NCBI GenBank assembly: GCA_017623455.1
Contig: JAGAPA010000011.1
Coordinates: 1 to 42,290, forward strand
DNA from: Clostridia bacterium
GTDB lineage: Bacteria > Bacillota > Clostridia > Christensenellales > Pumilibacteraceae
Direction of reading: 5' to 3'
Length of the DNA stretch: 42,290 bases
Shown here: piece after piece, positions 1 through 42,290 of the stretch
Layout: each line of letters begins with the position of its first letter
Position numbering within the stretch: the first letter of the stretch is position 1
Translations under genes and position numbers: made by a program
Notes under the pieces: model-generated
Seen by the model: the letters and a program-made list of their open reading frames with translations, nothing else
Told to the model about the DNA's origin: nothing
Database searches by the model: none

Positions 1-657
1 AAAGCCTGTAACAACGGGATCGTTAGGCTTTATTGCAAGCTGTCCGTCTTCTATGCTCTGAGAATCGGGAGTAGCGATAAGCGCTTCTTCGTTGTTAAGA
101 TCAAAGCTTACGGTAAATATCTGTTTCCACTGTGCGTAAAGCGTTATGGATGAGGAGGGAATAAACGTTTCAAAATCAATAAGATTATCCGCTCCGTCCT
201 TATCGAGCGACCAGCCTAAGAACTTCCAACCGTTCGCGCTAAGGTCGTTAGGCTTTGTGATTTTGCCGTTCGTTCCTGCCTCGATAAACTGCTTGGCAGG
301 CGCTTTTCCGTGACCGTTTTTGTCAAAGTTTATCGTATACGTACTCTCTTTTTCCGTCCATTTTGCATAAATATCAATGTCCTGAGTTATGGGAGTCGTA
401 AAGTCAAACTCGGTAGTAAAACTCATATCTGTGTACCAACCGATAAAGTTGTGCGTATCGCTGACAGGCTCGGGCGAGGGACGAACCGCACACTCGTTTT
501 CCTTGACCTCTTGCGTAATTGCGTCACTATACCCAAAAGTTTCGAAGTAAACGTCGTACACTTTGGGAGCAGGAGTAGAGGGTGTGTTACAAGCCACACC
601 GAAAGCTATAGCTAAAATTATTACTAAAGAAAGTAAAATACTCTTAAAGCTTTTCAT
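1..657 (-). CDS. InlB-repeat lipoprotein, partial (runs off left edge)
   Basis: The reading frame starts at the ATG at 657 and stays open to the window edge, giving about 219 residues of a longer protein. The N-terminus is a lipoprotein signal: MKSFK, a hydrophobic stretch, then GVAC with the lipidated Cys at residue 23. It is followed by at least two complete InlB/Flg_new-type repeats, recognisable by endings such as IYAKW and LYAQW and by FIGWY/FLGWS, and a third that begins FTVSFDLNNEEALIA. That third block is close to repeat 4 of the large lipoprotein at 3570-9413 (FTVTFDLNNEEALIA), so the two are paralogues. The start is set by AAGGAGG six bases upstream. It lies 11 bp after the GH43-type gene at 669-3254 and is presumably its operon partner. 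Role inferred: surface-anchored adhesion or glycan binding. The C-terminal part, which may carry binding modules, is not in the window. Confidence 0.85.
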   Translation of the reverse strand, partial: MKSFKSILLSLVIILAIAFGVACNTPSTPAPKVYDVYFETFGYSDAITQEVKENECAVRPSPEPVSDTHNFIGWYTDMSFTTEFDFTTPITQDIDIYAKWTEKESTYTINFDKNGHGKAPAKQFIEAGTNGKITKPNDLSANGWKFLGWSLDKDGADNLIDFETFIPSSSITLYAQWKQIFTVSFDLNNEEALIATPDSQSIEDGQLAIKPNDPVVTGF

Positions 658-668
658 ATTCTACCTCC

Positions 669-3254
669 TTATTCCTGCGTAGTGGGATTGCCCATAATAT
701 AAATATCGGACAGTTTTACCACGTAACGGTTGTTGGCATTTAAGATAAGCGTTCCTACCTTGTCTTCGGCATCGATTGTAATTATTATCTCGCTTACCGT
801 TATCTCGTTAAACGTTGCCATAGCAGAGCCACCCTTACGCATTACCATGTTGCCATCATCCCAGCCCTGAGAATGAGGTTTAAGGTCTTTTATATGGCAA
901 TACCCGTTATATTCTTTACCCTCGGGATACCAAGTAGGCTTACTATCAAGCTTGAACGCAACCGATTCTACGTTATTGAACGCGTACACGTAATCACGGC
1001 TATTGTAAATCATAATATTACGAATGGTCTGAGGCGTATCCCAAGAAAGTTTGAGTTTGAGCTGTCTTGTATTCGCGTTACCTACAACCTCGTACGGGTT
1101 TGACCACTTTTGATAGGTAAACATACCGTCGTTAGCGTACTTTGCCGTTGCCGTGTCGCCCTCTAAAATTGTTACCGTTGCTGTTTTTGCTACGTTTTTA
1201 TAACCCGTAAAAACTTCGGGCTTGGGCTGAAGCGAATACGTAGGTCCGTTTCCGTAAAGAAGAGGTACTATATCGCTCTTGGTACGCTTTTCGTAATTAC
1301 GATGGTTGCCCGTTTCGTAACATTCTCTGAGCCACTCCTCCATTTCCTCGTCGCTATTAAACGTAGAACGAAGCTCGGTAGCATTTCTTATATCTCTATC
1401 AATCTGCTTTTCCACAAGCGAGCTGAACGATAACTGATCGTAGTCGTACCAGCCAATTCTATCCGTTCCGATAATACGTCCGATAAAATTTCCATTATCG
1501 TCATTGTTGTTTACAGGGTTGAAGAAATAGTGATACATACACCACATCTCGTCGCCCACCTTTACGAACGAATGGTGTCCGGTTCCTGCCATATAATCCT
1601 GCGGTTCACTTTGGTCAAGACCAAGGTTTGGCGAGTATTCGGGAACTTTAATAAACGGTCCGAAGGGATTGTCGGCAACAGCCATATACAGCGAATACTT
1701 TCTGCTACTAAGACCGTAAGGCGAGTAAGTCATATAGTAATAGCCGTCCTTTTCGATAACGTGCGTACCCTCGTTTACACCGCCTTCGGAAGCATTTCCC
1801 ATATAATATCCGGGAATTCCGTTGATTGCGAACTTAAGGTTGTTAAATCCACCCTTTTCGTTTGCATACTCTCTTGTGTATAAAGCGCTGTGTACGTCTT
1901 CCTTATAAAAAGCCGAGCCTCTTACTCCGTCATAATATACAACCGAGAAACACGGAGAGGTTACGTGGGTAAATCTACTCCAGTCGGGCGTGCAAAGGTC
2001 AAGCATGGGAAGTACCCACATCTGTTGATTGGATACTACCGAACAAGCGTGCTCGGTAAAGTATAGGTAGTAGTCGCCGTTATTGTCAATAACGAGGTTT
2101 GTATCCATTGCGGGGAAAATTCCCTTTCCGTTGTTTGACCAATCGGCGTTTGCTTTTCTCAATTCTTCGTGATAGTAGCCAACCGACAAAAGACAGGTAT
2201 TCTTGGTAACGTTTAGTCCGTTTCCATTCAAAAACACTCCGTCACTATACTCGGTAAGAATTTCATAACCCTCGTATCCATTGTCAATTTTGCCCTCTTT
2301 TATATCCTTTCTGTACACCGCATACGTCTTGCCGTCCTTTTCTACGGTACGCACCGAGCCGTCCTCGTTAAAAGAGGCAAGGAATGAATAGTAAAGATCG
2401 TTTGTTATATATCTGTAAGGTCCTGCGGGGGATACCGATATTGCAATAAGCGGATTGAGATTTTCGTATTGCTCCATATTCCCTGCCGTTCTTATAACGG
2501 TGGGGAACGCATTATAATCGTCCTCTTCCTTTCCGTCCTTGGTGTTAGAACTTCCCAGCAAGATATACATACCGGTAAGCGGATCGCGGTAAATTTCGGG
2601 AGCCCAGCAGTTAACGTCGGGAACGCCCGTAACGTCAGTATGATACCATCCGTCAGCCTCGCCTAAAAGCGCCTCTCCGCCAACCTCTCCACGCTGTTTC
2701 CAGTTTACGAGATCATAAGACTTTTGAAGCATATAACCGCCAAACACCGCTTCGGGGTACTTTTGCTTAGTTACAGCGTCAATGTTTTGATCGGCAGAAG
2801 ATTTTACCATATAAAACGCATCCTTAAACTCGGCAAGCCATTGATCAAGCGTGCCGTACTTCGCCTCGAAAACTGCAATATCAAACGTTGCGTATTGTTT
2901 TTCGCGGTTGAGAAGCTTTTGATACGTATCGCGAATATCCTCTTCACTCGTATACAAAATTCCGGGGTCTGCGCCTTCTGTGGATTCGTTGTTGTGATAA
3001 TACAGTTCGTCCTCGAAAACCATAACCTCGTCATCCGTGTTATCTCCAAGCCCGGCGTCGTGCGGAAGCGCAAACCCGGGGGCAAGTCCTACCTCCTTGT
3101 CTTCCGATACCGATACAACCGTAGAGGACGCATCGTAAGAGGGCGCGGTGATGCTTATAGGCGCAGATACGCAACCCGTAAGCAACGAGCAGGTCGTAAG
3201 CACGCTCATAAAACCAACCACGGCTTTCTTGAAAAATCTTTTCAATGATTTCAT
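669..3254 (-). CDS. GH43-type glycosidase lipoprotein with C-terminal beta-sandwich domain (copy B)
   Basis: 861 residues. Lipoprotein signal with lipobox LLTGC, Cys28. The catalytic region shows the three-acid pattern of the five-bladed propeller family GH43: ADPGIL (Asp96, candidate general base), MDTNLVID.NGDYYLYF (Asp384, candidate pKa modulator) and NEGTHVIEKDGYYYMTY (Glu495, candidate general acid). CWAPEI at 216-221 and GTGHHSF around 558-563 also fit the family. Residues about 680-855 form a domain resembling F5/8-type galactose-binding/CBM modules. The enzyme is therefore predicted to be anchored outside the cell and to cut furanosidic or xylosidic side chains; the substrate cannot be read from sequence. 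AAGGAG lies eight bases before the ATG. It has its own promoter (3337-3366) and is followed after 11 bp by the InlB-repeat lipoprotein. It is a paralogue of 9429-12053: the last 190 residues are nearly the same while the N-terminal halves differ more. Large insertions between blades make it longer than usual GH43 domains. Confidence 0.83.
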   Translation of the reverse strand: MKSLKRFFKKAVVGFMSVLTTCSLLTGCVSAPISITAPSYDASSTVVSVSEDKEVGLAPGFALPHDAGLGDNTDDEVMVFEDELYYHNNESTEGADPGILYTSEEDIRDTYQKLLNREKQYATFDIAVFEAKYGTLDQWLAEFKDAFYMVKSSADQNIDAVTKQKYPEAVFGGYMLQKSYDLVNWKQRGEVGGEALLGEADGWYHTDVTGVPDVNCWAPEIYRDPLTGMYILLGSSNTKDGKEEDDYNAFPTVIRTAGNMEQYENLNPLIAISVSPAGPYRYITNDLYYSFLASFNEDGSVRTVEKDGKTYAVYRKDIKEGKIDNGYEGYEILTEYSDGVFLNGNGLNVTKNTCLLSVGYYHEELRKANADWSNNGKGIFPAMDTNLVIDNNGDYYLYFTEHACSVVSNQQMWVLPMLDLCTPDWSRFTHVTSPCFSVVYYDGVRGSAFYKEDVHSALYTREYANEKGGFNNLKFAINGIPGYYMGNASEGGVNEGTHVIEKDGYYYMTYSPYGLSSRKYSLYMAVADNPFGPFIKVPEYSPNLGLDQSEPQDYMAGTGHHSFVKVGDEMWCMYHYFFNPVNNNDDNGNFIGRIIGTDRIGWYDYDQLSFSSLVEKQIDRDIRNATELRSTFNSDEEMEEWLRECYETGNHRNYEKRTKSDIVPLLYGNGPTYSLQPKPEVFTGYKNVAKTATVTILEGDTATAKYANDGMFTYQKWSNPYEVVGNANTRQLKLKLSWDTPQTIRNIMIYNSRDYVYAFNNVESVAFKLDSKPTWYPEGKEYNGYCHIKDLKPHSQGWDDGNMVMRKGGSAMATFNEITVSEIIITIDAEDKVGTLILNANNRYVVKLSDIYIMGNPTTQE

Positions 3255-3336
3255 CGTATTTCTCCTTAACTCATTTGGTATAATTGTCCGATAAACTTAC
3301 AAAAAAAATTTAGACCAAATTTCCCATTCTATTGTT

Positions 3337-3366
3337 ATTATAACACAATACCGTTATATTTTTCAA
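3337..3366 (-). promoter_or_regulatory. Sigma-A-like promoter of the GH43 copy B unit
   Basis: Reading the minus strand, TTGAAA (3366-3361) is followed after 18 bp by a perfect TATAAT (3342-3337). Transcription would start near 3330, leaving a leader of about 75 nt before the ATG at 3254. The presence of a promoter here means the second GH43/lipoprotein unit need not depend on read-through from the first. Confidence 0.6.
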
Positions 3367-3478
3367 CCGTTTATTTTACTTATGTTGCTATAAATTTTAC
3401 TCACATTGCTCTTTTGGGGTATTTAGTTCAATAATGCAAATTCAACGTACGGCTTTGCGAAGACGCATTTAAAATGGT

Positions 3479-3512
3479 GACAGGGCAAGTACGTTTCGTA
3501 TCTTGCCCTGTC
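3479..3512 (-). terminator. Perfect 11-bp hairpin after the giant lipoprotein gene
   Basis: GACAGGGCAAG (3479-3489) and CTTGCCCTGTC (3502-3512) pair perfectly around a 12-nt loop, 58 bases past the stop of the gene at 3570-9413. Neither side has a clear T run (the minus strand continues ACCATTTTAAA), so it may be a weak or factor-aided terminator or an RNA-stability hairpin between the two units. The remainder of the 3255-3569 gap holds the promoter at 3337-3366 and nothing else I can identify. Confidence 0.45.
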
Positions 3513-3569
3513 GGAGGAGAAAAAGAATATAGAAATTGTCTTTTTCAAGATCGTTTGACCTTAACTACC

Positions 3570-6500
3570 TTATCTGTACTGCTCAATAACCTCGGGATCG
3601 GTAACAAGCGTGGTATTTCTGAATCCTGCGCTGTTAAGAACACCTTGTGTAGCAGTGTTGACGTTTACCTTATATCCGATAGCAATATCTCCGCCATCCT
3701 CGCCAAACATTGTATTTACTTGGCTCTTAATCCAATTCTCGCAAGAAGCAAGGGTTGCACCGGCTGCACCGGTATGAGGCTTGCTGACAACGTTTCCGTC
3801 AACATACATCTTAACACCGTTCGTAGGATCGATAGTCATAGAAAGAGTATCGTTTACGTAAACCTTCAAGGTCGTTCCCAATCTTACAAGCTTGAAGTTG
3901 TGAGTTACGTCCTTGGGGTTGTTTCTCGGATAGTAGTAATCAAGTCCGTTATGGGTTTCTACCATGTACGTGCTACTCCAACCACCGTGAGAAACTCTGA
4001 AGCCGTCGCAAGTGAACAGAATTCCAAACGTTTTCTGATTGTCCACGTTTGCCTTGCCGTTAGTGAACTCAAAGCCGGTACTGAAATCGGGGGTATAATA
4101 TTTGCTGTTTATATCACCCGTGTTAAGAGTTACGTCACAGCTGAACACAAAGTCACCGCTTGTAATAAGCTCGGGCATATAAGCAGTGCCACCGCTTCTG
4201 CCGGGAGCTCTGTACTCGCCAAGCGTTCTATCGTACACGTAGGAAACGTCCGTATTCATTGATCCGCCGTTAACCGTTATTGCGGACGAGGCAATCTTGT
4301 ACACGTCAAGAGTAAGAGTTCCGATATCGGTTGCAGTCTCGCTTACCGTATAAGCTACGGGCTTGGAGTAGAAGTTGTCTGCATCCGCATAGAAGTTAAG
4401 TTCTCCATCTCTTACGTTAATGGTAAACTTTCCTTCCGCGTCAGGCACAACGGTGAAAGAATACTCTCTTCCGTCAAACATATACGCCACAACCTTTACC
4501 TTTTGAGGAATAGCTCTTCCGTCAATGGTTGCAATCTTACCCGTTACGTCACGGGTTACAAACTCGTCTTCATAATAGATTTCGATGTTGTTTTCCTTAT
4601 AGTCTACGGTATGGATAATAACGCCGTCAACGGGAAGAACTATTTTGCCGTTTACAACAGCGTATGCAAGCACCTTGCCCTTTACGGGTGTAGCGTTGAT
4701 ACGAAGCGTGTCGCCTACAACGTATTTTCCTTCTTCCGCATGCGAGCTACCAAGCACTCTTACACTTCCTAAAGATTCATCGTTTACAAGATTAATCTCT
4801 CTTTCGATAAACGCGGGGGTATTCGTGCCGGTAATACGGGTAAGATTTACGTTGTAGAAGAAATGATGCGTGGGCTTACCTGCGGTAACTACAAATCTGA
4901 ATTCGCTTCTTCCAAAGTTCTTATCTGCAGTATACGAATCAAGGAAACGGTACTCGGTTTCATCTTCGGTCTTTGCAAAGAATATGAAGGTGTTTGCTCT
5001 TCTTACAATTCTAAAGTCAAACTGTACGTCGTAGCTTTGAAGCGATGCAGACATCGAACCAAGCGTGTTACGGTTGTCAGTCCAGCCACCGTTCTTAAGA
5101 ACAAGCGAACCGTTTCTCCAGAATCCATAGAATTCCGATACTGAACCGGAACTGAACCAAAGTCCAACTGCAGGGTCATGCTCGTTAGTAACTCCGGGAA
5201 TCTCCGTTCTGAAGAAGGAGAAGTCAAGCATAAAGTCGGTTACCGATCCGCCACGGTATACCTGATAGTTCTGACCGGGTGCATTAACCTCAGTGTAAAG
5301 ACCTTCAATAACGTTACCCTTATTGTCTGAGTAATCGTAGCCGTACGTTGCGGTTGTGCTGGATACCAAACCACCCATACTCGTTCCGCCGATAACAGCC
5401 GGGATAAGCGTTATATCGCCAAGATCTTTACTGTCCTCATTTGCTTTAATGTCCTTACCAATGTTTACGTAGTAGGGAACGTTAGTCTTAACGTTATAAA
5501 CTTTTCCCTTAATCACGTAAGCAATAAACGTTCCGTCCTCTCCTGCTCTGAAAGGAATAACTTCACCGCTTTCTGCAACAAGCTCTCCTTCCGCTCCAAT
5601 TACGGGTGTGCCGTCCTCGTATACTATTTTACCTGCAATTGACGCACTGTTACTCATATTGACGGAAACGTTGATATCGCCCGTCATAGAAAGAGGAATT
5701 TTATAGTCTGCTGTGGGACTGTTGTTTGTAAGAACAAGAACATCTGAGCCAATCTTGATGCTGTAGCTGAATCCGTCAAACGTGTTTTCGGTGTTGAGCG
5801 AAATCTTAACCTCTGCTCCTGCAAAAGCCATTTCCTCAATGCTTCCGTCGTCCTTTTCAATCTTATTAAATCCGCTGATTTTTACGATAGGCTTACTGTA
5901 ATCAAGCTCATAATCGTCGTTGTACTCATAACAGCTGTCGTCGAAGTTAAAGGTAGAACCAACGAGCTTCTTTGCCTCTTCGATTGCCTCATCTCCGCAC
6001 TTAAGCCAGTAATCGTAGAACTTAATCTTGGTATAGTATGAAGTGGTAACCGTAAATCCGATTGCCGTATCTCCACCCATCTGAGCAATATCAATAGAGG
6101 TAATGAACTTTCCGTCGATGAACATATACAACGTCATAAGTCCGCCGTTGGAAACCTTTACCATCGTAAGCGTATTGTAATGGCTTCCGTCGTTAGTTGC
6201 AACGTTTACGGTAGATTCTCCAAAGGTATGGAAGTGAGTGGGGTTCCAGGCTACGCCACGCTGTAAGAATCTGAGACCTTTCTGATGAAGTCCGATAAAG
6301 TAGGAAAGGTTTGTATCAAGGTTGTCGATAACAAATCCGCAAGCAGGGTCTTTTTCGTAAACAGCCACAAGATCCGTTTCGGTAATATTTGCAATTTTAA
6401 CCTGAGCAACCTGATACTTATCCATTGTCTTTCCGCTGAAATATGCAACGGAAGAATTAGGCTTTTCACAAATATAATATACGATTCCTTCGTCCTCTTC

Positions 6501-9413
6501 CGAATAGTCGAAGCAAGAGTTTGTGGAATTTACCGAATACTTCATATCGTCTGACGTTGCCACACCGCCTACAATGGTAGGAGTTATCTCAACGATACCA
6601 AGATCGATGTTTTCGGCAATATTTTCAATTTTGTCAAGCTTTAATGTTCTGAATCCGTCTACACTGATGCTTAACTCGTAATCCCAACCCTTTTGAACGA
6701 CAGCTACCATTTCGCCCGAAATAATATTGGCTTTGTAGTTACCCATTCTGGGGTTACTGGATTTGATGGTTGCCATAGGAGCTCCGGTTATGGGTTTGCC
6801 CGTCTGAGCATTGATAATGTTCGCTTTTATGTATACCATGTTAGAGGTATCTGCAAGACGGTAGGTATTGGTATAAGTAGTATCACCGCTTATATTGTCA
6901 AGCACGTATTTACCATACTTTGCTCCGCTTACGGGCGAGGTAAACTGATCGGTAATATCCTCGTAATCGCCTCCGTTTACACTCTTGCTAAAGGTATCAA
7001 TCTCGTACATTCTTACGTCGGAGAAGTCGTTGTTAAGAACGTCTTTCTTTGCCGAGGCAGTAAGGGTTACGGGATCGTTGACAATCGTCATCGTGATAGG
7101 TGCAGGATCGTTTCTGTCAACACCTATCGAATCAAACTCAACAGTTATTCTCTGAGGTCTGTACATTGATACTACGTATGCATACTGCGAAGCTTTTTCC
7201 TTTGCCTCTTCCTCTGTAAGCACGGTAGCCTTATAATTACTAAATCTTATTCCCTTGGTATCTGCAAAAATTCCGGGATTGCCTCTTTCTGCAAGAGTAT
7301 CAAGGAACTGACAGTAGAACATTTTTCCGTTAAGAACGTAGTACACGTAGCCGTTTGAGAAGATAAGTTTCATATTAAGCTTCTTGATAGGCTGATCAAA
7401 CACTATTTCTTCAAGATACGTAGCAACGATGTTTCCGTCCTTATTAGTCATAGAGAACTTGGGTCTAACGCTGAGGAAGCCGTCTACACTGCATCTTGTC
7501 GTGCTTGCTTCTACAGTCATGTACGCGTGCAATATGGGAGAGTTATAAACCAACAGTCCGGCATTACCGGAAGCAGCTCCGTAAACCGGAACTTCAATAT
7601 CGGTTTCCATTTCGTAATAGTTGCCCGTAATCTGCTTGAAGAACAAAGCCTGTTGCGCGTTATTATTGCCGTAAACGGTTTCAACGTATGCGTTTTCGCT
7701 GGCGTCAACGTTGGTCAAATCCCAACCGTTAGTCTTAGCAATGCCGTAAGCGGAGTTTCCGAGAACCGCATCTTCCTTATCTCCGAGCATATAACCGTTT
7801 TCGTTAAAGGCAGGGAAGTTAACGGCATTGCCTATGCCCGTGTTCGTCATAAACGTGGGAAGCATCGTAAGGTAGGAGGTTGCGGACTGTATTCTCTTAT
7901 AATAATACCAAGGAACAATCTTTACGTTGGAAGGCTTCTGATCAAAGCCGAGATTTTCCCAAGTAAAGAAGATTTCCGCGTTCCATACACCGAGCTTATT
8001 ATCGCCGGTGGGGTTAACCGATCCTTCTACAACCTGAATAGCAATCTTGTAGGTGTGATAAGCACCTCTTGCGTTGTAAGTATCAAATCTGAACGTCTTA
8101 CTATCAAATGCCGCAACCGGAGATGCTATATCACCGTTTATAACCATAAGTGACATACCGGTGTTCTTGTAGTGATATCCACGTCCGGTAAAAGAAAGTC
8201 CACCGTTATCGGTTGCCTGCACAAAGATATATAAGCCCTTATCGGAGAACTGAGTGCTCATCTTGTACGATACGGTAGGAGCCTCGGTAAATCCATGCTC
8301 ATACCAAACTTGATCGCCCCAGTTTTCATCCTCGCCCATAAATCCGTCGATCATATAACCGTCAAGATCGGGGCGCTCGCCGTACGCAGCTTCTTCTCTC
8401 CACTCGTATGCAGGAAGATCACTGCTGTCAATTTCCTCTTTACCTGTTTTCGTCCACTTTGCGTAAACTACCGTACGCTCGGTAATAGCACCGGAGAAAT
8501 CAAACTCCTTACTGAATTGTGCGTCTACGTACCAACCCTCGAATGCCCAACCTGCAACAACAGGATCAACTTCGGGTCTTACGGCGCACTCGCCCTCCAT
8601 TACGCTCTGATTTGCGGGAGGAGCAATAAGTGCTTCTTCGTTGTTAAGATCAAACGTTACGGTAAACAATCTTGCCCACTGAGCATAAAGGGTAATAGAC
8701 TGAGTAAGTTCGGCATCAAAATCCCAAAGATTATTCTTACCGTTCTCCTCTGTCGACCAGCCGAGGAACTTATAACCGTTCGCCTCCATATCTTTAGGTT
8801 CTACAACCTTACTTCCGTCCGCAAAATATTCCTGAACTTTGGGCGTGCTTGACGCACTACCTCTGCCGTTACGGTCAAAAGTTACTTTGTAGTAGGGCGT
8901 CCACTTTGCATAAATAGTAACGTCCTTCGTAATGGGTGTAGTCTGCGCGTTGAATGCTATAGTACAAGCCTCATCCGCAAACCAACCCACAAACTTCTTA
9001 CCTGCGCTTACCATACTACCCTCTGAGGGAAGATTTACCAGTCTTCCTGTTTCAAGATATGCGTTTGGCAAGGAAAGGTCGGATACGTTTGTCACAAAAC
9101 TTACCGTTTTAAGCTTTGTCCACTTTGCGTATATCGTAGTATTTTTCTCCAACGGCTCGTCGAAATAGTAATAATCGCTATACTCCAAATCGATAAACCA
9201 ACCGTCGAATTTATATCCCTCAGCCTCGGGCTTTGTGGGAATGGAGGGGATCTCGTCAAGTTTAAGCACCTGCGCCTGAACTTGTTCACCCTGTCCGTTC
9301 ATATCAAACGTAAGCGTATAACTTGTGGGAGTACCCCCGTTACAAGCAACGAGTCCTATGCACATAGCAAGTACAAGAACTAAGGATAGGAATAAACTTC
9401 TAAACTTTTTCAT
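3570..9413 (-). CDS. Giant modular surface lipoprotein: four InlB repeats plus lectin-like and CnaB-like modules
   Basis: 1947 residues. Lipobox LVAC with Cys24 and a long hydrophobic signal. Four InlB/Flg_new repeats occupy about 31-99, 102-172, 174-247 and 249-321, each ending YAKW or YAQW. Residues about 335-555 resemble a CBM9-like sugar-binding sandwich (weak call). The rest alternates between concanavalin/LamG-like modules (about 560-750, 945-1170, 1340-1530, 1705-1947) and small carboxypeptidase-regulatory/CnaB-like sandwiches (about 858-945, 1255-1340, 1620-1705; for example VTGKIATIDGRAIP). No catalytic motif or sortase signal was seen. The Cys anchors it to the membrane and the array could reach out to bind polysaccharide. 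The start is fixed by AAAGGAGG upstream and lies 15 bp after the GH43 gene at 9429-12053, so the pair is probably co-transcribed. Module boundaries are estimates by eye. Confidence 0.83.
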   Translation of the reverse strand: MKKFRSLFLSLVLVLAMCIGLVACNGGTPTSYTLTFDMNGQGEQVQAQVLKLDEIPSIPTKPEAEGYKFDGWFIDLEYSDYYYFDEPLEKNTTIYAKWTKLKTVSFVTNVSDLSLPNAYLETGRLVNLPSEGSMVSAGKKFVGWFADEACTIAFNAQTTPITKDVTIYAKWTPYYKVTFDRNGRGSASSTPKVQEYFADGSKVVEPKDMEANGYKFLGWSTEENGKNNLWDFDAELTQSITLYAQWARLFTVTFDLNNEEALIAPPANQSVMEGECAVRPEVDPVVAGWAFEGWYVDAQFSKEFDFSGAITERTVVYAKWTKTGKEEIDSSDLPAYEWREEAAYGERPDLDGYMIDGFMGEDENWGDQVWYEHGFTEAPTVSYKMSTQFSDKGLYIFVQATDNGGLSFTGRGYHYKNTGMSLMVINGDIASPVAAFDSKTFRFDTYNARGAYHTYKIAIQVVEGSVNPTGDNKLGVWNAEIFFTWENLGFDQKPSNVKIVPWYYYKRIQSATSYLTMLPTFMTNTGIGNAVNFPAFNENGYMLGDKEDAVLGNSAYGIAKTNGWDLTNVDASENAYVETVYGNNNAQQALFFKQITGNYYEMETDIEVPVYGAASGNAGLLVYNSPILHAYMTVEASTTRCSVDGFLSVRPKFSMTNKDGNIVATYLEEIVFDQPIKKLNMKLIFSNGYVYYVLNGKMFYCQFLDTLAERGNPGIFADTKGIRFSNYKATVLTEEEAKEKASQYAYVVSMYRPQRITVEFDSIGVDRNDPAPITMTIVNDPVTLTASAKKDVLNNDFSDVRMYEIDTFSKSVNGGDYEDITDQFTSPVSGAKYGKYVLDNISGDTTYTNTYRLADTSNMVYIKANIINAQTGKPITGAPMATIKSSNPRMGNYKANIISGEMVAVVQKGWDYELSISVDGFRTLKLDKIENIAENIDLGIVEITPTIVGGVATSDDMKYSVNSTNSCFDYSEEDEGIVYYICEKPNSSVAYFSGKTMDKYQVAQVKIANITETDLVAVYEKDPACGFVIDNLDTNLSYFIGLHQKGLRFLQRGVAWNPTHFHTFGESTVNVATNDGSHYNTLTMVKVSNGGLMTLYMFIDGKFITSIDIAQMGGDTAIGFTVTTSYYTKIKFYDYWLKCGDEAIEEAKKLVGSTFNFDDSCYEYNDDYELDYSKPIVKISGFNKIEKDDGSIEEMAFAGAEVKISLNTENTFDGFSYSIKIGSDVLVLTNNSPTADYKIPLSMTGDINVSVNMSNSASIAGKIVYEDGTPVIGAEGELVAESGEVIPFRAGEDGTFIAYVIKGKVYNVKTNVPYYVNIGKDIKANEDSKDLGDITLIPAVIGGTSMGGLVSSTTATYGYDYSDNKGNVIEGLYTEVNAPGQNYQVYRGGSVTDFMLDFSFFRTEIPGVTNEHDPAVGLWFSSGSVSEFYGFWRNGSLVLKNGGWTDNRNTLGSMSASLQSYDVQFDFRIVRRANTFIFFAKTEDETEYRFLDSYTADKNFGRSEFRFVVTAGKPTHHFFYNVNLTRITGTNTPAFIEREINLVNDESLGSVRVLGSSHAEEGKYVVGDTLRINATPVKGKVLAYAVVNGKIVLPVDGVIIHTVDYKENNIEIYYEDEFVTRDVTGKIATIDGRAIPQKVKVVAYMFDGREYSFTVVPDAEGKFTINVRDGELNFYADADNFYSKPVAYTVSETATDIGTLTLDVYKIASSAITVNGGSMNTDVSYVYDRTLGEYRAPGRSGGTAYMPELITSGDFVFSCDVTLNTGDINSKYYTPDFSTGFEFTNGKANVDNQKTFGILFTCDGFRVSHGGWSSTYMVETHNGLDYYYPRNNPKDVTHNFKLVRLGTTLKVYVNDTLSMTIDPTNGVKMYVDGNVVSKPHTGAAGATLASCENWIKSQVNTMFGEDGGDIAIGYKVNVNTATQGVLNSAGFRNTTLVTDPEVIEQYR

Positions 9414-9428
9414 ATTACCAATCCTCCT

Positions 9429-12053
9429 TTATTCCTGCTCGCCTAAAGCCGGATTTCCCATAATGTAAATCTCGGAAAGCTTAAGCACGTAACGGTTAGT
9501 AGTGTTAAGAATAAGACCGCCAACCTTATCCTCTGCATCAATCGTAACAATAATTTCGCTTACCGTAATTTCGTTAAAGGTTGCCATAGCAGAACCACCT
9601 TTTCTCATTACGAAGTTACCGTCGTCCCAACCAACAGAATCAGGCTTAAGATCTTTTATGTAACAATATCCGTTAAACTCTTTGCCTTCCGGGTACCAAG
9701 TAGGCTTCTCGGCAAGCTTAAACACAATAGACTCTACGTTATTGAACGCATACGCGTAATCTCTGCTGTTATAAACCATAATGTTACGGATAGTTTGTGG
9801 AGTGTCCCAAGAAAGCTTAACCTTAAGCTGTCTTGTTTCCGTACTTCCCACAACCTCAAAGTCCTCCGACCACTTCTGATAGGTTATCATTGCGTCGTTA
9901 GCATACTTTGCAGTGTCCTGATCGCCTTCAAGAATGGTTACGTCAGCATATTTTGCTACGTTGTCATAACCTGTAAATACTTCGGGCTTGGGCTGTAACG
10001 AATAGGTAGGACCACTTCCGTAAAGAACGGGAATTACCTTATCCCAATCACGCTCTATGCCACGCTTCTCTCTATAATATCTGTGGTTACCCGTTTCGTA
10101 GCAATCTCTGATCCACTCTTCCATTGCTTCGTAATCGCCGTTAAATACCGTATAAAGCTCACTCTTGGTTTGCTCGCTTGCGTTTTCTTTTGCAAACTCG
10201 ATATCCTTAGCGATCTGCTCTTCCATAATGGTCTCAAACTTAAGCCCGTCGTAGTCGTACCAACCAATTCTGTCAATACCGATACAACGTCCCAAGAATC
10301 CACCTTCTTCATTATTATTTCTTACGGGATTGTAGAAGTAGTGGTATACTACCCACATCTCGTCACCAACGGTTACGAAGGAATGGTGACCCGTTCCTGC
10401 CATATAATCCTGTTCTTCGCTCTGGTCAAGACCGAATACGGGGAAATACTGAGGAAGTTTAATGAAAGGACCAAAAGGATTGTCTGCAATAGCAAAGTAA
10501 AGCGAATACTTTCTTGAACCGTATCCGTAAGGCGAATACGTCATATAATAATATCCGTCCTTTTCTACTACGTACGTTCCTTCGTTAATTCCGCCTTCGG
10601 ACGGTGTTCCCATATAATAACCGGGAACGCCGTTAATAGCGAACTGAAGATTTTGTTTTCCGCCCTTGAAATCTATGTAGTGGGGCTGATAAAAATACTG
10701 TCCGTCACTCTCACGCATTTGATAAGAGCTTGTCTTGCCTTCGCCATAATATATAGTAGAATAGGAGGGCGAGGTTACGTGAGTCATATTTTCCCAATCG
10801 GGAGTACAAAGGTCCTTCATGGGAATAACCCAAACGTGGTTACCTGAAAGTACGCTTCCTACGTGAGCGGAGAAATAAAGATATACGTCACCCTTGCTAT
10901 CACAGAGGAAGTTGGTATCGATTCCGGGGAAAAGTCCACGGTAGTCGTCGTCCCAGTGTTGGTACGCTTCCCAAATCTCGGGATGGTAATATCCTGCGTT
11001 GAGCAAGCACTTATCTCTCGTTACGTTAAGACCGTTCTGATTGAGAATGGTTATTCCGTCGTTTGCAACTTTTGTAAGAGGCACGTATCCGCCGTACTCG
11101 TTGCCCTCCTCAAACTTTAAGTCCTCACGATATACCGCCCACTTTTCGCCGTTGATATCAACGGTATAAGGCGTTCCGTCCGAGTTGAACTTTGCAATAT
11201 ACGAATAATACTCCTCACTTGTTACGTAATGGTAAGGTCCGATAGGATTGGTTGCAATTGCAAGATAGGGGATCATATTATCGTACTGCTCGTGGTACGA
11301 GTCATAACCAAGGTTTGTAAAGGGATGATAGTCTGTAGTCGTATCACCGCTCTTGGTGTTGGATGAGCCCACTACTACGTAAAGTCCGCTCATAGGCTCT
11401 CTTGCAATTTCGGGCGCCCAGTTACGGATGTTTGGCTCGTACCAACCGTTTGCATAACCCTCTACCGCATATCCCTCGATCTCACCCTCAATAAGCCAAT
11501 CGGAAAGATCGTACGACGTACGGAGCATATAACCGCCGTACACAGCGTCGGGGTATTTCTGCTTGGTCTTAGAAGAAAGATTTGCCGTATGCGAAGAGTG
11601 TACGGTGTAGAATTTGTTGAGGTATCTCGCCATCCACTCATCCCAGCTTCCGTACAGTTCTGCAACAACATCCCAAACCTCCTCATCCGAAGCCTCGGGC
11701 ATAAATTGCTTTTCCTTATTAAATAATTTGTTGTAAGAATCCTTTAAGTCTTCTTCGCCCGTAAACAAAATTCCGGGGTCGCATCCGTCGTACTTTTCGT
11801 TGTTGTGGTAATAAAGATCGTCTTCGTAAACGTAGATATTATCCACTTTACCGTCCGCATGCGGAAGCTCGAAGCCGGCGGTAAGTCCCACCTCTTCGGT
11901 TTCGGTAGGAATAGATTCCACTACGTCGGAATTATTAGACGCCGGATCCTTTACCGCCATTACAGAACTTGTGGGCGCACATCCCGTAAGCATAGATACG
12001 GAAAGCACGAACGCCGCAAGTCCCGATAAAATTTTTTTAACGGTTTTGTTCAT
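9429..12053 (-). CDS. GH43-type glycosidase lipoprotein with C-terminal beta-sandwich domain (copy A)
   Basis: 874 residues, first gene of the upstream unit. Lipobox MLTGC, Cys25. The GH43 acid triad is visible as CDPGIL (Asp92), GIDTNFLCDSKGDVYLYF (Asp379) and NEGTYVVEKDGYYYMTY (Glu491); NWAPEI at 211-216 and GTGHHSF are also kept. The C-terminal galactose-binding-like domain contains the block MRKGGSAMATFNEITVSEII, which is identical in copy B. All three catalytic acids are kept in both copies, so both are probably active, perhaps on related substrates. AAGGAG precedes the ATG. The upstream region contains a -10 box with a poor -35, a leader hairpin and 20-bp-spaced direct repeats, which fits activator-dependent expression on substrate. 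The substrate (arabinan, xylan or similar) is not decidable here. Confidence 0.83.
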   Translation of the reverse strand: MNKTVKKILSGLAAFVLSVSMLTGCAPTSSVMAVKDPASNNSDVVESIPTETEEVGLTAGFELPHADGKVDNIYVYEDDLYYHNNEKYDGCDPGILFTGEEDLKDSYNKLFNKEKQFMPEASDEEVWDVVAELYGSWDEWMARYLNKFYTVHSSHTANLSSKTKQKYPDAVYGGYMLRTSYDLSDWLIEGEIEGYAVEGYANGWYEPNIRNWAPEIAREPMSGLYVVVGSSNTKSGDTTTDYHPFTNLGYDSYHEQYDNMIPYLAIATNPIGPYHYVTSEEYYSYIAKFNSDGTPYTVDINGEKWAVYREDLKFEEGNEYGGYVPLTKVANDGITILNQNGLNVTRDKCLLNAGYYHPEIWEAYQHWDDDYRGLFPGIDTNFLCDSKGDVYLYFSAHVGSVLSGNHVWVIPMKDLCTPDWENMTHVTSPSYSTIYYGEGKTSSYQMRESDGQYFYQPHYIDFKGGKQNLQFAINGVPGYYMGTPSEGGINEGTYVVEKDGYYYMTYSPYGYGSRKYSLYFAIADNPFGPFIKLPQYFPVFGLDQSEEQDYMAGTGHHSFVTVGDEMWVVYHYFYNPVRNNNEEGGFLGRCIGIDRIGWYDYDGLKFETIMEEQIAKDIEFAKENASEQTKSELYTVFNGDYEAMEEWIRDCYETGNHRYYREKRGIERDWDKVIPVLYGSGPTYSLQPKPEVFTGYDNVAKYADVTILEGDQDTAKYANDAMITYQKWSEDFEVVGSTETRQLKVKLSWDTPQTIRNIMVYNSRDYAYAFNNVESIVFKLAEKPTWYPEGKEFNGYCYIKDLKPDSVGWDDGNFVMRKGGSAMATFNEITVSEIIVTIDAEDKVGGLILNTTNRYVLKLSEIYIMGNPALGEQE

Positions 12054-12084
12054 CTGCTTTGTCTCCTTTTAATAATTTGACTAC

Positions 12085-12120
12085 TTGCGCCTTTTGTCCG
12101 TTATAAATCAAAAAGCGCAA
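12085..12120 (-). other. Leader hairpin before GH43 copy A
   Basis: TTGCGC (12085-12090) pairs with GCGCAA (12115-12120). After one C/A mismatch the stem continues as TTTTG/CAAAA around a 12-nt loop. It falls between the inferred transcription start (about 12135) and the ribosome binding site, so it would be in the 5' leader. It could be a stabilising hairpin or a protein-binding site. No riboswitch class was recognised. Confidence 0.35.
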
Positions 12121-12141
12121 AATTACGTTTTCATTTTCCAT

Positions 12142-12170
12142 ATTATACAACTGCTGAAAAATTTCCACTA
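12142..12170 (-). promoter_or_regulatory. Candidate promoter of GH43 copy A, consensus -10 with poor -35
   Basis: The minus strand reads TATAAT at 12147-12142. Seventeen bases further upstream the hexamer is TAGTGG (12170-12165), a bad match to TTGACA. A strong -10 without a -35 is typical of activator-dependent promoters and fits the upstream direct repeats at 12191-12241. Confidence 0.45.
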
Positions 12171-12190
12171 TATTTATTGTAGCACATTTT

Positions 12191-12241
12191 AACAAGTCAT
12201 TTCAAGTAAAAACAAGTCATTTTTTTTGTTGTTGTGGTCAT
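12191..12241. promoter_or_regulatory. 20-bp-spaced direct repeats, candidate activator sites
   Basis: AACAAGTCAT occurs exactly at 12191-12200 and 12211-12220, with a degenerate third copy (TGTGGTCAT) ending at 12241. The 20-21 bp period puts the repeats on one face of the helix. They lie roughly 56-105 bp upstream of the inferred start site of the GH43 operon. Such a layout is common for AraC-family or similar activators; the regulator is not identified and none is encoded next to the operon. Confidence 0.45.
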
Positions 12242-12293
12242 TTTTTTACTACTTTTCGGCTTTTTAAAATTTTAAAAAACCAGAAAATACAAG

Positions 12294-12335
12294 AAAAGCC
12301 GATTTATACAAGAAAATTTGTATTTTTCGGCTTTT
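12294..12335 (-). terminator. Hairpin terminator candidate after the one-pass membrane protein gene
   Basis: AAAAGCCGA (from 12294) pairs with TCGGCTTTT (to 12335); after a 3-nt internal loop the stem continues ATACAA/TTGTAT around a short loop. In the minus direction the stem ends GGCTTTTCTTG. The half-element CTTTTCGGCTTTTTAAA also occurs unpaired nearby at about 12252-12268. The hairpin separates the gene at 12484-13449 from the GH43 operon and may act in both directions. Confidence 0.45.
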
Positions 12336-12359
12336 TAAAGTTTAATATATAATTCGGGA

Positions 12360-12404
12360 TTTTGCGGTGAGATTTCTAAGTATACTACCAATCCCACCGC
12401 AAAA
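12360..12404. repeat. Inverted repeat TTTTGCGGTG/CACCGCAAAA
   Basis: The arms at 12360-12369 and 12395-12404 are perfect inverse complements. After an A/C mismatch, GATT/AATC extends the stem, leaving a 15-nt loop. No T run follows on either strand. It could be a second, weaker terminator for the gene ending at 12484, or a regulatory hairpin. Confidence 0.35.
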
Positions 12405-12483
12405 CCGAAAGAGGGGAAAAAGATATAAGGCAAAAAAAAGTTTAGTTAAAAATTTTTCTTCTTACCGCTTTTTACGTCCTAAA

Positions 12484-13449
12484 TCAGATAGCTTCCGCCG
12501 TCAGAACGGTCACTTCCTTACCCTTCTCGCACCCAAAACGCTTCGCAACGTCGTCAATGAGCATTTTAGCGCGCTTTACAGACAGAGGACTCGTAATCTT
12601 TAGCATAACGGGAGTTTTTTCATACGACTTTTTATCGCTCTCGTCACTTACGGGAACAGTTGTTTTTTCATAATCGGCAAATCTCAACGCAAAGTATATC
12701 CTTAAAGATTTACCGTTAATCTTTATCATAAATAAAAGATTGCTTCCAAAGTACGCCTTTTCACTGTTTGCGCTCTTTTTCATCTTCAATTTCTTGTAGG
12801 CAAGCGCGTAATTTACTACGTTACAATAATTGGCTTTTACCTCGTTTTCCGCCTCGGCAAGCTTTAACGCAAAACCTGCGGGAGGCTTCTTCTCCTTGTT
12901 AAGAACAAACGCGAACACGTTCTCGTCGTCGTGTACAAGATGCGTATCGAGAAGATCGGTATCCGTTTCGCCTGCCACGTCCGTTTCGTCTACGGGCTCG
13001 TAGTCAAGGTCGGGTATTTTTGCCCTCTCAATATCCTCGCAAAACTCCATAAACGGCATACGCTCTTTTTCTATTACGTCCTGCTTCTCTCCGCTTTTGT
13101 TCGCCTCTTTTGCGCGAGCGTCCGTCATAGGCGAATAAGCTGAACTTTCGTCTTTCAATACCGGCTCACCCGTTACCTCAACCTCGGAAGAACTTTCCTT
13201 TCCGTTAAAGAGTGAAGAAAGCTCCTTCTCACCCTCTTTTTGAGTGGACATAAAATCCGCAAGCGCTCGTTTTTTGCGCTCGTGATTTTGTATCTGCTCC
13301 TGTTTTTTGCGCCGTTTTCTCCTAAGCGACGCAACAATGCAAACTACGGCTATCAACACGGCTATTACGCCTGTTCCAACAAATATCAATACTCTGATTA
13401 TCGGGTCTAACGAATTGAAAAAATCCGTAATAAGATTAAATATTTCCAT
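12484..13449 (-). CDS. One-pass membrane protein with charged linker and conserved C-terminal domain, function unknown
   Basis: 321 residues. One transmembrane segment at about 18-41 is followed by a very basic RRKRRKKQ stop-transfer sequence, so the rest should be cytoplasmic. Residues about 50-170 are acidic and low in predicted structure. Residues about 195-315 look like a folded alpha/beta domain containing LFMIKINGKSLRIYFALRF and, near the end, KITSPLSVKRAKMLIDDVAK. I associate that pattern with an uncharacterised domain found, often repeated, in clostridial proteins, but cannot name it. AAGGAGC lies upstream of the ATG. It is monocistronic by position, with terminator-like hairpins on both sides. 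Function is not assigned. Confidence 0.75.
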   Translation of the reverse strand: MEIFNLITDFFNSLDPIIRVLIFVGTGVIAVLIAVVCIVASLRRKRRKKQEQIQNHERKKRALADFMSTQKEGEKELSSLFNGKESSSEVEVTGEPVLKDESSAYSPMTDARAKEANKSGEKQDVIEKERMPFMEFCEDIERAKIPDLDYEPVDETDVAGETDTDLLDTHLVHDDENVFAFVLNKEKKPPAGFALKLAEAENEVKANYCNVVNYALAYKKLKMKKSANSEKAYFGSNLLFMIKINGKSLRIYFALRFADYEKTTVPVSDESDKKSYEKTPVMLKITSPLSVKRAKMLIDDVAKRFGCEKGKEVTVLTAEAI

Positions 13450-13718
13450 AATTTTCCCAGCTCCTTATTCGGTTTTTTTGCTTGTAGTACCATTAATTAT
13501 ACACAAAATCTCGCATACGTGTTGCATTTATAGAAACTTTCTATTAAAATAATTTTGAAAATAATATCCAAGTAGCAAGTACACACGTGTATATACAGAA
13601 ACAGCCGAATTATGCAGGTGAAATTTTGCGCCGAACAATCATAGGTGAAGTGTATTTTATCTAAAGATTTATTAGCTTTCTACGTTTGAAGCGGTTATTA
13701 ATTTTCGCTAAAGTCCAC

Positions 13719-13753
13719 AAAAAAATGCGCGACCGCATTTTTTACGGTCACGC
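13719..13753 (-). terminator. Intrinsic terminator after the small two-TM protein gene
   Basis: On the minus strand GCGTGACCG pairs with CGGTCGCGC (nine pairs, one G-U) and is followed by ATTTTTTT. It starts 14 bases past the stop at 13767. The rest of the 13450-13718 gap shows only a TATAAT match at 13501-13496 (minus) upstream of the gene at 12484-13449, with no good -35 box, and no gene. Confidence 0.75.
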
Positions 13754-13766
13754 GTCTTTTTCAGTT

Positions 13767-14111
13767 TTACGCTTTTATTAGCTCTTCGGACAGCTCGTTG
13801 ATTTTTGGAGCATACTTACGGATTCTGATTGAAAGCAAACCCTTGTAGACGGGGTAGTTTACACTTACCATCGCGATGCCCGCAACACCAACAATTATAC
13901 CGATAACCATTGAGTTAAAAATAACGCCAATTGCCATGCACATTCCAAATCCAAGCACAAGTGCGCCGATAATTCCAAAGGTATACGCAAATATTATTGC
14001 AGGCAATTTAGCTCTTTTATCAAGGGCCTTAAGCTCGTCGAGCTTGCTCTTTTGCTTTGCCTCGTATCCGCTTCTGATTTCTCTTACTTCGTTAAGTTCT
14101 CTTTCTGTCAT
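13767..14111 (-). CDS. Small two-TM membrane protein, paralogue of the next gene
   Basis: 114 residues: a charged helical N-terminus (about 1-35), two hydrophobic segments (about 37-60 and 66-88), then KGLLSIRIRKYAPKINELSEELIK. It shares its plan with the protein at 14231-14632: ...EVREIRSGY / ...EVNNIKNRY, LKALDKRAK / LRKMDAKVR, a YPVYKGL / YPVHNLV motif after TM2, and a KYAPKINELSEEL / KYGAEIVRLSDEI end. Homologues in Clostridia are often labelled 'dihydropteridine reductase' in databases; nothing in the sequence supports an enzyme. Its Shine-Dalgarno AAGGAG overlaps the 3' arm of a short hairpin (14122-14147). Function unknown. Confidence 0.78.
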   Translation of the reverse strand: MTERELNEVREIRSGYEAKQKSKLDELKALDKRAKLPAIIFAYTFGIIGALVLGFGMCMAIGVIFNSMVIGIIVGVAGIAMVSVNYPVYKGLLSIRIRKYAPKINELSEELIKA

Positions 14112-14121
14112 AATAATTTAT

Positions 14122-14147
14122 CTCCTTGCTTTTTGTTTTTTGCAAGG
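14122..14147 (-). promoter_or_regulatory. Hairpin that could mask the ribosome binding site
   Basis: In the transcript CCUUGC (14147-14142) can pair with GCAAGG (14129-14124) across an A-rich 12-nt loop. The GCAAGG arm overlaps the Shine-Dalgarno AAGGAG (14127-14122) of the gene starting at 14111. The stem is only six pairs, so any effect would be modest and structure-dependent. A TATAAT-like hexamer lies just upstream on the same strand (about 14155-14150), without a convincing -35 box. Confidence 0.4.
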
Positions 14148-14230
14148 CTATTATATAACGCGGTTGTTAAAAGTTTTTCAGTAAAATATAAGAGTTTTGC
14201 TAAACGATTGTTAAGATTTTGTAAAACCGA

Positions 14231-14632
14231 TCATTTCTGGTTTTCGGCAAGAATTTCGTCGGATAACCTTACTATTTCAGCGCCGTACTTTTTTGCACAG
14301 ACCGACTGTACCAAATTATGCACCGGATATGCGAACGCGACGGGCAGACATCCTCCCACCATAAGACATATTCCAAGCACCCACAAATTCCATTCAAGAA
14401 CACAAGTAAGTCCCGTTCCGAAAATAAGCACACCCACAACTCCCAAGCTTATACCTATAATCTTTGCGGTTGTTCTTACCTTTGCGTCCATTTTACGCAA
14501 GCGTTTGATTTTACCGTCAGGCGCATCGTTTTGTTTTACGTATCTGTTTTTTATATTGTTTACTTCCTTGCGCTCGTTTTCGCTCAGCGCCGTATAAGTA
14601 TACGAAAAAGTGTTATTCTCGTTATTTTCCAT
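14231..14632 (-). CDS. Small two-TM membrane protein, last gene of the kinase operon
   Basis: 133 residues from the ATG at 14632. A GTG further out at 14650 is rejected because it precedes the Shine-Dalgarno sequence (AGGAG, ten bases before the ATG). The N-terminus FSYTYTALSENERKEVNNIK is followed by a basic helix, two hydrophobic segments (about 56-78 and 83-104) and a charged tail ending LSDEILAENQK. The start overlaps the stop of the 321-residue membrane protein by 11 bases, so it is probably translated from the regulator-kinase operon. It is a paralogue of 13767-14111, and its homologues carry the same doubtful 'dihydropteridine reductase' label. A role in envelope sensing is only suggested by the context. 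Confidence 0.75.
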   Translation of the reverse strand: MENNENNTFSYTYTALSENERKEVNNIKNRYVKQNDAPDGKIKRLRKMDAKVRTTAKIIGISLGVVGVLIFGTGLTCVLEWNLWVLGICLMVGGCLPVAFAYPVHNLVQSVCAKKYGAEIVRLSDEILAENQK

Positions 14633-15587
14633 TGTTTTCCTTCTCCTCACGTATTTTCTTAAGTGTTTTGCAACCCTTTACTATCATTATTATACCTATT
14701 GCGTACGTTGCTACGCTTACCGCCAAGCCCGTAAGAGTGTTGAACAAAGATATATCGATGCTCTCGTCCGAAAACGTATGCAACAGGGCGGTTTGTAAAG
14801 CAAGGATCGACACTGCTGCATCGGTAAGATTTACGTTACGTATTGCCCTGACGGTCATATCGTCCTGCTTTCTTGACTTGAACAAGTTTATTATCGACAT
14901 CGTGATCTTGAAAAACGCATAAGCTGCAAACGCAAACACCGTCCAGCCGGGGTATGAAAAATGCCTGTCGTTGAATATCATCTGCGCAATTGCGACGGAC
15001 AGCGCGACCGATAAAACCAGAATAATAATTCCAACGTTACGATACACTTCCGCCTTTCTTTCCTCGTCCTTCCCCCCAAGTTCTCCGTTACGCATTGCGC
15101 CTTTACCGTGATGCACGAGCACTCCGCCTCTTATAAATGCAAGCGCGATATAGTAGGCAGAAAGCATTCCGTTAAAAAGCGATAAAAAGGCTATTCCCAT
15201 ATACGCGTTAAAAACCGCAAACGCAACAGACATACAAAACGAGCCTATTGCGAATATTATCGTCCTAAATCCGTAATCTTCTTTTAGCGATCTTGTAAAC
15301 TTATGCGATTCGATTACGCCAATCACCTTGGCTTTTAACGAAGGAATCCACTTTATTACGATATACACGCAATACGCAAGACTGAGCGCAGAAAGCGCAA
15401 ACAGGGTGTAAGATAGAATTTCAAGAACAAGGTTTTGCGTATAACCTACTGCCAAAAGCACCATAGCTCCTCCGATAAAGAGAACGGCGCACACAAACGC
15501 AAGAACTTTTACAAACGTGGGAGGTGACTTTAATACTTCGAAGGCTTTTTTGAAGAAGGCAAGTACTTTGTCTAAAAATCCTTTCAT
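14622..15587 (-). CDS. Polytopic membrane protein co-encoded with a two-component system
   Basis: 321 residues with about eight hydrophobic segments (near 27-47, 56-78, 107-127, 129-152, 187-207, 215-235, 254-272 and 280-300), a central polar loop (HHGKGAMRNGELGGKDEERK) and a basic C-terminus. No transporter signature or catalytic motif was recognised. Its ATG overlaps the kinase stop by four bases (ATGA), and its own end overlaps the next small membrane protein. This strict coupling suggests it works with the kinase, as a sensor partner or as a target, but that is inference from position only. Confidence 0.75.
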   Translation of the reverse strand: MKGFLDKVLAFFKKAFEVLKSPPTFVKVLAFVCAVLFIGGAMVLLAVGYTQNLVLEILSYTLFALSALSLAYCVYIVIKWIPSLKAKVIGVIESHKFTRSLKEDYGFRTIIFAIGSFCMSVAFAVFNAYMGIAFLSLFNGMLSAYYIALAFIRGGVLVHHGKGAMRNGELGGKDEERKAEVYRNVGIIILVLSVALSVAIAQMIFNDRHFSYPGWTVFAFAAYAFFKITMSIINLFKSRKQDDMTVRAIRNVNLTDAAVSILALQTALLHTFSDESIDISLFNTLTGLAVSVATYAIGIIMIVKGCKTLKKIREEKENNGK

Positions 15588-16630
15588 TCAACACCGCCAA
15601 CCTTTACGGCAAAGGTACTGCCCTTGCCAATCTCGCTCACTACCGAGATCTCTCCGCCCAACACGCCTATTACCTTTTTTACAAGCGCCAAACCTAAGCC
15701 GTTACCCTCGCAAGAATGAGAGGTGTCGCCCTGATAGAACTTATCGAAAATTCTCGCGCCCGTTTCCTTGCTCATTCCGCATCCCGTGTCCGTCACGCTC
15801 ACGCACGCAAGTCCATTCTTCTTAAAAAGACGCACAGATATCTTGCCACCGCGGTCGGTAAACTTTACCGCGTTTGAAACAAGGTTATTAAACACTATCT
15901 CGAGCATGCTTTCCGAGCTGTTTATCCTCACGTCTTCAAAGTCACAGTCCAACTCTATCCCCTTTTCTTCGCAAATACTCTCGTACGAAAGCACGCACTG
16001 AGCCAACGTTTCGGTAAGATTAAAAGTTGTAAAATCGGGGGTGATAGTTTGATTTTCAAGCTTGTTAAGCTTGAGAATATTGGATATCAAACCCTCTAAT
16101 TTCATACTCGCCTGTTGCACGGTTTGCGCATAACGTATACGCGATTCTTCGTCTATTCCCTCTTTTGCAAGCAATGACGAATAGTTGTTTATCACGGCAA
16201 GCGGAGTCTTTAGCTCGTGGGATACCGAGGAGATAAAATCAGTCTTTAGCACCTCGTTTTTCTTCAATTCGTCCGCCATAAGATTTATATTGTCCATAAT
16301 AACGTCAAACTCGTTATACTTTCCATACTCCTTATCTATAACAAGCTTTGTGGAAAAATCCCCGTTTGCAATCTTCTCGGTCGCGTCCAAAATTTTACCG
16401 AGAGGCTTATAGACCATATATTTTCTGCGTATCGCGTCTATTACGGTAACTATAAGCGAAAGCATTATTATAACAAGCAGTATAAGTATCGCAATAAGCA
16501 CGTTATCGTTTGTCCTGCTCTCTATATAGTCAAACACTAATACTACGATTTGCGCCATAAACGCAATGGGGATAAAAAAAGATATTGCATCAACAAACCT
16601 TATGCCTCTGTTGTTTTCTCTCTTTTTCAC
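15584..16630 (-). CDS. HAMP-containing sensor histidine kinase
   Basis: 348 residues. Two transmembrane segments (about 13-34 and 43-64) leave only a very short extracytoplasmic loop. A HAMP-like region follows (about 65-125; YKPLGKILDATEKIANGDFS). The dimerisation/phosphoacceptor motif is SSVSHELKTPL with His138. The ATPase domain has an N box (NNLVSNAVKF), G1 (VTDTGCGM), an F box (IFDKFYQG) and G2 (GNGLGLALV), all intact. With almost no external sensor domain it resembles intramembrane-sensing kinases, in line with the membrane protein encoded next to it. The start overlaps the response regulator stop by four bases. Confidence 0.9.
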   Translation of the reverse strand: MKKRENNRGIRFVDAISFFIPIAFMAQIVVLVFDYIESRTNDNVLIAILILLVIIMLSLIVTVIDAIRRKYMVYKPLGKILDATEKIANGDFSTKLVIDKEYGKYNEFDVIMDNINLMADELKKNEVLKTDFISSVSHELKTPLAVINNYSSLLAKEGIDEESRIRYAQTVQQASMKLEGLISNILKLNKLENQTITPDFTTFNLTETLAQCVLSYESICEEKGIELDCDFEDVRINSSESMLEIVFNNLVSNAVKFTDRGGKISVRLFKKNGLACVSVTDTGCGMSKETGARIFDKFYQGDTSHSCEGNGLGLALVKKVIGVLGGEISVVSEIGKGSTFAVKVGGVE

Positions 16631-17298
16631 TTCAGCACCGCCTTATATCCCAAGCCGTGCACGGTAAGAATCTCAAAACCGTCGCATGCGGAAGTTTTTT
16701 CACGAAGCTTTGCCATATACACGTCCACCGTTCTTGACGTTGCGGACGAATCGTAATCCCAAAACTCTTCCATAAGCGCCGAGCGTGTAAAAGTCTTTTT
16801 AGGGTTGGACAAAAACTTGAAAAGCAAATCAAATTCGCGTACGGTAAGCGCAATCTCCTCCCCGTTTATTTTTGCTACGCGCTCCTCTCTATTCATAAAA
16901 ATGTTACCCACGCTCAGCTCGTTATCCGTTTCTATCTTGCTCCGTCTTAGTATCGCGCCTATTTTAAGCAGCAACACGTCCATATCAAAAGGCTTTGTTA
17001 CGTAATCGTCCACACCCAATCTGTAGCCGAGCATCTTTGAGGGTTTATCGTCCTTTGCCGTCATAAATATTATCGGTGTGGTCTTGTCCGTTCTGCGCAA
17101 ATTCTGCACAAAATCGAATCCGTCCATATTGGGCATCATAATATCGGTAAGAACCAAATCAAATTTCGCGCTGTCCGTTTTTTCCAGAGCCTGAACTCCG
17201 TCAAACGCGCTTACCACGTCGTATCCGTCAGCTCGTAGACTTAGACATACAAAGCGGTTAAGATCCCTATCGTCTTCAACTACCAAAATTTTAGCCAT
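16627..17298 (-). CDS. OmpR/PhoB-family response regulator
   Basis: 223 residues from the ATG at 17298. The in-frame GTG at 17307 is too close to the Shine-Dalgarno GGGAG to be used. The receiver domain has an acidic pocket at VEDD (8-10), phosphoacceptor Asp52 in LTDIMMP, then FMTAKDD and DDYVTKPFD with the conserved Lys. The C-terminal winged helix ends in the family's GLGYKAV. It probably controls its own operon (kinase, polytopic protein, two-TM protein) and possibly envelope genes elsewhere; no binding site could be defined. Confidence 0.9.
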   Translation of the reverse strand: MAKILVVEDDRDLNRFVCLSLRADGYDVVSAFDGVQALEKTDSAKFDLVLTDIMMPNMDGFDFVQNLRRTDKTTPIIFMTAKDDKPSKMLGYRLGVDDYVTKPFDMDVLLLKIGAILRRSKIETDNELSVGNIFMNREERVAKINGEEIALTVREFDLLFKFLSNPKKTFTRSALMEEFWDYDSSATSRTVDVYMAKLREKTSACDGFEILTVHGLGYKAVLK

Positions 17299-17329
17299 TA
17301 TACGCACACTCCCATTATTCGTTATATTA

Positions 17330-17359
17330 AGTATAATATACCTAAAAACAAAAAGTCAA
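17330..17359 (-). promoter_or_regulatory. Promoter of the regulator-kinase operon, overlapping the upstream terminator
   Basis: The minus strand has TTGACT (17359-17354), an 18-bp spacer and TATACT (17335-17330). An alternative -10 (ATTATA) sits at 16-bp spacing. The -35 hexamer is part of the 3' arm and T run of the terminator at 17344-17381, so the same bases serve both elements. Confidence 0.5.
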
Positions 17360-17381
17360 TCCCAAACAACAGGGATTGACT
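17344..17381 (-). terminator. Intrinsic terminator after the HAD phosphatase gene
   Basis: On the minus strand AGTCAATCCC pairs perfectly with GGGATTGACT over an eight-base loop and is followed by TTTTGTTTTT. It lies about 50 bases past the stop at 17432 and closes the oxidoreductase / DUF1653 / HAD gene group. Confidence 0.85.
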
Positions 17382-17431
17382 CGAACTTACAAAACTTTTA
17401 CATTTATCTATCTGATTATTATAAGCAACGC

Positions 17432-18073
17432 CTAAAACTCGTCGGCATCGGCAAAAGACAATACGTAACCGTCGCATAATTGTTTTAGCTCTTCCGCAAA
17501 GTCCTCGCCAGTCTTATCGTACACTCCAACAACCTTAAGACCTGCCACCTTTGCCGTTTTGCATGCAATAATATTATCGTCAAAAAACACGGTATCTGAC
17601 ACGTTTGCGCCTATACGTTCACAGGTTTTTAGGTAAATTTCGGGATTTGATTTTGTCGTGTTAAAATCATCGCACGAAAACACGTTATCAAAAAGTTCGA
17701 AAACTCCGCACCGTTTCAAACACGGATCAAGCATCTTGTGAGGAGATGCGGTAAGCACGTTTAAGCTTATCCCCTCTTCCTTGCATTTTTCAAGGTATTG
17801 CTTTACGCCGTTTTTGAGCGGTATCTCATCACGGTACTTAGGCAATGCGTAAGCGTCCATCATTTCAAACATTTCCTGCTCGCTGTACGGCACGTTAAGC
17901 TCATCCTTAAAATACTTTGCCGTTCCCTTATCTCCAAGCGCGGTAATTATTTTCAGTAATCCATCGGGAATGGGAATACAAGCCGACCGTAAGATATTGA
18001 ACATTTTTTCGCTCCAATACGGCATGGAATCCACAAGCGTACCGTCAAAATCAAATATATAAAATTTCTTCAT
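17432..18073 (-). CDS. HAD-family phosphatase (phosphoglycolate phosphatase / beta-phosphoglucomutase-like)
   Basis: 213 residues from the ATG at 18073, set by GAGG six bases upstream; an in-frame ATG at 18097 lies inside the upstream gene and is not favoured. HAD motif I is DFDGTLVDS (Asp8 nucleophile, Asp10), motif II is LTASPHK, a Lys follows in TTKSNPEIY, and motif IV is DTVFFDDN. The helical cap between motifs I and II places it in subfamily I. Family members hydrolyse small phosphorylated metabolites; the substrate is not predictable here. One base separates its ATG from the stop of the DUF1653 gene (TAGAATG), so the two are coupled. Confidence 0.85.
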   Translation of the reverse strand: MKKFYIFDFDGTLVDSMPYWSEKMFNILRSACIPIPDGLLKIITALGDKGTAKYFKDELNVPYSEQEMFEMMDAYALPKYRDEIPLKNGVKQYLEKCKEEGISLNVLTASPHKMLDPCLKRCGVFELFDNVFSCDDFNTTKSNPEIYLKTCERIGANVSDTVFFDDNIIACKTAKVAGLKVVGVYDKTGEDFAEELKQLCDGYVLSFADADEF

Positions 18074-18074
18074 T

Positions 18075-18296
18075 CTATTCCTCTTTCTCAAATGCAAATC
18101 TCGGCATCACTTTTCCGTCAATTACCACGTTTTCCATAAACATTGCCTTTGGTCTTACCCAAAGTCCGCTACCTTCATACTGTGGCTCGTAAACAACCAT
18201 TTCCTCCAAAGTTTCGCTGTGTTTTGCAACGCCTATCACCTTATAAAGATTGCCTTTATAATGTCTGTAAAATCCGCCTATAACCAATTCCTTCAT
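18075..18296 (-). CDS. DUF1653 small protein
   Basis: 73 residues from the ATG at 18296, preceded by GGAG at nine bases; a longer reading frame reaching 18350 has no ribosome site. Recognised from GGFYRHYKGNLYKVIGVAKHSET, EEMVVYEP and LWVRPKAMF, which match the compact DUF1653 fold. Members are short cytosolic proteins of unknown function, sometimes fused to or encoded beside nucleotide- or phosphate-processing enzymes, which fits the HAD neighbour. It lies 62 bp after the oxidoreductase-like gene. Confidence 0.85.
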   Translation of the reverse strand: MKELVIGGFYRHYKGNLYKVIGVAKHSETLEEMVVYEPQYEGSGLWVRPKAMFMENVVIDGKVMPRFAFEKEE

Positions 18297-18333
18297 TACT
18301 TTTTTCTCCGTTTTGTCGTATTTTACGCTATAC

Positions 18334-18352
18334 GTATGCAGTTTTTGCATAC
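18334..18352. repeat. Short palindrome GTATGCA-N5-TGCATAC between two genes
   Basis: Seven-base arms at 18334-18340 and 18346-18352 flank a T-rich five-base loop, immediately after the oxidoreductase stop. No T run follows on the minus strand, so it is a poor terminator. It could be an operator or a processing hairpin ahead of the DUF1653 gene. Confidence 0.35.
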
Positions 18353-18358
18353 AACCTA

Positions 18359-19204
18359 TTATAACTCAATCCATTCGCCAAGCTTTTCCATACCCTTTAC
18401 TACGCCCTCGCGAACACGAATAACTTCAAGGGTCTGGTTTGTATCAAACGAGAGCTTTCCGCTTGTGAAAAATTCTAAGATATCTGCAATAAGGTACTTG
18501 AAAAAGTCGGAATTGACCGAACGGGACACGGAAGCTCCGTTCTCTTTTTCCGCGCACAAACCAAAACCGTAAGAGGGATCGAAAAGCATGGTCGCGCGCT
18601 TGCCCTCATCAAACTCCACCGCGCAAACGTACTGATTTTTGCCCTGCTTGTCCACTCTCACCTTTTTAGCCTTTTTGTCAATTACTTTTACCGCCATTTC
18701 AGCCTGATGTATTACGTACTCGGCAAGGTTGGAGCCTCCGCCGTACGTTATTACTCCGTTACAGTTCCTAAGGTCGTCAAGCTCGCTTGCATAACGAAGA
18801 GCCGAAGAGGAGAAAAACGCCGTTCCGTACTCACTCGCTATGTCAAAAATCTTTTTTGCGGTTGCATAATCGGGCGCAAACGTCTTGTCGATATACGTAT
18901 TATTCCTGTACTTTAATACCTCGCTCGCATACTCAAGATGCTTTTGCGGATCTGAGGGCGCAAGCACGAACACGTGGTCGCATTTTTCGCACAGCTCTTT
19001 CAAGCTGTTGCACTTTATTGCGCCGTGTTTTTCGCACCACTCGTCGGTGGTGATTCCGTCCTTGGGCGATTTGTCAAGCTCCGCCCACACGTACTTAAAC
19101 TCAAAATCTAAGCCCTTTTCCTCGCAAATCTGCTTTATCCAAGCAGGATAGTTGTCCGCGTGCCACTCGCTGATATAATAATCCGCAAAACCTATTATCT
19201 TCAT
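18359..19204 (-). CDS. Gfo/Idh/MocA-like protein lacking the usual Rossmann glycine motif
   Basis: 281 residues from the ATG at 19204, set by GGAGG eight bases upstream (an in-frame TTG at 19225 is less likely). The fold pattern fits Gfo/Idh/MocA oxidoreductases: MKIIGFADYYISEWHAD at the N-terminus, HVFVLAPSDPQKHLEYASEV, and NTYIDKTFAPDYATAKKIFD, where IDKTF stands in the place of the family's EKP motif. The usual GxGxxG nucleotide loop is absent from the first strand, so NAD(P) binding is doubtful and the protein may be a diverged sugar-acting or non-catalytic member. It leads a group with DUF1653 and HAD phosphatase genes and has a strong promoter with an operator-like palindrome. Confidence 0.7.
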   Translation of the reverse strand: MKIIGFADYYISEWHADNYPAWIKQICEEKGLDFEFKYVWAELDKSPKDGITTDEWCEKHGAIKCNSLKELCEKCDHVFVLAPSDPQKHLEYASEVLKYRNNTYIDKTFAPDYATAKKIFDIASEYGTAFFSSSALRYASELDDLRNCNGVITYGGGSNLAEYVIHQAEMAVKVIDKKAKKVRVDKQGKNQYVCAVEFDEGKRATMLFDPSYGFGLCAEKENGASVSRSVNSDFFKYLIADILEFFTSGKLSFDTNQTLEVIRVREGVVKGMEKLGEWIEL

Positions 19205-19230
19205 TCCGTTTTCCTCCGTTATCAAAACTT

Positions 19231-19272
19231 TTAGTATACTAATAGTATAATATCATAAATAACTAATGTAAA
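19231..19272 (-). promoter_or_regulatory. Promoter with palindromic operator over the -10 box
   Basis: The minus strand has TTTACA (19272-19267), a 17-bp spacer and TATACT (19249-19244). The -10 box is one arm of a perfect inverted repeat, TATACTA-A-TAGTATA (19235-19249), which itself overlaps the palindrome TTAGTATACTAA (19231-19242). A repressor bound here would cover the -10 box and start site. The regulator is unknown. Confidence 0.6.
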
Positions 19273-19304
19273 TATCCACACTTTAAGTAAAACTTAATAT
19301 TTTT

Positions 19305-19531
19305 TTGGATACCAACGTGACGTTGGGCACCGCAGCCGAAATGTGTAATTTTATTGAGTTGGTAAATATCCTGTAGGGGCGATTCACGAATCGCCCGTTT
19401 CTGAAATAATTGTCAACGGGTGTTATTCATAGTGATAGATCCCTCTCACTCAAAGTACCAAACCGCCTATCTATATTCCTTAATCAAAGTACACATATTG
19501 GCAATACGCCCAACGTGGACGTTGGATCCAA
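19305..19531. repeat. MITE-like element with 24-bp terminal inverted repeats
   Basis: The left end (19305-19328) reads TTGGAT then CCAACGTGACGTTGGGC. The inverse complement of the right end (19508-19531) reads TTGGATCCAACG then TCCACGTTGGGC. They match with only small indels, and each end contains its own CCAACGT...ACGTTGG palindrome. The inside is noncoding and holds the palindrome GGGGCGATTCACGAATCGCCC (about 19376-19396), which resembles a repeat I associate with clostridial genomes, plus repeat copy A. No transposase and no clear target-site duplication is visible. Confidence 0.5.
19422..19510. repeat. Imperfect direct repeat, copy A
   Basis: Begins GTTATTCATAGTGATA and ends in a 25-base stretch running from AAAGTACACATA to GGCAATACGCC that is identical in copy B (19571-19662). 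The middle is diverged, with CTCTCAC shared. Noncoding; it overlaps the right half of the MITE-like element. Confidence 0.7.
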
Positions 19532-19570
19532 TAATCGTTCTTTTGCAAAGTGAACAATCAATTTTCGTTT

Positions 19571-19662
19571 GTTATTCATAGTGATAAACCACTCTCACCC
19601 CGAAGCACTCTCTACCCTTTATATATCAAATCCAATCAAAGTACACATATTGGCAATACGCC
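19571..19662. repeat. Imperfect direct repeat, copy B
   Basis: The second copy of the roughly 90-bp element, 149 bp downstream of copy A, with the same GTTATTCATAGTGATA start and the same final 25 bases. It lies just outside the MITE-like element and directly before the TetR terminator hairpin. No believable gene is present in 19273-19673. Confidence 0.7.
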
Positions 19663-19673
19663 TGCGTATAGAA

Positions 19674-19704
19674 AGAAGCCGTCTGCAAAATGCAAACGGC
19701 TTCT
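19674..19704 (-). terminator. Intrinsic terminator after the TetR gene
   Basis: AGAAGCCGT (19674-19682) pairs with ACGGCTTCT (19696-19704), with an inner TGCA/TGCA extension. On the minus strand the stem is followed by TTCTATACG, a modest T tract. It is 36 bases past the TetR stop. Confidence 0.65.
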
Positions 19705-19740
19705 TCCCACTATATTTCTTAGGAGAACAAAAAATCAAAA

Positions 19741-20421
19741 TTAGTTTTGAGGTGCAAGCTTTGCAAGCAGTTTTGCAATAACGTCGCCCACAGCCAAAGA
19801 ATAATCAAACTGCGCAACGAATTCCTTTGCTTTTTTGAGTTCTTCTTCGGGCACACGGAACAAAAGGAAGATATACTCAAGGTACTTATCTATCTTTCTG
19901 TCCATAGTAAAATATCTGTCGCAGGGCACGGTGATAAATCCTCTCATTATTCCACCCGACGCGATCTCCAGCTCATAAAAATCTTTTGCGTCGTAATCGG
20001 GTAAATACTTCTTAAGAAATCTTTCGAGCTTTCCGGTTATCATATCGTATATAACCGACGAGGAACGAGCACAAGTATAAGCCATATTATAAATTTCTCT
20101 TATGTGCTCACTGCTTTCAGCCATATAAAGCTGAAGCACCGTTTCGGTCGCATAAAACAGTATGTCGTCCTCCGTCTTACCCTTCACCATCTCCCTTGCA
20201 GTTTCGAACTGCACTATGAGAATATGCTCGATAAGCTCCGCAACAAGCATCTCCTTGTCGCCGAATACTCTTGCAACCGCATTTCCATCAACTTTTGCCA
20301 GGCTCGTTATCTCGGTAATCTTGGTCGCCTGAAAACCATTTTCCAAAAACAGCTTTAGTGCAGAATATAAAAGTTTGTTCTTTGCTGCTTCGAACTTCTT
20401 TCCGTGTCCGATATTTGCCAT
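19741..20421 (-). CDS. TetR/AcrR-family transcriptional regulator
   Basis: 226 residues. The N-terminal three-helix DNA-binding domain is typical: KNKLLYSALKLFLENGFQATKITEITSLAKVDGNAVARVFGDKEMLVAEL (read in two parts, helices at about 14-30 and the HTH at about 34-58). The ligand-binding C-terminal half is helical and unclassified. AGGAG lies five bases before the ATG. It is divergent from the response regulator/kinase pair at 20739-22486 across a 317-bp gap and has a consensus sigma-A promoter. TetR proteins often control their neighbour; here that would be the two-component pair, but no operator palindrome over either promoter was found. Confidence 0.88.
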   Translation of the reverse strand: MANIGHGKKFEAAKNKLLYSALKLFLENGFQATKITEITSLAKVDGNAVARVFGDKEMLVAELIEHILIVQFETAREMVKGKTEDDILFYATETVLQLYMAESSEHIREIYNMAYTCARSSSVIYDMITGKLERFLKKYLPDYDAKDFYELEIASGGIMRGFITVPCDRYFTMDRKIDKYLEYIFLLFRVPEEELKKAKEFVAQFDYSLAVGDVIAKLLAKLAPQN

Positions 20422-20483
20422 AACAACTCCTATAAAACAACATTTAAAAACAATTTAAAATGCTATTCAGATATCTTTTTCAT

Positions 20484-20512
20484 ATTATAACATCTCTTAG
20501 GCTTTTTGTCAA
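20484..20512 (-). promoter_or_regulatory. Perfect-consensus sigma-A promoter of the TetR gene
   Basis: The minus strand reads TTGACA (20512-20507), 17 bp, TATAAT (20489-20484): a full match to consensus with ideal spacing, 63 bp ahead of the ATG. Such a strong promoter for a regulator gene usually implies repression, often autorepression. Confidence 0.8.
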
Positions 20513-20673
20513 TAGGTTTTTGAAAACTTTTCAATTATTTTCTTGATTTTCACAATAACCGTAGCCATAAACACAGAACAATCGTTACGCGTTTGTTTTT
20601 CTATCACAAAGCGCGGTTATTGAACTTAGCACTGTTTTCCGACAAAAACTTTTGCACAAAAAGCCCATTATAC

Positions 20674-20702
20674 TTGAAAAATACCGTAGTTTATATTATA
20701 AT
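20674..20702 (+). promoter_or_regulatory. Sigma-A promoter of the second two-component operon
   Basis: TTGAAA (20674-20679), 17 bp, TATAAT (20697-20702), with the inferred start about 30 bases before the ATG at 20739. Between this and the TetR promoter, the arms AATAACCG (20554-20561) and CGGTTATT (20614-20621) form an 8-bp inverted repeat of unknown meaning. Confidence 0.75.
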
Positions 20703-20738
20703 GATATAGATAATCATTAATATTGACGGGAGGACGAA

Positions 20739-21413
20739 ATGTTTAATATTCTCGTAGTAGACGACGACAAAAACATCCGATTTGTTATGAAAGAAGTGCT
20801 TGAAGCCAATCAGTACAACGTTTTTACCGCAAAAAACGGTGAAGACGCATTTGAGGTTATGGTAAACGAGCATATCGACCTTGTTATTGTTGACATTATG
20901 ATGCCCAAAATGGATGGATACGAATTTACCGAGGAGCTGAGAAATTTCAATCAGGAGCTTCCCGTACTGATGGTATCCGCAAAACAGCTCCCTGAGGACA
21001 GAAAAAAGGGGTTTGTTTCGGGAATAGACGATTTTATGACAAAACCTATCGATCCCGAGGAACTGCTTTTGCACATCAAAGCGTTGCTTAGAAGATACAA
21101 GATAATCTCCGAGCGCCAGATTGCGTTTGGCGATATACTGCTTGACTACGATTCGTTTACCGTAAAAGGCCACGGCGAAACCATAGAACTTCCTCAAAAG
21201 GAATTTTTACTGTTGTATAAGCTACTTTCCTTTCCCGGTAAGATCTTTACCAGAATTCAGCTCATGGATGAGATTTGGGGCGCCGACTGCGAAACGGATT
21301 CGGAAACGGTTACGGTGCATATAGGACGTTTGAGAAAACGCTTTGACGGATGGGAAGATTTTGAAATAGAAAGCATAAGGGGACTTGGATATAAGGCGGT
21401 GAAAAAAGCATGA
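20739..21413 (+). CDS. OmpR/PhoB-family response regulator
   Basis: 224 residues, ATG preceded by GGGAGG. The receiver domain has VDDD at 7-10, phosphoacceptor Asp52 in IVDIMMPKMDG, a Ser/Ala switch region MVSAKQ, and Lys102 in FMTKPID. The winged-helix output domain spans about 125-224 and ends RGLGYKAVKKA. The gene overlaps the kinase start by four bases (ATGA). The pair is unrelated in order to the one at 15584-17298, which is on the other strand. Targets are unknown. Confidence 0.92.
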   Translation: MFNILVVDDDKNIRFVMKEVLEANQYNVFTAKNGEDAFEVMVNEHIDLVIVDIMMPKMDGYEFTEELRNFNQELPVLMVSAKQLPEDRKKGFVSGIDDFMTKPIDPEELLLHIKALLRRYKIISERQIAFGDILLDYDSFTVKGHGETIELPQKEFLLLYKLLSFPGKIFTRIQLMDEIWGADCETDSETVTVHIGRLRKRFDGWEDFEIESIRGLGYKAVKKA

Positions 21414-22486
21414 AACACTCGACTGTAAAAAAGAAAAAAGACGATAAAAACGTCATACGTTATTTAAGAACCACGCTTATGGTGGGAGTTGCGCTCATTC
21501 TTCTAATAGCGCTTGGAAGCTACGCGCTCGTAAACTACTTCCTCATTCAGTCCCGGATTTTACCGCAGGGCGACGAGGGCGCATTAGGTATATTTTGGGT
21601 AATAGCCTTCACTCTGTTTTGTATAGCAATGGGCATAGGACTCTCGTTTGTGTTGGGGAAAATGCTCATAACCCCCATACGCAGACTGATAGAGGGAATG
21701 ACCAAACTTTCCGAGGGCGACTTTTCCACACGTATCTCGCTTGGAAAATACGCGGACAGCACCACGGAGGTAAGTAAAGCCTTCAACCTGCTTGCAGCTC
21801 AGCTTCAAAGCACCGAGATACTCCGCTCCGACTTTGTTAATAATTTCTCCCACGAGGTAAAAACTCCGCTCGTTTCCATTACGGGGCTTGTTTCACTACT
21901 TAAAAACGACAACCTCCCCAAATCCAAGCGAGTGCAATACGTAGAGCTTATCGAAGAGGAAATCCAAAGACTAAGCTCTATGACCACCAATATGCTCAAC
22001 CTTTCCAAGCTCGAAAAACAGGAGATAATAACGAACAAAACATCGTTTAACCTCTCGGAGCAAATCAGAACGTGCGTGCTGTTGCTTGAAAAAAAATGGA
22101 CTAAAAAGAAAACACGGCTCGCGCTTGATTTTGACGAATACGAGCTGTACGCAAACGAGGACCTTATGAAACAGGTCTGGATAAACCTTATCGACAACGC
22201 GATAAAATTTTCCAAGGAAAAAGGCACCGTTTCCATAGCTATTGAAGACTCTAAAACGGATATTACGGTATCGATATCCAACACGGGCGACAAGATTAAA
22301 GATGAGGATTTAGACAAAATTTTCAACAAATTCTACCAATCTGACGAATCACGCCACAAGGAAGGTCACGGCATAGGACTTTCGATAGTAAGCAGAATTT
22401 TATACCTCCACGAGGGCAAAATCAACGTGGAAAGCACGGATGAAAAAACCGTTTTTGCCGTTACTTTGCCAAAAACAGACAAATAA
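21410..22486 (+). CDS. Membrane sensor histidine kinase with HAMP domain
   Basis: 358 residues. Two transmembrane segments (about 22-45 and 60-83) flank a loop of only some 15 residues, so like the other kinase it has no real extracellular sensor. HAMP at about 84-136 (ITPIRRLIEGMTKLSEGDFS). Phosphoacceptor His148 in NNFSHEVKTPL. The ATPase part has an N box (INLIDNAIKF), an F box (IFNKFYQSD) and G2 (GHGIGLSIV); the G1 box reads SNTGDKI rather than DxGxG, a variant found in some Firmicutes kinases. It overlaps the response regulator by four bases and is closed by the hairpin at 22505-22547. Confidence 0.9.
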   Translation: MKHSTVKKKKDDKNVIRYLRTTLMVGVALILLIALGSYALVNYFLIQSRILPQGDEGALGIFWVIAFTLFCIAMGIGLSFVLGKMLITPIRRLIEGMTKLSEGDFSTRISLGKYADSTTEVSKAFNLLAAQLQSTEILRSDFVNNFSHEVKTPLVSITGLVSLLKNDNLPKSKRVQYVELIEEEIQRLSSMTTNMLNLSKLEKQEIITNKTSFNLSEQIRTCVLLLEKKWTKKKTRLALDFDEYELYANEDLMKQVWINLIDNAIKFSKEKGTVSIAIEDSKTDITVSISNTGDKIKDEDLDKIFNKFYQSDESRHKEGHGIGLSIVSRILYLHEGKINVESTDEKTVFAVTLPKTDK

Positions 22487-22504
22487 GCTCAATATCCGAC
22501 AAAA

Positions 22505-22547
22505 AAATTATCCTCCGCTATTTTTTTTACAAAGTGGGGGATAATTT
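22505..22547 (+). terminator. Hairpin terminator after the second kinase gene
   Basis: AAATTATCCTCCGC (22505-22518) pairs with GTGGGGGATAATTT (22534-22547), fourteen pairs with two G-U. The trailing T run is short, so termination may be incomplete. It separates the kinase from the fakA promoter. Confidence 0.55.
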
Positions 22548-22567
22548 AGTTTCAGTTCATATTTAAA

Positions 22568-22576
22568 TGTTATAAT
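22568..22576 (+). promoter_or_regulatory. Extended -10 promoter of the fakA operon
   Basis: TGTTATAAT gives a perfect TATAAT with the TGn extension; no good -35 is present at 16-18 bp. The leader to the TTG start is about 40 bases and contains AAGGAG at 22609-22614. Confidence 0.6.
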
Positions 22577-22623
22577 GCCTGTACAAATACTGAAGAAATA
22601 CACATTTTAAGGAGAATTTTATT

Positions 22624-24294
22624 TTGGTTGACAATTCTAACGTTAAAAAAATTGACGGCGAACTTTTTTCGGACATTGTGGAGAACGGTGCGAGAAACCT
22701 CAAAGCTAACATTCAGGAAGTAAACGACCTCAACGTTTTCCCCATTCCCGACGGCGACACGGGCGATAATATGTACATGACCATCTCGGGCGGTATTGGA
22801 CCACTTAAGAAAGAAACCGAAAACTCGGTTGAAAAGAAGGCTAAAGCCCTTGCAGACGGAATGCTCCTAAACGCACGCGGAAACTCGGGTGTTATCCTTT
22901 CTCAGCTCTTTGCCGGCATGGCAAAAGCATTGGAAGGACATCCTACCGTTACCACCGAAGAGCTTGCAAACGCTTTTAATATGGGTGTAAAGCAAGCCTA
23001 TACCGCTGTTGCTCAACCCGTAGAAGGAACTATTCTTACCGTTGCAAGAGAATCAGCCGACGTTGCAAAACGCAACACAAACGAAGCCACTACTTTGGGC
23101 GACTACTTCGATACATACGTAAAAGAAATGGAAAAATCTCTCGACCATACTCCCGAGCTTTTACCCGTACTTAAAGAAGCCGACGTTATCGACAGTGGCG
23201 GAGCCGGACTTTTGTATATAGCAAAAGGAATGAAGAGCGCGGTTGCAGGTCAAGAAATTAAAGCTGACGGAAACGTGGAATCAAAAGGCGACGATATCGA
23301 TTTTTCCAAGTTTACCGCAGACAGCGAAATGGTTTACGGATACTGCACCGAGTGTTTACTTCAACTCCAAAACAGCAAAACCAACGCGGAAGAGTTTGAC
23401 GTAAACACCATTATCGAATTCCTCAACACTATCGGCGACTCCATCGTAGCGTTCAAGACGGGAACGGTAATCAAACTTCACGTACATACAATGACGCCTT
23501 ACAAAGTTTTGCAGTTCTGTCAGCAGTACGGAGAGTTTCTGAAAATAAAAATTGAGAATATGACTCTCCAGCACAACGAAACGGTAAAGGAAGAAAAACC
23601 CAAGAAAAAGAAAAAGCGCAACGTATCCCACCGCAAGTTCGGACTTGTAACGGTAGGCACGGGCGAAGGACTTATCGAAGCATTCTACGGCATGGGCGCC
23701 GATATCGTAATAGACGGCGGACAGGGTAATAACCCCTCCATCGAAACCTTTATCGAAGCCTTTGACGATTGTAACGCAGACGTTATTTTCGTTCTTCCCA
23801 ACAACTCCAACATTATTATGGCGGCAAAACAAGCCAAGGAAATGTACACGAAATCAGACATACGTGTGCTTCCAACCAAGAACTTCGGACAGGCTTACTC
23901 CATTCTTTCCATGCTCGACTACTCCGCAGACGATGCAGACGAGATTGAAAAAACAATGATTGCAGACATGGCGGATATCGTAACAGGTATGGTTACTACT
24001 TCCATTCGCTCTGCAAACATCGACGGTGTGGAAATTACAAACGGAAATTATATCGGCTTTACCAACAAGACGATGCTCGTATCGCACGAAGATAAAGTTT
24101 CTACCGCTACCGCGCTTTTGGAAAAACTTAAGATTGAGGAAAAAAGCTTCCTTATCGCCGTATACGGTAAGGACGTAACCGACGACGAAAAGCAGAGAAC
24201 GGAAAAGATCGTTGCAACTCAATTCCCCAACGTTGAGTTCTACTCTATAAACGGTGGACAGGACGTTTACGATTATATCCTCATTTTGGAATAA
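22624..24294 (+). CDS. fakA: Fatty acid kinase catalytic subunit FakA (DAK2 domain, YloV family)
   Basis: 556 residues, using a TTG start nine bases after AAGGAG. The N-terminal DAK2 kinase domain (about 1-205) has NVFPIPDGDTGDN with Asp43, Asp45 and Asp48 as metal/ATP ligands, and LNARGNSGVILSQ. A middle domain is followed by a Lys-rich linker (PKKKKKR, about 325-331) and a C-terminal DegV-like domain (FGLVTVGTGEGL, VLPNNSNI). FakA phosphorylates fatty acids held by FakB to acyl-phosphate in the cytoplasm. The gene is followed 12 bp later by plsX, whose product uses acyl-phosphate, and then by a DegV/FakB gene, so the assignment is well supported by context. Length matches the family (about 550). 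Confidence 0.93.
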   Translation: MVDNSNVKKIDGELFSDIVENGARNLKANIQEVNDLNVFPIPDGDTGDNMYMTISGGIGPLKKETENSVEKKAKALADGMLLNARGNSGVILSQLFAGMAKALEGHPTVTTEELANAFNMGVKQAYTAVAQPVEGTILTVARESADVAKRNTNEATTLGDYFDTYVKEMEKSLDHTPELLPVLKEADVIDSGGAGLLYIAKGMKSAVAGQEIKADGNVESKGDDIDFSKFTADSEMVYGYCTECLLQLQNSKTNAEEFDVNTIIEFLNTIGDSIVAFKTGTVIKLHVHTMTPYKVLQFCQQYGEFLKIKIENMTLQHNETVKEEKPKKKKKRNVSHRKFGLVTVGTGEGLIEAFYGMGADIVIDGGQGNNPSIETFIEAFDDCNADVIFVLPNNSNIIMAAKQAKEMYTKSDIRVLPTKNFGQAYSILSMLDYSADDADEIEKTMIADMADIVTGMVTTSIRSANIDGVEITNGNYIGFTNKTMLVSHEDKVSTATALLEKLKIEEKSFLIAVYGKDVTDDEKQRTEKIVATQFPNVEFYSINGGQDVYDYILILE

Positions 24295-24306
24295 TACGGA
24301 GATTAT

Positions 24307-25281
24307 ATGAAAAAAATTCTAATAGACGTAATGGGTTGCGATAATCCCGACGCGGTTATTGACGGACTTGCTCTTGCAATTAACGCGACGGAAGACGTAA
24401 TCTTAGTTGCATGCGGAGATCAAAAACGCATAGAAGGACGACTTGCAGACAAAACGTTCGATAGATCGCGCTTGCAGTTTATCGACGCGCCCGACGAAAT
24501 CACCAACAACGACAAATCGGTAAACGCGGTCTTAATGAAAAAGAATTCCTCTCTTATCGTTGCTCTTAATACGCTCAAAACGACTGCCGATATTCCCGTA
24601 ATGATAACGGCAGGAAGCACGGGCGCACTTATTGCAGGTTCCATTCTCATTTTAGGCAGGAACAAGCCCGACGACAGAGCTACGCTCGTTACTCACTTCC
24701 CCACAGACAAAGGCGGTATGGCGGTACTTGCGGACTGCGGAGCTAACGTAGATTGCGGACCCGAACATTTGCTCAAATTCGCTCAGTATGCAAGCGACTA
24801 CGTGAAAAAAGTTTACGCGGTAGAAAACCCCAGAATAGGCTTACTTAGCAACGGAACGGAAGACGGCAAGGGAAGCGCGCTTACGTTGTCGGCGTTCAAG
24901 CTCCTAAAAGAGGATACTTCGCTTAACTTTATTGGCAATATGGAAGCGAAAACCACAATCTCGGGCGACTACGACGTTGTGGTCGCGGACGGTTTTTCGG
25001 GCAACGTATTGCTCAAATCCATCGAAGGCACAGCAGTGTCGGTTGTAAAACGCGCCATGGCTTGCTTTAAGCAAACCGTAAAAACCCCCGAGGAAATGCA
25101 AACGGTCAAAAAGGCATTCGGTATGCTTTTATCTCAGCTCGACTTCAACTCCACGGGTGGAGCCGTACTTTTAGGAGTAAGGAAACCCGTTGTAAAAGCG
25201 CACGGTTCTGCTAACAGCGACACCGTTATTCACACAGTAAAACAAGCGCTCCACATGATAGAATGTGGATTTGCAAAATAA
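24307..25281 (+). CDS. plsX: Phosphate acyltransferase PlsX
   Basis: 324 residues, close to the usual 330. The family pattern is clear: KKILIDVMGCDN at the start (typical D.MGGD), VMITAGSTGALIAGSILILGR, VLADCGANVDC, NPRIGLLSNGTEDGKGS, and VVADGFSGNVLLKSIEG. PlsX interconverts acyl-ACP and acyl-phosphate, the first step of phosphatidic acid synthesis with PlsY. CGGAG precedes the ATG by five bases. Sitting between fakA and fakB, it links fatty-acid phosphorylation to the acyl-ACP pool. The MGCD in place of the common MGGD is a small departure from the consensus. Confidence 0.93.
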   Translation: MKKILIDVMGCDNPDAVIDGLALAINATEDVILVACGDQKRIEGRLADKTFDRSRLQFIDAPDEITNNDKSVNAVLMKKNSSLIVALNTLKTTADIPVMITAGSTGALIAGSILILGRNKPDDRATLVTHFPTDKGGMAVLADCGANVDCGPEHLLKFAQYASDYVKKVYAVENPRIGLLSNGTEDGKGSALTLSAFKLLKEDTSLNFIGNMEAKTTISGDYDVVVADGFSGNVLLKSIEGTAVSVVKRAMACFKQTVKTPEEMQTVKKAFGMLLSQLDFNSTGGAVLLGVRKPVVKAHGSANSDTVIHTVKQALHMIECGFAK

Positions 25282-25312
25282 AACTCACAAATAAACAAGG
25301 AGAAAATAAAAA

Positions 25313-26209
25313 ATGAAAAACTACGTTATCGTAACAGATTCCTGTTCGGATATGGGCAGAGAGTTCAGAGAAAAGTACAACGTTGAGTACATTAAAATGA
25401 TTTATCACTACGATGGAAAAGAATATCCCGCAGATCTTGACTGGGAAGTTCACGGCTCGGCTAAGGGCTTTTACGACGTAATAAGAGGCGGTACAAGAAT
25501 TATGACCGCACAGATTACCGCACCCGTATACAAAGAGGCGTTTGAAAACTGGATTATGGAAGGCAAGGACGTTATTTACATCGGTTGCTCCTCCGCCCTC
25601 TCCGCTTCCATCAAGGCAAGCGTACTTGCCGCAAACGAGCTTATGGAACAGTATCCCGACAGCAAAATCATTTGCGTTGACTCGCTTATGGCTTGCAGTG
25701 GACTTTTCCTCATGTGTAAACACCTCTCCAAAATGCGCGCTGAAGGCAAGACCATAGAAGAAGCGCAAGCTTGGATAGAGGCAAACAAGCTCAACATTCA
25801 TCAGGAGTGCTGTGTTGCAGACCTTAAGTACCTCAAGCAGGCTGGCAGAGTTTCTGCAGGTACTGCGTTCTTCGGCGGATTGTTCCAAATCAAGCCCATC
25901 ATGATCTCGGATGCAAAGGGACAAAACCTTGCTATCGAAAAGGTTAAGGGCAGAAGACAGTCTATTGACAGAATAGTTGAGAGAATGAAAGAATCCTATC
26001 GTCCCGAAGTTTTCCCCGACGTTATCGTATCTCACGCTGACTGTATAGAAGACGCCGAATATCTTAAGGCTCAAGTTATCGAAAAGGTAGGCGTAAAAGA
26101 GGAAGACATCACCATGAACTTCATTGGACCTATCATCGGAGCAACCACAGGCCCCGGAACTATGTCGCTCTACTTCTACGGAACTGAAGTTACTGAAAAC
26201 AAGGAATAA
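25313..26209 (+). CDS. fakB: DegV-family fatty acid-binding protein (FakB-like)
   Basis: 298 residues, with AAGGAG ten bases before the ATG. DegV features: VIVTDSCSDM at the start, the GGTRIMTAQITAPVY loop (the usual TSQPS region, here TAQIT), IYIGCSSALSAS, IICVDSLMACSG, and ADLKYLKQAGRVS. The C-terminal domain ends TTGPGTMSLYFYG. FakB proteins bind a single fatty acid and present it to FakA for phosphorylation. It is the last gene of fakA-plsX-fakB and is followed by two strong hairpins. Which chain types it prefers cannot be read from sequence. Confidence 0.9.
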   Translation: MKNYVIVTDSCSDMGREFREKYNVEYIKMIYHYDGKEYPADLDWEVHGSAKGFYDVIRGGTRIMTAQITAPVYKEAFENWIMEGKDVIYIGCSSALSASIKASVLAANELMEQYPDSKIICVDSLMACSGLFLMCKHLSKMRAEGKTIEEAQAWIEANKLNIHQECCVADLKYLKQAGRVSAGTAFFGGLFQIKPIMISDAKGQNLAIEKVKGRRQSIDRIVERMKESYRPEVFPDVIVSHADCIEDAEYLKAQVIEKVGVKEEDITMNFIGPIIGATTGPGTMSLYFYGTEVTENKE

Positions 26210-26215
26210 CAACGC

Positions 26216-26250
26216 AAAAGGTTAGCGGAAAAATTACCGTTAACCTTTTT
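26216..26250 (+). terminator. Intrinsic terminator of the fakA-plsX-fakB operon
   Basis: AAAAGGTTAGCGG (26216-26228) pairs with CCGTTAACCTTTT (26237-26249), thirteen pairs with one G-U, and ends in TTTTTATAT. It begins seven bases after the fakB stop. Confidence 0.85.
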
Positions 26251-26278
26251 ATATCCCACAAAATCTATCGATTATACC

Positions 26279-26311
26279 AAAAGCGACACCTCAAAAGTGT
26301 CGCTTTTTTTT
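26279..26311 (+). terminator. Second intrinsic terminator, possibly bidirectional
   Basis: AAAAGCGACAC (26279-26289) pairs with GTGTCGCTTTT (26297-26307) and runs into eight T. On the minus strand the stem ends CGCTTTTGG, so it may also stop transcripts of the converging aldo/keto reductase gene. The rest of the gap, 26312-26501, shows nothing recognisable. Confidence 0.8.
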
Positions 26312-26501
26312 GTATACGTATCAGTTTTTTTGTTACAAAAAACAAAATTAGAGTTTTTTTGAGATTGTACTTATATAAAACAAAATTGAAAATAATAACG
26401 CCAGTGTTGACAATCAACTAATACATAACTTTTGTCAAAAAACACGTTATGCTCATTATACCTTTACTTAATTGTATAAGGTTTTAACGCACACTTTATC
26501 G

Positions 26502-27434
26502 TTACGCCTTCGTTAAAATTTCCATTTCTTCTTGTGTTAGCTCAATAAACGCACCCTTAAGATTATCGGTAAAGTGATGAACCGAAGAAGAACCGAAAAG
26601 CGGAATAACGTCGGTATAGCCGATAGATGAAAGGTTGCACATCCAAGCAACAGCCATTGCGCTTGCACACACACCCTTTTCTTTCGCCATGTTCTTAAGC
26701 ACGTCCAGTCTTCCGTCTATTACGGTATCTGCCGGCAGTCTTTCGGTTTTTTCGTATCCGCCTTTTGCAAGCGAAGAGTATGCAACGAGCGGAATATTTT
26801 TAGCTTTCAGATATCTTAGACGCTCTCTATTTACAGTTTCGTTAAACTCGTACTTGGGCGCAACTTCCGCCTTTGTGTAAAGATAGGTAAAACGCTGTTG
26901 CATAACGGTATACGGCGTAAGCTCTTTTTCCTTTGCGATAAAATTTGCCTCGGCAAACTTCCAAGTATCGTAGTTGCTTCCACCCAATATTCTAACCTTA
27001 CCCTTTTTCACGAGGCTGTCAAAAGCAGTCATCGTTTCTTCAAGCGACGTATTCTTATCGTCGGTATGCGCATAGTAAATATCCACGTAGTCGGTCTTAA
27101 GGTTTTTCAAACTCTCGTCAATCCAATACTCGATTTGCTCCTTTTTTAAGCCTGCGCCTACGCCCTTTCTGTCAAAGCCCACCTTGGTTGCAAGCACTAT
27201 TTTATCCCTGTTTTTTCTGCTTGCAAACCACTCGCCGAGCGTTTTTTCGCTCTCGTCGCCCACGCCTGCCCAATGCGCGTAGTTGTTGGACGTATCGACA
27301 AAGTTACCGCCCATATCTACGTACGCATCCAAAACTTTGAACGCGTCTTCCTTGCTTGTAGTAGTACCAAAATTCATAGCGCCAAGCGCCACGGGGAATA
27401 CTTTTATATCCTTACCAAAGTCAATCATCTTCAT
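26502..27434 (-). CDS. Aldo/keto reductase
   Basis: 310 residues, the usual length. The catalytic tetrad of the aldo/keto reductase barrel is intact: Asp47 and Tyr52 in FVDTSNNYAHW, Lys84 in VLATKVG and His123 in IYYAHTDD. VRILGGSNYDTWKF and DVIPLFGSSSVHHFTDNL provide the expected cofactor-end motifs. It should reduce or oxidise a sugar or small carbonyl with NADPH. Two bases separate its ATG from the stop of the glycyl radical enzyme gene, and its ribosome site lies inside that gene's end, so the two are co-translated and may act in one pathway (for example reducing an aldehyde product). Substrate not predictable. Confidence 0.9.
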   Translation of the reverse strand: MKMIDFGKDIKVFPVALGAMNFGTTTSKEDAFKVLDAYVDMGGNFVDTSNNYAHWAGVGDESEKTLGEWFASRKNRDKIVLATKVGFDRKGVGAGLKKEQIEYWIDESLKNLKTDYVDIYYAHTDDKNTSLEETMTAFDSLVKKGKVRILGGSNYDTWKFAEANFIAKEKELTPYTVMQQRFTYLYTKAEVAPKYEFNETVNRERLRYLKAKNIPLVAYSSLAKGGYEKTERLPADTVIDGRLDVLKNMAKEKGVCASAMAVAWMCNLSSIGYTDVIPLFGSSSVHHFTDNLKGAFIELTQEEMEILTKA

Positions 27435-27436
27435 AG

Positions 27437-29659
27437 TTAATCCATCCTGTTTATTATATCGTCTTGCAAGTTTTCCGGGAAATCCACGAATATACCCGTA
27501 TATCCCGTTACTCGCACTCTTAAATCCTTATATTTTTCCGGCTCGTCTTTAGCCTTTATCAAGTCCTCTTTGCCAACCGCGTTTATCTGCAAGTGCAGTC
27601 CTCCGCTATTAAGATACGTTCCGATTAGGTTTGCAAAATTCTCTAACCCGTCCTTACCCTTAAAGTGGTCGGGTTGGACGTCAAAGTTAAGCGCTCCTGA
27701 CGTAAAGTAGTCAAAAGGCAGTGCGGATAACGAATCAAGCATTGCAACTCTTCCGTTTACGCTACGTCTTGGCGCAGGGTTTACGTTTTGCGAATACGGC
27801 TCGCCTTTACGTCTTCCGTCGGGTGTTGCTCCCATATTTTTTCCATGTTTAATGTGCCACGTATCACTTTGAATAGAGGGCATAATTATAATTCCGCTAC
27901 CCTCGTTTTGTCGGTTTATCTTAGATACGTACTCGCCAACCAGTAACGCGAGGCGCTTTGCATTAGCCGTAGAACGCTCTTCTCCGCTACCAAATTTCTC
28001 TACGCTTTCAATCTTTTCGAGCACGTCGTCATAACCTATGAAATCGTTTACCGTAGCTTCGTACAATCTCTCAAGCGTTACGCTCTTGTCGATAAAGCAA
28101 AGTTTTTCCACAACGGTAAAGCAATCCGCAACGGTTGCAAACCCAACGAATCCGCTCACCTCCACGTGGTACTTAACACCGTCCGCGCACGTTGCAGATA
28201 CTTTTTCGATGCTTCGCGCGCTCAGTACGTCGCCAAGCGTAAGCACGTTTGCTCCAAACTTTTTCCTAAGCTCTATTTCCTCTTTTGCGAACTTGAACTT
28301 ATACTCCAAAAACTCGCTAAATTTACGAGCAAACTTATCGTAGAAAACGTCTATGCTTTGCGCTCCGCCTTCGCTTATAACTTCGCCAAAAACGTTCATA
28401 AACTCTTCAGGATAGCCAAGTGGCGAAGAATATCTCACCTTGCCGATATTATAACGCTCTATCTTGTTGCGTTCGTCTTTAGGAAGAGTTCTTGCCATAG
28501 TGAACGCATTAGGTCCCATATACGTTATGAGCGAATCGTGACCTAAATCCGCCCAGTTACATCCAAAGTGCCCATAATTTCTCGCGTCCTTTTCCGTCAC
28601 GCCCTGCTTAATAAACGCACTGATTATATCGTCGTCGTTATAAATCATCATAGACGAGGAAGCCAAAGCTTTTGCCGACAGCGTTTGCCAAAGTTTAGGA
28701 TGCTTTTCGTTTAATCCCTTATAATACCTTACTACTATCACGGGGTTCTTAAACGAGGGTTGTATGCACTCTGCAAAAAGGTAAGTAAGCTCGGTTACTC
28801 CGTCCTCTCCCTGCTCATCGGTTCCTGCCAAAAGCAAGTACTGCGGAGCGTCGAAGTTGAGAATTCTATCAAAGCCGGTACTATTGCTTTCATCACCGAT
28901 CTGATGCTCGCCAACACCCATAATAAGGTTGTGCTTACAATAATAATCGGTAATTAAATCCTTAGCTTTTTCACGTGTTAAAAATCCGTTTTTGACGTCG
29001 TTTTCGTAATACGTATTCAAGAAACGGTCCATTCTGCCCAATGTTAGAGTGGGATTCCCCGTAACGTAAGCGCAGTCTATAAACGCAACTATCCAGCACA
29101 GCTGCAGAGCCTCGTAAAAAGTTTGCGGAGCACGGTTTGCAATCGCTCTTAAAACCTCTCTTTGCGCCGTCATTCCGTTTTTTTCACACTCGTCCGCATA
29201 CCGCTCGATAAATGCAATAATACCGTCCAAAACGAGAATTGCACCGCTAAGGAAGTTTTGTTCTTCCGCCTCGCTCACTTTATCAAGCTTTTCACTAACG
29301 TCTTCCCTTATCCCCACAAGACCGAGATTTACCAAACGTTCCCAATCGAGCGTACGGTGTCCACAAGAAAACACGGTGGTTTTGTACACGTTCCAATCCG
29401 CAAAAAACGCCTTACATTCTTCGTCCTCTTGCTCGTTCACCTCTTTTTCTACGTACCTGCCTATTATCAAATCGTTTTCACGTACGGGCGTAGAAACGAG
29501 AGTTAAAAAGTCCTTAAGAACGTTGCCAAATCTGAGCTGTTGCGGAAGATGGGCATACTTATCCCTGAGCGTATTCATAATTTGTATGCGCTCAAAGCTC
29601 GTAACCTTTATGCTTTTAGCCGTTAGAGCTTTTTTTGCCTCTAAAACGTTATTTTGCAT
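27437..29659 (-). CDS. Glycyl radical enzyme of the pyruvate formate-lyase family, atypical active site
   Basis: 740 residues. The C-terminal glycyl radical loop is clear: RVRVTGYTGIFVDFPENL with Gly719. The block GATPDGRRKGEPYSQNVNPAP (residues 610-630) and LHLQINAV are also diagnostic. The thiyl cysteine should be Cys367 in NYGHFGCNWADLG. Diol dehydratases and lyases normally have Cys-X-Glu here and formate lyase has Cys-Cys; this protein has Cys-Asn-Trp, so its chemistry may differ. Such enzymes are oxygen-sensitive and need a radical-SAM activase; none is encoded in this window. AAGGAG lies six bases before the ATG and a good promoter at 29692-29720. It is co-transcribed with the aldo/keto reductase. 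Confidence 0.88.
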   Translation of the reverse strand: MQNNVLEAKKALTAKSIKVTSFERIQIMNTLRDKYAHLPQQLRFGNVLKDFLTLVSTPVRENDLIIGRYVEKEVNEQEDEECKAFFADWNVYKTTVFSCGHRTLDWERLVNLGLVGIREDVSEKLDKVSEAEEQNFLSGAILVLDGIIAFIERYADECEKNGMTAQREVLRAIANRAPQTFYEALQLCWIVAFIDCAYVTGNPTLTLGRMDRFLNTYYENDVKNGFLTREKAKDLITDYYCKHNLIMGVGEHQIGDESNSTGFDRILNFDAPQYLLLAGTDEQGEDGVTELTYLFAECIQPSFKNPVIVVRYYKGLNEKHPKLWQTLSAKALASSSMMIYNDDDIISAFIKQGVTEKDARNYGHFGCNWADLGHDSLITYMGPNAFTMARTLPKDERNKIERYNIGKVRYSSPLGYPEEFMNVFGEVISEGGAQSIDVFYDKFARKFSEFLEYKFKFAKEEIELRKKFGANVLTLGDVLSARSIEKVSATCADGVKYHVEVSGFVGFATVADCFTVVEKLCFIDKSVTLERLYEATVNDFIGYDDVLEKIESVEKFGSGEERSTANAKRLALLVGEYVSKINRQNEGSGIIIMPSIQSDTWHIKHGKNMGATPDGRRKGEPYSQNVNPAPRRSVNGRVAMLDSLSALPFDYFTSGALNFDVQPDHFKGKDGLENFANLIGTYLNSGGLHLQINAVGKEDLIKAKDEPEKYKDLRVRVTGYTGIFVDFPENLQDDIINRMD

Positions 29660-29691
29660 AATACTCTCCTTGTAAAAATCTTTTCAAGCTT

Positions 29692-29720
29692 ATTATAACA
29701 CAAAAATTTACACAATTCAA
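29692..29720 (-). promoter_or_regulatory. Promoter of the glycyl radical enzyme / aldo-keto reductase operon
   Basis: The minus strand has TTGAAT (29720-29715), 17 bp, TATAAT (29697-29692), about 33 bp ahead of the ATG. Confidence 0.7.
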
Positions 29721-29760
29721 GATAAATTTTGTTTTTGTGTAGCCAAATTTTAACTTTACA

Positions 29761-31098
29761 CTAATACCCGTACTTCTTTCTGTTTGCAAAAAAGAATACC
29801 GTTGCAACCACCGTTGCCAGCACCTCGCTCACGATAAGCGAAAACCATATTCCGTCCACACCCATTATAAGCGGTAGTAAGAACACCGCCGCAATCTGAA
29901 ATACGAGCGTTCGCATAAACGAAATTATCGCGGACACTGCGCCGTTATTAAGCGCCGTAAAGAACGAGGATGCCAGAATGGGAAAACCTGCAAAAATAAA
30001 CGAAAACGAGAATATTCTAAACGCCTTTTCCGTAAGCAGAAGTAAGCCGTTATCATACCAGCAAAAAGCGAGAGAAAGCGGATATGCAAGGGCTTCTGCC
30101 ACACCAAACATCAAAAGCGAGCCTACTACGAAAATTATAAGGCTTTTTATAAGAATATTCCTCACTTCCGCGCTATTCTTAGCGCCGTAATGATACCCGA
30201 CAATCGGTGCGCTACCCACAGAAAACCCAATAAAGCATGCAATGAAAATGAAGGATACGTACATCAAAACTCCGTACGCCGCAACTCCGTCCTCGCCAAG
30301 CAGAGTCATCAGCTGAGCGTTGTAAACCATTGAAACCACAGACATTGAAACGTTGGACAAAAACTCACTCGAGCCGTTTCCGCACGCAATAAAAAAGCTT
30401 TTCCCGTCAAAGGCAAACTTACCGAACTTAAGCAAACTCGTGTTCTTCTTATTCAGGAAGTAGATTACGGGAATAACACCGCCCACAAACTGACTCATTA
30501 CCGTTGCAACCGCTGCACCCACGATCCCCAAGGGAATTACGGCAACGAGCAACGCGTCAAACACGATATTCGTAAGCCCTGCGCAAATGGTAACCAAAAG
30601 CCCCAACGTGGGTTTTTCGGCTGTTACGAAAAAGCTCTGAAACTCAAACTGCAGCATTTGAACGGGAAGCCCAATAAGCAAAATTCTGCCGTACAGCACG
30701 CAACACTCAAGCATTTTATCCCTTGCGCCCAACGCATACGCAACCGGCTCTATAATAAAAAACGCAATAACGGAAAACGTTACGCCAATAATGACAGTTA
30801 CCGTCACGAACATCGAAAACAGGCGATTAGCTTTTTCTCCGTTCCCTTCACCCAGCGTTTTTGCAATAAGCGCGCTACCGCCCGAGCCAATCATAAAACC
30901 CACCGCTCCCAACACCATAAGGAACGGGTATATAAAATTAACGGCGGCAAATTCCGTCTTGCCCGTAAAGGACGAAACGAAAACACCGTCCACAACACCG
31001 TACACGGACGTAAATATAAGCATTATTATTGACGGCAAGGTATACCGCATCAGCCGTCCGAACCCGAAATGATCCGAAAGTTTTATCTGTGTCTTCAT
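29761..31098 (-). CDS. MATE-family multidrug/cation efflux transporter
   Basis: 445 residues with about twelve hydrophobic segments in two halves, the usual MATE size. Diagnostic stretches: YTLPSIIMLIFTSVYGVVDGVFVSS near the N-terminus, GSGGSALIAKTLGEG after TM2, and in the second half GFSVGSAPIVGYHYGAKN. It resembles the MepA/NorM-like branch, which exports cationic drugs using a Na+ or H+ gradient. GGAG lies ten bases before the ATG. It may have its own transcript, since a hairpin (31132-31162) follows the PHP gene upstream. No regulator gene is adjacent. Confidence 0.92.
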   Translation of the reverse strand: MKTQIKLSDHFGFGRLMRYTLPSIIMLIFTSVYGVVDGVFVSSFTGKTEFAAVNFIYPFLMVLGAVGFMIGSGGSALIAKTLGEGNGEKANRLFSMFVTVTVIIGVTFSVIAFFIIEPVAYALGARDKMLECCVLYGRILLIGLPVQMLQFEFQSFFVTAEKPTLGLLVTICAGLTNIVFDALLVAVIPLGIVGAAVATVMSQFVGGVIPVIYFLNKKNTSLLKFGKFAFDGKSFFIACGNGSSEFLSNVSMSVVSMVYNAQLMTLLGEDGVAAYGVLMYVSFIFIACFIGFSVGSAPIVGYHYGAKNSAEVRNILIKSLIIFVVGSLLMFGVAEALAYPLSLAFCWYDNGLLLLTEKAFRIFSFSFIFAGFPILASSFFTALNNGAVSAIISFMRTLVFQIAAVFLLPLIMGVDGIWFSLIVSEVLATVVATVFFFANRKKYGY

Positions 31099-31131
31099 GA
31101 AATTTATGCTCCGACTTTAGAATTTAAATAA

Positions 31132-31162
31132 GAGTTCGACCTAAAAATTTTAGACCGAACTC
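31132..31162 (-). terminator. Hairpin between the PHP and MATE genes
   Basis: GAGTTCG (31132-31138) pairs with CGAACTC (31156-31162), and inside, across an AC/AC bulge, CTAAAA pairs with TTTTAG. On the minus strand the stem is followed by TTATTTAAATT. A second short hairpin, CGTGC-TACG-GCACG, is at 31184-31197. Together they probably end the PHP transcript. Confidence 0.5.
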
Positions 31163-31234
31163 ATTCGACATCTTATCCACGAACGTGCTACGGCACGCCG
31201 AACTCCGATGACCACTATTTAGTTAAAACCGCGA

Positions 31235-32659
31235 TTAAAGTTGGAAATTAGCAACTTCCAAATTAATAGAACTACCCTTGCTATTGGGGCCTTTTTCCAC
31301 CTGAACCTTGCGCCACTTATCCTCAAACTCAAGCATCTTTTTAGAGGGAAGAGCAGGGGCTTGTCTACCGAAAAATCTATCGGTAAAGGTTTGACCTTGC
31401 TTTGCAATAAGCTCAATAAGCTCTTTGGGCGCGTCTTCCATAGCGTACTGACGCATCGCAACACCTTCACCCTCAACAATACGCATACGGTTAGGGAAAT
31501 AATTCTTCAAAAGGAAATGCGCATACATTACAAAACGGTGATCGCCATAACAACGGTGCTGAAGATTATATCCGCTATCCGCCGTTTCTACTGCCACCGA
31601 ATAACCGCTCTTAACCGCCTCTATAATGCTATCGTTATCGTTGCCCTTTGCAAAACAAACAGTAAAATGCACGGGGAAGTCGGCGCTCTTTTCGATCTTG
31701 TGAACGTCGGACGAGCCAACAACCGAAATCTTCAAGCCCTCGACACGCATCTGCGCCCAGTGCGAAATAGAAAGATTAACTCCATCATAACCCATACCAC
31801 CTACAAGCTCGTACGCGTCGAACATTCCGCTATTGAGCAAAAGTTTACTCAATTCGTCGCATACGTTATAGCATTTTACGCCCAATCTCCAATACGGGTG
31901 CGCAAAAATCGCAAGACCGCCTACGCTATGAATGGCGTCGCAAGCCCACATTGCGCGAGCATACTTCGCCTTGTATTTTTCAGGCACGTGAGAGGGAACT
32001 TTGCTTTCGTACTCTTCAATCTCACTATCGTACGTTCCGCTCTTGTCAAGCACGTAACGCTCCGCAACGCTCTCTTTTCCGCCCACGTGAACGATATGCA
32101 CAACACTTCCGGGACAATGCACTTCTTCGCCGAAAACTCTGGCAAAGCCTGTCTTTACGCCTGCAAAAACCTCGTCTACCTCGCCACTGGGGAAATAACG
32201 GTTGTGGTCGGTAAGCGCCACGAAATCATAACCCTGCTCGCGGTAGTGTCCAGAATGCGCAACCGCGTCGCGAAGTCCGTCCGAACGGTACGAATGCGAG
32301 TGGAAATCACCGCGCAACGGCGTAAGCGTATATAAGTCTTCCTCAACCGCGTAAACGTAAAGGTCCTGAACGAGCTTTCCGTCCTTACGAAGCGATATAA
32401 CGTACTCCATTTCCTCGTCAAACTTATAGTTAAAGGTTACGTATCCGCCGTGAGCCACAACGCCTATAGTGGTACGGTTATTAATCTCGCTGGCATGATA
32501 ATCTATAATATCGGTGTTTACTCCGATAATATCCAAAGTATACTCCGCGTTTTCAAAAAACAGAAACGAACGCTCAGTGGCAACAATTGTCATTTTACTC
32601 TCTTTTCCCACCTTTACAACGGCAGGAAAAATAGCATAATTTTTAGGATCAGGTAACAT
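31235..32659 (-). CDS. PHP-domain metal-dependent phosphoesterase-like protein
   Basis: 474 residues. After an N-terminal beta-rich domain of about 112 residues comes a PHP domain with its metal-binding motifs in order: GDFHSHS (His120, His122), LTDHN (Asp151, His152), a Glu/His pair near 178-181, FAHPYW (His254) and GSSDVH (Asp318, His320). PHP proteins hydrolyse phosphoesters with two or three metal ions. The N-terminal domain and the C-terminal region from about 345 are not recognised, so this is an uncharacterised subgroup rather than histidinol phosphatase or a polymerase module. AAGGAG lies seven bases before the ATG, with a promoter at 32693-32721. Confidence 0.82.
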   Translation of the reverse strand: MLPDPKNYAIFPAVVKVGKESKMTIVATERSFLFFENAEYTLDIIGVNTDIIDYHASEINNRTTIGVVAHGGYVTFNYKFDEEMEYVISLRKDGKLVQDLYVYAVEEDLYTLTPLRGDFHSHSYRSDGLRDAVAHSGHYREQGYDFVALTDHNRYFPSGEVDEVFAGVKTGFARVFGEEVHCPGSVVHIVHVGGKESVAERYVLDKSGTYDSEIEEYESKVPSHVPEKYKAKYARAMWACDAIHSVGGLAIFAHPYWRLGVKCYNVCDELSKLLLNSGMFDAYELVGGMGYDGVNLSISHWAQMRVEGLKISVVGSSDVHKIEKSADFPVHFTVCFAKGNDNDSIIEAVKSGYSVAVETADSGYNLQHRCYGDHRFVMYAHFLLKNYFPNRMRIVEGEGVAMRQYAMEDAPKELIELIAKQGQTFTDRFFGRQAPALPSKKMLEFEDKWRKVQVEKGPNSKGSSINLEVANFQL

Positions 32660-32692
32660 TTCTACACTCCTTAAATCTCAAATTTCGCAACA

Positions 32693-32721
32693 ATTATATC
32701 ACAACTAATTTTTTTAAGCAA
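32693..32721 (-). promoter_or_regulatory. Promoter of the PHP-domain gene
   Basis: The minus strand has TTGCTT (32721-32716), 17 bp, TATAAT (32698-32693), 34 bp ahead of the ATG at 32659. Confidence 0.6.
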
Positions 32722-32802
32722 CAAAATAACACGAGTTTCAAATTTTGGTAATCAACGTGCACACCCACCGCCAATAATGAGCAATTCCCACCATTTATTA
32801 CC

Positions 32803-32972
32803 CTACGTCTTTGCGAGGCGTAGCCGTGGCAATCTCTGAGATTCGACCATAAGAACCTCATCAAGATAACGACATGTTATCTTTGCAAGGACGGCTTTTA
32901 TATGGTTAAACCCCATCCATTTAAAGGCTCGTGTAAAGGGGGCTGGATGCGAAGCAGACTGGGGGATTCTCT
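32803..32972. repeat. Composite of dispersed palindromic repeat remnants
   Basis: The 32722-33000 gap has no gene. TCTTTGCGAGGCGTAGCCGT followed by GGCAATCTC (32808-32836) resembles the common bacterial 'TTGCGAGG...GCAATC' interspersed repeat. AAGATAAC-GACAT-GTTATCTT (32863-32883) is a perfect 8-bp hairpin. From about 32915, TAAAGGGGGCTGGATGCGAAG and the following CAGACTGGGGGATTC resemble another repeat family seen between genes in clostridial genomes. The family assignment is from memory of similar sequences, not from a search. Confidence 0.5.
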
Positions 32973-33000
32973 CCTTTCTGATTACAGCTCAAATTCCGCA

Positions 33001-33897
33001 TTAGTACGTGCTCAAAATCTGACGCATAACCTTTACGGCAAAGCGTGCTTCTTCTATCATAAAATCCTTGCCAAAATGCGTGAGCAGAACCTCAAGATTG
33101 TACGCTCCGTCATACCCTATCTCGCAAAGAGCGGTTATCGTGTCCTTCCAATCCAAAGTTCCCGTCATGGGAATCTTGTGCTGATCCTTATACCCATCGT
33201 TGTCGTGCAGGTGCAAAACCTTTATCGCGCCTCCCATCTTTCGGATAACGTCCCCAACCTTTGGATTTCCCTCAAACCTCGTAGATCTGTGGGTGTGTCC
33301 CGTGTCCATACAAATGCAGAAATGTTTGGAAAACTCGGGTACGTTAGCGAGTTTTTCGTACGAATTGATAAAATGCGTCATATCGCCAAAGAACTCGTTA
33401 CAGCCAAGCCCGGGCGCATCGCCAAAGGTTTCGGTAGCAATGATTATATCCTCTTTTACCGCAAATGGCAGAATATCCGCAAACATCTTATTGTTGACGG
33501 AATACATCAACTCGTCCGGAGCATCCGCACCAAAAACCATAGAGGTTATCGCATGCATAACGCAGTATTTAGCCCCCAGCTCCTTTGTGGCAATGCAGTC
33601 CATCTTAGCACTTTTAATAAAGTCCGCGTTGAACTTTTCATCCTTCTTTACTCCCGTAATGCGTCCGTGAGTCTGCTCAATGCCAATACCCAGCTTGTCC
33701 GCATACTCTTTCAATCTCCTAAAATACGCCCTAACCTCGTCTTCGCCACGGGCATACACGCTCTCCCCGTTTGCCACGTCAAACCCACAAAGGTTAAAAT
33801 CCACGCAGTCCGCCCCGATTTCCTTGGCAATCTCTATTGCCCTAAAATCCCCAAACTGCTCCTGCAAATTAAAAATACTAATACCAACCCTCTTCAT
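33001..33897 (-). CDS. Sugar phosphate isomerase/epimerase-like TIM barrel (AP endonuclease 2 superfamily)
   Basis: 298 residues from the ATG at 33897, five bases after AGGAGG; the ATG three bases earlier is too close to it. The xylose isomerase-like barrel is recognised from VGISIFNLQEQFGDFRAIE at the start and from metal ligands in ATETFG (Glu156), CMDTGHTH (Asp198, His201), HLHDNDG (His231) and YNLEVL (Glu269). Such enzymes isomerise or epimerise keto-sugars or related metabolites. Only 28 bp separate it from the hsdR stop, with no promoter in between, so it is either read from the restriction operon or was displaced from its own promoter by the arrival of that operon. Confidence 0.85.
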   Translation of the reverse strand: MKRVGISIFNLQEQFGDFRAIEIAKEIGADCVDFNLCGFDVANGESVYARGEDEVRAYFRRLKEYADKLGIGIEQTHGRITGVKKDEKFNADFIKSAKMDCIATKELGAKYCVMHAITSMVFGADAPDELMYSVNNKMFADILPFAVKEDIIIATETFGDAPGLGCNEFFGDMTHFINSYEKLANVPEFSKHFCICMDTGHTHRSTRFEGNPKVGDVIRKMGGAIKVLHLHDNDGYKDQHKIPMTGTLDWKDTITALCEIGYDGAYNLEVLLTHFGKDFMIEEARFAVKVMRQILSTY

Positions 33898-33925
33898 CAT
33901 AACCTCCTAAAATCGCAATTGGCTG

Positions 33926-36900
33926 TTAGTCTTTACTACGTAATAATTTATAAAGTTCCGCTCCCATTGTGTTCATAACACTAAGATAGAATTCATTATC
34001 ATTAAGCAACTTTTTATAAGCATCAGAATTTTCTAAGTAACACTGTGTTGCAATCTTTTTAAACTTATCGGGGAACAAACTCTGCACAAACATTTCGTAA
34101 TTATTGTCTTTAGCGTACCGCTTATATTTCTTTATCTCGCTATCGTTAAGGAAATTTTGGAAAATACTTTCCACAACTGTTCTGTCAAAATCACTGAATT
34201 CGCCTTGAAAAACCTCGTTAACCTTATCGATTATGTTTTGCAAAGTATCTTTCTTTGGAACTTTTGTCGTGCTTTTATCTTGAGATACTACCAAATCAGT
34301 ATCCTTTTTTTCAAGAACGATTGCCCCCTTAAAACTCTCCGTCAACATTGCATACTCAAGCTTAATTTTATCCTCAATATCAGGCTTAACGTGTGCAGGT
34401 TTAGGCAAAACTTTTAGCAAATGGCTTGCATAAACATATTCCTTGAAAAGTTCTTCATCGGGAATTCTTACAAGCTGAGTAACGTATGCATAGCTCTTTA
34501 CAAACTTACGTATAGCCATTCTTGCGTTAAACTTTCCCTCAACGGTATCTATTTCATCATACCTGTCAGCAACAGGTTTTAACATACTTGCCAATTTTCC
34601 CATAGCAACAGAATCCTGCTTTACAGAATGCGTAGACATAAATTTATAATACTTATCCACGTCATCAAAATTATAGAGCATATACTCCTGAATTTTACCA
34701 CGCAGAGTATAAACTCTGTTATAATCGCTAACACCGTCCAAAAGCGTTGTTTGATAATACGGCTGGAAACTTTCTCTTACCGTTTCATCATCGTTGGCAA
34801 AATCAAGAACAAAAGTGGAATCTTTACCCCTTGCAACCCTGTTAAGTCTTGATAAAGTCTGTACGGCACTGACGCCCTTTAGTCTTTTATCTATATACAT
34901 AGATTGCAATAACGGCTCATCAAAGCCCGTTTGATACTTATTTGCAACGACAAGAATATTATTCCTTTCCGACCTGAATTCTTTTCTGAATTTCTTATCG
35001 GTAGTAATAGAATTACCGTCAGCATCAAAGTTAAGCCCAGCCTCTGTGTACTCAATATCATCAACCTTTACGGTTCCCGAAAAAGCAACCATTACACCGC
35101 AACCTTGTCCCTCTTTGGGGTGCTCCTTCAAATACTGCTTAATTGCAAAATAATACCTTACGGCGTTTGCCCTGCTATCGGCAATAACCATAGCCTTAGC
35201 TTTTCCATTAATCTTAAACCTTCCACTATCCAAAAAGTTAGACATTATCATATCAGTTTTTTGTTTGATTGTATGTCCGTTCTCTTTATAATATTTAATC
35301 AAAATCTTAAGTGCCGGTCCCGTCATAACCTCAGGGTTTTCCGCAGATGTTCTGACAAGCCTAAACGCCTCGTTTATTGTGGTATAATTCTCCAAAACGT
35401 CAAGTATAAATCCCTCCTCTATCGCTTGACGCATAGAGTAAACGTGAAACGGTTTGTGCTTGTTAATAACAGGGTCAAAGGTTCCAAAAACTTCTATCGT
35501 TTTATTTTTTGGCGTTGCGGTAAAAGCAAAGAACGACTGATTATTGTGCTTGCCTTGTTCTAAAACCTTTTGAATTATTTCGTCGGTAACGTCTATCGTT
35601 TCTACGTCTAAACCCTCGTCGTCAGCAAACTTTTCAAGTTCCTTTTGTCTATCTATAAGCGCACCACGCAAAGTCTTTGCACTTTCTCCGCTCTGACCTT
35701 GATGTGCTTCGTCAATAATAATAGCAAACTTTCTGTCCTTAATCTCATCAAACTCCTTATGAGCAAACAAGAACTTCTGTATAGTACAAATTATAATTCG
35801 CTTTCTGTCGTTAATTGCCTCGGCAAGTCCTCTTGACCTACGCTTGTCATCTATAGCATCAACAAGTCCGGGGACGTGCTCGAAGCTGTTAATCGTATCT
35901 TGCAACTGACTATCAAGAACAATACGGTCTGTTACTACAATTACCGAGTCAAAAACCGCTTTATTTTCGCTATCGTGAAGAGAAGCCAATCTATAAGCAA
36001 TCCACGCAATAGAGTTAGACTTTCCACTACCTGCAGAATGTTCAATCAAATAATTTACGCCCGATCCCTTTTCCTTAACGTCTGCAACAAGCTTGTTTAC
36101 CACGTCAAGCTGATGATATCTTGGGAAAATAATTTTCTTCTTTTCTACGGTACGTATCGCTCCATTTCGTTCAACCTCTACCTTTTCGGACACACAAGCT
36201 ATAAACTTGTTAAGAATATCCAAAAGTCCGTCACGCTGTAAAACCTTCTCCCACAAGTACGAGGTTGCATAGCCATTAGGATTAGCCGGATTTCCCTTTC
36301 CTCCGGTCACTCCCGCTCCGTTACTGCCTTGGTTAAACGGCATAAAATACGTTGCGCCGTCTTGCAAGCAAGTAGTCATATACGCTTCGTATAAATCCAC
36401 AGCAAAATAAACAAGGAATCTATTGTTAAACTTAAAGCAAAACTCCTTGCTGTCCCTATCGTTTCTGAACTGTGTCATAGCGTTTTCTACGTCTTGTCCC
36501 ATATACTGGTTTTTAAGCTCCAATGCAACAATGGGAATTCCGTTTAACGAAAGCACCATATCTATCGTGTTGTTATTCTTTTTAGAATACGCAAACTGAC
36601 GTGTTACGCCCAGAATATTCTTTCCGTAAAGCTCGGTATGGTTTGCATTAAGCTCAGACTCAGGTTTGAAATAACAAATCTTAAGCTTCATACCCATATC
36701 CTCAATGCCGTTTTTAAGCACGTGAATAAGACCGTACTCGCTTATACAGCTCTCTAACCTCTTATACAGTTTTTCGGAAGCCTGATCGCCATAGTATTTA
36801 ACATACTTTGCCCATTCTTTAGGCTGAGAGCTTGAGATAAAATGCTCGAGCACTTCAGGATATATGGCACGCTCTTTATCATAAACGTACTTATGTATTC

Positions 36901-37012
36901 TATGCCCATTAGGATTAAGATACGAAAACTGCTCATACCCACCCTCTTCACTTATAAGAAAGCTTTCTATATCCTGTTCAAAACGTTTTTCAGATTGGTC
37001 AAAATCTCTCAT
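33926..37012 (-). CDS. hsdR: Type I restriction enzyme endonuclease/translocase subunit HsdR
   Basis: 1028 residues from the ATG at 37012, six bases after GGAGG (an in-frame GTG at 37015 is less likely). The N-terminal PD-(D/E)xK nuclease is visible as TIDMVLSLNGIPIVALELKNQ with Asp152, Glu166 and Lys168 (numbered from the GTG). The SF2 motor follows: Walker A HSAGSGKSNS (Lys332), DEAH box IIDEAHQGQSG (435-438), FFAFTATP as motif III and QTLSRLNRV as motif VI. The C-terminal helical part (about 800-1028) should bind the methylase core. It cuts unmodified DNA after translocation with HsdM and HsdS. The ATG lies 14 bases inside the end of the membrane-protein gene, so translation is coupled. 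All catalytic motifs are intact. Confidence 0.93.
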   Translation of the reverse strand: MRDFDQSEKRFEQDIESFLISEEGGYEQFSYLNPNGHRIHKYVYDKERAIYPEVLEHFISSSQPKEWAKYVKYYGDQASEKLYKRLESCISEYGLIHVLKNGIEDMGMKLKICYFKPESELNANHTELYGKNILGVTRQFAYSKKNNNTIDMVLSLNGIPIVALELKNQYMGQDVENAMTQFRNDRDSKEFCFKFNNRFLVYFAVDLYEAYMTTCLQDGATYFMPFNQGSNGAGVTGGKGNPANPNGYATSYLWEKVLQRDGLLDILNKFIACVSEKVEVERNGAIRTVEKKKIIFPRYHQLDVVNKLVADVKEKGSGVNYLIEHSAGSGKSNSIAWIAYRLASLHDSENKAVFDSVIVVTDRIVLDSQLQDTINSFEHVPGLVDAIDDKRRSRGLAEAINDRKRIIICTIQKFLFAHKEFDEIKDRKFAIIIDEAHQGQSGESAKTLRGALIDRQKELEKFADDEGLDVETIDVTDEIIQKVLEQGKHNNQSFFAFTATPKNKTIEVFGTFDPVINKHKPFHVYSMRQAIEEGFILDVLENYTTINEAFRLVRTSAENPEVMTGPALKILIKYYKENGHTIKQKTDMIMSNFLDSGRFKINGKAKAMVIADSRANAVRYYFAIKQYLKEHPKEGQGCGVMVAFSGTVKVDDIEYTEAGLNFDADGNSITTDKKFRKEFRSERNNILVVANKYQTGFDEPLLQSMYIDKRLKGVSAVQTLSRLNRVARGKDSTFVLDFANDDETVRESFQPYYQTTLLDGVSDYNRVYTLRGKIQEYMLYNFDDVDKYYKFMSTHSVKQDSVAMGKLASMLKPVADRYDEIDTVEGKFNARMAIRKFVKSYAYVTQLVRIPDEELFKEYVYASHLLKVLPKPAHVKPDIEDKIKLEYAMLTESFKGAIVLEKKDTDLVVSQDKSTTKVPKKDTLQNIIDKVNEVFQGEFSDFDRTVVESIFQNFLNDSEIKKYKRYAKDNNYEMFVQSLFPDKFKKIATQCYLENSDAYKKLLNDNEFYLSVMNTMGAELYKLLRSKD

Positions 37013-38246
37013 CACATTCCTCCGTATCTATATCACAAGCAAAACCCGTATCTTTTATTTCTATTAGTTTTTCATCATCACCATTTACTTCAAATTTTAT
37101 AGGTATTTTATATTCATTGCCTAATAAATCCTGAACAATAAGTGAGATATATTTAATTTCTTTATTTGAATAAAGCAAGGTGTTGAATCCAAATCCCAAA
37201 TAATCATTTTTATCAACATATCTTTTTACATTAGAATAAAATTTTACCTTATTTACTATTATCCCACTTAAATAAAATGGTGAAAAATCTGTATTCTTAC
37301 AAATCAAATTATGTATTTTATAAGTTGTCGCTTCGTCTGCCCTGTTTATAAAAAGATTAGAAGACGAGCCTTCAAAATCACTATTAATTAAAAATTTTCC
37401 ACTTATTTCTTTTGCTCTTACACCAAAGAAATTAACAATAGGTCTATATTTCTTTTTGTCATCTTCTTTTCTGTCTTTATCAGCTTTTTTAATAGTCCAC
37501 GCAACACCACCAAGCGTAAGGGCGCCACCCACAACAGATGCAACTATTGCTAATACAATGTCTTGTAAGTTTTTATCATTTGGGATTAAATATATTAAAT
37601 AAATAATCAAAGCTAACAGACTTAAAGAGTCAACAATAAAAGAAACAATGCTAAAAATACTTTTTTTAGTAGAAAAACCATTCCCTATACAAACCAACAC
37701 CGCAATAGAAAGCATTACCGCCGATATACTTCCAAATACAAATATCGTATTTAAAGAAACATAGTGACCTAAAACAAATAAAATTACTGCACATGCATAT
37801 AACCCTCCTAAAACAATACCTTGCATTGCTTTTGAAGGCAATTCCTTTTCTACCGTTTTTTCACTAAAACGTATTGTTTTATAGACAGCAACTGATATTA
37901 TAAATTCTAAAACCCCCACAACAATGCTGACACAAACAATAATCGCTATAGATAATAATGCCCAGTAATTATATAAATAACTTAGCGTTAAAATAGAAAA
38001 CAACGTAAATATTGGCGAAATTAATTTTTGATTGTGATAATTTTTATAGTCTGCAAGCGCATCAATATTACAAACAGCACAACCAATCCACACCCATTTT
38101 ATAATATTATTAATTTCTTTTTCAAAATGGATAAAAGGCAACACTAAAAAAGCAACGAAAAGTGTTAACCCAATTCCCCTCAGTAAGCATTTAAGTGTTT
38201 TGCAAAATTTATTTTTAGGTTGCCATAACCTTAATAAAGACCCCAT
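36999..38246 (-). CDS. Polytopic membrane protein with cytosolic domain, embedded between hsdS and hsdR
   Basis: 415 residues. About eight hydrophobic segments fill residues 22-251; the last one, DIVLAIVASVVGGALTLGG, ends in a highly charged KKADKDRKEDDKKK. Residues about 265-415 form a soluble, probably beta-rich cytosolic domain (KIHNLICKNTDFSPFYLSGI; YISLIVQDLLGNEYKIPIKF). No transporter or enzyme motif was recognised. The ATG shares one base with the hsdS stop (TAATG), and the stop overlaps hsdR by 14 bases. It occupies the same slot as the prrC anticodon nuclease in the E. coli prr locus, but the sequence is not PrrC-like. Codon use is strongly AT-rich. Inference: a membrane effector or accessory of the restriction system. 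Function unknown. Confidence 0.78.
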   Translation of the reverse strand: MGSLLRLWQPKNKFCKTLKCLLRGIGLTLFVAFLVLPFIHFEKEINNIIKWVWIGCAVCNIDALADYKNYHNQKLISPIFTLFSILTLSYLYNYWALLSIAIIVCVSIVVGVLEFIISVAVYKTIRFSEKTVEKELPSKAMQGIVLGGLYACAVILFVLGHYVSLNTIFVFGSISAVMLSIAVLVCIGNGFSTKKSIFSIVSFIVDSLSLLALIIYLIYLIPNDKNLQDIVLAIVASVVGGALTLGGVAWTIKKADKDRKEDDKKKYRPIVNFFGVRAKEISGKFLINSDFEGSSSNLFINRADEATTYKIHNLICKNTDFSPFYLSGIIVNKVKFYSNVKRYVDKNDYLGFGFNTLLYSNKEIKYISLIVQDLLGNEYKIPIKFEVNGDDEKLIEIKDTGFACDIDTEECDERF

Positions 38247-39493
38247 TACACCACTTCCTTTTTGCCGGTTACGTATTCGTAAATCAAAGACTTTTTATAT
38301 TCTTGCAACTTTTCAATTTTTTCTTGTTTGATTGCTATAAGTCTATCGATTTGACCGCATTTTTCGTCAAGATAATTAACCAACTTTTCCTGTAGTTTTA
38401 CACTCGGACAACAAAGAATAATTTGAGCAATTTCTTCCTGATTAATTTTAGGCATTTTTACTCGATTTTCTGTAACCAATTTAACTTGTGCCAAGAAAAT
38501 ATCCGACAGCATCATATACAATAAGTATTTCTTATTTATCGTTGTCTCAATAGGATACATATCAGCACTGCACAATCCATCAAATGGTGCAATTACTACC
38601 TTGTTTAACATCGGACGAACTTTTGAATAAATGATTTGCCCTTTAAGGAACAAATGATTATTGCTTTCAACCCCTGTTTGTCCTACAGTAACACAGGGCA
38701 ACAATCTGCCCGATCCTTTTTCTATATTTTCAGGTGACACTTGAAGATAATTCGTATATTTTGAAGGCTCTACTAAATTAGACTTAACAGTAGCTATATG
38801 CTTAAATTTAACAACTTGCCAACTTTTAGGAATTTTGCCTATCCATTCTACACCACTATCTTTCATCGGGGCGGATTTATCAAGACCTTTGGTAACGGCT
38901 TCCGTAATTACCGATTGCTTATATTCTTTCAATTTTTCAATCTGTTTTTCTTGATTTACAATTAAGTCATCCACTTGTGAAAGTTTTTTTGTCAATGCAT
39001 TAACTATACAATTTTGAACGTCTAATGAAGGGAAAGGAATATAATAATTTAAAATTGTTTCTGTATTGATTGTCCAACGATTATCAAATGAAATTCCTTT
39101 GCCATGAGCAAACATTGCCATCGTCCAATATTGAATCTTGAAATAATAATCAAAATATTTTGGATTTAACTCTACTTTTTTACGTAAATTTTGATAAGCT
39201 GGACTAATTACACCCTCAATTTCAGAAACATTACAATTTGCTCCACTATATAAATCCATAGGATTCAATAATAAATCACCAACTTTAACAGGATTATAGT
39301 TTTCATAACTTTCCGCTAATTGCCCCTCATTGGTAGAAATATCCCTTACCTGCACAGCACTTCTTGCCAATTTTAAAATTGTGGGATTTTTATCTCTCGC
39401 TTTTTGTTTTGAAAGATAAAAACAGTGTTTAATTTTTGAAACTTCCCAACTATTAGGAATATTTCCTATCCAATCTATATTTATATTTTTCAT
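38246..39493 (-). CDS. hsdS: Type I restriction specificity subunit HsdS
   Basis: 415 residues from the ATG at 39493; the open frame reaches further but the earlier part overlaps the upstream gene and lacks the family pattern. The two half-repeats are evident: WIGNIPNSWEVSKIKHCFYL and WIGKIPKSWQVVKFKHIATV each open a target-recognition domain (about 1-150 and 212-360). Each is closed by a long helix containing EKQIEKLKEYKQSVITEAVT and QEKIEKLQEYKKSLIYEYVT. HsdS selects the bipartite DNA target for both methylation and cleavage. The start shares one base with the preceding stop (TAATG), with AAGGG upstream. The target sequence cannot be predicted from the protein. Confidence 0.92.
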   Translation of the reverse strand: MKNINIDWIGNIPNSWEVSKIKHCFYLSKQKARDKNPTILKLARSAVQVRDISTNEGQLAESYENYNPVKVGDLLLNPMDLYSGANCNVSEIEGVISPAYQNLRKKVELNPKYFDYYFKIQYWTMAMFAHGKGISFDNRWTINTETILNYYIPFPSLDVQNCIVNALTKKLSQVDDLIVNQEKQIEKLKEYKQSVITEAVTKGLDKSAPMKDSGVEWIGKIPKSWQVVKFKHIATVKSNLVEPSKYTNYLQVSPENIEKGSGRLLPCVTVGQTGVESNNHLFLKGQIIYSKVRPMLNKVVIAPFDGLCSADMYPIETTINKKYLLYMMLSDIFLAQVKLVTENRVKMPKINQEEIAQIILCCPSVKLQEKLVNYLDEKCGQIDRLIAIKQEKIEKLQEYKKSLIYEYVTGKKEVV

Positions 39494-40350
39494 TATTGTA
39501 ACCCTTGTAAACTTTGCAATAAAACTGGTAAAACAGCAATCATAACATCTGTACCTTTTTCGGCAACCCATTTCAAAATATTTGCTATTTTACTTTTAAT
39601 ACTTTTCTTTTTACCCTTTTTATCTTTTAACAACTCTTGTATTTCTTGTAGTTGTTTTTTTATTTCCTGCGTTTCGGTATCATTCAACGTTTCACAATCG
39701 TCAAGCGCCTTGAAACAATCTTCAAAAGATATAGTAACGTTAACATTTGTTTCTTGATTTTGATTAACATTCTGATTTACATTAACTACTGTTTGCTTTT
39801 CTTGAGTTTGTCTTTTTGCTGTTTTCTTTTCTTCACATATCTCTACCAAATACAATTCCAACTTTTGTATAATACCATTAAAATACGATGTATCTTCGAT
39901 AGACCAAGACAACATATTATCTTCTTTTAGATAATCTTGTATTACTTTTCCAAAATCAATTTTCCCTTGATATTTTACAACAATTTCTGCGATAAAATTG
40001 TGCTTATCTGCCTTTTTGATTTTTCTTCCTCGTGCAATATCTTTTCTAACTTCAAGTATATATGAATATTGTGGAATTGCATCAAGAATACCTTTTAATG
40101 CAGATAACATTACTTCTAAATTTGATTTAATTTTATCAACAAAATAAGTTGTTGAATTCCCTGCATAACCAAAAAATGCACAGTTGTTCCAATTCACGGC
40201 TACCATATATCCAACATTACTTGCTGAAAATTTTTCGTGCAAGGTTCTTCCCCTTTCATATAACACTTTGTGAGCAATAGCCGTGTCTTCTTTTAATTCG
40301 TTGACTTCTTTGATAAAACTTTCAATTTGTTCAATTTGTTTGTATGTCAT
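39493..40350 (-). CDS. Unknown protein with Asn/Gln hinge and hydrophobic C-terminus, embedded between hsdM and hsdS
   Basis: 285 residues, no recognised family. Residues 1-180 look like a mixed helical domain with an aromatic stretch around 48-70 (GYMVAVNWNNCAFFGYAG). Residues 187-206 are a low-complexity hinge (VVNVNQNVNQNQETNVNVT), which may be a beta strand. Then a predicted coiled coil (about 210-245), a basic patch KDKKGKKKSIKSK, and a hydrophobic helix WVAEKGTDVMIAVLPVLLQSL at the very end that could insert in a membrane. This plan (sensor-like body, hinge, hydrophobic tail) is reminiscent of pore-forming defence effectors, but that is inference only. It shares one base with both neighbours (TAATG at each end), so its dose is tied to HsdM and HsdS. 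AT-rich like the next membrane protein. Confidence 0.78.
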   Translation of the reverse strand: MTYKQIEQIESFIKEVNELKEDTAIAHKVLYERGRTLHEKFSASNVGYMVAVNWNNCAFFGYAGNSTTYFVDKIKSNLEVMLSALKGILDAIPQYSYILEVRKDIARGRKIKKADKHNFIAEIVVKYQGKIDFGKVIQDYLKEDNMLSWSIEDTSYFNGIIQKLELYLVEICEEKKTAKRQTQEKQTVVNVNQNVNQNQETNVNVTISFEDCFKALDDCETLNDTETQEIKKQLQEIQELLKDKKGKKKSIKSKIANILKWVAEKGTDVMIAVLPVLLQSLQGLQ

Positions 40351-42122
40351 TATTCCAAAATCTCCTTCATTAGTTTTTCTTCTTCAATAGAAAGAGTTTT
40401 GAATTCTGCAAAAATTTCATCACTACTTCTTGGTGCAACAAATTTATAAAAAAGCCTTGTGAAAGGTATTTCATAACCGATTTTATCTTTGGTTCTATCC
40501 ATAAATGTAAGCGGATTATAAGGGAGAACGTTTTTGTTAAAGTATTCCCCTACGTCTTCAGTTAAAGGTATAATTTCGCTGTCCGTTTTGCCTTTAGTGG
40601 GTTGAGGCTTGCCTTTCTTCAAGATTTGCTTACCATTTTCATCCGTCAACGCTGTTTCCACCGTCACTTTGGTATAGCCGAAAAAGGCATTATCAAACAC
40701 CTTGCTTTCTACCGCAAGGTTACCGTTTTCATACAATTCGTCTTTACATTCGTTGTAGGCTTGTACAATCATTTCGATACAGTTATCGTCCAAATCCACA
40801 CGCTTATTACCGATATTTTTACGGCGCTTTACAAAGCATTTGCTTGCATCAATCAGTTGCACTTTGCCAAGACGGTGTTCGGCTTTGTCCTTACTAATCA
40901 CCCAAATATAGGTGGCAATACCCGTGTTATAGAAAAGGTCGGTAGGAAGTTGAATAATTGCTTCTACTAAGTCTTGTTCAATTAAATATTTTCTAATTTC
41001 AGAAGGTCCGCTACCAGCATCACCCGTAAAGAGTGATGAGCCGTTTTGAATAATAGCCATGCGTCCACTACCTTCCTTAAGTTTCTTTACACCGTTTAGC
41101 ATAAACAATAGTTGTCCATCGGAAATTTGAGGCAAGCCCGGTCCAAATCTTCCGTCATAACCAAGTTTTGCTTCCTTGTCAACAGCGTCCTTCTCTCTTT
41201 TCCAATCAATACCAAAAGGTGGGTTTGAGATTATGTAGTCAAACTCATACCCATAATACGCATCCTCGGAAAGAGTATCACCATACTTCATTCCGCTTGC
41301 ATTTCCGCCCTTTATGAGCATATCCGCTTTTGCGATTGCATAAGTTTCGGGATTGAATTCCTGTCCAAAGCAAGTAAGCTCGGAATCAGGGTTTATTTCC
41401 TTTACTCGCTCCGTCAAACATCCAAGCATCTGACTTGTTCCCATAGTCATATCGTATGCGGTTTTGTAGCATCCGTTTTCAACAATTTCATCCTTTTCAG
41501 GAGAAATTAACAGCTCCGTCATAAGATAAATTATATCTCTGCTTGTGAAGTGTGCTCCAGCTTCTTCGTTATAACTTTCGGAAAATTTACGAATGAGTTC
41601 TTCAAAAACGTAACCCATATCCGTAGACGTTATTTTGTCGGGTGACATATCCGCTTTTTTGGAGTTAAACTCTTGAATAACCACATACAAAACGTTGCCA
41701 TTAACCATTTTCTTTAACTCATCGTCAAAGTTAAAGTTTGTCAATATGTCTTTTATGTTATCCGAAAAGCCTTTTATGTAGTCTTCAAAATTTTCCGCTA
41801 TATTTTGAGGATCGGCAAGCAAACGTGCAAAATCGAACTTGCTATAGTTATAAAACGTATAACCGCTTGCATTACAAAGTGCACCGTCAAAGATTTCTCC
41901 ATCAGCGTTCATATCACAAAGTTTATTATACGTATCCAATACTTTTTGTTTTGTACTTGCAAGCGCATCGTCAAAACGCTTAAGCACCGTCATTGGCAAA
42001 ATTACCTTTCCATACTCGTGAGGCTTATATAATCCTACTAAATGTGTTGCTATTTCCCAAATCAGGTTTGCTTTTTCCTGTATGTTTACGTTTGTTTGCT
42101 TTTGCAATTCATTGATAGCCAT
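40350..42122 (-). CDS. hsdM: Type I restriction DNA adenine methyltransferase HsdM
   Basis: 590 residues from the ATG at 42122, ten bases after AGGAG; the ATG nine bases earlier is only one base from it. N6-adenine methylase motif IV is NPPF at 300-303 in YIISNPPFGIDWKRE. Motif I is the variant YDMTMGTSQML (Asp224), as in a subgroup of gut HsdM proteins, instead of DPxxGTGGFL. GAHFTSRDIIYLM and LTCFGQEFNPETYAIAKADM are typical. The N-terminal helical domain begins at ANLIWEIATHL. It is the first gene of the operon, with a promoter at 42170-42198. It methylates the host target with HsdS and is the core on which HsdR assembles. Confidence 0.94.
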   Translation of the reverse strand: MAINELQKQTNVNIQEKANLIWEIATHLVGLYKPHEYGKVILPMTVLKRFDDALASTKQKVLDTYNKLCDMNADGEIFDGALCNASGYTFYNYSKFDFARLLADPQNIAENFEDYIKGFSDNIKDILTNFNFDDELKKMVNGNVLYVVIQEFNSKKADMSPDKITSTDMGYVFEELIRKFSESYNEEAGAHFTSRDIIYLMTELLISPEKDEIVENGCYKTAYDMTMGTSQMLGCLTERVKEINPDSELTCFGQEFNPETYAIAKADMLIKGGNASGMKYGDTLSEDAYYGYEFDYIISNPPFGIDWKREKDAVDKEAKLGYDGRFGPGLPQISDGQLLFMLNGVKKLKEGSGRMAIIQNGSSLFTGDAGSGPSEIRKYLIEQDLVEAIIQLPTDLFYNTGIATYIWVISKDKAEHRLGKVQLIDASKCFVKRRKNIGNKRVDLDDNCIEMIVQAYNECKDELYENGNLAVESKVFDNAFFGYTKVTVETALTDENGKQILKKGKPQPTKGKTDSEIIPLTEDVGEYFNKNVLPYNPLTFMDRTKDKIGYEIPFTRLFYKFVAPRSSDEIFAEFKTLSIEEEKLMKEILE

Positions 42123-42169
42123 TGTTATCATTCTCCTGTTTTTCTTGTTTTTTCTTCGATTTCTCTTAT

Positions 42170-42198
42170 ATTATAACATAAATTATTATATAATTCAA
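42170..42198 (-). promoter_or_regulatory. Promoter of the hsdM-hsdR operon
   Basis: The minus strand has TTGAAT (42198-42193), 17 bp, TATAAT (42175-42170), about 48 bp ahead of the hsdM ATG. It is the only good promoter I see for the five-gene operon. Nothing recognisable lies in 42199-42290, apart from a weak inverted repeat too far apart to trust. Confidence 0.7.
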
Positions 42199-42290
42199 TA
42201 GGTTTGGTGGTTTTTGTAGATTATTATTTTGTGTGGGGGGATTTTGCGATCAGTTATTACTTGACCGAGCATGCAAAAAGCACCACTTTC

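What the first reader, a model, noticed from the sequence alone, without database searches (positions are those of the whole stretch)
33926..42198. Type I restriction operon carrying two coupled accessory genes of unknown function
Seen: order hsdM, 285-aa protein, hsdS, 415-aa membrane protein, hsdR. Three junctions are TAATG one-base overlaps and the last is a 14-base overlap, and one promoter precedes the set. Known: the E. coli prr locus keeps the anticodon nuclease gene prrC between hsdS and hsdR, where the restriction complex silences it until a phage inhibitor acts. Inference: the two extra proteins, one membrane-embedded and one with a hydrophobic tail, form a second defence layer (membrane damage or signalling) held in check by, or triggered through, the Hsd complex. 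I know of no described system with this pair.
Basis: partly seen in the sequence, partly recalled or inferred. Interest (0 to 1): 0.8.

Follow-up and report, generated by a model that had tools for sequence, protein, structure and literature searches.

The report
Restriction operon with swappable defence cargo
A gut bacterium's DNA-cutting defence operon carries two extra genes from unnamed families that turn up beside many different phage-defence enzymes, one of them a membrane protein, so bacteria seem to plug such add-ons into restriction systems as interchangeable parts.

Summary
The five-gene operon is real: a complete type I restriction set (hsdM, hsdS, hsdR) with two extra coupled genes, P285 (hsdM-hsdS gap) and P415 (hsdS-hsdR gap). 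Neither passes a cut-off in Pfam or NCBIfam or has a convincing PADLOC match. Both associations recur. P415's family has a variable membrane part, a conserved helix (GGxxTLxGVAWTI) and a probably cytosolic, beta-rich domain. Of 50 relatives, 22 lie directly between hsdS and hsdR, 14 more near other restriction genes or a GIY-YIG nuclease, 7 near other defence-like genes. P285 or its tail lies near restriction or BREX genes in 6 of 7 loci. They are not an obligate pair: only this operon shows both. The gaps are slots for exchangeable cargo (KAP, TIR, AbiJ, RhuM, FRG and others), and recurrent cargo families keep to one slot. P415 is nearly always the last gene before hsdR, yet shows no robust co-variation with HsdR, and its halves recombine. 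I read it as a portable membrane defence module, not a PrrC-type toxin silenced by Hsd. Embedded accessory genes in type I loci are known; I found no description of these families or the slot rule.

The parts
40350..42131 (-). hsdM, type I N6-adenine methyltransferase subunit, 593 aa
   Evidence: Pfam HsdM_N 1.5e-22 and N6_Mtase 4.5e-55; PADLOC MTase_I 5.6e-225; NPPFG present
39493..40350 (-). P285: slot-1 accessory; N-terminal domain, Asn-rich linker, coiled-coil-like stretch, moderately hydrophobic C-terminal tail
   Evidence: TAATG overlaps on both sides; no family above cut-off; homologue in the same slot in G006/L015 and in a BREX operon in L014
38246..39493 (-). hsdS, specificity subunit, 415 aa
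   Evidence: Pfam Methylase_S 4.7e-8; PADLOC Specificity_I 4.2e-87
36999..38246 (-). P415: slot-2 accessory; 7 hydrophobic segments, conserved GGALTLGGVAWTI membrane motif at residue 240, charged linker, C-terminal domain that is probably cytosolic and beta-rich
   Evidence: 50 relatives
33926..37012 (-). hsdR, restriction/translocase subunit, 1028 aa (GTG start possible at 37015)
   Evidence: Pfam HSDR_N 3.2e-14, SWI2_SNF2 3.8e-26, T1R_D3-like 1.5e-11
42170..42198 (-). possible sigma-70-type promoter (TTGAAT-17-TATAAT, TG before the second hexamer)
   Evidence: consensus match only; such sites are common in this region and in its shuffles

Best explanation
A complete type I restriction-modification operon whose two intergenic slots hold exchangeable second-line defence cargo. 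P415 is an inner-membrane protein with a cytosolic beta-rich domain, produced by coupled translation just ahead of HsdR. Most likely it is a self-contained, membrane-located anti-phage module that does not depend on one particular restriction enzyme: the diversified cytosolic domain senses infection or a phage product, and the conserved membrane part delivers the response (membrane disturbance or growth arrest) when the neighbouring nuclease fails. P285 is an unrelated cargo with its own recurring C-terminal tail. Shown: operon, gene overlaps, recurrence, slot fidelity, module shuffling, association with many defence classes. Inferred: translational coupling (from the overlaps), cytosolic orientation (from charge), beta fold (from crude propensities), sensing, the membrane effect and the backup role.
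For: Of 50 relatives found by protein motif, not by context, 22 lie between hsdS and hsdR, 14 more near other restriction or GIY-YIG genes and 7 near other defence-like genes. Leaving out 4 re-found seeds and 2 of 3 near-identical loci, these are 18, 12 and 7 of 44. hsdM of this kind is in 18 of 297 order genomes, the window's included, so chance adjacency is of order 1e-4 per gene (my estimate). P415 and hsdR overlap or lie at most 3 nt apart, by the first start listed, in 18 of the 19 loci where hsdR is next (none located for L029). C-domains of 15 hsd-linked and 18 other members are one family (hhalign 99.6%, E 7.6e-25). In L037, L043 and L048, with HsdM 78-83% identical to the window's, the P415 C-domain is only 19-29% identical. 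The window P415 is a hybrid: N-half 51% like L043, C-half 63% like L073. Cargo in the same slots includes KAP, TIR, AbiJ, AbiU2-HEPN, FRG and RhuM. Mean K+R is 8.2 in the 30 residues after the conserved helix against 0.7 in the 15 residues before it, 51 proteins.
Against: The near-fixed position before hsdR would also fit a physical link to HsdR. With all 15 operons HsdR and the P415 C-domain do correlate weakly (r 0.31, p 0.003-0.005), and L073, with the most similar HsdM and HsdR, also has the most similar C-domain. 7 of 50 relatives have no recognised defence neighbour, and 7 count as defence-like partly on my own knowledge. Nothing shows toxicity or phage protection.
Confidence: 0.45

Rival explanations
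1. P415 is a membrane dock: its cytosolic domain holds the neighbouring nuclease (HsdR complex, GIY-YIG, GmrSD etc.) at the inner membrane, so incoming DNA is cut at injection and the chromosome is spared, a two-gene counterpart of SNIPE logic.
For: P415 adjoins a nuclease gene in many systems and directly precedes hsdR in 19 of the 20 hsdS-hsdR loci in which hsdR is in view. In L039 and L059 the next gene is a T5orf172 (GIY-YIG type) protein. SNIPE shows that a membrane-anchored nuclease can work this way (PMC13190303). A weak HsdR/C-domain correlation exists with all 15 operons (r 0.31).
Against: That correlation falls to r 0.20 (p 0.04) without the window, 0.19 (p 0.05) without L073, 0.14 (p 0.12) without both. 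Neighbours also include a SIR2-STALD gene and Schlafen-type helicases.
Confidence: 0.2
2. PrrC-like guard: P415 and/or P285 is a toxin silenced by the intact Hsd complex and released by a phage anti-restriction protein.
For: P415 lies between hsdS and hsdR, where the finding (recalled) places prrC; other cargo in these slots resembles abortive-infection proteins; a review calls PrrC an RM guardian (PMC12707154).
Against: PrrC orthologues are described as invariably linked to type Ic R-M (PMC2610378), whereas P415 relatives and P285-tail proteins occur with several systems; no PrrC-like domain matched.
Confidence: 0.2
3. The accessory genes act fully on their own and merely share the promoter, like TgvAB in the V. 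cholerae type I locus; P415 could even be a non-defence passenger.
For: [quoted passage not shown] Cargo differs between operons whose HsdM and HsdR are alike.
Against: Each cargo family seen twice or more keeps one slot (1 of 200000 label shuffles was fully concordant), and P415 is last before hsdR in 7 of 8 loci where it shares the gap with other cargo, which a pure passenger would not need.
Confidence: 0.1

Closest known systems
rlo / mlo genes of Campylobacter jejuni type I hsd loci (Miller et al. 2005, not seen; as cited in PMC5183652)
   Same: Extra ORFs between hsdR and hsdS and between hsdS and hsdM
   Different: P285 and P415 matched no named family here; slot fidelity and the cross-system range of P415 are not in the passages I saw
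PrrC in the EcoprrI type Ic locus (passages of PMC2610378, PMC12707154)
   Same: Accessory defence gene embedded in a type I operon
   Different: PrrC is an ABC-ATPase/anticodon nuclease silenced by its R-M enzyme; P415 is a membrane protein with no such domain match and many neighbours
TgvAB in the V. cholerae VPI-2 type I locus (passages of PMC11411939)
   Same: Two formerly unknown genes embedded in a five-gene type I operon, functioning as phage defence
   Different: TgvAB is a GmrSD-type type IV enzyme whose two proteins need each other; P285 and P415 are not a pair and are not GmrSD
DarTG2 inside an E. coli type I locus (passages of PMC12255303)
   Same: Defence cargo between hsdS and hsdR
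   Different: Toxin-antitoxin pair; P285 and P415 matched no such family
SNIPE (PMC13190303: abstract and two sections read)
   Same: Inner-membrane anchor plus cytosolic domains, variable N-terminus
   Different: SNIPE has DUF4041 and its own GIY-YIG nuclease; P415 has neither, though two relatives adjoin a T5orf172 gene

Membership tests
Type I restriction-modification system | HsdM, HsdS and HsdR with methylase, specificity and nuclease/translocase domains in one operon | tested here: met
   Pfam and PADLOC matches, motifs
Type I restriction-modification system | Methylation and ATP-dependent cleavage activity | not testable with these tools
   needs methylome and restriction assays
Embedded accessory genes of type I loci (rlo/mlo kind) | Same-strand ORFs in the hsdM-hsdS and hsdS-hsdR intervals | tested here: met
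   16 of 24 hsdM-anchored operons carry at least one accessory ORF of 100 aa or more
PrrC anticodon nuclease | ABC ATPase plus anticodon-nuclease domain | tested here: not met
   no such Pfam match for P285 or P415 at E up to 1
PrrC anticodon nuclease | Exclusive linkage to type I R-M | tested here: not met
   P415 relatives near other restriction types, GIY-YIG and Thoeris-like genes; P285 relatives near BREX and type III-like genes
PrrC anticodon nuclease | Silencing by the Hsd complex | not testable with these tools
   needs expression with and without Hsd
SNIPE | DUF4041 and GIY-YIG domains on the membrane protein | tested here: not met
   no Pfam match in the window protein at E up to 0.05, and neither family among the 19 families matched by any of 39 members scanned
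CBASS 2TM-type effector | Significant match to an effector profile and a cyclase neighbour | tested here: not met
   PADLOC 2TM effector E 0.19 only; among 39 members three weak single matches, none an effector profile (MTase_II, HORMA, DrmC); no cyclase among the operon's genes
TgvAB / GmrSD type IV | DUF262 and DUF1524/HNH domains | tested here: not met
   no such Pfam match

The most novel reading that the evidence does not exclude
P415 is the prototype of a general membrane adaptor for restriction and other defence enzymes: one conserved transmembrane anchor with a swappable cytosolic domain that brings otherwise soluble nucleases to the site where phage DNA enters, in effect giving many unrelated restriction systems a SNIPE-like injection-site mode.
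Probability: 0.18. Interest if true: 0.88.

Novelty: new variant of a known kind. Interest (0 to 1): 0.6.

Why it matters
If the reading holds, type I operons of these bacteria are modular platforms with two addressable slots, each for its own set of defence cargo, and there is an unnamed membrane-protein family shared by restriction systems of several classes. That gives a simple search key (last gene before hsdR, GGxxTLxGVAWTI) for finding new phage-defence modules, and makes testable whether restriction is ever organised at the membrane.

Tried and rejected
Rejected: P285 and P415 as a two-protein system (together only in the window). Rejected: P415 similarity as a mere hydrophobic-helix match (the soluble C-domains alone match across contexts). 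Not relied on: co-evolution of P415 with HsdR. The first Mantel test (r 0.31, p 0.003, 15 operons; HsdM against HsdR gives 0.95) weakens to r 0.20 (p 0.04) without the window, 0.19 (p 0.05) without L073, 0.14 (p 0.12) without both and 0.01 without L043 and L044 too. Weak matches not used: G001 and G341, G364 (a 1025-aa protein unlike P415), G077 (no ORF recognised at E 0.01 on rescan), the PDB hit 4lba (E 0.0096). Treated as chance: the best Pfam matches of P285 (E 0.004) and P415 (E 0.099), below cut-offs, and single-member matches of other P415 proteins, such as TIR 0.0042 and HamA 0.0061.

Led nowhere: phages and plasmids by tblastn with P285, P415 and one P415 relative (no match); viral contigs (none; one, L150, P415 directly before hsdR on an IMG/VR contig). 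Phylum-wide search: 2 of 398 genomes, one being the window's own.

Limits: the 50-locus sample needs the pattern TLxGVAWTI, so conservation of those residues is imposed. The searching profile A4 held 5 hsd-linked proteins, 4 of which were found again (L024, L029, L031, L061); L062-L064 are near-identical. In L042 the contig starts in P415, so hsdS is not seen there. ORFs were called by length, so antisense ORFs hid some genes (hsdR in L029 and L045; hsdM in L026, L129, L131, L134); tblastn corrected L026, L029 and L045, and hsdM in L129, L131 and L134 rests. In L026, L066, L129, L131 and L139 slot 1 was taken as the gene just before hsdS. Non-type-I contexts rest on Pfam scans of chosen neighbours, not of every gene, up to four genes from P415; L063 and L064 were not scanned but cluster with L062. 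AAA_21 in L072 is below its cut-off. Read by eye: C5 methylase in L058, ThsB-like in L038, DUF262 in L068 and L150, the HEPN-like cargo family, the L149 helicase. The beta call for the C-domain is crude: the same Chou-Fasman scale labels the membrane helices as strand.
Full report
Observation. The operon is as described: hsdM, P285, hsdS, P415, hsdR on the minus strand, three TAATG junctions and a 14-base overlap. Domain searches confirm a complete type I set. P285 and P415 have no Pfam or NCBIfam match above cut-off and only weak PADLOC matches. P415 is a clear membrane protein; P285's tail is only moderately hydrophobic. The promoter is a consensus match and no more. The window is an entire contig of a 2.4 Mb genome, 77.6% complete.

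Recurrence of P415. In the window's family (74 genomes) P415 matched 4 other genomes; in all four it lies after hsdS, and in the three where the contig continues hsdR follows. A profile of these five (A4) was run over genome contigs: 65 stretches matched the pattern, 50 encode relatives. 22 of 50 are in the hsdS-hsdR interval: 19 with hsdR the next gene (in one, L042, the contig starts in P415, so hsdS is not seen), one with two genes before hsdR (L036), two after hsdS where the contig ends (L031, L066). One more (L068) follows an hsdMSR set and a DUF262-like gene. Three adjoin genes that look like other type I families (L054 by Pfam; L035 and L046 by my own HMM only). Others: L030 (ResIII), L033 (Type_ISP_C), L065 (Eco57I + ResIII); L058 (HNH_2), L062 with near-identical L063/L064 (N6_N4_Mtase + ICEA), L069 (GmrSD_N + HNH); L039 and L059 (T5orf172, GIY-YIG type). 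That is 36 of 50. Seven more have defence-like genes within four genes: L040 and L056 (SLFN-g3 helicase), L049 (DUF6119), L053 (DUF3427 + NUDIX), L060 (AAA + DUF2201), L072 (AAA_21, below cut-off), L038 (SIR2 + STALD, as in ThsA). Calling these defence-like is partly my own knowledge. For seven (L025, L028, L032, L051, L057, L067, L070) I found none. Without the 4 re-found seeds and two of the three near-identical loci the counts are 18 in the interval, 30 restriction or nuclease and 37 with any of these, of 44.

Range. A profile search of the order gave 15 of 396 genomes, the window's included. New were L090 (again hsdS-P415-hsdR), L093 and L097 (no hsd match beside them by my HMMs; neighbours not scanned), and two not used, G077 and G364. 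Across the phylum only 2 of 398 genomes matched, one the window's own. So the family looks concentrated in this order of bacteria. Record titles are mostly Clostridia, with a few Bacilli and single records labelled Paceibacterota, Gastranaerophilales, Parasutterella and Parabacteroides, which may be binning errors.

Architecture of P415. All 51 proteins have the conserved helix GGxxTLxGVAWTI (SG in L065; part of it imposed by the search pattern), then a charged linker and a C-terminal domain; from the motif to the end is 146-231 residues in uncut proteins. The number of hydrophobic segments up to and including that helix varies from 2 to about 9. Charge bias puts the C-domain in the cytosol; crude residue propensities suggest mostly beta strands. 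C-domains from hsd-linked and other loci are homologous. The two halves shuffle: N-half and C-half distances are uncorrelated (r -0.06, 15 operons), and the window protein is a visible hybrid of an L043-like N-half and an L073-like C-half meeting at the conserved helix.

P285. Homologues are rare: in 74 family genomes 6 matched at E 0.001, 3 of them besides the window over most of the length; 5 of 297 order genomes matched the protein and 5 of 376 the tail profile, the window's included each time. L015 has it in the same hsdM-hsdS slot. L014 has it inside a BREX operon, between an Eco57I-type methylase and a PglZ gene, followed by a TIR gene. L016 is a 6.7 kb contig; the one neighbour scanned is an ABC transporter. 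Proteins sharing only the tail lie next to a type III-type Res gene in L017 and one gene away from one in L022, and 2 bp from a helicase-type protein with a GIY-YIG-like start in L149 (by eye). So 6 of 7 loci have restriction or BREX genes at hand. By eye the tail (invariant E, W, K, P in 6 sequences) is joined to other N-terminal sequences in L017, L022 and L149.

Slots. I then anchored on hsdM, with no regard to cargo. Searches gave 25 matches, 24 operons after merging a mirror-image contig (G056). 16 of 24 carry at least one same-strand ORF of 100 aa or more in a slot, 7 carry none or only a shorter one, 1 (L135) could not be judged. P415 is in 8 of 24. Pooling these with the P415 loci, cargo families seen at least twice keep one slot: KAP 8 loci, AbiJ-like 3, AbiU2-like 2, P285 2 and two unnamed families 2 each in hsdM-hsdS; HEPN-like (by eye, no Pfam match) 4, a short membrane protein family 4 and TIR 2 in hsdS-hsdR (Pfam of members). 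Shuffling these 29 labels gave full concordance in 1 of 200000; relatedness of operons is not removed by this test, and P415 was left out of it. P415 itself is in hsdS-hsdR in 22 loci and behind hsdR in L068. Where it shares its gap with other cargo it comes last in 7 of 8 (not in L036). The nearest operon, L073, has HsdM 87%, HsdR 74% and HsdS 64% identical, but a KAP gene (split in two ORFs) where the window has P285, and an added DUF2971 gene before P415.

Mechanism. Against a PrrC-type guard: neighbours are too varied and no PrrC-like domain matched. Against a dock that grips HsdR: in L037, L043 and L048, whose HsdM is 78-83% identical to the window's, the C-domain differs at 71-81% of positions, and the weak overall correlation depends on window and L073. 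Against my reading: that correlation exists with all 15 operons, and L073 with the most similar HsdR has the most similar C-domain. For some link with the nuclease: P415 stands before hsdR with overlapping or near-touching genes in operon after operon, and twice precedes a GIY-YIG gene. The reading that fits most is a portable, self-contained membrane module that backs up whichever enzyme it is placed with, its cytosolic domain diversified by conflict with phages. The effect on the membrane is inference. P285 is a separate cargo whose role I cannot resolve beyond association with restriction systems.

Literature (open-licence PMC library, searches). Passages seen: rlo/mlo ORFs of C. jejuni (PMC5183652), RloF and GmrSD in type I loci (PMC4619093), TgvAB (PMC11411939), DarTG2 in a type I locus (PMC12255303), RM review (PMC12707154), toxin-like domains incl. 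HEPN and Sir2 in type I/III R-M (PMC3506569), PrrC/RloC (PMC2610378). Of the SNIPE paper (PMC13190303) I read outline, abstract and two sections. Miller et al. 2005 itself was not seen. None of these passages or listings describes the P285 or P415 family or a slot rule; that is a statement about these searches only.

Noticed in passing
window 40350-42131: HsdM methylase motif I reads DMTMGTSQM instead of the DQACGTGG form. Of 20 HsdM examined, 14 have DM(T/A)MGTSQM, 3 (L034, L061, L071) DQACGTGG, 3 neither by this pattern; 19 of 20 keep NPPFG (L052 is a fragment).
   Followed up: partly
L039 8662-10244 and L059 1141-3913: A P415-family membrane gene is followed by a T5orf172 (GIY-YIG type) gene, with a 4-base overlap in L039: possibly a membrane anchor and nuclease split into two genes.
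   Followed up: partly
L014 2561-15119: A BREX operon (BrxC, Eco57I-type methylase, PglZ) carries a P285 homologue and a TIR gene between methylase and PglZ.
   Followed up: partly
L038 8377-11683: P415-family gene directly upstream of a ThsB-like TIR protein (by eye) and a SIR2-STALD (ThsA-like) gene, i.e. a Thoeris-like locus with a membrane gene in front.
   Followed up: no
L150 2-6107: An IMG/VR contig (16 kb) carries P415, hsdR and a DUF262-like gene (by eye), so the module may ride on a virus-like or mobile element.
   Followed up: no
L136 3217-7306: A type I operon with an AAA_2 ATPase (Pfam), a 272-aa protein and a 258-aa protein that looks like an Ntn-hydrolase by eye as cargo: a possible embedded protease system.
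   Followed up: no
L140 (G056:C115): Contig is a mirror image with the same hsdMSR set on both arms, probably an assembly artefact.
   Followed up: no
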